Below, piece after piece: positions 1-39,278 of a DNA stretch of 39,278 nucleotides; position 1 is the first letter of the stretch; each line of letters starts with the position of its first letter. The position numbers were made by a program, and so were the translations under genes. The notes under the pieces are model-generated. The model did no database searches and was not told where the DNA came from. It saw only the letters and a program-made list of their open reading frames with translations. This stretch comes from Syntrophorhabdaceae bacterium (lineage in GTDB: Bacteria; Desulfobacterota; Syntrophorhabdia; Syntrophorhabdales; Syntrophorhabdaceae): positions 1-39,278 of the forward strand of contig JAGOOA010000009.1 in assembly GCA_017992765.1 (NCBI GenBank), given 5' to 3'.

Positions 1-95
1 TCAGCCATCAGCTCTCAGCCATCAGCATAAAGCCTTTTTGTTTTAGCGAAGAGCAGAGAGCAGAATATAAGTCTTATATGACCCATTGGACCTAT

Positions 96-175
96 AATAT
101 TCTTTAGCGAGCACGGCTCGCGAGAGGGGGAGTCTCTTCGGGCTTATGCCCGAAGAGGGGGCGACGTGAGCCCCA
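96..175. repeat. 80-bp direct repeat, copy 1, with two hairpins
   Basis: This 80-bp segment is base-for-base identical to 261-340. It contains a 6-bp stem (GCGAGC, loop ACG, GCTCGC) and a perfect 10-bp stem (CTCTTCGGGC at 134-143, loop TTAT, complement at 148-157), then a G-rich tail ending in GAGCCCCA. There is no ORF inside, so it is not an insertion sequence by itself. A separate 7-bp palindrome (ATATAAG, T, CTTATAT) lies upstream at 65-79. The element may be a REP/MITE-like or structured-RNA unit; its function is unknown. Confidence 0.85.
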
Positions 176-205
176 AAGATAAGGCAGCGGAGAGCGGAAA
201 ACGAG

Positions 206-253
206 AAGGTGAGAAGAGCAGAAGGTGAGAAGAGCAGAAGGTGAGAAGAGCAG
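206..253. repeat. Tandem 16-bp repeat, three units
   Basis: Three perfect head-to-tail copies of AAGGTGAGAAGAGCAG occupy 206-221, 222-237 and 238-253. The same words reappear in reverse complement near 2008-2035. It is a simple non-coding tandem array between the two 80-bp repeats. The whole of 1-308 holds only repeats of this kind and no gene. Confidence 0.85.
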
Positions 254-260
254 AGAGCAG

Positions 261-340
261 AATATTCTTTAGCGAGCACGGCTCGCGAGAGGGGGAGTCT
301 CTTCGGGCTTATGCCCGAAGAGGGGGCGACGTGAGCCCCA
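261..340. repeat. 80-bp direct repeat, copy 2
   Basis: Identical to 96-175, with the 10-bp stem arms at 299-308 and 313-322. This copy overlaps the 3' end of the minus-strand radical SAM gene, whose stop codon (309-311) and last nine residues or so are encoded by the repeat. That suggests the element arrived at, or was duplicated into, the end of that gene. Confidence 0.85.
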
Positions 341-1856
341 TTAAACAGAAGAACGCTGCGTGGTTGGACGTGAAGAATGGCGGCTGTCTCTGGATGACCT
401 GCCGGATCGCCGGATCCTTCTTAAACTCTCTATCGAGGAACGCCCTTGCCGTGCGCCTGTCCCACCCTTTTGGATGGACAAAGTCCGTGTAGAGCGAAAG
501 GTCTCCTTCGTAAAAGGTTTTCAGCTCAAGCCCTCTTGAATCCGGGCTGTTCACGGGCAGGTTGAAGATGGCGACGTTCATAAAGGTGATATATTGACTG
601 TGTTTTGCGACAAAGTTCAACGTTGCCCGCGCCTCCCTCTCCGCCTCATAAGGTGTGCCGAAAAGAAGGTAGGCGTAAGTCGCAATGCCTGCCTTCGCCA
701 AAGACTTCAGTACCCGCGATACCTGCGAAAGGCCTACCCCCTTCTGCATGGCATCGAGGACACCCTGATCGCCCGACTCTATGCCGAGCTTCAGCATAGC
801 GCAACCGGAACGCCTCAGTGCGCTGCAAAAATCGGGGTCCAAGAGGTCGTCGGTAACCCTCACAAAACCATACCAGGGAACCCCGGGACGATCTTTTACG
901 AGAGCCCTCAGGACGGCGGGGCTTATGGCGTTATCAACGAGGTGGATAAGGACGGGCTTCGTATCGCTGACAATGCGATTAAGTTCCGCTGTGACCGCAT
1001 GGGGCGAGACCTGGGTATATCGATTCCCTTCCGCCCTCTCCGGACAGAACGAGCACCTCCCCCAGTAGCAGCCCGTGCTCGCGGCATAGGGAAGGACAAA
1101 TCCGGGCGCCATATAGTCGTCGACGGAAAATCCCCGGAAGTCCGGCTGATAATGGACATTGCCTTGCGGCTCCCTGCCGAGCAGAGAAAGGAGCGGCGCC
1201 TCGCCGGGCCCTGCGACACAATGGTCAACGAGGCCGCTGAAAGGATTTCGCCATGCGGCGCTTTTCATCCATGACGTTATAAGTCCACCGCCCAGCACGA
1301 TCTTAAGAGAAGGGAAACGTTTCTTTATGAAGCCTATCATTGCAAAGGCGGTAAGCGCCTGGCTCAGATAGTTGAGAGAAAGACCGGCCATCGAACAGTC
1401 TTCGCCTTGCAGCAATCCGCCGAGCCGCTTTTCGAAATATTTGTGGAAGGGATTTTCTTCGGGGTGTTCCGCTGCAAAGAGAAGGTCCCGGCTCTTCACG
1501 GGGGAACCTTTACGATACCGATAATCGGCAACGCTCATCTTGACGCTGTACGGGGCTGCGGAAACATCCAGGAGGCGGCAGATCTCCCCCACAACGCGCC
1601 TGTATCCCGCGAAGCTATCATAGAGGGACCGATCTTTGATGCCCGCAAGGTTGCGAGCGCTGTTGCGGCCGGCCCTTTGCGTCCACCTGTCAGCCCCGGA
1701 AGGGGCATTGTCAATGAGGCTCAGGATCCCTTCGATATTCGCATCAAGCATAACATAGGGGATGCCATGGCTTGAAAGTGCGCCTGCAAGCTTTGCAAGA
1801 CCGGCCGGCGGCTCAGAGGGCTTTACAACGGGCGGGTGGATTAAAAGTACGCTCAT
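309..1856 (-). CDS. Radical SAM protein of the B12-binding-type family
   Basis: A 515-residue protein. The N-terminus (VLLIHPP, then PPAGLAKLAGAL) resembles the start of B12-binding radical SAM proteins, with a second Rossmann-like strand and glycine turn (KIVLGGGLI) near residue 186. The cluster-binding cysteines are C263, C268 and C271 in TGCYWGRCSFCPE, so the spacing is C-x4-C-x2-C instead of the usual C-x3-C-x2-C. An Elp3-like core follows to about residue 450 (KLGIESGDQGVLDAMQKG). The substrate cannot be predicted; related proteins methylate or rearrange unactivated carbons. The gene stands alone between repeat-rich gaps. Its last residues come from the 80-bp repeat, so the native C-terminus may be altered. 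Confidence 0.8.
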   Translation of the reverse strand: MSVLLIHPPVVKPSEPPAGLAKLAGALSSHGIPYVMLDANIEGILSLIDNAPSGADRWTQRAGRNSARNLAGIKDRSLYDSFAGYRRVVGEICRLLDVSAAPYSVKMSVADYRYRKGSPVKSRDLLFAAEHPEENPFHKYFEKRLGGLLQGEDCSMAGLSLNYLSQALTAFAMIGFIKKRFPSLKIVLGGGLITSWMKSAAWRNPFSGLVDHCVAGPGEAPLLSLLGREPQGNVHYQPDFRGFSVDDYMAPGFVLPYAASTGCYWGRCSFCPERAEGNRYTQVSPHAVTAELNRIVSDTKPVLIHLVDNAISPAVLRALVKDRPGVPWYGFVRVTDDLLDPDFCSALRRSGCAMLKLGIESGDQGVLDAMQKGVGLSQVSRVLKSLAKAGIATYAYLLFGTPYEAEREARATLNFVAKHSQYITFMNVAIFNLPVNSPDSRGLELKTFYEGDLSLYTDFVHPKGWDRRTARAFLDREFKKDPAIRQVIQRQPPFFTSNHAAFFCLMGLTSPPLRA

Positions 1857-1870
1857 GACTCATAGAAAAC

Positions 1871-1920
1871 CGTATATAGTAGTTCGTATATCGTATATCG
1901 AAATACAAAGAAAAACGTTC
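1871..1920 (-). repeat. CGATATACG-type repeat, copy 1
   Basis: Read on the minus strand, this 50-bp stretch runs from GAACGTT through GTATTTCGATATACG to a repeated ATATACG. It matches 32102-32150 on the plus strand with one gap and only two or three mismatches. The two copies are thus inverted relative to one another across 30 kb. The rest of the 1857-2046 gap holds words of the GAAGGTGAGAAG family near 2008-2035. Confidence 0.75.
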
Positions 1921-2046
1921 AGTGTAAAGAGCGGTGAGCGGTGAATAGTAAGAAACAAAAGAAGCCCGAACGCTTGGTACCCTACTGACATCTTCCAGGA
2001 CGTTCTGCTCTTCTTACCTTCTCACCTTCTGCCCGCCTTACGAGCA

Positions 2047-2739
2047 TCATCCTTCTTTTTCCGCCTCAAAGAGCTCGCCGTCTACCATGGTGAAGCGCCG
2101 CTTGCCGATGGCGCCCACCTGCGGGTCGTGGGTGACAAGGATGAGGGTGGACGACAGCCGTTCGTTCATCATGAGGATGTAATCGAGCACCTCGTGGCCT
2201 GTCTTGCGGTCAAGGTTGCCGGTCGGTTCGTCGGCAAGGATGACCTCGGGCTCATTGATGAGGGCCCGCGCAATGGCGACCCTCTGCTGCTCTCCCCCGG
2301 AAAGCTCTCCCGGCTTGTGGTTCTTCCGCCCCGCAAGGCCAACGATCTCGAGGAAGTCTTCCGCCTTTTTTATCGCCTCGCCATTGCCCATCCCCTTTAT
2401 GAGAAGGGGCATCATGATATTCTCAAAGACGTTGAAGTCCTGCAGGAGGTGGTAGAACTGAAAGATGAACCCCACCTTCTCGTTCCTGAACCTGCTCTCC
2501 TCGTCTTCCGTAAATGTCTGAACGTTCCGATCGCGGAAGAGAACCTCTCCCTCCGTCGGCCTGTCAAGGGCGCCGACGATATGGAGGAAGGTGCTCTTCC
2601 CTGCGCCGGACGGCCCCATAATGGTAATAAAGTCGCCTTTGTTGACAACGAGGTTGATCCCTTTAAGGACATTGATCTCCACGCCGTCCTTGTCGAACCG
2701 TTTTTTAAGATCCATAACCTTTATGATCTGCTCACTCAT
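2047..2739 (-). CDS. lolD: Lipoprotein-releasing ABC transporter ATP-binding protein LolD
   Basis: A 230-residue ABC ATPase of the LolD/MacB class. Walker [10 protein letters not shown] is at residues 42-50, the signature LSGGEQQR at 146-153 and Walker [11 protein letters not shown] at 168-177; the GNLD ending is typical of the LolD/FtsE/MacB branch. With the permease encoded just upstream it should power extraction of outer-membrane lipoproteins from the inner membrane for transfer to LolA. It overlaps the permease gene by 8 bp, which implies translational coupling. It is full length for the family. Confidence 0.92.
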
Positions 2740-3931
2740 ACCGCAATGTCTCCACGGGATCGATCTTCGTAGCCCTGTAGGAAGGATAGATCGTCGAGAT
2801 GACGCAGATGACCATTGTCACGCACGCGATGAGGACGATGTCAAAAATGCTTATCTTCACCGGCAGCGTGCTGATGTAGTAGATATCCTCGGGCAACCGT
2901 ATGATCTTGTATCGCCTGACGACCTCGCAGATGAGATAGCCGCTCAGCGAGCCGATCAATGCGCCGACGATGCCGATCGTAACCCCTTCGATCATGAATA
3001 TCTTCATGATGCTCCGTTTTTTCGCGCCTATGGATTTGAGGATTGCGATGTCCTTCTGCTTCTCCATGACGGTCATAACGAGGGAGCTGATGATGTTGAA
3101 GCTCGCCACGAATATGATGAGCGCGAGGATGATGAACATGGCGATCTTTTCGAGCTTCAGCGCGGAGAAGAGGTTCCTGTTCATCTCGATCCACGTCCTC
3201 GCAAAATACTCGGCGCCGAGTTGTTTAACGATCTCCTTTCGCAGATCGTTGGCCCTGTAAACATCGGCAATCTTCACCTCGATGCCGGTTGCGGTGACGC
3301 CCATGATCTCTTCTATGTCCTTAAGCGGCATGATTATGAGCGTATTATCGATCTCGTACATGCCGGTCTCGAAGATCCCGCCCACGCGGACCTTCACCGT
3401 CTCCGGCATGGCGCCCATCGGCGAGTATCCCCCGAAAGGAACCATGAGGGTGAAGCTGTCGCCGGGCAAAAGGCCGATATGTTTTGACATCTCTTTGCCG
3501 ATTAGGATATTGCCTTTTTTGTTCAGGGTATCGATGCTTCCTTCCTTGAGAAGCCTGTCCATGAACTGGACGTCGCCGGCGTTAACGCCCTTCACCGCGA
3601 CACCCGATAGCTGCCTGCCGCTCTGGACCATCGCCTGAAAGCTCACGAAGGGAAATGCGTGGGTCACGCCGTCGATCTTTTTGATGATCCCCGCAGTTTT
3701 ATCCGAGTCGCGTATCTCACCGTTCACGTTCAATACAAGTATGTGGGGGTTGACGCCGAGGATCCTCTCCCTGATCTCATCCTGGAATCCCGTCATTACG
3801 GCGATGACGACGATGAGCGCCATGACCCCTATGGCAATGCCGACGATGGATATCCATGTGGTAAAGGATATGAACGCCTCTTTTCGCTTAGACCGGAGAT
3901 ACCGTAGTCCTATCGTGGTTTCGTATTTCAT
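2732..3931 (-). CDS. lolE: Lipoprotein-releasing ABC transporter permease, LolC/LolE family
   Basis: A 399-residue LolC/E-type permease. It has an N-terminal membrane segment (about residues 22-45), a large periplasmic MacB-like domain, and three C-terminal membrane segments around residues 265-290, 310-335 and 365-390. The N-terminus (YETTIGLRYLRSKRKEAFIS) is characteristic. Only one permease is present, so a LolF-like homodimer with LolD is likely; the choice between C and E names is arbitrary. No Shine-Dalgarno is visible before the ATG. The upstream DNA is repeat, and the first codons are themselves duplicated nearby (around 4042-4056). Confidence 0.9.
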   Translation of the reverse strand: MKYETTIGLRYLRSKRKEAFISFTTWISIVGIAIGVMALIVVIAVMTGFQDEIRERILGVNPHILVLNVNGEIRDSDKTAGIIKKIDGVTHAFPFVSFQAMVQSGRQLSGVAVKGVNAGDVQFMDRLLKEGSIDTLNKKGNILIGKEMSKHIGLLPGDSFTLMVPFGGYSPMGAMPETVKVRVGGIFETGMYEIDNTLIIMPLKDIEEIMGVTATGIEVKIADVYRANDLRKEIVKQLGAEYFARTWIEMNRNLFSALKLEKIAMFIILALIIFVASFNIISSLVMTVMEKQKDIAILKSIGAKKRSIMKIFMIEGVTIGIVGALIGSLSGYLICEVVRRYKIIRLPEDIYYISTLPVKISIFDIVLIACVTMVICVISTIYPSYRATKIDPVETLRYE

Positions 3932-4137
3932 ATATAAAAACCGCTATCAGCTATCAGCACACAGCTATCAGCAAAGGTCTTTTTAGGTTCCGTTTCAAGC
4001 TGATCGCTGATGGCTGACTGCTGTAAGCTGCTTTTCTTCTTTCGTATTTCATATAGTAGAACAGCTATCAGCTGTCAGCAAAGGCTTTTTGGGTTCCGTT
4101 TCAAGCTGATCGCTGATGGCTGACTGCTGTAAGCTGC
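3921..4137. repeat. Tandem duplication carrying the gene start plus AGC-repeat element
   Basis: Two copies of a unit of about 105-120 bp lie head to tail. Each begins with CGTATTTCATATA (in copy 1 these bases encode the start of the LolC/E gene) and continues with AGCTATCAGC words, a core of AAAGG(T)CTTTTT and GGTTCCGTTTC, and GCTGATGGCTG words. The last 46 bp (3986-4031 and 4092-4137) are identical. The element has imperfect inverted arms around its core, so it could fold into a long hairpin. Confidence 0.8.
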
Positions 4138-4143
4138 CTCTCC

Positions 4144-5607
4144 TCATGGTCTCAAAAGCGGGAAGAATATTACCTCCCGTATCGAAGGGCTGTCCGTGAG
4201 GAGCATCGTGAGACGGTCGATCCCTATGCCCTCCCCGGCAGTCGGGGGAAGGCCATACTCAAGGGCAGTTATGTAATCCTCGTCCATCATAACACCCTCT
4301 TCCTTGTCTTTGATCTGCTCGAGGAACCTCTCCTTCTGATCAGCGGGGTCGTTGAGCTCGTTGAACCCGTTCGCTATCTCCATGCCCGATATGTAAAGCT
4401 CGAACCTCTCGGTGATATCCGGGTGCTCCATGCTCCGCTTTGCAAGCGGCGATACCTCTACCGGGTAGTGCGTGATGAACGTGGGCTGTACAAGCTTCTT
4501 TTCGCAGAGCTCCTCAAAGATCTTGGTGATCAGCTTGCCCTTCGTGTCCTTCTCCACGCCCTCTATCTCCAGGTCCTTGGCAAAAGAGGCGAGCCTTCCC
4601 GCATCGCTTATGAGGGAGAGGTCGAAATCGCCGAGCTCCCGCAGCGCCTCCTCCATGGTCATCCTGCGCCAAGGCGTAGAAAAATCTATCTCCCGGCCGC
4701 TATATGTTACGGTATAGCTCCCGAAAAGCTCATGGACGAGGGACGACACCATCTCTTCCGTAAGGGCCATCAGGTCCTCGTATGTCGCGTAGGCCATGTA
4801 GAACTCGAGCATCGTGAATTCAGGGTTATGCCTTACCGATATGCCTTCGTTCCGGAAGTTCCTGTTTATCTCGAATACCCTTTCAAAACCGCCTACGACA
4901 AGCCTTTTCAGATAGAGCTCCGGGGCTATCCTTAAAAAGAGGTCCATGCCGAGGGCATTATGGTGGGTAATAAATGGCTTTGCGACGGCGCCTCCCGGGA
5001 TCACGTGCATCATCGGCGTCTCGACCTCGATAAAGTCCCTTGCTATAAAATACCTCCTGATGAACTCGATGATCCTTGCCCTTTTTGTAAAGACCTCCCT
5101 GACCTTTTCGTTGACGATGAGATCAAGGTATCTTTTCCTGTACCGTTCCTCGACATCCTTCAGTCCGTGCCATTTTTCGGGAAGCGGCCTGAGCGACTTG
5201 GTGAGGAGCTTCATGTCTTCGGCGAGGATCGTCAGTTCGCCGGTCTTTGTCTTGAAGACCTTTCCGCGGACGCCCACGATGTCGCAGATATCGAACTTCT
5301 TGAACACATCGTAGCCGGGGGTTTTGAGGACGTCCTTCCTCACGTAGACCTGAAGCCTTCCTTTCCTGTCCTGGATATGCATAAAGGCGCTCTTGCCGAA
5401 ATCCCTGAATGCCATGATCCTCCCCGCGACAGAAAGGCGCTCTTCGCCCTTTTCCAGTTCATCGTGCGGGACGGCCCCGAACCGCTTCTCCACATCCTCT
5501 GTGGTCGTATAGGGACCCCTGTCCTGAGGGTAGGTCTCAATGCCGAGATCGCGCAACCCTTTTTCTTTCTCCCGCCTGATATGGATCAACTCATTGATCG
5601 GTTCCAT
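4144..5607 (-). CDS. lysS: Lysine--tRNA ligase, class II
   Basis: A 487-residue class II lysyl-tRNA synthetase that charges tRNA-Lys with lysine and ATP in the cytoplasm. The N-terminal OB-fold anticodon domain covers about residues 55-150. Motif 2 is seen as [20 protein letters not shown] and motif 3 as [16 protein letters not shown] near the C-terminus, which ends in the typical FFPLLRP. The ATG has AGGAG six bases upstream. It lies upstream of the LolC/E-LolD pair on the same strand, a pairing I recall from delta-type bacteria, but a 212-bp repeat-filled gap separates them. Confidence 0.96.
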
Positions 5608-5708
5608 GCTTCACTCCTGTATTTAGCTCATGGCTCATAAAACGTAGACGCGCTCATGCGAGAATGCGTATATGTGAGCATGCGTAAATGCGATCAGCTT
5701 GCTGCGCT

Positions 5709-6968
5709 TTACATTTCTACTATAACATCATAATCGAGGGTTTTCACTATTTTCCCGTTCCGCATCTCGCCGATAGCGCAATCGCCTCTGATAAAGGCGA
5801 TCCCGTCGATGTCCGGCGCCTGGATGATGAGCCGTCCAACCATCGAAGCATCTTCTTTGCCTTCGACGACCACCTTCATGGTTTTCCCTTCGAGCCTCGT
5901 GAGGCGCCTTCGGGATATCTCTTTCTGAAGCCCCATGACGGCATTGTAGCGGGCCTGCCTTACGCCCTTACTCACATGTCCGGGAAGGCGGTACGCAGGC
6001 GTCCCCTCTTCCTTTGAATACATGAAGGCGCCGAGCATATCGAACTCATGCTCCCTTATAAAATCCATGAGACCCTGAAACTCGCCCTCTGTTTCGCCGG
6101 GGAAGCCGACAATGACCGTTGTCCGCAGCACGGCATCGGGGATCTCTCTTCTGATCTTTGCAAATAATGCCGCGAGGTCGTCTTTCGTGCAGCCTCTCCT
6201 CATGAGCCCGAGGATCCTGTCCTCGGAATGCTGGATAGGTATATCCATGTAAGGGATGATCTTGCCGGAGCGCGCTATGAAACTGATCAGTTCATCATCG
6301 ATCCCCTTCGGGTGCATATAGAGAAGCCGTACAAGATAATCGCCTTCTGTTTCGAGAAGATCCTGAAGCAGCAGCTTTAATGTCATTCCTCCATGCCTCC
6401 CGTAGGAGGTGATATCCTGTCCTATGATGCTGATCTCCTGGTAGCCGTTCCTGATAAGCCATTCAAATTCCCTTTTAATATCTTCGGGGCCCCTGCTCCT
6501 CAAGCCTCCCCGGATAGCGGGTATGGTACAGTAACTGCACCGGTTATCGCATCCCTCCTGTATCTTGAGGTATGCCGTGGGTTTGCCCGTCAGCACCTTC
6601 CTCGGAAACGTTTCCGCAAAGGCGCCTGCCCTCATGAAAAGACCCTTTTTGTCGGAGAGCGCTGCGATATCGTCATACCAGTTCCGCCCGACGAAGAGGT
6701 CAACCTCAGGCAGAAGGCCCTGCAGCTTCTCTCCGTATCGCTCAACAAGGCAGCCGGTGACGATCACCTTTCTGCTTCCCCGCCCCGCCTCTTCAAGGAT
6801 CGTCTCTATTGATTCCTTTGCCGCATCGGCGATAAAGGCGCAGGTATTTATTACAACAGTGTCGCAGTCATCGGTGAGGATATGCCCCGCCCGCTCTAAG
6901 CTGTTGGCGATATACTCCGATTCGACGAGGTTCTTCGGGCAGCCGAGGCTGACGATCCTGAACCTCAC
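5709..6968 (-). CDS. rimO: Ribosomal protein S12 methylthiotransferase RimO
   Basis: A 419-residue methylthiotransferase that adds a methylthio group to the conserved aspartate of ribosomal protein S12. The N-terminal UPF0004 domain has C10, C43 and C73 for the auxiliary iron-sulfur cluster. The radical SAM cluster motif is C140, C144 and C147 (GCDNRCSYC). A TRAM domain forms the last 70 residues or so. The SLGCPKN start and the IPAIRG segment favour RimO over MiaB. The start codon is GTG with GAGGA seven bases upstream. It is separate from the lysS unit, with a 101-bp gap containing GCTCATGGCTCAT and CATGCG words. Confidence 0.94.
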   Translation of the reverse strand: MRFRIVSLGCPKNLVESEYIANSLERAGHILTDDCDTVVINTCAFIADAAKESIETILEEAGRGSRKVIVTGCLVERYGEKLQGLLPEVDLFVGRNWYDDIAALSDKKGLFMRAGAFAETFPRKVLTGKPTAYLKIQEGCDNRCSYCTIPAIRGGLRSRGPEDIKREFEWLIRNGYQEISIIGQDITSYGRHGGMTLKLLLQDLLETEGDYLVRLLYMHPKGIDDELISFIARSGKIIPYMDIPIQHSEDRILGLMRRGCTKDDLAALFAKIRREIPDAVLRTTVIVGFPGETEGEFQGLMDFIREHEFDMLGAFMYSKEEGTPAYRLPGHVSKGVRQARYNAVMGLQKEISRRRLTRLEGKTMKVVVEGKEDASMVGRLIIQAPDIDGIAFIRGDCAIGEMRNGKIVKTLDYDVIVEM

Positions 6969-6995
6969 CTGTAGATCCTCACGATCATGTGCCCT

Positions 6996-7024
6996 AATCT
7001 ACAATAAAAGAAACGGCAAAGCAA
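6996..7024 (-). promoter_or_regulatory. Possible promoter of rimO
   Basis: On the minus strand TTGCTT (7019-7024) and TAGATT (6996-7001) are separated by exactly 17 bp, about 30 bp before the GTG start. Each hexamer matches four of six sigma-70 consensus positions. It is a weak prediction by eye. Confidence 0.35.
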
Positions 7025-7027
7025 ATT

Positions 7028-7324
7028 AAGGACCGAGGGACGAGGGACGTCCGCTGCGCTAGGACGAGGGACGATGAAAACCAGAAGAACGGAAGGGAAA
7101 ATCTGATGCTGGATACGGAATCAGCATAGTGCAAAGCGCATTGCGCATAGCGGAACAACCATGAGGCGAGGAGAAGAGCAGATAGGTTTGCCTTTCCACA
7201 CTCACGACTCACGAATTACGGGTTTCCGGCTATTCACCATTCACTATCGACCATTCACTGCCTTTATTATCAGTTCCTTTTTATTTCAGCTGATGGCTGT
7301 AAGCTGACTGCTGATAGCTATCTA
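7028..7324. repeat. Intergenic repeat patch (GGGACGA, CCATTCACTATCGA, GCTGATGGCTG words)
   Basis: The 356-bp gap 6969-7324 holds no credible gene. It contains clustered GAGGGACGAGGGACG words (7030-7074), ACTCACGACTCACGA (7200-7214), ATTCACCATTCACTATCGACC (about 7233-7254) and AGCTGATGGCTGTAAGC with ACTGCTGATAGC (7288-7318). Short ORFs here have no coding character. Confidence 0.7.
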
Positions 7325-8119
7325 CTATCGACTGCCTTTAATAGTTCCGTAAAGCAGGCATCTGTCCTTGCAGGCGGGCGTCCTTTGGCCGGTGCACCCC
7401 GCGCCGATGCCTATTGTGTGGCAGAGGAAAAGATCATATTTCAGGGGATCGTCGGGCGAGAACCTCTTTAGCGCATCGGTGATCTCGCAGGCAGCTTTAT
7501 GCGACTGCGTCTTCTGTTGTGTCCAGCCGGCGCACCTGCCTATCTTGAAGATGTGGGTATCGAGGGGCACGATAAGGTCGCGTCTGTCGATAAAGCCCCA
7601 TATCCCGATATCGATCGCGTCCTTCCGCACCATCCACCGGAGATAGAGGCTCCAGCGTTTCATGGGATTTGTAGAAGACGGCTTGGGAAAAAAGAACGTA
7701 AGCTGATCGCCGTTCCGGAAGAGATGCTCCCTTGCTGCCCGGAGCGCTTCCCTGATATCGCCGTGGTAATAGCCTCGCAGCATCGTGCCGATACCGCCGA
7801 ACTCATCGATGATCCTCTGCAAGGTCCGGAGCAGGGAGACAATGTCTTTATCCTTCTGGAACCTGTAATAGAGACCCTGAACATTGGAAAAATCCCCCTT
7901 CTTGATAAATTCGTAGGGACTTTTTCCCATAAGTCCGAAGAGCCTTTCGAGGAACGCCCTGAAGGTTTCTATCTTCCCATAGGCGAACTGGGAGGCGAGG
8001 AAACCGGCGATCTCCCTGTCGTGGTCCTCTCGATACCTGCGGATAAATGCTACAGGGTCGTTCGAGGCGTGAACGGCGAGATGCCCGCTGTGCCTGTCAT
8101 ATATGGCCTTGAGATTAAT
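7325..8119 (-). CDS. TIGR02757 (DUF2400) family protein with unusual start codon
   Basis: A conserved protein of about 264 residues, related to TIGR02757, a family sometimes linked to helix-hairpin-helix DNA glycosylase folds; its role is not established. Family features are IYDRH at the start, DREIAGFLASQFAYGKIE, LYLRWMVRKD, DLIVPLDTHIF and a C-terminal Cys-rich tail (GCTGQRTPACKDRC). The first in-frame ATG (at 7930) would remove about 63 family-like residues. Upstream of it the frame stays open to a TAG with no ATG, GTG or TTG. The start is therefore probably ATT at 8119, nine bases after GGGGAG, or a CTG slightly upstream. Confidence 0.72.
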   Translation of the reverse strand: MNLKAIYDRHSGHLAVHASNDPVAFIRRYREDHDREIAGFLASQFAYGKIETFRAFLERLFGLMGKSPYEFIKKGDFSNVQGLYYRFQKDKDIVSLLRTLQRIIDEFGGIGTMLRGYYHGDIREALRAAREHLFRNGDQLTFFFPKPSSTNPMKRWSLYLRWMVRKDAIDIGIWGFIDRRDLIVPLDTHIFKIGRCAGWTQQKTQSHKAACEITDALKRFSPDDPLKYDLFLCHTIGIGAGCTGQRTPACKDRCLLYGTIKGSR

Positions 8120-8145
8120 GGTATTTAACTCCCCGTCCCTTAAAC

Positions 8146-8408
8146 CAGCTATCAGCTATCAGCATACAGCAGTCAGCTAAAACAAAAACAAAAAAGGCTT
8201 TAGGCTGATGGCTGAGAACTGATCGCTAAAAAAGTCTTCGGTATCGAATATCGATAATCCCGGATAATTCGTTGGCACGGTGTCGGGATGTCCCGCAGCA
8301 AACCGTCGTGAGGCAATGAACCCCGTGAAAGGTAAAAGGTAAAATGTTCGAAACTTCTCATGCTTTACTCTTTAAGGATTGTTTCTTTTATCTCTTGCCG
8401 TTCACTTT
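8146..8408. repeat. Intergenic repeats and a nested hairpin
   Basis: The 8120-8408 gap has no gene. At 8149-8222 lies an AGC-repeat element: AGCTATCAGC words, an A-rich core ending AAAAAAGGCTTTAG, then GGCTGATGGCTGAG. Its reverse complement matches the first 46 bases of the window. At 8277-8306 a nested hairpin is formed by ACGGT/ACCGT outside CGGGA/TCCCG. GTGAAAGG-type words follow at 8326-8345 and 8400-8420. Confidence 0.7.
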
Positions 8409-8969
8409 TCACCTTTCACTGCCTTTATTCACCGCCTCTGAAAGCCTCTTTTTCCATTCGTCCACGCGCCCCCTGAATGCACGCGAGACCTCGTCAACAA
8501 CCTCCCGCCAATCATCCCATGCCTCAATATTCGGCTCGACGCCGGTGCCTGCAATACCGGCAGCTCTTAGCTTATCTTCTATTCGTGCCTTGATGATCGC
8601 TGTCCTCTTTTCCATCTCCTGGACAAAGCTTTCCTGAAGAGCTTCAAGGTCCGCGCCCAGGCGCTCATCAAGGCCGATGCCGGCAAGATGGAAGAGGTTA
8701 AAGATCTTGTCATTATTCCCTTTCACGTCGAAGCCCTCGACAAGGAGGTCGAGGAGGACCACCTTCTTCATCTCGGGGTCGCCTTCAACGGCGCCCAATT
8801 CTTTTTGCACGCCTTCATTGTCGATCATCTCTTCATAATACCGTCTCAGCGTTGCCCTTATCCTGTTTTGGACATCTTTTCGGGCAAACGACTCGCGCTC
8901 CCCTTTGTCCATCTCCAGGCCTTTTGTCTTTTCCATCGCCAGCTCAATGGCGCTTTTTATCTCAGCCAT
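8409..8969 (-). CDS. Conserved protein of unknown function, mostly helical
   Basis: A 186-residue soluble protein, highly charged and predicted nearly all-helical, with no signal peptide or membrane segment. The MAEIKSAIELAMEKTKG start resembles a small family I recall from delta-type bacteria without a known role. A helical, coiled-coil-prone stretch spans about residues 100-145 (LEALQESFVQEMEKRTAIIK). It is flanked by repeat-filled gaps and so is probably its own transcription unit. No catalytic motif is evident and no function is proposed. Confidence 0.7.
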   Translation of the reverse strand: MAEIKSAIELAMEKTKGLEMDKGERESFARKDVQNRIRATLRRYYEEMIDNEGVQKELGAVEGDPEMKKVVLLDLLVEGFDVKGNNDKIFNLFHLAGIGLDERLGADLEALQESFVQEMEKRTAIIKARIEDKLRAAGIAGTGVEPNIEAWDDWREVVDEVSRAFRGRVDEWKKRLSEAVNKGSER

Positions 8970-8989
8970 ACTCTATACCCCATTATGAA

Positions 8990-9130
8990 ATAGAGTTCAT
9001 AGTTCATGGCCTACAAAGTAAAAGGTGAAATGAGAAAGGTGAAAGGTTCTAAACTTTTTACATTTCACGCCTTGCGTTCTGCCATGAGCCATCAGCTATG
9101 AACCATGAGCTGCTTTTTTGCTCTCAGCTC
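8990..9130. repeat. Intergenic repeat patch
   Basis: Contains AGTTCATAGTTCATGG, AAAGGTGAAATGAGAAAGG, a TTTACATTTCACG segment, CCATGAGCCATCAGC and GCTCTCAGCTCTCAGCC. These are words of the same families found in other gaps of the window. No gene is present. Confidence 0.7.
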
Positions 9131-9523
9131 TCAGCCAAAGTCCACAGGGAATGTATCGCCCTTGTCATAATACTGCGGGCTGTATTCGACGACGAGGGCG
9201 CTGTCGATCCCGTAGAATATATGCGCCACCCCGGTCTGCACCCTGATCCTGTGCCCCTTCTCAAGGATATGCTCTGCGCGCTCCTTTGTCTCCATGTCCA
9301 TAAAGACAGCGCGGATCGTCCCGTTTACGATATAGAACACCTCCTCCTTTTCCTTGTGGAAATGGCTGCCCCTGAAATGTCCCTCTTTCAGCTCAAAGAC
9401 CGCAACATGACCGATATCCTCCCGGTACGAGATCTGCGCGAACTCCCCGCGATCCTCGCTCCACATCTTCGCGCCGTCCATCTCTTTTGTTTCGGGAAGC
9501 CTCTCGATAAGTACCTTGTTCAT
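9131..9523 (-). CDS. Small cupin-domain protein
   Basis: A 130-residue single-domain cupin. The metal-binding first motif is visible as GSHFHKEKEEVFYIVNG (about residues 52-68) and the second as HRIRVQTGVAHIF. It resembles WxcM/FdtA-like and RmlC-like sugar-nucleotide cupins, but no sugar gene is nearby, so the substrate is open. It starts 19 bp after the DsbC-like gene on the same strand and is probably co-transcribed with it. No clear Shine-Dalgarno precedes the ATG. Confidence 0.75.
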   Translation of the reverse strand: MNKVLIERLPETKEMDGAKMWSEDRGEFAQISYREDIGHVAVFELKEGHFRGSHFHKEKEEVFYIVNGTIRAVFMDMETKERAEHILEKGHRIRVQTGVAHIFYGIDSALVVEYSPQYYDKGDTFPVDFG

Positions 9524-9542
9524 AGGTGCAATATCATTAGAA

Positions 9543-10265
9543 CTATTTCTCTTTTAACGCCGCCTCTATCTTCTGAATGTCCGCCCCGACGACGACCGTG
9601 CTGTTGTTGATGATGAAAGAGGGCGTGCCGCTGATGCCGAGCTTGGTCGTGATATCTTTGTGGGCCTTTAAGAGGTCGACGGCATCTTGCCTGCTGCATG
9701 CCTCGTATTTCCGGTTGTCGAGCTTTCCCTGCATCGCCTCGTAGTACGCCTTTGCCTTATCCCCGGCGCAGAAGATATATTTTATCTTGCTCTCCGCGTC
9801 CTTGTTATAGGGCAGGGGAAGAAAAAAGACATACTTTGTCACATCGCTCCGCTTCTCAAAGAACGCCGCCGCCCTTCTGCAATATGGACAGTCAGGGTCG
9901 GTGATCTCGATAACGGTGTTTTTTCCGCTGCCGATCTTCAACGCCTTATCGAGGGGGAGCGTTCTTGTTTTTGCAAGGAAGAACTCGTTCCTCTTCTTTT
10001 CCGCAACATTCTTGCCGTCCCTGTCGATCATCGCAAAATCGCCGACTATCAGATATCCCTGCTCCGGGAAAAAAAGGCCGATGTCGGTGCCCTTTATGAC
10101 CTCATAGGCACCCTTTATCTCCGACGCCCTGATGAGGTCGAACCGGTGCCTGGGGAACATCTTTTTAAAGCTGTCCTCCACCGTCTCTGCCGAGACAGGG
10201 CTGGACAGGATTAAGCCTAACAATAAAAAAACCGTAGATATGAAAAAGACCGACTGCCTGTTCAC
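9543..10265 (-). CDS. DsbC-like periplasmic thiol:disulfide interchange protein
   Basis: A 240-residue exported thioredoxin-fold protein. Residues 1-26 form a signal peptide ending SSPVSA. Residues 27-100 resemble the DsbC/G dimerisation domain. The active site is C126-P-Y-C129, and the cis-proline loop is SGTPSF near residue 216. E. coli DsbC has CGYC, so CPYC here may shift the redox potential. The start is GTG with GGGAGG seven bases upstream. It should isomerise or reduce disulfides in periplasmic proteins. It is divergent from the mutase operon across a 234-bp gap. Confidence 0.85.
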   Translation of the reverse strand: MNRQSVFFISTVFLLLGLILSSPVSAETVEDSFKKMFPRHRFDLIRASEIKGAYEVIKGTDIGLFFPEQGYLIVGDFAMIDRDGKNVAEKKRNEFFLAKTRTLPLDKALKIGSGKNTVIEITDPDCPYCRRAAAFFEKRSDVTKYVFFLPLPYNKDAESKIKYIFCAGDKAKAYYEAMQGKLDNRKYEACSRQDAVDLLKAHKDITTKLGISGTPSFIINNSTVVVGADIQKIEAALKEK

Positions 10266-10404
10266 TTTGTCGCCTCCCTTTGTTTGTTAGAAAGATACAC
10301 TATACCATAAAATGCATGCCCGAATAGAGAATTTGCAAAAATAGGGCCGCCCCATAAGAACCGCGCAGCAGTTTTTGTAACACATAAATATCATATTTTA
10401 AGAT

Positions 10405-10427
10405 AAATTATCATTTAGTGATATTTT
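10405..10427. promoter_or_regulatory. Imperfect palindrome, possible operator
   Basis: TATCA (10409-10413) and TGATA (10419-10423) flank TTTAG. After one mismatch the symmetry continues with AAA and TTT, giving a 23-bp imperfect palindrome that ends four bases before the -35 box of the mutase operon. It could bind the XRE-cupin regulator encoded in the operon; that link is inference. Confidence 0.45.
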
Positions 10428-10431
10428 TTTC

Positions 10432-10460
10432 TTGACAACGGTCTTGAAAGGGGTCAAAAT
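10432..10460 (+). promoter_or_regulatory. Sigma-70-type promoter of the mutase operon
   Basis: A perfect TTGACA at 10432-10437 is followed after 17 bp by CAAAAT at 10455-10460, four of six matches to the -10 consensus. The first gene starts 40 bp downstream with GGAGG at 10488-10492. This is the only convincing promoter seen for the operon. Confidence 0.65.
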
Positions 10461-10499
10461 TTAACAAACAAAGAAGTCTTTCGAGACGGAGGTAGGCCA

Positions 10500-10898
10500 T
10501 TGGAAAAGAGAATAAGAGTCTTAGTAGGCAAGCCGGGCCTTGACGGACATGACCGCGGCGCAAAGGTGGTAGCCCAGGCATTGAAGGATGCGGGGATGGA
10601 GGTTGTCTACACCGGCCTTCACAAGACCGTCGACCAGATCGTTCGTACGGCGATCCAGGAGGACGTGGACGTGATAGGCCTTTCCATTATGAGCGGCGCG
10701 CACATATCTCTCACGGCCAAGCTTTTGGAAAAGGCCCGGGAGCAGGGCATCGGCAACAAGATGGTTGTCGTAGGGGGAGTGATCCCGAGCAGGGATATCC
10801 CGAAACTGAAGGAGATCGGCGTGGCCGGAGTTTTTCCCGGCGGAGCGTCTTTCGATGATATTGTGGCTTTTTTGAAAGAGAATGTACCGCATTCTTAA
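10500..10898 (+). CDS. B12-binding small subunit of an acyl-CoA mutase
   Basis: A 132-residue stand-alone cobalamin-binding domain. The base-off/His-on motif is D15-G-H17-D-R-G, with H17 the expected lower axial cobalt ligand. SIMSGAH and GGVIPSRDIPKLKE follow, as in methylmalonyl-CoA mutase C-terminal domains. It should assemble with the large subunit encoded 55 bp downstream, giving the split layout seen in archaeal MCM and in isobutyryl- or hydroxyisobutyryl-CoA mutases. The start codon is TTG, with GGAGG seven bases upstream. It is the first gene of the operon. Its acyl substrate is not known. Confidence 0.92.
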   Translation: MEKRIRVLVGKPGLDGHDRGAKVVAQALKDAGMEVVYTGLHKTVDQIVRTAIQEDVDVIGLSIMSGAHISLTAKLLEKAREQGIGNKMVVVGGVIPSRDIPKLKEIGVAGVFPGGASFDDIVAFLKENVPHS

Positions 10899-10953
10899 CC
10901 GGCCCTGAACCGTCCGGCCTCCGGACGGGATACAGGATGTGAAGGAGTAAAGT

Positions 10954-12582
10954 ATGGGAGTGGCAAGATACACAAAAGACGAAAAAGGGCGGATCGTTCA
11001 GGTGGACTACCCGTCCGGAATTAACGTAAAGGCCGTTTACAGCCCGGAGGACCTGGAGCGGGTGGGGTTCTCATATGAAAAGGACCTGGCCGAGCCCGGC
11101 GTATATCCTTTTACCCGGGGCATACACCCTGAAGGATACAGGAGCAGGGTCTGGACCACGAGGCAGTATTCAGGATTCGGCACGGCCGCCGAGACGAATG
11201 AACGGTTCAAGCTCCTTATCTCCCACGGCCAGACAGGGCTGAACGTTGCCTTTGACCTGCCGACCCAGATGGGCTACGACTCCGACGACCCCATGGCAGA
11301 AGGGGAAGTGGGCCGGGTTGGCATGGCCATCGACAGCCTTCGTGATTTTGAGATCGCCTTCGAGGGGATCGACCTGGCACGGATCGGCGCCGGCCTTACC
11401 ATCAATGCGGTTGCCTCCATCATGCTGGCCATGTACCAGGCCACGGCGGAAAAGTATGGTTTCTCTGCCGATGTGATATCGGCGACGCCGCAGAATGACA
11501 TCCTCAAAGAGATGATCGGCAGAGGGGCATGGATCTTTCCCGTGGAGCCCGCGGTCAAACTGATCGGCGACACCATCGAGCATTCGATCAAGGCCATGCC
11601 GAAGACGAACCCTGTCAGCATCAGCGGGTACCATATACGTGAATCCGGCGCCACCGTTGCCCAGGAGATTGCCTACGCCATACTCATAGCCAACGCCTAT
11701 ATCGATAACGTGCTGAAGAGGGGATACGACATTGATCAGTTTGTCGGCCGGTTTTCGTTCAACCTGGACATATTCGGCAACATCTGGGAGACGGTGGCAA
11801 AGTTCAGGGCGGGCAGAAAGCTGTGGGCCCGGAACCTGAAGGAAAGGTACGGCGTAAAAAAGAATTCGAATATGTTCATGCGCGGCATGTTCGGCGGCGG
11901 CGGCGGAGGGCTGACAAAGGCACAGCCGGAGAACAATATCATGCGGGGCGCGTATTACGCCATGGCTGCCGCACTTTCCGGCGCACAGACCACGGGTCTC
12001 TGCAGCTACGATGAGGCCTATACGATCCCCACACCTCACGCTGCCATCCTATCTCTTCGGACCTTGCAGCTTTTAATGGACGAAATGGGGCTTCGCGATA
12101 CCGTTGATCCCCTTGCGGGAAGTTATTTCATCGAAACCATCACAAAAGAGATGGAGCAGAGGATCGAGGAAGAGATAGCCAGGATCGAAAAGGTCGGGGG
12201 GATCATTCAGGCCGTGACCACCGGTTACGCCCAGAGAGCCGTGGCGCAGCAGGCATACGCATTTGAAAAGGGGATCCAGAGCGGTGAGCTCCTCAAGGTC
12301 GGCGTCAACATTTATGCCGAAGAAGAAGAGATGGAGGTTGAGCTTCACGAGTACAACGCGGAATCGGCAGAAAAACAGATAGAAAATCTCCGCGCCCTTA
12401 AGAGGGAGAGGAACAGCCGTGAAGTTACAAAGACCCTTACCGCACTGGAGGAAGCGGCACGATCAGGCACAAACGTCATGCCTTATCTGGTTGATTGCTG
12501 CAAGGCCTATGCGACAGTGGGAGAGATGGCCCGTGTTTTCCGGGATGTGTTCGGAGAGTTCCAGGAGCCGTCTGTTGTCTAA
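10954..12582 (+). CDS. Divergent B12-dependent acyl-CoA mutase, large subunit
   Basis: A 542-residue TIM-barrel catalytic subunit of the methylmalonyl-CoA mutase superfamily, lacking its own B12 domain. RQYSGFGT (Y72), QNDILKE (Q180), R190 and SGYHIRE (Y226, H227) align with Y89, Q197, R207, Y243 and H244 of the Propionibacterium enzyme; Y89 and R207 bind the substrate carboxylate there. The conserved THSQTSGWSLT loop is replaced by a run of six glycines (314-319). The LHTNSLDEA segment reads GLCSYDEA, so the Asn that contacts adenosine is Cys350 while the Glu is kept (E354). The fold and chemistry are sure, but the substrate may not be methylmalonyl-CoA. It has a GGAG ribosome site and a terminator-like hairpin downstream. 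Confidence 0.92.
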   Translation: MGVARYTKDEKGRIVQVDYPSGINVKAVYSPEDLERVGFSYEKDLAEPGVYPFTRGIHPEGYRSRVWTTRQYSGFGTAAETNERFKLLISHGQTGLNVAFDLPTQMGYDSDDPMAEGEVGRVGMAIDSLRDFEIAFEGIDLARIGAGLTINAVASIMLAMYQATAEKYGFSADVISATPQNDILKEMIGRGAWIFPVEPAVKLIGDTIEHSIKAMPKTNPVSISGYHIRESGATVAQEIAYAILIANAYIDNVLKRGYDIDQFVGRFSFNLDIFGNIWETVAKFRAGRKLWARNLKERYGVKKNSNMFMRGMFGGGGGGLTKAQPENNIMRGAYYAMAAALSGAQTTGLCSYDEAYTIPTPHAAILSLRTLQLLMDEMGLRDTVDPLAGSYFIETITKEMEQRIEEEIARIEKVGGIIQAVTTGYAQRAVAQQAYAFEKGIQSGELLKVGVNIYAEEEEMEVELHEYNAESAEKQIENLRALKRERNSREVTKTLTALEEAARSGTNVMPYLVDCCKAYATVGEMARVFRDVFGEFQEPSVV

Positions 12583-12595
12583 GGATGCAGAACCG

Positions 12596-12620
12596 ATGGG
12601 GTCCTCATGCCCCATTTTTT
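12596..12620 (+). terminator. Intrinsic terminator or attenuator inside the operon
   Basis: ATGGGG (12596-12601) pairs with CCCCAT (12610-12615) across an 8-nt loop and is followed directly by a T run to 12620. It lies between the mutase and the TRAP genes. It could let the mutase subunits be made in excess of the downstream genes. Confidence 0.6.
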
Positions 12621-12646
12621 CTATTAAAAGAACAGGGAGGGAACAA

Positions 12647-13666
12647 ATGAAGAAAACAAGCATGTTGAATGTATTGGTGGTCTGTCTTGTCGGCTTTGCC
12701 TTGATAGCTGTCGGCAGCGTCAAGGTCTTTGCCCAGGAGAAGCAGATCAAGATACGGTATGCCACTCAGCTTCCGGCAACCCATCTGCTCACCAAGGCAG
12801 AATTCAGGATGGCAAAGATGATCGAGGAAAGAACAAAGGGCAGGGTAAAGGTGGAGGTCTATCCCGGAGGACAGCTTTACAAGGCCATGGAGCTTTTAAA
12901 GGCGGTCATGAGCGGGGCAGCCGAAATGGGCACCACGCCGGCTGCCATGTTCACAGGGCCCGTACCCTTGCTGGACGTTATAGACATCCCTTTTCTGTTC
13001 AACAGCTATGATGACGTGGTGAAGCTCTGGGAGGGAGAGCCTGGCGACATGATGCGCAAACAGATGGAGAGGGTCGGCATCAAGACGATCGCCTTCTCGG
13101 CTTACGGAGAGAATATGTCCTTTTGTTCCCACAAGCCGCTCATAAAGCCGGAGGATTTCAAAGGGCTCAAGATACGGTGCAATACGAATATGGGCGCAGA
13201 CCTCGCCAAGGCATTCGGCGCCTCTCCCGTGGTTTTCGCTTCTGCAGAGGTGTACGAGGCACTGCAAAGAAAAACGATCGACTGTGCCAGCTCGGGTGTC
13301 ACATCCCTTAAGGAGAGAAAGTGGTACGAGATGACCTCCCACGGCACCTTTACCTATGCTGCCTATTCTTTATGGCCGGTCATGGTAAATGTTAAGTTCT
13401 TCAACAGCCTGCCCAAAGACATACAGCAGGTGCTCATCGATGTGGGCAAGGACCACCAGGCCTACGTATTGAAGGAAACCGCCAAGGAGGACGCTGCGGC
13501 GGATAAATTTCTCAGAACAAAGCTGAAAGTATATGATCTGACCGAAAAAGACAAAAAGATATGGGCAGATGCAGGACAGAAGGCCGTTATCGACAAATGG
13601 CTGAAGCGGACCGGCGCTGACGGCAAGAAGACGCTGGAATGGATCAACAAGAATTTGAAGCATTAA
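12647..13666 (+). CDS. dctP: TRAP transporter solute-binding protein, DctP family
   Basis: A 339-residue periplasmic binding protein. Residues 1-29 are a Sec signal peptide cleaved around VFAQEK. The mature part has DctP features: PATHLLTKAEFRMAKMIEERTKGRVKVEVYPGGQL, and FKGLKIRCNTN (around residues 165-175), whose Arg normally binds the ligand carboxylate. It should capture an organic acid and deliver it to DctQM. The ATG at 12647 has GGGAGG upstream; an in-frame extension to 12419 would run into the mutase gene and is rejected. The ligand is presumably the substrate of the operon. Confidence 0.93.
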   Translation: MKKTSMLNVLVVCLVGFALIAVGSVKVFAQEKQIKIRYATQLPATHLLTKAEFRMAKMIEERTKGRVKVEVYPGGQLYKAMELLKAVMSGAAEMGTTPAAMFTGPVPLLDVIDIPFLFNSYDDVVKLWEGEPGDMMRKQMERVGIKTIAFSAYGENMSFCSHKPLIKPEDFKGLKIRCNTNMGADLAKAFGASPVVFASAEVYEALQRKTIDCASSGVTSLKERKWYEMTSHGTFTYAAYSLWPVMVNVKFFNSLPKDIQQVLIDVGKDHQAYVLKETAKEDAAADKFLRTKLKVYDLTEKDKKIWADAGQKAVIDKWLKRTGADGKKTLEWINKNLKH

Positions 13667-13711
13667 GGGCTGGTTCACCGGTATACGGCCCGGGAAGGGA
13701 GGAACGTGTCT

Positions 13712-14221
13712 ATGGTTAGCAAGAACTCAAGCGGCGCCTTTAATGGCCTGATCTTCGGAGGCGGCATTCTTAGCGGCATCTTTGTACTGATCACAGCGAT
13801 TCTCGTTGCCTTCGAGGTGTTTATGAGATACGTAGTGAGGCAACCGACAGAGTGGACCTTTGACCTGACCCTCTTCCTGATAATTTACGCAGCCTACATC
13901 GGCTCGGCATTTACCATGAGGGAAGGAAAACACGTGCGGGTAGAATTCCTCGTCGAATGGCTGGCGAAGTACCCGCTCCTCTCATTCTCGATGAAAATCT
14001 TTTGCAACACCCTGGCATTTCTTTTCTGGGCATTTGCCACGTGGACAACCTACAGAGAGACCGTAACGGCTTACCAGCTCAACGATGTTACCATGTCCTA
14101 CCTGCGCTGGCCCCTTGCCATCCCGCTCGCAGCAGTGGTGTTTGGAGGCGTCCTCATTCTCATCCAGCTCATCAGGGACACGGCCGGACACTATAGCGCT
14201 TTCAGAAGGAGGGGCAGATGA
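13712..14221 (+). CDS. dctQ: TRAP transporter small membrane subunit, DctQ family
   Basis: About 169 residues with four predicted membrane segments, the standard DctQ topology. FMRYVVRQPTEWTFDLTLFL and GSAFTMREGKHVRVEF are characteristic of the family. It bridges the binding protein and the large permease in sodium-driven uptake. ATG at 13712 is preferred over GTG at 13706 because GGAGG lies nine bases before the ATG but only three before the GTG. It overlaps dctM by 4 bp (ATGA). Confidence 0.92.
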   Translation: MVSKNSSGAFNGLIFGGGILSGIFVLITAILVAFEVFMRYVVRQPTEWTFDLTLFLIIYAAYIGSAFTMREGKHVRVEFLVEWLAKYPLLSFSMKIFCNTLAFLFWAFATWTTYRETVTAYQLNDVTMSYLRWPLAIPLAAVVFGGVLILIQLIRDTAGHYSAFRRRGR

Positions 14222-15507
14222 CCACGCTCCTCCTTTTCCTCCTCTTCGTAGGCCTGTTGGTGGTAGGCGTGCCGGTTGCCTTTTCGCTGAGCATCGCAGG
14301 CACCCTCGGCATGTTGCTCACCCTCGGTCTCGAAAAGACGCTCGTCACCCTTCCAAATGTTATGTATGGGGGCCTGAACAGCTTCACCCTCATCGCCATC
14401 CCGCTCTATGTCCTCATGGGCAACATCATGATCAAGGGCAGGCTGAGTGACGAAATATACAATGTGCTGAACCGGTTCATTGGTCAATTTCACGGGGGCA
14501 TGTCCATCGTCACCGTATGCTTTTGCACGATCTTCGCCGCGATTTCCGGCTCCAGCGTGGCCACTGCCGCCACCGTCGGAATGCTGGTCCTGCCTGAAAT
14601 GCTCCGCGCCGGGTATCAAAGAAAATTCATCTTTGGCCTTACCGCCGCAGGGGGCACACTCGGCATCCTTATCCCCCCGAGCCTCAATTTTATCCTCTAT
14701 GGCGCCCTTACGGATGAATCGGTCGGGCGGCTCTTTATTGCCGGCATCATCCCCGGGCTCCTCCTCGCCTCCATGTTCATGATCTACTCGATCCTTTTCT
14801 CGTGGAAGGCAGGGTATAAAAGCGATCTGACGTACACCTGGCCAGAGAGGTTCAAGGCAGCGTACCGGGCCTTCTGGAGCCTGCTCATCATCCCCATCAT
14901 CATGGTGGGGATCTATATGGGCGTCTTCACTGCGACCGAAGCCGCAGGGGTCGGTGCCGTCTATGCGCTCATCGTCTCCCTCGTTAAAAGAAGGCTCTCC
15001 GTCAGGGACATGATCGACGTGCTCCTCGAGACCGTCAAGACGAGCTGCATGGTCTTGCTCATTGTGGTAGGGGCGATGATCTTTGGCTACGTTGTGACCG
15101 TGCTGCAGCTTCCCCAAACCATCATCAACGCGATGGTAGAGCACCAGGTGACGGCGTGGCAGTTCCTCCTCGGGTCATTCTTGCTTATCCTCTTTTTGGG
15201 GTGCTTCGTAGAGTGCGTGACCATAATGGTCCTCATGGTGCCCATACTCTATCCGGTTGTGCTCCACCTGGGAATAGACCCTATCTGGTTTGCCGTGTTC
15301 CTCACCGTCAATATGGAGCTGGCATTGATCACGCCGCCTGTCGGGCTCAACCTGTTTGTGATCAACACCATTGTCCCCGATTCAAAACTGGGTGAGGTGT
15401 ACTGGGGCGTATGGCCGTTTCTCGCCATCATGTGTTTTTTTCTGATACTTTTATGCTTTTTTCCGTCTATGGCGACATGGCTACCAACAATGATGATGGG
15501 AAAATAA
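14218..15507 (+). CDS. dctM: TRAP transporter large permease subunit, DctM family
   Basis: A 429-residue, very hydrophobic protein with about twelve membrane helices, normal for DctM. Family motifs include IPLYVLMGNIM, AAISGSSVATAATVG and the LITPPVGLNLFVI segment near the C-terminus. It forms the sodium-coupled transport channel with DctQ. GGAGGGG precedes its ATG inside the end of dctQ. The family members usually move dicarboxylates, monocarboxylates or related acids. Confidence 0.95.
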   Translation: MTTLLLFLLFVGLLVVGVPVAFSLSIAGTLGMLLTLGLEKTLVTLPNVMYGGLNSFTLIAIPLYVLMGNIMIKGRLSDEIYNVLNRFIGQFHGGMSIVTVCFCTIFAAISGSSVATAATVGMLVLPEMLRAGYQRKFIFGLTAAGGTLGILIPPSLNFILYGALTDESVGRLFIAGIIPGLLLASMFMIYSILFSWKAGYKSDLTYTWPERFKAAYRAFWSLLIIPIIMVGIYMGVFTATEAAGVGAVYALIVSLVKRRLSVRDMIDVLLETVKTSCMVLLIVVGAMIFGYVVTVLQLPQTIINAMVEHQVTAWQFLLGSFLLILFLGCFVECVTIMVLMVPILYPVVLHLGIDPIWFAVFLTVNMELALITPPVGLNLFVINTIVPDSKLGEVYWGVWPFLAIMCFFLILLCFFPSMATWLPTMMMGK

Positions 15508-15528
15508 TATAAACAGAGGAGACAGGAA

Positions 15529-17082
15529 ATGAGCGTTAGCGATGTAAACGTTGGCAGCTGGGTGACAAAGTGGGCTTCTTTGAAGCCGGACAAGCCGTCC
15601 ATTATCTATGAAGGCAAGACATTCACATATAAGGACCTGAACGAACGGATAAACCGGACCGCGCACACGCTGCAGGAGATGGGCATCCGCAAGGGCGGCA
15701 GGGTAGGCGTTCTCATGTACAACACCTATCAGCTCGTTGAGATCTTCTTTGCCCTGGCGAAGACCGGGGCCATCCTGGTTCCCTTGAATACACGACTGGT
15801 CAGCGCCGAGCTTGAATATATCATAAAAGACAGCGGGCTGGAGGTGCTTATCTTCGGGGAGGCCTTCGCGGGCGTGCTGGAACCCCTGGTCGAGAAGCTT
15901 CCGGTCAAAAAAGGTCATTACCTGTGCCTGGGAACCCCCCCGGCATGGGCAAAAGGCTATGAAGCCAAGGTGATGGAACAACGGTCTGTGAACGAGCCCG
16001 TTGTGGATGAACCTGCCAGCGGAGAGGATGCCCTCATCATCATGTACACCTCGGGAACCACGGGTGCCCCCAAGGGCGCAATCCTGTCACACAGAAAGAC
16101 GTTCTTCAACGCCCTGAATGCGAACATTTATTATGGCCTTACGCCATACGACATCATGCTTGCCCCCAGGCCCATGTTCCACTCCGGCGGGCTGCTTGTT
16201 GAGCTATGCCCCATGATCTATAAGGGCGGTACGCTTATCATGAAGGGGCGGTTCAGCCCGGAGGAGATACTGGCCACCGTCGAAAAGCATAAGGTGACCA
16301 TTCTTGAAATAGCCGCCACGGTGCTCAGGTTCATCCTTGAACAGTGCGAAATTGATAAATATGACCTCTCTTCCCTGAGGGTCTGTTATACGGGCGGCGA
16401 AAGGGTTCCCCCGTCGCTCCTGGAGGATTGTGCAAAGAAAGGCATCATTGTCTCTCAGATCTACGGCCAGACCGAGACATCAACGCTGACATGGCTGCCC
16501 ATGGAGGATGCTGTTCGAAAACGCGGCTCCGTAGGGAAGCCCGTATTTCATGGCGACATCAAGATCGTCGGCAAGGACGGAAAAGAGGTGGGGACCGGCG
16601 AGGTCGGGGAGATCGTTGTCTCCGGCTATATCACCATGAACGGCTACTGGGGCAAGCCGGAATTGACGGAGGGCACGATAGTTGACGGCTGGCTGCATAC
16701 CGGCGACCTCGCAAAGGAGGATGAAGAAGGCTTCTTTTACATCGTCGACCGGGAGAAGGATATGTACATCAGCGGCGGGGAGAATGTATATCCTGCCGAG
16801 ATCGAGAAGGCGTTTCTCGAAAACCGCAAGATCCTCAACGTGGGCGTCTGCGGCATCCCCGACAAGAAATGGGGGGAGGTAGGCTTGGCCTGTATTGTCC
16901 TGAAAGAAGGGGAGACGATGACGGAAGAGGAGGCCCTGAAATTTTGCGATGACCGTGTGGCCCGATTCAAGATCCCCAGGATCATAAAATTTATTGATAA
17001 ACTGCCCATGACGGCCGCGGAGAAGATAATCAGGAAAAAGCTGCGGGAGGAGTACATGGAGCTCCAGAAGGCGGGTAAATGA
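15529..17082 (+). CDS. AMP-forming acyl-CoA ligase
   Basis: A 517-residue member of the adenylate-forming superfamily that activates a carboxylic acid to its CoA thioester using ATP. The P-loop-like TSGTTGAPKG is at residues 174-183, followed by YGQTETST, the GWLHTGDLAKEDEEGFFYIV hinge region, and the catalytic lysine near residue 499 (TAAEKIIRKKL). It is full length and has an AGGAGA ribosome site. Placed directly after the TRAP genes, it probably activates the imported acid. Chain length cannot be read from the sequence; similarity is to general long/medium-chain and aryl ligases. Confidence 0.93.
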   Translation: MSVSDVNVGSWVTKWASLKPDKPSIIYEGKTFTYKDLNERINRTAHTLQEMGIRKGGRVGVLMYNTYQLVEIFFALAKTGAILVPLNTRLVSAELEYIIKDSGLEVLIFGEAFAGVLEPLVEKLPVKKGHYLCLGTPPAWAKGYEAKVMEQRSVNEPVVDEPASGEDALIIMYTSGTTGAPKGAILSHRKTFFNALNANIYYGLTPYDIMLAPRPMFHSGGLLVELCPMIYKGGTLIMKGRFSPEEILATVEKHKVTILEIAATVLRFILEQCEIDKYDLSSLRVCYTGGERVPPSLLEDCAKKGIIVSQIYGQTETSTLTWLPMEDAVRKRGSVGKPVFHGDIKIVGKDGKEVGTGEVGEIVVSGYITMNGYWGKPELTEGTIVDGWLHTGDLAKEDEEGFFYIVDREKDMYISGGENVYPAEIEKAFLENRKILNVGVCGIPDKKWGEVGLACIVLKEGETMTEEEALKFCDDRVARFKIPRIIKFIDKLPMTAAEKIIRKKLREEYMELQKAGK

Positions 17083-18455
17083 GAGTGGGCTATACTGAAG
17101 ATCTTTCCCGGTTTGTCTCGCAGTGCGGATCCACCCCGTTGACGCAGGAAGTTGTCGATGGGGCAAAGAGGTGCTTTCTCGACTGGATCGGAGTAACAAT
17201 CGGCGCGGCAACCGAATCTCCCGTAATGATCCTTCTCGACGTGGTGCTTGGCCTTGGCGGAAAAAAACAGGCATCGATATTGGGACACAGGATCAAGACC
17301 AGCATGGTGTACGCTGCCCTGGTAAACGGCACGATGTCCCACACCCTCGATTATGATGATGCGCACAGCGTGATCAGGACGCATCCGAGCGCCCCGCTTA
17401 TCCCTGCATTGCTGGCCCTCGCTGAACATTATGAACTTTCAGGCATGGAGCTGATAAACGCCTTTGCGGCCGGGTATGAAACGACGGTGCGCATGGGGTA
17501 CGCGCTCGGAAAGGAATACTACGAACGGGGTTGGCATTCCACGTCGGTTCTGGGCCGCCTGGGGGCGGCGGCAGGCGCCGCGAGGCTCCTTCGGCTCGAA
17601 CCTGAAAAAACCGCCGCTGCACTTGGTCTCGCTGCTACCCAGGCCGGCGGCGTGCGGGACGTTTTCGGTACGATGGGCAAGCCCTTCCACGCCGGCAAAG
17701 CGGCCATGGACGGTTTGTTGGCCGCGCTCCTTGCGAAAGAGGGCTTCACGGCCCCCGTAGACATGCTGGATAAAGAAAGAGGCTTCCCGCGCGTCTTTAC
17801 ATCAGAGTACCAACCGGAATGGATAACCGGCGGTCTCGGCAAGGAGTATAGGCTCGGCGAGGTGAACTTCAAGCCCTACGCGGCCTGCCTGCTGGTTCAC
17901 CCGGTGGTGGATGCCATGCTTGCGATCAGGCGGGATCAGGGCCCCAGGCCTGGGGAGATCGAGAAGATCGATATACGTGTCGCGCCTCTCAACCTGAAGG
18001 TTACCGGCAAATGGGACCCGCGGACCGAGTTCGAAGCAAAATTCAGCCTGCCTGCTGCAGCTGCGCTTGCGCTGATATATGGCAACGTCAATAACAGCCT
18101 TTTCACGGACTCTGTCGTGCACGATCCCCTCGTGCGGGCAATAATGGATAAAGTGAAAGCGACCGTCGATGCATCGATGGCCGAGACCGAGGCCGTTGTA
18201 AACGTGCTCACAAAAGATGGGCAAAGATATACGAGCCACGTGACTTCCCCGAAGGGCGATCCAGAAAACCCCATGAGTTTCTCTGAGCTGGAGGCAAAGG
18301 TGCGTGACCTTACGGAAAAGGCGCTGTCCCGGAACGCAATAAACAGCATGATCGGTATGGTGGCAGCTTTGGAAAAACTCGAAAATACCGCTGAACTGAT
18401 CAGGCTTTGCCGCCCACGAGGCGGGCGGGGTATGGCCGGCCTCACAGCAAAATGA
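17079..18455 (+). CDS. MmgE/PrpD family protein
   Basis: A 458-residue MmgE/PrpD-family protein. Family members include 2-methylcitrate dehydratase, cis-aconitate decarboxylase and iminodisuccinate epimerase, all acting on small di- or tricarboxylic acids. Typical segments are CFLDWIGVTIGAA, HTLDYDDAHSVIRTHPSA, ERGWHSTSVLGRLGAAAGAA and MGKPFHAGKAAMDGLLAA. DYDDA has Ala where many members have Thr. It overlaps the ligase by 4 bp, so it is made together with it. No PrpB or PrpC is nearby, which argues against a methylcitrate cycle; an isomerase, dehydratase or decarboxylase step on the operon's acid is more likely. Confidence 0.88.
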   Translation: MRVGYTEDLSRFVSQCGSTPLTQEVVDGAKRCFLDWIGVTIGAATESPVMILLDVVLGLGGKKQASILGHRIKTSMVYAALVNGTMSHTLDYDDAHSVIRTHPSAPLIPALLALAEHYELSGMELINAFAAGYETTVRMGYALGKEYYERGWHSTSVLGRLGAAAGAARLLRLEPEKTAAALGLAATQAGGVRDVFGTMGKPFHAGKAAMDGLLAALLAKEGFTAPVDMLDKERGFPRVFTSEYQPEWITGGLGKEYRLGEVNFKPYAACLLVHPVVDAMLAIRRDQGPRPGEIEKIDIRVAPLNLKVTGKWDPRTEFEAKFSLPAAAALALIYGNVNNSLFTDSVVHDPLVRAIMDKVKATVDASMAETEAVVNVLTKDGQRYTSHVTSPKGDPENPMSFSELEAKVRDLTEKALSRNAINSMIGMVAALEKLENTAELIRLCRPRGGRGMAGLTAK

Positions 18456-18505
18456 GGCTGCCATAGAAGCGAAAAGCCGCATAGCAGCAGAAAGCGAGGA
18501 GAAAC

Positions 18506-19066
18506 ATGGCTGACCTGGGAATTAAGATTAGAAAAGAGCGTAAGGGGCTTGGGCTGTCTCTCAAAGAACTGGCCGAGAGAGTAAGGATCAGCACAATGAC
18601 CCTTCAGAGGATCGAGACAGGGAAGACGAGCCCTTCCGTCTCCGTGCTGGCGGAGATAGCATACCACCTGAGGCAGCCTATCGACTTTTTTTTTCAGGAA
18701 AAAGAGCCCAAGATACTGGTAGTCAGTAAGGATAAACAGTCGGTCTTTGAGTCCCCGGGCATGAAGTTGACGGTAGTCGCCCCCCTTGACCTGACCGGCA
18801 AGAACGTGCTCGTGAACCTGGGCGAGGCAAAGGAAGGAAGCTTCATTGACCCGCACGTTGAAGAGGGCCACTCCCTTGTTTATGTGCTTGAAGGGGAAGC
18901 TGTTATCGAGCATGACGGGGTCGAGCACCACCTTACAGAGGGGGATGTCCTTTACTATGATGCCCGATATGTCCATTCCGTGAAAACGATAAGCAAGAGG
19001 CACCGGTTTCTCAGTATCTTCTTCAAAGAAGGTGAAACGAACCGACATCAGGGAGGGCGCCGATGA
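18506..19066 (+). CDS. XRE-family regulator with C-terminal cupin
   Basis: A 186-residue regulator. Residues 5-62 form an XRE helix-turn-helix (LSLKELAERVRISTMTLQRIETGKTSPS), and residues 105-175 a cupin sensor domain (HVEEGHSLVYVLEGEAVIEHDG). This architecture often senses a small metabolite and controls a linked catabolic operon. It has a GAGGAG ribosome site and overlaps the GTPase gene by 4 bp. It probably regulates its own operon; the palindrome at 10405-10427 is a candidate target, unproven. Confidence 0.9.
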   Translation: MADLGIKIRKERKGLGLSLKELAERVRISTMTLQRIETGKTSPSVSVLAEIAYHLRQPIDFFFQEKEPKILVVSKDKQSVFESPGMKLTVVAPLDLTGKNVLVNLGEAKEGSFIDPHVEEGHSLVYVLEGEAVIEHDGVEHHLTEGDVLYYDARYVHSVKTISKRHRFLSIFFKEGETNRHQGGRR

Positions 19067-20022
19067 GCCTTGCCGAGAAGATCCTGAGGGGAGACGAAGG
19101 AAGCGCTGCCAGGCTTATTACCCTCATCGAGAACATGGAGCGGAAGGGGTATGACGAACTTGCGCGGCTTCTTCCATGCACCGGAAAGGTGCACGTGATC
19201 GGAGTGACCGGTCCTGCCGGGGCAGGCAAAAGCACGGTCATCGCCAAGCTGGCCGGCCGCCTCTCTAAGCAAAAGAAAGGTACGGGGATCATTGCCATAG
19301 ACCCTACGAGCGTGCAGAGCCAGGGAGCTGTTCTGGGCGACCGGCTGAGGATGAAGGAGATCGAAGATTCCGGAGATGCATTCATCCGCTCCATGGCGGA
19401 CAGGGAACACCCGGGGGGCATCTGCCGGGCCGCCCTGGGCGCTGTGTACGTAATGGAAGCCCTGGGCAAGGAGCCCGTGATCATTGAGAGCGTCGGGGCC
19501 GGACAATCAGACAAGGCGCTCTTTCTTATATGCGATACGGTTATCACCATATTTACCCCGGAGTTTGGCGACGAGATCCAGCTATTAAAGGCCGGTCTGC
19601 TGGAGATCGGAGATATAGTGGTTGTAAATAAGAGCGACAAGGCAGGGGCAGAAGACGCAGCGAACGCGCTGTCCGGGTGCCTGTCAGGGCGGCCTGATGG
19701 GGGATGGAAGGTTCCCATTCTCCTCACGGAGGCATGGACCGGCAAAGGCATCGATGATCTTGTGGGAGCCATCGAGGCCAGATGGAAATTTCTGCAAGAT
19801 CATACCGATATTGCTCGCACAAAACGAGAGAAGGTTGCCTCATTCATCATGACTTTGCTGAAGGAGGAGTTCTGGCAGAGATTCTTCGATACCTGCTCCA
19901 GGGATGAAGAGTACGAGCAGATCATGAATAAGGTTCGGTGCGGTGAGATAGACCCGTACAGCGCAGTCGAAGAGATCGGAGATATGGTGGCCGCAAGGCT
20001 TCAAAAGAAAGATAAAAGGTAA
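19063..20022 (+). CDS. meaB: MeaB/ArgK-type GTPase, mutase chaperone
   Basis: A 319-residue G3E-family GTPase that in known systems guards B12 mutases: it gates adenosylcobalamin loading and helps remove damaged cofactor. Walker A GPAGAGKST is at residues 50-58, ESVGAGQSD near 142-150, GDEIQLLKAG near 169-178 and the base-specificity motif NKSD at 189-192. Several family positions differ: ESVGAGQSD for the usual ETVGVGQSE, SMADREHPGG for PSPSRGTLGG, TPEFGDEIQ for PGAGDELQ. It may have adapted to the unusual mutase encoded upstream. It is translationally coupled to the regulator gene. Confidence 0.9.
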   Translation: MSLAEKILRGDEGSAARLITLIENMERKGYDELARLLPCTGKVHVIGVTGPAGAGKSTVIAKLAGRLSKQKKGTGIIAIDPTSVQSQGAVLGDRLRMKEIEDSGDAFIRSMADREHPGGICRAALGAVYVMEALGKEPVIIESVGAGQSDKALFLICDTVITIFTPEFGDEIQLLKAGLLEIGDIVVVNKSDKAGAEDAANALSGCLSGRPDGGWKVPILLTEAWTGKGIDDLVGAIEARWKFLQDHTDIARTKREKVASFIMTLLKEEFWQRFFDTCSRDEEYEQIMNKVRCGEIDPYSAVEEIGDMVAARLQKKDKR

Positions 20023-20030
20023 GAGAACTA

Positions 20031-20081
20031 AAGCCGCGCAACACATCAGATAGAACCGGCGGAAGAACACGGGAGCGGCTT
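20031..20081 (+). other. Intercistronic inverted repeat
   Basis: AAGCCGC (20031-20037) and GCGGCTT (20075-20081) are perfect complements around a 37-nt loop, in the 86-bp space between the GTPase and dehydrogenase genes. No T run follows, so it is more likely an mRNA-processing or stability structure than a terminator. Confidence 0.4.
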
Positions 20082-20108
20082 GATCACGGAGTACGCAAGG
20101 AGGAGTAT

Positions 20109-21257
20109 ATGGATTTTGCATTAACGGAAGAACAGGAATTTTTTAAAAAGATGATCGCTGAGACAGTGGACAAGATGATCGTCCCCAGGGCAGCGGAGAT
20201 AGACGAGAAGGACGAGTTCCCCCATGAGCTGTGGCGCCAGTTCGCCAGCCTCGGGTATCTGGGGATCCGGTACCCCGAGTCCGTGGGGGGCATGAATGCG
20301 GACAAGATCATGTGCCTCACCTTCTACGAGGAGGTTGCGAGAGGCTCCACAGGTTTTTCCACGATCGTGAACCAGAACTGCCTCATGGGTACCCATTTCG
20401 TCTACAAGTTCGGCAACGACGCTATCAGGGAGCGGTGCTTTGGCCCGGCCATCAGGGGCGAGAAGGTCGCCACCATTTGCTTTACGGAGGACCAGTCGGG
20501 GTCGGACCTGGGCGCCACCCGGACAAGGGCGGTCAAGGACGGCGACGGCTGGAGGATCAACGGCACCAAGCAGTGGATCACCAACGGGCCGATCTGCGAT
20601 TTCTGCACGGTCCTCGCCACAACCGACCCGTCGAAGGGGCTCAAGGGCCTCAGCTTTTTCCTCGTGGAGAAGGGGACCCCAGGTTTCTCGGGAGGGCAGA
20701 CCCTCGATAAGCTCGGCGCCCGGGGCACAGCGACGGGAGAGGTCGTCCTCGACAACGTATGGGTGCCCGATGAGAACTTCCTCGGTACAGAGCCCGGGCA
20801 GGGCCTCGTGGAGGTCGGGGAGATCCTGGGCGAGGTGAGGCTGATGGTAGGGGCCAGCGCCTTGGGCCTCGCACGGGCTGCCTATACCGAGGCGCTGGAA
20901 TTCTCGAGAAAGCGGATCGCCTTCGGAAAACCCATCGGCAGCTTCCAGCTTATCCGGGAGAAGTTTGCCAACATGGATATGGAAATGAACGCCGCGCGCC
21001 TGATGCTCTGCTATGGGGCATGGCTTCTTGAACGGAAGATGGACGCCACCCTTGCCGCAGCGGAGGCGAAGGTCTATGCCACCGAGGTGTGCCTGAAGGT
21101 GGTCGATGAGCTTACGAGGATCTACGGCGCGAATGCCTTTGCCCACGAGTACGCGCCGCAGCGGTACTTCCGGGATGCACGGCTCTTTCTGTACGGGGGA
21201 GGCACGCACGAGGTGCTGAGGGATTTTATCGGAAGAAAGCTCATAGGACGGCTGTGA
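20109..21257 (+). CDS. Acyl-CoA dehydrogenase family protein lacking the YEGT glutamate
   Basis: A 382-residue flavoprotein of the acyl-CoA dehydrogenase family, introducing a 2,3-double bond and passing electrons to ETF. The flavin/substrate motif is CFTEDQSGSDLGATRTRA (from residue 124), with NGTKQWITNG at 151-160. Near the C-terminus LYGGGTHEVLRDFIGRKL (from 361) replaces the common YEGT, so the usual catalytic Glu is Gly363. Isovaleryl- and long-chain acyl-CoA dehydrogenases also lack it and use a Glu on another helix; E261 or E264 here are candidates by rough alignment only. This suggests a branched or bulky substrate. AGGAGG precedes the ATG. Confidence 0.92.
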   Translation: MDFALTEEQEFFKKMIAETVDKMIVPRAAEIDEKDEFPHELWRQFASLGYLGIRYPESVGGMNADKIMCLTFYEEVARGSTGFSTIVNQNCLMGTHFVYKFGNDAIRERCFGPAIRGEKVATICFTEDQSGSDLGATRTRAVKDGDGWRINGTKQWITNGPICDFCTVLATTDPSKGLKGLSFFLVEKGTPGFSGGQTLDKLGARGTATGEVVLDNVWVPDENFLGTEPGQGLVEVGEILGEVRLMVGASALGLARAAYTEALEFSRKRIAFGKPIGSFQLIREKFANMDMEMNAARLMLCYGAWLLERKMDATLAAAEAKVYATEVCLKVVDELTRIYGANAFAHEYAPQRYFRDARLFLYGGGTHEVLRDFIGRKLIGRL

Positions 21258-21279
21258 AAGGCCGTATCGGGAGGGATCT

Positions 21280-22062
21280 ATGAATATCGTTGTACTGGCA
21301 AAACAGGTGCCCGACGCAGAGGCGCATATCGATATCGGGAGCGACGGCAAGGGCCTCACGGTGGAGCAGAAGTTCACCGCGAACGTGTTCGACGAGTTCG
21401 CGATGGAAGAGGCTCTGCGCCTGAAGGAGAAGCACGGCGGGAAGGTAAGGATCATTACGCTTGGCACCGGCAAGGCAACGGAGGTGTTGAGGACAGGGAT
21501 TGCCATGGGGGCAGATGAGGTCCTCTTGCTGGAGGACGGGGCCTTCCTGAACGGGGACGGCTATGCCACGGCATTGGCCTTGAGCAGGGCGGCTGCACAG
21601 GAGCCCTTTGACGTCATACTCTGCGGCAGGCAGGCGATAGATGATGACCGGGGAGAGGTCGGCCCCATGGTGGCCCAGTTCCTCGGGATCCCCCACGGAG
21701 GAGGGATCATAAAGCTGGACATCACAGACGGCACGGCCACCGTTGAGTGCCCTGCCGAAGGGGGAAAGGAGGTGCTGGAGGTGAAGCTCCCGGCGCTCTT
21801 CACTGCCCAGAAAGGCCTGAACGAGCCGAGGGTGCCCCCTATCATGGGGGTAATGAAGGCCATGAAGACGGCCATTCCCAGGGTAACGCCCGCCGAGCTC
21901 GGCATCTCGCCGGAAGAGGCGGGGGAGGCAGGATCGAAGGTGAGAACAGAGAGATATTTCCATCCAAAGAAGAAGGCCGCCGTTCAGATGATCCCGGGCG
22001 AACCGCAGGAGGCTGCCGTTGAGGCAGTGAGAATTCTTATGGATGTAGAACGGATCCTGTAG
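21280..22062 (+). CDS. etfB: Electron transfer flavoprotein beta subunit (EtfB/FixA)
   Basis: A 260-residue EtfB/FixA protein. It begins MNIVVLAKQVPDAEAH, and the AMP/FAD-binding signature region reads CGRQAIDDDRGEVGPMVAQFLGIP near residues 112-135. The VGP is like FixA-type and bifurcating ETFs, while DDD in place of DGD is more like the plain type, so the electron-transfer mode is not decided by eye. It forms a heterodimer with EtfA, encoded nine bases downstream, and should accept electrons from the adjacent acyl-CoA dehydrogenase. It has a GGGAGGG ribosome site. Confidence 0.94.
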   Translation: MNIVVLAKQVPDAEAHIDIGSDGKGLTVEQKFTANVFDEFAMEEALRLKEKHGGKVRIITLGTGKATEVLRTGIAMGADEVLLLEDGAFLNGDGYATALALSRAAAQEPFDVILCGRQAIDDDRGEVGPMVAQFLGIPHGGGIIKLDITDGTATVECPAEGGKEVLEVKLPALFTAQKGLNEPRVPPIMGVMKAMKTAIPRVTPAELGISPEEAGEAGSKVRTERYFHPKKKAAVQMIPGEPQEAAVEAVRILMDVERIL

Positions 22063-22071
22063 GAGGTAACG

Positions 22072-23049
22072 ATGGAAAACCTGTTGCTGTTTATCGAGAC
22101 GAAAGATAAGGAGCCCAAAAAGGCTTCCCTGGAGCTGCTCGGCGAGGCCAGGCGGCTTAGGGCCGCCGGCACGTATAAGGTCCATGGGGTAATAATGGGA
22201 GGGATACCGGAGGACGTTAAGAAGAAGGTACTGCCGTACGTGGATGTTCTGGTGAACATCACCGACCCCGCCCTCGATCAATATACGCCGGAAGGGTTTG
22301 CGTCGGCCCTTGCGGGATACGCAAAAGAGATCGCCCCGAAGCTGATCCTGGCTTCAGCGACCCAAACGGGGCGTGATTTCCTGCCGCGGGTGGCCGTGCT
22401 CCTGGGATCAGGGATCGCGTCCGATGTGACCGGTATTCGGTGGTCCGAAGATCCTGTAAAATTCGTGAGGCCCATATACGGGGGCAAGGTGCTTTCAGAG
22501 GTCTCCTTCACCGGCTACCCGGCTGTCGTGACCGTCAGGCCCAATACTTTTGCCGGCGAAGAGCCGGGGACAGAGGAAGGAGAATGCCTGGAAAGGCAGG
22601 CCGGCATAGACCCGGGACAGCTAAGAACAAAGGTCCTCAGGAGGGAGGAGTCCGGGCAGGGGAAAGTGGACCTCATCGAGGCCGACATCATCGTCTCCGG
22701 CGGGAGAGGGCTGAAATCGGCGGAGAACTTCAAGGTGCTGGAAGACCTTGCCGGCACAATCGGCGCCGCGGTGGGAGCCGCAAGGTCCGTGGTGGACGCG
22801 AAATGGCGCGACCAGGAAGACCAGGTGGGAAAGAGCGGAAAGACCGTTTCGCCAAAGCTCTATGTAGCTGTCGGTATCTCCGGTGCGATCCACCATACTA
22901 TGGGCATGGATACATCAAAGGTCGTACTTGCTGTCAATACAGATCCAAATGCGATGATCTTCAGCTACGCCGATTACGGCATCGTGGGGGATTTTGCCCA
23001 GGTGGTTCCGGCCATGACTGAAGAGTTCAGGAAAAGGCTGGGCAGGTAA
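22072..23049 (+). CDS. etfA: Electron transfer flavoprotein alpha subunit (EtfA/FixB)
   Basis: A 325-residue EtfA/FixB protein. The C-terminal FAD domain is clear: IIVSGGRGLKSAENFKVLEDL, then QVGKSGKTVSPKLYVAVGISGAIHH and a final NTDPNAMIFSYADYGIVGD. It pairs with EtfB. The AGGAGG ribosome site lies across the end of etfB. Position between the dehydrogenase and FixCX fits a dedicated electron route for this pathway. Confidence 0.95.
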   Translation: MENLLLFIETKDKEPKKASLELLGEARRLRAAGTYKVHGVIMGGIPEDVKKKVLPYVDVLVNITDPALDQYTPEGFASALAGYAKEIAPKLILASATQTGRDFLPRVAVLLGSGIASDVTGIRWSEDPVKFVRPIYGGKVLSEVSFTGYPAVVTVRPNTFAGEEPGTEEGECLERQAGIDPGQLRTKVLRREESGQGKVDLIEADIIVSGGRGLKSAENFKVLEDLAGTIGAAVGAARSVVDAKWRDQEDQVGKSGKTVSPKLYVAVGISGAIHHTMGMDTSKVVLAVNTDPNAMIFSYADYGIVGDFAQVVPAMTEEFRKRLGR

Positions 23050-23054
23050 TACCT

Positions 23055-24344
23055 ATGGACAAACTCGACGTGGTAGTGGTTGGAGGAGGACTGGCGGGGC
23101 TCTCGGCGGCGTACCGGTTGGCCGCGGCGGGGAGGCAGGTGGTGCTGCTGGAACGGGGCGATGCCCCTGGAAGCAAGAACGTGACGGGCGGCAGGATATA
23201 CGTGGAGCCCATCCGGGGATTTCTCCCGGAGATCGTTGCGGACGCGCCTTTTGAGCGCCACGTGGTCAGGGAGATGCTCACGGTGATGGATGATGATGCT
23301 TCGACCCAGGTGGAATATGGGCACGGCAAGTGGCGCAGCGAGCCGCATATGAGCTATACGGTCCTTCGCGCCCGCTTTGACAGCTGGTTCTCAGAAAAGG
23401 TAATGGAAAAGGGGGCATTCGTGATCCCCGGGCGGCGGGTCGATGACCTTCTCTGGGAGGATGGCCGCGTTGCTGGCGTGGTTGCCGGCGGCGAAGAGAT
23501 ACCTGCGCACATCGTTATCGCCGCTGACGGCGCACTCTCCTTCATGGCAGAAAAGGCGCGGCTGAGAACGCCCCTGAGGCCCGAGAACTATGCGCTCGCG
23601 ATAAAGGAGGTCTATAGGATCGACCCGGCGGCCATTGAGGACCGATTCGGACTGGGACAGGGAGAAGGCGCCGCCAATCTCTTCGTGGGATCGGTGACCC
23701 GGGGCATGTTTGGAGGAGGTTTCCTGTATACCAACCAGGACAGCCTATCGGTTGGCATCGTCCTCGGGATGCGTTCGCAGATGGACACGCGCCCCCAGGC
23801 CGGATCCCACGAGCTCATGGATGCCTTTACTGCAAGGCCCGAGGTGGCACGCTGGATAAAAGGGGCCCATCTGGAAGAGTACTCTGCCCACATCATCTCC
23901 GAGGCAGGGGCCAGGGGAATGCCGGCGCTTTATACCGGCGGCATGCTGGTGGCCGGAGATGCGGCGGGTTTTTCCCTCAATATGGGGGTGACCGTGAGGG
24001 GGATGGAATTTGCCATTGCCTCAGGGGTGCTGGCCGCCGAGGCGGCAAACAAGGCGCTTGATAAAGGAGATGCATCAAAGGAGTCGCTCAGCCTCTATGA
24101 GAAGCTGCTGAAGGAAAGCTTCGCGATGAAGGACATGGAGACCTTCCGTCACTCCCGGGAGGTGCTCGAAAACCCAAGGCTCTTCACCGTGTACCCGAAA
24201 TTCATCTGCAGCCTGCTGGAAGAGATCTTTACAATAACAGAAAAGCCCAAACCGGGGCTTTACGGCAGCGCCAAGGAAGTTGCGAAGAAATATCTGCTCA
24301 ATTGGGAAGGATTCAAAGATTTTCTCACTCTAAGGAAGATGTAG
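23055..24344 (+). CDS. fixC: FixC / ETF-quinone oxidoreductase-like flavoprotein
   Basis: A 429-residue FAD protein. It has an N-terminal dinucleotide fold (VVVVGGGLAGLSAAYRL), GSKNVTGGRIY, and a second FAD-contact motif LVAGDAAGFSLNMGVTVRGMEFA near residues 300-320. Compared with mitochondrial ETF-QO it lacks the C-terminal ferredoxin part, which is supplied by the next gene, as in FixC/FixX. It should receive ETF electrons and reduce quinone, or take part in FixABCX-type bifurcation. It starts five bases after etfA. Confidence 0.93.
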   Translation: MDKLDVVVVGGGLAGLSAAYRLAAAGRQVVLLERGDAPGSKNVTGGRIYVEPIRGFLPEIVADAPFERHVVREMLTVMDDDASTQVEYGHGKWRSEPHMSYTVLRARFDSWFSEKVMEKGAFVIPGRRVDDLLWEDGRVAGVVAGGEEIPAHIVIAADGALSFMAEKARLRTPLRPENYALAIKEVYRIDPAAIEDRFGLGQGEGAANLFVGSVTRGMFGGGFLYTNQDSLSVGIVLGMRSQMDTRPQAGSHELMDAFTARPEVARWIKGAHLEEYSAHIISEAGARGMPALYTGGMLVAGDAAGFSLNMGVTVRGMEFAIASGVLAAEAANKALDKGDASKESLSLYEKLLKESFAMKDMETFRHSREVLENPRLFTVYPKFICSLLEEIFTITEKPKPGLYGSAKEVAKKYLLNWEGFKDFLTLRKM

Positions 24345-24346
24345 CC

Positions 24347-24622
24347 ATGAAGATCGAAGAAAAACTGGCCCTTAATGCGATGAAGAACGACCGGGAAAGC
24401 CACATCAGGCTTGACCAGAAGATATGCGCCGCCTGCAAGGAACGATACTGCATCTACGCCTGTCCGGGGCACCTTTACTCGCTGAACGAGGAGACGAACG
24501 AAATGGTTGTTGAGTATGCAGGGTGCCTTGAGTGCGGTACATGCAAGATCGTGTGCGTCTACAACGCCGTATCATGGGAGTACCCGAAAGGAGAATTCGG
24601 AGTCCAGTACCGATGCGGATGA
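24347..24622 (+). CDS. fixX: FixX-like ferredoxin
   Basis: A 91-residue ferredoxin-like protein. Cysteines lie at 27, 30, 35 and 39 (ICAACKERYCIYACP) and at 60, 63, 66 and 70 (GCLECGTCKIVC). The second group is a standard 4Fe-4S motif. The MKIEEKLALN start is typical of FixX and AAGGAAG lies eight bases upstream, so ATG at 24347 is preferred over a longer frame from 24302 that overlaps fixC. It partners FixC and is the last gene of the operon, ending only five bases from the convergent ABC permease gene. Confidence 0.93.
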   Translation: MKIEEKLALNAMKNDRESHIRLDQKICAACKERYCIYACPGHLYSLNEETNEMVVEYAGCLECGTCKIVCVYNAVSWEYPKGEFGVQYRCG

Positions 24623-24627
24623 TCCGC

Positions 24628-25323
24628 CTATCTTTTCCAGGCAAGCCGTTTTTCAAGCCACCGGGAAAGAGACGTGAAGGCATAGCAGATGATAAAGTAG
24701 ACAACTGCTATAAAAAAGAAGATCTCCGTGGGATATATGATCGTACGGTTGTTGATCTGCGTGGCCACGTGGGTCAGCTCAGAGACGCCGACGATGAAAG
24801 CCAGCGACGTATCCTTGATCATGGAGACAAACTGGTTGACGAACGACGGGATCATGTTACGAAGCCCCTGCGGGAGCACGATATAGATCATGGCCTGCCA
24901 CGGGCGGAGCCCGGTAGAAAGCGCCGCCTCCGTCTGCCCCCTTGGTATCCCTTCAACGCCCGCCTTAACGATCTGCGACATGTACGCTGAGGTAAAAAGC
25001 GTCAGCGCCATGATCACGGTCCAGCTTTCGTTGACATTTCCTCCCATCAAGGCAGGGAGCAGGAAATACATCCAGAAGATGACCATGAGCAGGGGCATGC
25101 CCCTGATGATATTCAATATGGCTGTCGAAAGGTACCGTATGAGCTTGTTGTGGGATATGCCCATCAACCCGAGGAAAAGCCCGCCGATGAACGAAAGGAT
25201 GCAGGAGACGACGGCAAGGTAGAGCGTAAGGGCAATGCCGCCGAGGGCGCCGTGTGGAAAGCGGCCTATGAAGAAATAGGTGATGTTGGTCCAGATAACG
25301 GTAAAATCAAACCCTGTCTGCAT
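24628..25323 (-). CDS. Polar amino-acid ABC transporter permease (GltK/HisM type)
   Basis: A 231-residue inner-membrane permease of the His/Glu/Gln family with about five helices. The EAA-loop region GVEGIPRGQTEAALSTGLRPWQAMIYIVLPQGLRNMIP is clear around residues 122-160. It forms the channel with the other permease, encoded two bases upstream, and is powered by the ATPase at 26981-27715. It is the last gene of the minus-strand transport operon. Confidence 0.92.
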   Translation of the reverse strand: MQTGFDFTVIWTNITYFFIGRFPHGALGGIALTLYLAVVSCILSFIGGLFLGLMGISHNKLIRYLSTAILNIIRGMPLLMVIFWMYFLLPALMGGNVNESWTVIMALTLFTSAYMSQIVKAGVEGIPRGQTEAALSTGLRPWQAMIYIVLPQGLRNMIPSFVNQFVSMIKDTSLAFIVGVSELTHVATQINNRTIIYPTEIFFFIAVVYFIICYAFTSLSRWLEKRLAWKR

Positions 25324-25325
25324 AT

Positions 25326-26033
25326 TTATCGCGCCTTCATCGGGCTCAGCACCACCTTGTCGTAGTACGTGACCATGAGCGTTATGATAATTGAGAGCAC
25401 CACGTATACCAGCGTCGCCGCGGTAAACGCCTCGAAGCCCTTAAACGTATAGCTTTCGACCTGGCGGGCCTGATAGGTAAGCTCCATGACGCCGATCGTC
25501 ATCGCAAGCGAAGAATTTTTCGTCAGGTTCAGGAACTGGTTGATGAGCGGAGGTATGGTGATCCTTACGGCCTGGGGCAGGATGATATACTGCATGGAAC
25601 GGACATAGGAAAACCCTGAGCTTCTGGCGGCCTCCAGTTGTTCCTTCGGGATAGAGCGGACACCGGAGCGGATATCCTCTGCGATGAATGCGGATGTATA
25701 GATCGTGAGCGCGATCACCGCGGCCCCGAACTCGAAGTTCGTTCTGTTCAGCCAATCGTTTATCACCGTCGGCAGTATCTTGTATGAGCCAAAATACCAG
25801 AAAAAGATCTGCACAAGAAGCGGCGTATTCCTGAAAAATTCCAGGTAGCCGTGCGCGAACCACCTGACGGGCTTCACGTTGCTCATGCGCATCATGGCGA
25901 TGATCAGGCCGAGCAGGAATGAGAGGACGATCGCTACCAGCGAAAGTTGAATGGTGGTATAGAGCCCCGACAGGAGCCATTCAAAATATTTGCCCGAGGT
26001 AACGACCGACCAATCGAATTGATACTTAAGCAA
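25326..26033 (-). CDS. Polar amino-acid ABC transporter permease (GltJ type)
   Basis: A 235-residue permease, similar in outline to GltJ of the glutamate/aspartate importer. It has an N-terminal FDWSVV stretch, FFRNTPLLVQIFFWYF, and an EAA loop at SGVRSIPKEQLEAARSSGFSYVRSMQYIILPQAVR. The start is TTG with AAAGGGA about eight bases upstream. It follows the binding-protein gene after a 103-bp structured gap. It acts in import of an amino acid, most likely acidic or polar. Confidence 0.92.
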   Translation of the reverse strand: MLKYQFDWSVVTSGKYFEWLLSGLYTTIQLSLVAIVLSFLLGLIIAMMRMSNVKPVRWFAHGYLEFFRNTPLLVQIFFWYFGSYKILPTVINDWLNRTNFEFGAAVIALTIYTSAFIAEDIRSGVRSIPKEQLEAARSSGFSYVRSMQYIILPQAVRITIPPLINQFLNLTKNSSLAMTIGVMELTYQARQVESYTFKGFEAFTAATLVYVVLSIIITLMVTYYDKVVLSPMKAR

Positions 26034-26061
26034 AGGTTAGATCCCTTTAATGACTGAATGA

Positions 26062-26130
26062 AACGGGGAACCGGAGACCCGGTGCGCCGGAGAATTGATC
26101 CCCCCTTCCCCTTTTCTCGCGTTCCCCGTT
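26062..26130 (-). other. Intercistronic stem-loop between binding protein and permeases
   Basis: AACGGGGAAC (26062-26071) and GTTCCCCGTT (26121-26130) are perfect 10-bp complements enclosing a smaller hairpin (ACCGG, loop AGAC, CCGGT). Such structures between binding-protein and permease genes commonly protect the upstream mRNA and allow an excess of binding protein. No long T run is seen on the minus strand. Confidence 0.5.
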
Positions 26131-26136
26131 CCTTGT

Positions 26137-26955
26137 TTACTTGCCTGCGGTGATCTTGAAGCTGCCCCTCTTCAACGGTGTCGGGGAGCTGGGGCCAAAC
26201 CATTTGTCAAAGATCTTCTTTGCCTCTCCGCTCTTCTCCATCTCAAGGAGGGTTTTGTTCACAAAATCAACGAGGCCCTTTTCACCCTTCTTTATGCCGA
26301 GACCGTATGGTTCGTCAGAGATCTGGATGTCGGGTATCTCATACTGTTCCTTGTTCGGCGCCTTGCCGAGGAGGTTTGCCAGGATCGACTCGTCCGTCGT
26401 TACGGCAAAGACCTTTCCCTGCTGGAGCGCGAGCAATGCCTGGGGATAGTCGTCGAAGGAAAGTATCGTTGCCTTTGGCAGCGCCTTTGCCGCGTTCTGC
26501 TCCGAGGTCGAGCCTTTTGCCGTCCCGATCCTCTTCCCGTCAAGGTCGGCAAGGCTCTTCACCGTTCCTTTCTTGACGATGAATTTCTGCCCTGTAAAAA
26601 AATAGGTATAGCTAAAATCGATCTGTTTTGCCCGCTCAGCGGTCTTTGTCATCGTTGCGGCGATGATATCGATGTTCCCTTCAACGAGCTGGGGCATACG
26701 GCTCGCGGAGGTAACCGGTTTAAGCTGCAGCTTGACCCCGAGCTTGTTGGCAATTGCCTTTACAAAGTCAACATCATATCCGACGATCTCCCTCGTCTTC
26801 TCATCAACGAAACCGAATCCCGGCGTTGAATCTTTCACGCCCGCGATGAGGGCCCCTCTCTTCTTGATCGTATCAAGCCTGTCCTGGGCAAACAGGGTGC
26901 CGCAAAGACCTGCGACAAACACGAACGCCACGAACATTACAACAAATCTTTTCAT
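26137..26955 (-). CDS. Amino-acid ABC transporter substrate-binding protein
   Basis: A 272-residue family 3 periplasmic binding protein. Residues 1-23 are a signal peptide ending LCGTLFA. Landmarks are LIAGVKDSTPGFGFVDEKT, EIVGYDVDFVKAIANKLGVKLQL and KRIGTAKGSTSEQNA. The pattern fits glutamate/aspartate/glutamine binders, but the ligand cannot be fixed by eye. AAGGAGG precedes the ATG. It lies 25 bp after the ATPase gene. Confidence 0.93.
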   Translation of the reverse strand: MKRFVVMFVAFVFVAGLCGTLFAQDRLDTIKKRGALIAGVKDSTPGFGFVDEKTREIVGYDVDFVKAIANKLGVKLQLKPVTSASRMPQLVEGNIDIIAATMTKTAERAKQIDFSYTYFFTGQKFIVKKGTVKSLADLDGKRIGTAKGSTSEQNAAKALPKATILSFDDYPQALLALQQGKVFAVTTDESILANLLGKAPNKEQYEIPDIQISDEPYGLGIKKGEKGLVDFVNKTLLEMEKSGEAKKIFDKWFGPSSPTPLKRGSFKITAGK

Positions 26956-26980
26956 ACCCTTTCCTCCTTAGTTAAAAAAA

Positions 26981-27715
26981 TTAGTGCATCGGCGACAGGA
27001 CTTCCTTCAGGAACTGCTGTGCCCTCTCGTGCTTCGGGTTCTTGAAGAATTCATCCGGGGCCGCTTCTTCCAGGACCTGCCCTTCGTCCATAAAGACCAC
27101 CCTGTCAGAGACCTCGCTCGCAAACCCCATCTCATGTGTCACCACGATCATCGTCATGCCCGACTGCGCCAGGTCTTTCATGACAAGGAGGACCTCGCCG
27201 ATCATCTCCGGGTCGAGCGCTGACGTTGGTTCATCAAAAAGCATGATCCTCGGCTTCATCGCAAGCGCACGCGCTATAGCGACCCGCTGCTGCTGCCCCC
27301 CTGACAGCTGCGTTGGATAGGCGTCGCGTTTTTCAAGGAGTCCGACCCTTTCGAGGAGCGCCATGGCCTTGCTTTCCGCCTCGTTCTTGCTCATCCTGCG
27401 GATCTTGATGGGGGCAAGGGTAATATTCCTCATTACAGAAAGGTGGGGGTACAGGTTAAACTGCTGAAACACGAAGCCTATCTCCGCCCTGAGCTTGTTG
27501 ATATCCACCTTGCTGTCAGAGAGATCCATGCCGTCAACGATAAGTGTTCCCTGGTTTATCGGTTCCAGCTTGTTTATGGTTCGTATCAGCGTCGATTTCC
27601 CGGATCCGGAAGGCCCGCACACAACCAGCACCTCCCCCTGGTTCACATGGAGGTTGATGTCATTGAGAACATGAAGGTCCTTGAACCACTTGTGCGCCCC
27701 TTTAAAGGTGATCAC
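26981..27715 (-). CDS. Polar amino-acid ABC transporter ATP-binding protein
   Basis: About 244 residues, a GlnQ/GltL-class ATPase. Walker A is [10 protein letters not shown], the signature [15 protein letters not shown] and Walker [25 protein letters not shown] is typical of the class. Two or three in-frame starts exist (GTG at 27724, TTG at 27721, GTG at 27715). The last is preferred because GAGGTG lies six bases before it and the protein then begins [10 protein letters not shown], like its relatives. It is the first gene of the transport operon, about 65 bp below a good promoter. Confidence 0.93.
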
Positions 27716-27779
27716 CCGCAACACCTCACTCTATCGCGTAGGTTGTTTTTTGTTCGCCGCACGATTCACAAGCCGCTAC

Positions 27780-27808
27780 ATTATATAAAAATCCCTTTTA
27801 ATAAACAA
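27780..27808 (-). promoter_or_regulatory. Promoter of the amino-acid transporter operon
   Basis: On the minus strand a perfect TATAAT (27780-27785) lies 17 bp after TTGTTT (27803-27808), upstream of the ATPase gene. The -10 is consensus and the -35 matches three of six. Confidence 0.6.
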
Positions 27809-27831
27809 TGATTTTCATCGACCCGGCAGCC

Positions 27832-27854
27832 AAAAAAGGGGCCCCTTGGCCCCT
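27832..27854 (-). terminator. Rho-independent terminator after the HAD gene
   Basis: On the minus strand AGGGGCC and GGCCCCT pair perfectly around a 4-nt loop, followed directly by a run of six T. It lies 14-36 bp beyond the stop of the HAD phosphatase gene and ends the serine-related transcription unit. It is the strongest terminator in the window. Confidence 0.85.
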
Positions 27855-27867
27855 GAAGCTGTCGGCT

Positions 27868-28509
27868 TTAAGTGAGGGTAAATATGTCCCTTATATCATT
27901 GAAAATGAACGTTGCCTGCACATTTTCAAAGCTGCCTCTCGTTGTCCTCCCCGTAAGAACCCCTACGGTCCTCATGCCCAGGGCCTTTCCGGCGATGATG
28001 TCCGTGGGGTGGTCCCCAACCATTACAGCATCATCAGGTTCGAGCCGGAAACTGCGGAGGACCTCAATAACATGGAGCGGATTAGGCTTGACATGTTTCG
28101 TGTCTTCGCGGGTTACGATGGAATCCGTATAGCTGTCGATGTCCGGGAACACTGTCCTGAGAACATCAATACAGCTCCTTGTGATGATCCCGATGGAAAT
28201 ATCCCTGTCCTTCAGGCGCTGCAGCACATCACGCGTATAGGGATAAACATCTTTTCCTTTCGATGCCTCTACTTCGAGGTCTCTCAACCGCGTGGATGCC
28301 TCATGTTTGAATGGGGTGTTTCTTCCATCAAGCAGTGTTTCTATTTCATCAATCATTTCAAGGATATAATGGTTTTTGAGCGAGAGGATTACGTCCTCTG
28401 TCACATAACGCAGGGCTATCGCTTCTATCTCTGCCCTCAAAAGATCGAAATCCAGGGTCAGTTCCGTCAGTGTTCCATCAAAATCGAAGATTATTCCTTT
28501 AAAAAACAT
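27868..28509 (-). CDS. HAD-superfamily phosphatase
   Basis: A 213-residue HAD hydrolase. Motif I is FDFDGTLTEL at residues 8-17 with the nucleophilic Asp, motif II includes IITRSC, the Lys is in HVKPNP, and motif IV is MVGDHPTD. The helical cap between motifs I and II resembles phosphoglycolate-phosphatase-like enzymes. It lies downstream of SerA and a class V aminotransferase on the same strand, so it could be the phosphoserine phosphatase of the serine pathway; that is inference from context. The link is weakened by a 111-bp repeat gap. No strong ribosome site is visible. Confidence 0.85.
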   Translation of the reverse strand: MFFKGIIFDFDGTLTELTLDFDLLRAEIEAIALRYVTEDVILSLKNHYILEMIDEIETLLDGRNTPFKHEASTRLRDLEVEASKGKDVYPYTRDVLQRLKDRDISIGIITRSCIDVLRTVFPDIDSYTDSIVTREDTKHVKPNPLHVIEVLRSFRLEPDDAVMVGDHPTDIIAGKALGMRTVGVLTGRTTRGSFENVQATFIFNDIRDIFTLT

Positions 28510-28561
28510 ACGTCATGAGAGAGAAAGGCAGCTCACATTTTACATTTCACGGGGCTAAAAA

Positions 28562-28604
28562 GGTGAGGGACAAAGAATATTTTTTGATCTCTTAGCCTCT
28601 CACC
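28562..28604 (-). terminator. Possible terminator after serA made of repeat words
   Basis: On the minus strand GGTGAG (28599-28604) pairs with CTCACC (28562-28567), extendable with a bulge, and TTTTT follows. The loop is long (about 30 nt), so efficiency is doubtful. The arms are members of the GGTGAGAAGG repeat family found in other gaps. Confidence 0.35.
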
Positions 28605-28620
28605 TTCTCATCTTCCCGGG

Positions 28621-30216
28621 TTATGACAGGTCGACCCTCTTTGCGGAAATAATATTCGGCAGGGACTGCACCTCCCTGACCACGTTATCCTCGATCTCCT
28701 TATCAAGATCCAAAAGCGATATGGCAAGGCCTCCGGGGGTTTCCCGCCCAAAGTGCATGCCGGCTATGTTGATCCCCCGTATGAAGAAGACGTTTCCGAT
28801 GCTTGCGATAACGCCGGGTTTGTCATTATTATAGACAAACAGCATGTGCCCCTTGAGGTCTGCCTCGAGGTAGATGTTGTTGATCTTGATCAACCGCGGT
28901 TCCTTCTTGCCGAAGAGCGTTCCCTGCACGGTGTTCTGGCCCTTGTCGCCTTTTACCGTAATGGCGAGGAGCGACATGAAGTCTTCATGTTCTTCTGATT
29001 TTGTTTCGATGATCTTGACGCCGCGGCTTTTCGCAATAAGCGGCGCGTTCACGTAGTTAACGCCCTCCATCTGCTGCATAAGGATGTTCTTCACGATCCC
29101 CTGCGTCAGTATTTTCGTTTCAACCTCCGATATCTCCCCCATATACTGGATCTGGATCTCCTGAATGGGAAATTCCGTGATCGTCGAAAGGATGTTTGCG
29201 CAATTTTCCGAAAGCTTCAGGTAGGACGTTATCTGACGGGCGACCTCGAGCGACACTGACGGGGCGTTGACGCTGTTCTTAATGACGCCGTTCTTGAAAA
29301 AGTCGACGATCTGGTTCGCGATGTCAATGGCTACCTTATCCTGGGCCTCTTTCGTTGATGCCCCAAGATGGGGCGTGCAGACGGTTTTTTCGGAAAGGAC
29401 GAGCGGATTATCGGCAGGGGGAGGTTCCTGGTCGAACACATCAAGCGCCGCAAATCCAACGTGCCCGCTCTGAAGGGCCTCCAGGAGGTCTTTTTCATCG
29501 ACAATAGGGCCCCGCGCCACGTTGACTATAATAACGCCTTTTTTCATCTTTGAGATCGCATCTTTGTTGATCAGGCCCCTTGTCTCCTTTACCAGCGGCA
29601 CATGGATAGCGATAAAATCGCTCTCTTTCAGAAGCGTATCGAAATCTACAAGCTCGATCCCCTTGCTCTCCGCAAACTCTTTTGAGACATAAAGATCATA
29701 GGCGATCACCCTCATTCCAAGGGCCAGGGCCTTTTCCGCCACGAGGGAACCGATGTTGCCGATGCCGATGACGCCGAGGGTCTTGTCGTAGACCTCAATG
29801 CCCATGAGGGCCTTCTTCTCCCACTTCCCCTGCTTCATCGTCCTGTCTGCATAAGCGATCTTGCGTGCCGCTGCAAATATAAGGGCGATGCTGTGTTCTG
29901 CCGCGGCCAGAGCATTTCCCTGGGGCGTGTTCATAACGATAACGCCCTTCTCTGTGGCAGCCGCCACATCAACATTGTCGACGCCTATTCCTGCCCTGCC
30001 GATGACCCGCAGCTTGTTCCCCTTTGCGATGATCTCTTTGGTCACCTTGGCGGCGCTCCTCACGATCAGCGCATCGTAGTCACCGATAATGGATTGAAGT
30101 TCTTCTCCCTTCAATCCCGTCTTCACGTCAGCGATCAGGTTGTTTGATTTCAGTATCTCGATAGCTTTGGCCGATAGTTCATCTGCAATGAGCACCTTTA
30201 CATTTTCTTTGACCAT
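28621..30216 (-). CDS. serA: D-3-phosphoglycerate dehydrogenase
   Basis: About 531 residues, the long SerA form that oxidises 3-phosphoglycerate to 3-phosphohydroxypyruvate with NAD, the first serine step. The NAD fold shows GIGNIGSLVAEKA, then HVPLVKETRGLI, VNVARGPIVDEKDL and the catalytic-His region CTPHLGASTKEAQ. An ASB domain (about 320-450) and a C-terminal ACT domain (NDKPGVIASIGNVFFIRGINIAGMH) allow allosteric control by serine. ATG at 30216 is chosen because GGGGGA lies a few bases upstream; a GTG at 30228 is the alternative. It follows the aminotransferase gene by 21 bp. Confidence 0.95.
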   Translation of the reverse strand: MVKENVKVLIADELSAKAIEILKSNNLIADVKTGLKGEELQSIIGDYDALIVRSAAKVTKEIIAKGNKLRVIGRAGIGVDNVDVAAATEKGVIVMNTPQGNALAAAEHSIALIFAAARKIAYADRTMKQGKWEKKALMGIEVYDKTLGVIGIGNIGSLVAEKALALGMRVIAYDLYVSKEFAESKGIELVDFDTLLKESDFIAIHVPLVKETRGLINKDAISKMKKGVIIVNVARGPIVDEKDLLEALQSGHVGFAALDVFDQEPPPADNPLVLSEKTVCTPHLGASTKEAQDKVAIDIANQIVDFFKNGVIKNSVNAPSVSLEVARQITSYLKLSENCANILSTITEFPIQEIQIQYMGEISEVETKILTQGIVKNILMQQMEGVNYVNAPLIAKSRGVKIIETKSEEHEDFMSLLAITVKGDKGQNTVQGTLFGKKEPRLIKINNIYLEADLKGHMLFVYNNDKPGVIASIGNVFFIRGINIAGMHFGRETPGGLAISLLDLDKEIEDNVVREVQSLPNIISAKRVDLS

Positions 30217-30237
30217 GAGGTCCCCCACATATGTTTT

Positions 30238-31377
30238 TTATGCATCCTTCAAACACTCTACAGCTTTTGCTACGCCTGCCCCCATCTGGAACTTGTACCC
30301 CAGATCCCGCAATGTGAACTCGAGGGCAGAGACAGCCGTTATCACATCATATTTATCTGCGTATCCAAGGGTGGCGATCCTGAAGATCTTGCCTTTCAGC
30401 TGGTCCTGTCCGCCGGCGCCGGTGACGCCGTATTTTTTCCACATGGACTTGTAGATGGCCTGGCCGTCGATCCCTTCCGGGGCAACAATGGCAGTGACCG
30501 CCGGGCTCGGGGACTTTGCAAAGACCTTTAGGCCCAGCGCAACAGCCGCCTCGCGTGTCGCCTGAGAGAGAATATCGATCCTCTTGTAGACGTTGTCCAG
30601 GCCTTCTGCCTTGATCATCCGAAGCGCCTGCATGAGGCCGATGATAAGGGATATTGCCGGGGTAAAATTGGTCTGGTTCTTCTGAAGGTTGGTGAGTTCC
30701 TTTGTCCAGTTGAAATAGAATTTGGGGATCTTTGAATTCTTATTAAATTCCCATGCCTTGTCGCTGACGCCGGCAAAGGCGAGCCCAGGCGGCAGCATGA
30801 GCGCCTTCTGCGACCCGGCTACGAGTATATCTATGTTCCATGCATCCTGAGGCAGTTCGAAGACGCCTACCCCGGTGATGCCATCGACAACCATGAGGGT
30901 GTTGGGGTAATTCTTGACGATCGCCGCGACCTCTTTCACGGGGAACTTGGCGCCCGTCGATGTCTCCGTAGCCTGCATATAGACTGCCTTTGCCTCAGGG
31001 TTCGCCTTGAGGGTCTTTTCCACGACAGCCGGATCCAGAACGTCTCCCCAGGGCAGATCTATATTGATTGCCTCGACCCCGTAAGCCTTACAGATGTTTG
31101 CCCATCTTTCGCCAAACTTACCGCTCCGGACGCATATCGCCTTGTCGCCCGGCGAGAGCATATTCGTTACAGCGCCTTCCATCGCACCGGTGCCTGAAGA
31201 TGCGAAGATAAGGACCTCGTTCTTTGTGCCGAAGAGATACTTCAGATTGTCCCTCACCTCCTGGACGATCTCCTCGAAGAGGGGGTTTCTGTGATGGATG
31301 ATGGGTTCTGCCATCTTCAAAAGCACTTCCGGTGGTATTGCCGTCGGTCCCGGCGCCAGCAGGTATCTCTTTTGCAT
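30238..31377 (-). CDS. Class V aminotransferase (serine-pyruvate/alanine-glyoxylate type)
   Basis: A 379-residue PLP enzyme. It begins MQKRYLLAPGPTAIPPEVL, has the cofactor-contact region FASSGTGAMEGAVTNML, VVDGITGVGV and the PLP lysine K191 in AGSQKALMLPPG. These relatives are annotated as serine-pyruvate or alanine-glyoxylate aminotransferases; next to SerA it may serve as the phosphoserine aminotransferase in place of SerC. The start at 31377 is set by AAGGAGG six bases upstream; a longer frame to 31512 runs through promoter and repeat DNA and is rejected. Confidence 0.92.
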   Translation of the reverse strand: MQKRYLLAPGPTAIPPEVLLKMAEPIIHHRNPLFEEIVQEVRDNLKYLFGTKNEVLIFASSGTGAMEGAVTNMLSPGDKAICVRSGKFGERWANICKAYGVEAINIDLPWGDVLDPAVVEKTLKANPEAKAVYMQATETSTGAKFPVKEVAAIVKNYPNTLMVVDGITGVGVFELPQDAWNIDILVAGSQKALMLPPGLAFAGVSDKAWEFNKNSKIPKFYFNWTKELTNLQKNQTNFTPAISLIIGLMQALRMIKAEGLDNVYKRIDILSQATREAAVALGLKVFAKSPSPAVTAIVAPEGIDGQAIYKSMWKKYGVTGAGGQDQLKGKIFRIATLGYADKYDVITAVSALEFTLRDLGYKFQMGAGVAKAVECLKDA

Positions 31378-31414
31378 TGTTATCCTCCTTAAAGGGGCTA
31401 AATTTTTTGCAAAT

Positions 31415-31443
31415 ATATTAAAGATTTCCAAGGGAAAGGTCAA
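31415..31443 (-). promoter_or_regulatory. Promoter of the aminotransferase-serA unit
   Basis: On the minus strand TTGACC (31438-31443, five of six matches) and TAATAT (31415-31420, four of six) are separated by 17 bp, about 38 bp before the ATG. Confidence 0.6.
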
Positions 31444-31469
31444 GAGAAACATTTCACAACACAATATAA

Positions 31470-31515
31470 TCGTCAGGCGTAAATCGTAAGGCGTGAGGAA
31501 AAATTTGTTCAACGT
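31470..31515. repeat. CGTAAGGCG and CAACGTTCAACGTT repeat words
   Basis: Upstream of the serA unit lie GTCAGGCGTAAATCGTAAGG and TTCAACGTTCAACGTTAGG. Related words occur at 32008-32055 and near 1910-1920. It is non-coding. Confidence 0.6.
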
Positions 31516-31590
31516 TCAACGTTAGGACCGGACAGGCGAAATGAACTGAATGGACCGGGTTCCCGGCTGGGAGCTAAGCAACAAAGCGGT

Positions 31591-31923
31591 TCATGTCTGA
31601 GCCGCCGGTTCAGTTTCGTCGGTGACCCATTGAGCGTATTCGGGCAGCGCATCTTCGATCCCGGTGGCTATGATCTCCGGAAGCTCATAAGGATGAAGCT
31701 TTGTTATGGTTTCCTCTATCTTTTTATAAAGATCTTTCGTGCTTTTCATTACGCAATACCATTCCTCGGCCTCCTCCACCTTCCCTTCCCACCGGTATAT
31801 ACTTTTAATGGGCCCCACGATCTGGGCGCATGCGGCAAGCCTCATCTCAACGAGCCTCCTCCCTATGTATTCAATGGTATTCCGGTCAGGCCCTGTTGTG
31901 ACAATATTTATGATACCTGTCAT
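31591..31923 (-). CDS. cutA: Divalent-cation tolerance protein CutA
   Basis: A 110-residue CutA1-family protein, a small trimer with a ferredoxin-like fold, named for copper tolerance in E. coli though its general role is unsettled. Landmarks are the VTTGPDRNTIEYIGRRLVE start, RLAACAQIVGPIKSIYRWEGKVEE and LHPYELPEIIA. GAGGAGG precedes its ATG. It is a single-gene unit between repeat-rich gaps. Confidence 0.93.
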   Translation of the reverse strand: MTGIINIVTTGPDRNTIEYIGRRLVEMRLAACAQIVGPIKSIYRWEGKVEEAEEWYCVMKSTKDLYKKIEETITKLHPYELPEIIATGIEDALPEYAQWVTDETEPAAQT

Positions 31924-31939
31924 GATTACCTCCTCGTTA

Positions 31940-32055
31940 AGGTCAGCTCATAGCTCATAGTAAAACATAAGGCGTGAAATGTAAAAAGTGAAAGGTGAAA
32001 AAATCTCGTCAGTCGTCAGTCGTAGGCGTTAGGCGATTAAGCCCCTTACGACTTA
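31940..32055. repeat. Intergenic repeat patch between cutA and maf
   Basis: Contains CAGCTCATAGCTCATAG (31943-31959), GCGTGAAATGTAAAAAGTG with AAAGGTGAAAA, GTCAGTCGTCAGTCGTAGG and TTACGACTTACGGG. The 31924-32238 gap (315 bp) holds only such repeats, the CGATATACG element and a promoter-like stretch before maf. Confidence 0.7.
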
Positions 32056-32101
32056 CGGGTGTTCCGCTCTCTACCGCCTTTCCAACCGAACGCCCAACGC
32101 C

Positions 32102-32150
32102 GAACGTTCTCTTCGTATTTCGATATACGATATACGAACTACGATATACG
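32102..32150 (+). repeat. CGATATACG-type repeat, copy 2
   Basis: It runs from GAACGTT through GTATTTCGATATACG to a final ACGATATACG. It is nearly identical to the reverse complement of 1871-1920 (one gap, two or three mismatches). Internal CGATATACGATATACGA is itself a short tandem. Confidence 0.75.
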
Positions 32151-32188
32151 ATTAGTCATGGGCCATTATACATTTAACTTGCAATTGT

Positions 32189-32220
32189 TTGACATTTCGG
32201 ATAATTTTCTATGCTACACT
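32189..32220 (+). promoter_or_regulatory. Possible promoter of the maf-dap gene cluster
   Basis: A perfect TTGACA lies at 32189-32194. Candidate -10 elements are TATGCT (32210-32215, spacer 15) and TACACT (32215-32220, spacer 20, with an upstream TG). Neither spacing is ideal, so confidence is moderate. Confidence 0.4.
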
Positions 32221-32238
32221 ATTAATGGTAGGGCAATG

Positions 32239-32829
32239 ATGTTTCATATACAAGAAGGGGATTCGATAATTCTTGCGAGCGAGTCGACGCGGAGGGTAGA
32301 TATCCTCCGAACGCTGGGCATATCCTTTGCCATCATCCCGCCCGATGTCGATGAATCGAGAAAGAAGGACGAGCCCCCGAAGGAATATGTTCTTAGGGTA
32401 TCCCATGAAAAGGCTCTTAAGGTCGGGAGCCACTTCACGGACAAGTGGATTATCGCTGCCGATACGGTCGTTGTTTACAAGAACAGGATACTCGGTAAGC
32501 CAAGGAGCGAGCAAGAGGCATTCAACATGCTGAAAACGCTGAGCGGGAAATGGCATAAGGTCATAACCGGCTTTTGTGTCCTTAACCTCTCCAGGAAGAT
32601 CGCCTACCGTGATGCGGTGGAGACAAAGGTCTTTGTCAGGGACCTCCACGACGAGGAGATCAAACGGTATATAAAAACGTCCGAGCCGCTTGACAAGGCC
32701 GGCTCTTACGCGGTGCAGGGCAAGGGCGGCTACATGGTGAAAGAGATAAAGGGCTCGTACACGAACGTTGTGGGCCTCCCGATCTGCGAGATCGCGGAAG
32801 CCCTCCTCTCTTTAGGTATCCTTGCGTGA
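32239..32829 (+). CDS. maf: Maf-family nucleotide pyrophosphatase
   Basis: About 196 residues of the Maf/HAM1 superfamily, hydrolysing modified or canonical nucleoside triphosphates to the monophosphate. Landmarks are ILASESTRRVDIL at the N-terminus, IIAADTVV, LSGKWHKVITG and GSYAVQGKGG with the NVVGLP ending. ATG codons at 32236 and 32239 compete; the second is five bases from AGGG. A longer frame from 32059 lies in repeat DNA and is rejected. It heads the plus-strand cluster that runs into the lysine genes. Confidence 0.92.
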   Translation: MFHIQEGDSIILASESTRRVDILRTLGISFAIIPPDVDESRKKDEPPKEYVLRVSHEKALKVGSHFTDKWIIAADTVVVYKNRILGKPRSEQEAFNMLKTLSGKWHKVITGFCVLNLSRKIAYRDAVETKVFVRDLHDEEIKRYIKTSEPLDKAGSYAVQGKGGYMVKEIKGSYTNVVGLPICEIAEALLSLGILA

Positions 32830-32910
32830 GCTTAAAGGAGTTCGGAATATATAGAACAGGAATTGGACATCGTGCGAAGGCACGCTCTTTGCTGAATTGG
32901 CCGGTAGAAC

Positions 32911-33582
32911 ATGGGCGCCATTGAGGAATCCATTTGCGCGGTAAGGGACCGTATTGCGAAAGCATGCCGCCGTGCAGGACGCCAGCCCGAAGAGGTGCGA
33001 TTAATAGGGGTTACGAAAAAGGTTAGTACTGAGAAGATTGAAGCTGCCGTTGCGTGTGGCCTCCGCGATTTTGGTGAAAACTACATCCAGGAGGCACGCG
33101 GGAAGATCGAAGAAATAGTCGGTGATATATCCTGGCATATGATCGGGCATATCCAGACCAACAAGGTAAAGTATATCCCGCGACTTTTTCGTTGCGTCCA
33201 TTCGGTCGACAGGTGGGATATCGTCGAGGGGCTTGAACGATACGGAAGGCAAATAGATATGCTCTTTGAGGTCAATGTTGCCGGAGAGGACTCCAAACAC
33301 GGCACGGGGACGGACGGCCTGCGGAGAATGCTTGAAAAGACAAAGGCATTGGCGCATGCAAGGCCTGTAGGGCTGATGACCATGGCGCCTTTTGTAGGTG
33401 ACCCCGAAGAGATACGGTGGGTATTTGCACGGTTACGGGAAATTCTGAAGGAGATGAACGACGAATTCGGGCTGACGATGAGAGAGCTTTCGATGGGGAT
33501 GTCTTCGGACTTTGAGGTGGCCATTGAAGAAGGAGCAACGATGGTGCGTATAGGCACCGCGATATTTGGTGAGCGATTATGA
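32911..33582 (+). CDS. YggS-family pyridoxal-phosphate homeostasis protein
   Basis: A 223-residue single-domain PLP-binding protein of the YggS/PLPBP family, which buffers PLP rather than catalysing a defined reaction. The PLP lysine lies in GVTKKVSTEKIEAA, followed by FGENYIQEA, WHMIGHIQTNKVK and the phosphate-binding C-terminal LSMGMSSDFEVAIEEGATMVRIGTAIFG. It overlaps argH by 4 bp, so the two are translationally coupled. No strong ribosome site is seen. Confidence 0.94.
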   Translation: MGAIEESICAVRDRIAKACRRAGRQPEEVRLIGVTKKVSTEKIEAAVACGLRDFGENYIQEARGKIEEIVGDISWHMIGHIQTNKVKYIPRLFRCVHSVDRWDIVEGLERYGRQIDMLFEVNVAGEDSKHGTGTDGLRRMLEKTKALAHARPVGLMTMAPFVGDPEEIRWVFARLREILKEMNDEFGLTMRELSMGMSSDFEVAIEEGATMVRIGTAIFGERL

Positions 33583-34952
33583 AACCATGGGGCGGCAGGT
33601 TTAAAGGAAAAACAGACCCTCTCCTTGAGAGGTTCAGCGCATCCATCGATTATGACCAGGCTCTTTACCGGTATGACATTGAGGGGAGCAAGGCCCATGC
33701 GGAAATGCTCAACAGGATCGGCGTCCTGACAAAAGAAGAGATGAAGGATATTGCAGCCTCCCTTGATGATATACAGAAAGAAATAGAGATGGGCATATTC
33801 ACTTTTTCCAGCAGCCTCGAGGATATCCACATGCATATAGAGGCGAGGCTTATAGAAAAGACAGGCGAAGCCGGGAAAAAGCTCCACACGGGCCGAAGCA
33901 GGAACGATCAGGTTTCGCTCGACACGAGGATGTACCTGAAGGACCGGCTGAAGCGCGTTGAGGAAGGCCTCATGGGGCTCCTGAAGGGCCTTTTGCAAAA
34001 GGCGGAAAAAGAAAAAGAGACGATCATGCCGGGCTATACCCACATGCAGAAGGCGCAGGTAGTTACCTTTTCGCATTACCTCATGGCGTATTACTATATG
34101 TTCAAAAGGGACCGGGAAAGGCTGCAGAACATCCTGCGCGGAATCGATGTCATGCCTTTGGGGAGCGGCGCCCTCGCGGGCTCCACGATGCCTCTCGACA
34201 GGGATTTTGTCAGAAAAAAGCTCGGCTTCGCAAGGGTGTCCGAGAACAGTATGGATTCGGTCTCCGACAGGGATTTTGTCGTTGACGCGATCTACGGGGC
34301 CGCCATGGCCATGATGCACATGAGCAGGCTATCGGAAGACCTTATTATCTTTTCGTCCAACGAGGTTGCATTTGTGGCTTTGCCGGATGCGCTCTGCACG
34401 GGAAGCAGCCTGATGCCGCACAAGAAAAATCCCGACGCGCTGGAGCTGATTCGCGGCAAGGCCTCGCGGGTCATCAGTGACCTCTTCAGCATTTTTACGA
34501 TACTGAAGGGCTTGCCGATGACCTACAACAGGGACCTTCAGGAGGATAAAGAGCCCTTGTTCCATGCGATAGAGACGGCGCAAGAATCCCTCGCCGTGAT
34601 GACGCTGTGCATAGCCGGGATGAAGGCTGACAGGAAGCGGATGGAACGCGCGGTAAGGGAAAGCTACATGCCTGCCGTTGAGATGGCAGAATACCTCACG
34701 CTCAAGGGCGTCCCGTTCAGAGAGGCGCACGGCATCGTGGGAAGGCTCGTGCGGGATTGTGAGGAGAAGGGAAAGCCGTTCAAGAACCTGACGATCACCA
34801 CGCTGAAGAAATTCTCGCCGCTCTTCGAGAAAGACGTTTTTGCCAGTATTGACCCGCAGGCTATCTTGAAGAACAGGAAGACGGAAGGAGCAGCCTCTTT
34901 TAAGGAAGTAGAGAGACAGATCAATGCTGAAAAGGTATATTGTAATCGCTAG
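33579..34952 (+). CDS. argH: Argininosuccinate lyase
   Basis: A 457-residue member of the fumarase/aspartase superfamily that splits argininosuccinate into arginine and fumarate. HTGRSRNDQV is at residues 103-112, and the signature GSSLMPHKKNPD at 275-286 carries the catalytic serine loop. It is full length. It starts inside the end of the YggS gene and its last 29 bp overlap the following lipoprotein gene. Confidence 0.96.
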   Translation: MKPWGGRFKGKTDPLLERFSASIDYDQALYRYDIEGSKAHAEMLNRIGVLTKEEMKDIAASLDDIQKEIEMGIFTFSSSLEDIHMHIEARLIEKTGEAGKKLHTGRSRNDQVSLDTRMYLKDRLKRVEEGLMGLLKGLLQKAEKEKETIMPGYTHMQKAQVVTFSHYLMAYYYMFKRDRERLQNILRGIDVMPLGSGALAGSTMPLDRDFVRKKLGFARVSENSMDSVSDRDFVVDAIYGAAMAMMHMSRLSEDLIIFSSNEVAFVALPDALCTGSSLMPHKKNPDALELIRGKASRVISDLFSIFTILKGLPMTYNRDLQEDKEPLFHAIETAQESLAVMTLCIAGMKADRKRMERAVRESYMPAVEMAEYLTLKGVPFREAHGIVGRLVRDCEEKGKPFKNLTITTLKKFSPLFEKDVFASIDPQAILKNRKTEGAASFKEVERQINAEKVYCNR

Positions 34953-35922
34953 CATTATTGTGCTGGTTGCAGCCGCCGGATGCGGCAAGAAAGGCGACCC
35001 CATGCCGAGGATACTCTCCTCGCCTGCAGGGATCAGCGACCTCTCGGGGGCGGTGAAAGACGGGGTCCTTTTTCTTTCTTTCTCAAGCCCGGCACTGAAT
35101 GCGGACGCTTTGGAGGCGAAAGGCCTCGCCGGCTTCAGGGTATTAAAGGCCTGCGGTTCCTGTGTCGCGGGGACATTCGAACCTTTCAAAGATATCCGCC
35201 TTGACGAAAAGAAAGGGTATGCCCTCTATGGCAACAAGATGTATGTCTACGACGAAGACCTTACGGGCGGGCTGCTGTATTCCTACAGGGTGCATCCATA
35301 TACAAAACAGGGTACTATCGGGGATGCATCGAATGTTTTTTCCATCAAGTGGGAAATTCCGCCGGACCAGCCAAGGAACGTTTCAGCAAAGGAGGATGAC
35401 GGGAGGGTGGAGTTTTCCTGGTCAAGGGAGGAAGGGTTTCTCTATAATATATACCGCTATGAGAACGGTTCCTATCCGCTTTTTCCCCTGAACAAGACCC
35501 CCCTTGCAGTTTCTCTTTATGCTGATTCCGGGCTTGAGAATGGGAAAAAGTATCGCTATGCGGTCCGAAAGGTCAGGGTAAAAGGCGGGGTGCAGTGGGA
35601 GGGCGAAGGGGTCATGCTGGACGTTGTTCCAAAGGACAAAACACCCCCTACGGTGCCCCTCGACATGAAGGCTGAGCGGAAGGGCAATACGGTTGTGATA
35701 ACCTGGAAGGAGCCTCCCGACAAGGATCTTGCCGGGTATAATGTATACAGGATCGGAGCAGGGACGGCGAAAAGGCTCAATACAGAGCTTACCAGGGATA
35801 CTTCGTTTATCGACGCGGTGGTGCCTGATCTGCGATACGTTTCCTACTACGTAACATCCGTTGATACATCGGGGAACGAAAGCGGGCAGTCGAGAGAGCT
35901 TATAGTGATCCTGAGAGAATGA
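34924..35922 (+). CDS. Lipoprotein with LptM-like start and fibronectin type III-like domains
   Basis: A 332-residue predicted lipoprotein. Residues 1-19 are a signal peptide, and the lipobox VAAAGC puts the lipidated cysteine at C20. CGKKGDPMPR right after it resembles the CGxKGPL start of LptM/YifL-type lipoproteins, which in other proteobacteria sit beside lysA or dapF. Here the short tail is replaced by about 300 residues with fibronectin III-like repeats, clearest at about 145-235 (PPDQPRNVSAKEDDGRVEFSW) and 240-330 (PPTVPLDMKAERKGNTVVITW). It begins 29 bp before the end of argH. Function is unknown. Confidence 0.85.
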   Translation: MLKRYIVIASIIVLVAAAGCGKKGDPMPRILSSPAGISDLSGAVKDGVLFLSFSSPALNADALEAKGLAGFRVLKACGSCVAGTFEPFKDIRLDEKKGYALYGNKMYVYDEDLTGGLLYSYRVHPYTKQGTIGDASNVFSIKWEIPPDQPRNVSAKEDDGRVEFSWSREEGFLYNIYRYENGSYPLFPLNKTPLAVSLYADSGLENGKKYRYAVRKVRVKGGVQWEGEGVMLDVVPKDKTPPTVPLDMKAERKGNTVVITWKEPPDKDLAGYNVYRIGAGTAKRLNTELTRDTSFIDAVVPDLRYVSYYVTSVDTSGNESGQSRELIVILRE

Positions 35923-35990
35923 AAAGGTTCAGGCGCCGGGAAGCAGGATGGGGGAGTTAAGTCCTGATCAGGAGGGGCACACAAGAGAAG

Positions 35991-37250
35991 ATGCATTACT
36001 TTGAATACAAGAAAGGCCAATTGTATTGTGAAAAGGTGCCCGTGGCAGAGATTGCCGCCGCTGTCGGCACACCATTTTACGTATATAGCTACCGGACCTT
36101 CGAGAGGCATTTCCGCGTCTTTAACGATGCATTCAGGAAGATACCCCATGTCACGTGTTATTCCTGCAAGGCCAATGAGAGCAGCGCGATACTGAGGATG
36201 ACCGCAAAGTTCGGCGGCGGCGCAGATATCGTGTCCGGCGGAGAACTTTATAAGGCCCTTCGTGCCGGGATACCCGCAAACAAAATAGTGTTTTCCGGCG
36301 TAGGCAAGACGGAGGAGGAACTGCGATCTGCGATCAGGGCAGGCATCCTCATGATCAATATCGAGTCTGAGGGGGAGCTGCAGGCCGTCTCAAGACTGGC
36401 ACAGGCCTTAAAGAAGGCCGTGCCTGTGTCAATACGGGTGAATCCCGAGATTGACCCCAAGACCCACCCTTACATAACGACAGGGCTGAAAAAGAACAAG
36501 TTCGGCGTGCTGTGGAAGGACGCCCGCAGGCTTTACAAGGCAATGGGGGAAGACCGCCTCCTTGTACCGGTGGGCATATCATCCCATATAGGGTCCCAGA
36601 TACTTGAGCTTGCCCCCTTTGTTGAGGCAGTGCGGTCTTTGAAGTCAATGATCCGGCAACTGCAAGAAGAAGGCACATTCGTACGGATGGTCGATATCGG
36701 CGGAGGGCTTGGGATAACCTACAAGGATGAACTGCCACCGCACCCCGAAGACTACGCCCGGGTAATGGAGGAAGAACTGGAAGGAACAGACCTCACGCTC
36801 ATACTTGAGCCTGGCAGGGTGCTCGTGGGGAACAGCGGGGTCTTCGTCACGAAACTTCTGTATACCAAGAAGATGCCGGGAAAGACCTTTTATATTGTCG
36901 ATGGGGCGATGAACGACCTTGTGAGGCCCGCACTCTACGATGCATACCACGAAATAGTCCCGGTGAAAGAAGGCAAAGGCGATTCCGTAAGGGTAGACGT
37001 TGTGGGCCCTGTTTGCGAATCCGGTGATTTTTTTGCAAGAGGCCGGAGAATATCGTCGATCAAAAACGGGGATCTTCTCGCAGTCCTCGGTGCCGGCGCA
37101 TACGGTTTTTCCATGTCTTCGAACTACAACGCCAGGAGGCGGGTTGCCGAAGTGCTTGTAAAGGACAGAGAATTTTATGTTATAAGAAAAAGAGAGGCCC
37201 TCAGCGATCTTGTGAGGGGCGAGTCTGTACCGCACTTTCTGGAGGTGTGA
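35991..37250 (+). CDS. lysA: Diaminopimelate decarboxylase
   Basis: A 419-residue fold-III PLP enzyme that decarboxylates meso-diaminopimelate to lysine, the last step of the pathway. The PLP lysine is K60 in YSCKANES. Further landmarks are HIGSQI, the glycine-rich VDIGGGLG, LILEPGR, GPVCESGDFFA with the cysteine of the partner active site, and GAYGFSMSSNYN. The start is ATG at 35991, with AGGAGGGG about 13 bases upstream. It is followed after four bases by dapF. Confidence 0.95.
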   Translation: MHYFEYKKGQLYCEKVPVAEIAAAVGTPFYVYSYRTFERHFRVFNDAFRKIPHVTCYSCKANESSAILRMTAKFGGGADIVSGGELYKALRAGIPANKIVFSGVGKTEEELRSAIRAGILMINIESEGELQAVSRLAQALKKAVPVSIRVNPEIDPKTHPYITTGLKKNKFGVLWKDARRLYKAMGEDRLLVPVGISSHIGSQILELAPFVEAVRSLKSMIRQLQEEGTFVRMVDIGGGLGITYKDELPPHPEDYARVMEEELEGTDLTLILEPGRVLVGNSGVFVTKLLYTKKMPGKTFYIVDGAMNDLVRPALYDAYHEIVPVKEGKGDSVRVDVVGPVCESGDFFARGRRISSIKNGDLLAVLGAGAYGFSMSSNYNARRRVAEVLVKDREFYVIRKREALSDLVRGESVPHFLEV

Positions 37251-37254
37251 AGCA

Positions 37255-38070
37255 GTGGCTGAGCTAGAGTTTTACAAGATGAGCGCAAGCGGCAACGACT
37301 TTATCCTTATTGACAACCGCGACGGAAAAGTCTACAAGAAATTCAGGAACATCAGCGAATTCGTAAAAAAGGTGAGCAGGCAGCATCATTCGGTCGGCGC
37401 CGACGGCGTTATACTCATCGAAGCTGCAAGGGAATATAATAATTTTAGCTGGCGGTTTTTTAACGCTGACGGCTCAGAGGCGGAGATGTGCGGCAACGGC
37501 GGACGATGCGCGGCGCGTTTTGCCAAAATGAAAGGCATTGCCGGAGAGAAAATGACCTTTGAAACAATGGCCGGCATCATCAAAGCAGAGGTCAATGGCG
37601 CGAAGGTGAAGCTTCAGCTTACCACCCCGAAGGACCTGAAGCTCGATTACCCGGTCAAGCTCGAGGACAAAGAAATTTTCATTAACAGCGTCGATACAGG
37701 AGTGCCCCACGCGGTGCTGGTGGTGAAGGATATTGATTATATCTCGGTAAACGAGCTGGGGAGCTCGATACGATACCACAAAATGTTTGGCAAGAAAGGG
37801 ACAAATGTGAACTTTGTCGAGATCATCGACACGAAGAACGTAAAGCTGAGAACCTACGAGAGGGGCGTTGAAGGAGAGACGTATGCGTGCGGGACGGGGG
37901 CGGTCGCCTCCGTGGTTATCCTGAGCAGAAAGTCCCAGGTGAAAAGCCCTGTCAACGTGCATACGCGTGGTGGAGAAATTTTGAAGATCTATATGAACGA
38001 AGAGGTCTACCTTGAAGGCGGCACAAAGATCATATTCATAGGCAAGCTGTACGAAGAGGCGTTGACGTGA
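37255..38070 (+). CDS. dapF: Diaminopimelate epimerase
   Basis: A 271-residue epimerase converting LL- to meso-diaminopimelate without cofactor. The two catalytic cysteines are C79 in MCGNGGR and C212 in ACGTGA. The start is GTG at 37255 with GGAGG nine bases upstream, inside the end of lysA, so the two genes are coupled. It is full length. Confidence 0.96.
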   Translation: MAELEFYKMSASGNDFILIDNRDGKVYKKFRNISEFVKKVSRQHHSVGADGVILIEAAREYNNFSWRFFNADGSEAEMCGNGGRCAARFAKMKGIAGEKMTFETMAGIIKAEVNGAKVKLQLTTPKDLKLDYPVKLEDKEIFINSVDTGVPHAVLVVKDIDYISVNELGSSIRYHKMFGKKGTNVNFVEIIDTKNVKLRTYERGVEGETYACGTGAVASVVILSRKSQVKSPVNVHTRGGEILKIYMNEEVYLEGGTKIIFIGKLYEEALT

Positions 38071-38096
38071 ACAGGCCGCGTTCAACAGACAGTGTT

Positions 38097-38136
38097 CAGG
38101 CTGGCTGATCGCTGACAGCGTAAAGCTGACCTATCA
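38097..38136. repeat. AGC-type repeat words inside the dap cluster
   Basis: CAGGCTGGCTGATCGCTGACAGC and AAAGCTGACCTATCAG lie in the 79-bp gap between dapF and dapA. They belong to the AGCTATCAGC/GCTGATGGCTG family found in most other gaps. Confidence 0.6.
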
Positions 38137-38149
38137 GAAAGGAGCCAAT

Positions 38150-39037
38150 ATGGACTTAAAAGGTGTTTTCACAGCCATGGTAACGCCTTTCAAAAATGAA
38201 AAGGTTGATGAAGATGCGTTGAGAAGCCTTATCGAGTTTCAGCTGCAAGAGGGCGTTGACGGCCTTGTTCCCTGTGGAACGACAGGGGAAGCGCCTACCC
38301 TTTCTTACGAAGAACACGAGAGGGTGATCGAGCTGACGGTGAAATATGCAAAAGGCTTGGTCCCGGTTATCGCGGGGACAGGCTCAAACAGCACGAAAGA
38401 AGCGATAGAGCTGACAGAGGGCGCGAAGAGGCTCGGCGCTGACGCGTGCCTTCTCACAACGCCCTACTACAACAAACCCTCACAGGAAGGTCTTTACCGG
38501 CATTATAAAGAGATAGCCGGGGCCGTTGATATACCGCTTGTCCTTTACAACATACCGGGCCGAACGGGCATCAACATGACGCCAGAGACGATCAAAAAGA
38601 TCGCTGAGATCCCTAATGTCGTCGGCATCAAGGAGGCGTCGGGATCTCTTGTGCAGGTCTCAGAGATATACAGATTAACGGGCGGCAATTTCACAATACT
38701 TTCCGGTGACGACAACATCTTTCTGCCGATGATGAGCGTTGGCGCGGTTGGCGTCATCTCGGTGATCTCCAACATTATGCCGAAAGTATTGAAAGCGCTT
38801 TACAGGGCCTTCATGGAAGATAGGGACATTGTGAAGGCGCGGGACCTGCACACAGAGCTTATGCCGCTTTTCCAGGGCATGTTCATCGAGACAAACCCGA
38901 TCCCGGTCAAGGAAGCCCTCTATTATATGGGTATGATCGAGAGGGAATTGAGATTGCCATTGTGCCCGCTTACCGACACGAACAGCAAATACCTGAAGGG
39001 GCTGCTAAGGGAGAAGGGACTGCTAAGAAGGGAATAG
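38150..39037 (+). CDS. dapA: 4-hydroxy-tetrahydrodipicolinate synthase
   Basis: A 295-residue TIM-barrel class I aldolase that condenses pyruvate with aspartate semialdehyde, the first committed lysine step. T44 and T45 (CGTTGEAPT), Y133 (LYNIPGRTG) and the Schiff-base lysine K161 (GIKEASG) match the E. coli catalytic residues at the same positions. AAAGGAG precedes the ATG. It is full length. Confidence 0.97.
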   Translation: MDLKGVFTAMVTPFKNEKVDEDALRSLIEFQLQEGVDGLVPCGTTGEAPTLSYEEHERVIELTVKYAKGLVPVIAGTGSNSTKEAIELTEGAKRLGADACLLTTPYYNKPSQEGLYRHYKEIAGAVDIPLVLYNIPGRTGINMTPETIKKIAEIPNVVGIKEASGSLVQVSEIYRLTGGNFTILSGDDNIFLPMMSVGAVGVISVISNIMPKVLKALYRAFMEDRDIVKARDLHTELMPLFQGMFIETNPIPVKEALYYMGMIERELRLPLCPLTDTNSKYLKGLLREKGLLRRE

Positions 39038-39074
39038 AGAAAACGGCTCATGGTTCATTGCTCAGGACAAGACC

Positions 39075-39222
39075 AAGCACGAAATACTAATTTCGAAATT
39101 CTAAACAAATCCGAATGTCCCAATTTTCAAAATACAAAACACAAACAACATGAATTCGTTTTGAACATTTGATGTTTGAATTTTGATATTGTTTAGGATT
39201 TGGTGCTTAGAAATTCGTGCTT
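39075..39222. repeat. Long AT-rich inverted repeat between dapA and dapB
   Basis: AAGCACGAA at 39075-39083 is complementary to TTCGTGCTT at 39214-39222. Between them the left half (AATTTCGAAATTCTAAACAAATCC, CAATTTTCAAAATACAAAAC) and the reverse complement of the right half share many blocks, so the 148-bp unit could form an imperfect hairpin. It has no ORF and its base composition is unlike its neighbours. It looks like a small mobile or repeat element. Confidence 0.7.
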
Positions 39223-39255
39223 GATTTTACTATGAGCTATTGTAAGGAGTATGAC

Positions 39256-39278
39256 ATGATTAAGCTGGTAATAACAGG
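39256..39278 (+). CDS. dapB: Start of 4-hydroxy-tetrahydrodipicolinate reductase (cut by window end)
   Basis: ATG at 39256 has AAGGAG six bases upstream and encodes MIKLVITG before the window ends. This matches the N-terminus of DapB (first strand and start of the glycine-rich NADPH loop), and its position after dapA fits. Only seven to eight codons are visible, so the call rests largely on context. Confidence 0.6.

What the first reader, a model, noticed from the sequence alone, without database searches (positions are those of the whole stretch)
96..340. Perfect 80-bp direct repeat with two hairpins
Two identical copies 165 bp apart enclose a 16-bp tandem array. Each copy can fold into two strong stem-loops. 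Exact identity implies recent duplication or gene conversion. It may be a non-autonomous mobile unit or structured RNA; I do not recognise the family.
Basis: seen in the sequence. Interest (0 to 1): 0.6.

Follow-up and report, generated by a model that had tools for sequence, protein, structure and literature searches.

The report
Mobile multi-hairpin repeat shared across phyla
The repeated 80 letters are two copies of a small jumping DNA element that folds into a row of hairpins; nearly the same element sits between genes, up to more than 120 times per genome, in bacteria of different phyla, and the enzyme that moves it was not found.

Summary
The perfect 80-bp repeat is real (96-175, 261-340). 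Each copy holds three hairpins, not two: HP1, HP2 and HP3. Copy 1 also keeps a fourth, HP0. The genome (Syntrophorhabdales, Desulfobacterota) has about 43 covariance-model matches. The family is abundant in this order and recurs in Nitrospirae and other MAGs: at least 127, 122 and 72 matches in three genomes of 2.0-2.3 Mb. HP2 covaries strongly. HP1 switches between tandem G.A pairs and Watson-Crick pairs. HP3 is nearly invariant (GGGGC-GACGYRA-GCCCC).

Full-length units (108-140 bp) run from [A/G]TAG + HP0 to HP3-NNNAATAG, followed by unrelated sequence. One genome has a single copy between an acyl-CoA dehydrogenase gene and etfB. Twelve congeners lack it there. The insert is 140 bp, flanked by ATAGA on both sides. 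So it moves.

There are no terminal inverted repeats, and no Rfam, plasmid or phage match. A Y1/RAYT transposase is not the partner: none is flanked by the element, and copy-rich genomes lack Y1. IS110 and reverse transcriptase are each missing from copy-rich genomes too.

Best reading: a new family of TIR-less, non-autonomous mobile hairpin repeats, REP/BIME-like but distinct. The mobiliser is unknown.

The parts
62..103 (+). HP0 of copy 1: AGAATAT ... ATATTCT hairpin enclosing the GGACCTATA-type repeat
   Evidence: sequence; HP0 hairpins occur at this position in a subset of copies, 11 of 121 scoring >=12 against 0.4 expected from shuffles; full-length HP0 copies in several genomes
107..121 (+). 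HP1 of copy 1, GCGAGC-ACG-GCTCGC
   Evidence: folding; pair counts on 61 copies; tandem G.A versus Watson-Crick switch
122..133 (+). conserved G-rich linker GAGAGGGGGAGT of copy 1
   Evidence: near-invariant columns of A2
134..157 (+). HP2 of copy 1, CTCTTCGGGC-TTAT-GCCCGAAGAG
   Evidence: 7 of 10 pairs with changes on both sides, 97% of cells paired
158..174 (+). HP3 of copy 1, GGGGC-GACGTGA-GCCCC
   Evidence: near-invariant stem and loop across phyla
197..260 (+). purine-rich 8/16-bp tandem array between the copies
259..268 (+). remnant of HP0 in copy 2 (palindrome AGAATATTCT)
   Evidence: sequence comparison of the two copies
272..286 (+). HP1 of copy 2
   Evidence: identical to copy 1
299..322 (+). 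HP2 of copy 2
   Evidence: identical to copy 1
323..339 (+). HP3 of copy 2; abuts and overlaps the 3' end of the neighbouring gene
309..1856 (-). neighbouring gene (looks like a radical-SAM protein; no family search was run) whose reading frame runs into copy 2 and uses a stop codon inside the repeat; closest relative G002 lacks the repeat and ends ...FFAINNL*

Best explanation
The repeat is a member of a family of small (108-140 bp when complete) non-autonomous mobile elements. Shown: a complete unit runs from an [A/G]TAG at the foot of hairpin HP0, through HP1, a GAGAGGGGGAGG linker, HP2 and HP3, to a terminal NNNAATAG. It has no terminal inverted repeats, it inserts into short intergenic gaps, it is present in many copies, it recurs in distant phyla, and local copies multiply as tandem arrays. 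Inferred: it is moved in trans, as a folded single strand, by an enzyme that recognises the hairpins and an ATAG-like site at each end, in the way IS200/IS605 ends and REPs are handled by Y1 (HUH) transposases. The enzyme itself was not found and may sit elsewhere in the genome, be another family, or have been lost. Inferred: once inserted, copies survive best in sense orientation between co-directional genes, so they probably also act as folded leader or spacer RNA. In the window, one old insertion at the 3' end of the neighbouring gene was duplicated together with its upstream purine tract and homogenised. About 0.8 that it is mobile and non-autonomous; about 0.35 for the single-strand mechanism.
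For: Own genome: 33 blastn and 43 covariance-model matches. 25 of 40 relatives carry copies. Exact HP3 core in many Nitrospirae, Syntrophorhabdales and other MAGs, against about 2 expected by chance by my estimate, with up to >=127 model matches per genome. Structure kept by covariation: 11 pairs changed on both sides, 0/500 shuffles reach the score; HP1 central pairs are tandem G.A in 29 of 61 and Watson-Crick in 31 of 61. Occupied/empty site: single copy in G072, 12 congeners with only a few nt between the genes, insert 140 bp flanked by ATAGA on both sides. Boundaries from unrelated flanks: in G043 the right end is always GCCCC-TNN-AAT (usually AATAG), and four copies start ATAG; 26 HP0-bearing copies, many across phyla with [A/G]TAG ends. 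NNNAATAG at the right end in 52 of 188 copies against 0.3 expected. Sense bias: downstream gene 57:24 (p 0.0003), upstream gene 50:25 (p 0.005), 34:9 between co-directional genes; 15:3 in G040.
Against: No enzyme is tied to the element: Y1 is absent from copy-rich G009 and G025, and no Pfam family is shared by more than 3 of 117 neighbouring proteins. Only one insertion is resolved to the base, so target duplication and element end cannot be told apart. Most copies lack a clear HP0. Left and right flanks do not covary. The sense bias could be selection or function, not insertion chemistry.
Confidence: 0.72

Rival explanations
1. Classical REP/BIME/REPIN: the hairpins are REPs spread by a RAYT (TnpA-REP) encoded in the same genome.
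For: Small palindromic intergenic repeats in tens of copies; three Y1_Tnp genes in the genome; [A/G]TAG at the foot of HP0 recalls the GTAG tag of REPs.
Against: The three Y1 genes carry their own GGGGACG inverted repeats, as TIRYTs do (PMC3733652, PMC6006769). 2 of 33 and 0 of 29 Y1 loci have a copy within about 1.5 kb, none on both sides. G009 and G025 are copy-rich without Y1, G018 and G028 have Y1 without copies. The unit has 3-4 different hairpins.
Confidence: 0.1
2. Fixed cis-acting structured RNA (leader, attenuator or mRNA-stabilising element) kept for function, spread only by duplication and vertical descent.
For: Strong covariation; sense bias and many copies 10-35 nt before a start codon.
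Against: Neighbouring genes share no function; clean insertion in G072; tandem arrays; very patchy distribution (10 of 198 genomes sampled in the phylum, including coding-sequence chance matches); no match in Rfam.
Confidence: 0.1
3. Derivative of an IS110/IS1111 (bridge-RNA) element or of a reverse-transcribing element, since it is a TIR-less, structured, sense-biased unit.
For: No TIRs, structured, short direct repeat at the ends.
Against: No IS110 DEDD match in G000, G001, G002, G003 or G006 and no reverse transcriptase in the same five genomes, all of them copy-rich; no large internal loops like those of bridge RNA (from memory).
Confidence: 0.06
4. Assembly artefact: the second identical copy is a contig-end error.
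For: Window starts at a contig end; other arrays border N gaps.
Against: The orthologous site in G006 has two HP3 units 152 bp apart; two-unit and longer arrays lie inside contigs of several genomes. It would not touch the family itself.
Confidence: 0.04

Closest known systems
GTAG REPs / BIMEs / REPINs with RAYT (TnpA-REP)
   Same: small intergenic hairpin repeats in many copies, single and clustered, presumed non-autonomous
   Different: one 20-40 bp palindrome with an unpaired GTAG and a linked RAYT there; here 3-4 distinct hairpins over 108-140 bp, mostly ATAG paired into HP0, no linked RAYT, and nearly the same sequence in different phyla
CGTC-tagged REPs (Di Nocera et al. 2013, PMC3733652)
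   Same: dispersed palindromes without a dedicated transposase, found in several phyla
   Different: 8-9 bp stem with an unpaired terminal CGTC and a CCA tail there; here the complement of CGTC lies inside the HP3 loop and the unit is a chain of hairpins
Ends of IS200/IS605-type single-strand transposons
   Same: no TIR, hairpins near both ends, short conserved tetranucleotide at the ends, sense/strand bias
   Different: no tnpA/tnpB in or near the element; Y1 absent from some copy-rich genomes
DDE-type MITEs
   Same: short, non-autonomous, intergenic
   Different: no terminal inverted repeats; a few copies are nested in separate foldback elements with TIRs

Membership tests
GTAG REP / RAYT system | single 20-40 bp palindrome with unpaired GTAG at its foot | tested here: not met
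   three covarying or near-invariant hairpins over 69 bp; full unit 108-140 bp; the foot tetranucleotide is mostly ATAG and paired into HP0
GTAG REP / RAYT system | RAYT gene flanked by the repeats | tested here: not met
CGTC REP | unpaired CGTC tag, 8-9 bp stem, CCA tail | tested here: not met
   HP3 has a 5-bp stem with GACGYRA in its loop; definition from PMC3733652
IS200/IS605-derived element | hairpins at both ends and no TIR | tested here: met
IS200/IS605-derived element | insertion 3' of a fixed tetranucleotide without target duplication | tested here: inconclusive
   ATAGA on both sides of the G072 insert; empty site has one TAGA
IS200/IS605-derived element | recognised by a Y1 transposase | not testable with these tools
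   no linked Y1; needs biochemistry
DDE MITE | terminal inverted repeats plus target duplication | tested here: not met
   no paired ends beyond permutation in most copies; ends ATAG-HP0 and HP3-NNNAATAG are not inverted repeats
Any Rfam family | covariance-model match | tested here: not met
Mobile element (general) | precise presence/absence at orthologous sites | tested here: met
   G072 against 12 congeners; a second pair in Nitrospirae-type MAGs, L134/L176

The most novel reading that the evidence does not exclude
A so far unnamed class of TIR-less, multi-hairpin, non-autonomous mobile element, conserved in sequence between phyla and moved by an enzyme that is not a known REP transposase, with a second role as a folded leader in front of genes.
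Probability: 0.3. Interest if true: 0.8.

Novelty: new variant of a known kind. Interest (0 to 1): 0.6.

Why it matters
Short hairpin repeats are usually species-bound and tied to a RAYT. This family keeps one strict design across phyla, is very abundant in small groundwater and sediment genomes, and has no visible enzyme. Its defined ends, one clean insertion and copy-rich genomes lacking Y1 make the open question of who moves orphan REP-like elements testable. It also explains contig breaks and gaps in these MAGs.

Tried and rejected
RAYT flanks: no link. Closing stem between left and right flanks: no copy-specific complementarity (partly mis-anchored, correctly anchored, gives the same answer). 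Single weak matches in genus g36 (G060 and others) are a conserved stretch, 98% identical in five genomes and probably coding, not copies. Rfam at permissive threshold: nothing. Viral contigs, plasmids, phages: nothing. Literature search for the HP3 core sequence as a string: no paper; REP surveys PMC3733652 and PMC12306157 do not describe it in the passages read. Shared neighbour gene as mobiliser: none. IS110 and reverse transcriptase as universal partners: each missing from copy-rich genomes. Retron similarity (TTAGCGAG) considered from memory and dropped: no reverse transcriptase in this genome.

Full report
Observation. Positions 96-175 and 261-340 are identical over 80 nt, against no expected match by chance. 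Copy 1 also has HP0 (62-103), of which copy 2 keeps only the palindrome AGAATATTCT. A 21-nt repeat upstream of both copies shows that the duplication took in the purine-rich tract.

Family in this genome. The window is G000:C68:1-39278, a 2.42-Mb MAG in 71 contigs, 95% complete; window base 1 is a contig end. blastn finds 33 matches and the covariance model R1 finds 43. Several are perfect tandem arrays of 77-78 bp next to N gaps. Two congeners can be named, inferred by matching contig lengths or coordinates between calls: G002 = JAKQBZ and G006 = Syntrophorhabdus sp. PtaU1.Bin058, MVRS. This places the organism in Syntrophorhabdales.

Structure. On 61 distinct copies from many genomes (A2), 92% of cells pair, 11 pairs change on both sides, and no shuffle reaches the covariation score. 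HP2 carries most of this: 7 of 10 pairs, 97% paired. HP1's two central pairs are tandem G.A/A.G in 29 of 61 copies and Watson-Crick in 31 of 61; both are compatible with one helix (general knowledge). HP3 (GGGGC-GACGYRA-GCCCC) is almost invariant, so it says nothing for pairing but suggests sequence recognition.

Distribution. 25 of 40 relatives have copies, all within the same order. Hits carry labels Nitrospirae, Troglogloeales, Nitrospira, Deltaproteobacteria, Syntrophus, Bdellovibrionales and Acidobacteria; MAG labels can be wrong. Copy numbers by R1 are at least 127, 122 and 72 in three genomes of 2.0-2.3 Mb. Start base and linker differ between the Syntrophorhabdales and the Nitrospirae-labelled sets, which argues for resident families and against contamination. 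In the phylum at large the element is rare: 10 of 198 sampled genomes, of which the five weak matches in genus g36 are a conserved, probably coding, stretch and not copies.

Mobility. G072, in another family of the phylum, has a single strong copy between an acyl-CoA dehydrogenase gene and etfB. Twelve congeners have only a few nucleotides between these genes; the insert is 140 bp and carries ATAGA on both sides. In G043, copies share sequence up to GCCCC-TNN-AAT (usually AATAG) on the right and are unrelated beyond; on the left, four HP0 copies begin at ATAG after unrelated sequence. Among 183 distinct copies, 26 have a clear HP0, many starting [A/G]TAG with a total length of 108-140 bp, in several lineages. 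NNNAATAG follows HP3 in 52 of 188 copies, against 0.3 expected. A second presence/absence pair (L134/L176) again lies at a stop codon.

The window site. The neighbouring gene on the minus strand (309-1856) has orthologues in G001, G002, G004 and G006. G001, G004 and G006 have the element at the same place, G002 does not. The gene reads into the repeat for its last codons. G006 has a degenerate second unit 152 bp away, so the two-unit state is old, and the perfect identity in G000 points to recent re-duplication or conversion.

Orientation. Neighbours were called from long ORFs, so starts are approximate. Downstream genes are co-oriented 57:24 (p 0.0003) and upstream genes 50:25 (p 0.005); between co-directional genes sense:antisense is 34:9, and 15:3 in G040, whose loci partly overlap that set. 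In G040 the element often ends a few nt before the ribosome-binding site.

Which enzyme? The three Y1 genes of the genome are flanked by GGGGACG inverted repeats, the TIRYT type (PMC6006769; PMC3733652). Of 62 Y1 loci, two have one copy within about 1.5 kb and none is flanked. G009 (99% complete) and G025 (97%) have at least 24 copies each and no Y1. IS110 and reverse transcriptase are both absent from G000, G001, G002, G003 and G006. No Pfam family is common among 117 neighbouring proteins. Viral contigs, plasmids and phages gave no match.

Conclusion. Shown: a conserved, structured, mobile, non-autonomous element with defined ends and no TIRs. Inferred: movement as a folded single strand with ATAG-like sites, by an enzyme not identified. 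It works like REP/BIME or IS200/IS605 ends but fails the membership tests for RAYT-linked GTAG REPs, CGTC REPs and DDE MITEs.

Noticed in passing
L050:106-426, L051:1501-1824, L052:1501-1824 (same genome): Three Y1 transposase genes of about 340 aa with flanking GGGGACG-type inverted repeats (TIRYT-like); in L052 the left repeat is in tandem copies next to an N gap.
   Followed up: partly
L098, L102, L107, L112, L126, L151, L157, L174: A separate hairpin module GGGTACCCGCTTGCGGGT (and GGGTACCCACGAAGTGGGT) is spliced into the element at the same points (HP1 linker or HP2) in several lineages.
   Followed up: no
L248, L179 and L216, L217, L253, L145, L147: A few copies sit in the centre of larger foldback elements with long imperfect TIRs (ATACCAATTCGG... 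and GTCGGGAYATCCC...).
   Followed up: partly
window 1-95 and L003, L012, L014, L225: Mosaic of other short repeats beside the element: AGCTGATGGCTGA units, purine-rich GCGGAGAGC arrays, and GGACCTATA palindromes that form HP0 in this genus.
   Followed up: no
L243 around 6862-6951: One copy lies between two direct copies of an approximately 85-bp stretch of unrelated sequence, a possible trace of how it was inserted or amplified.
   Followed up: no
L054 (G002), downstream of 3024: At the orthologous site the closest relative has a different repeat (AAATCCGAATATCTAAATCC type) instead.
   Followed up: no
L069, L103: Variant HP2 regions with an extra inserted hairpin block (CACAGTCTTCGACTGTG...CCCAGCACAGCTGGG) are shared by several copies in genome G043.
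   Followed up: no
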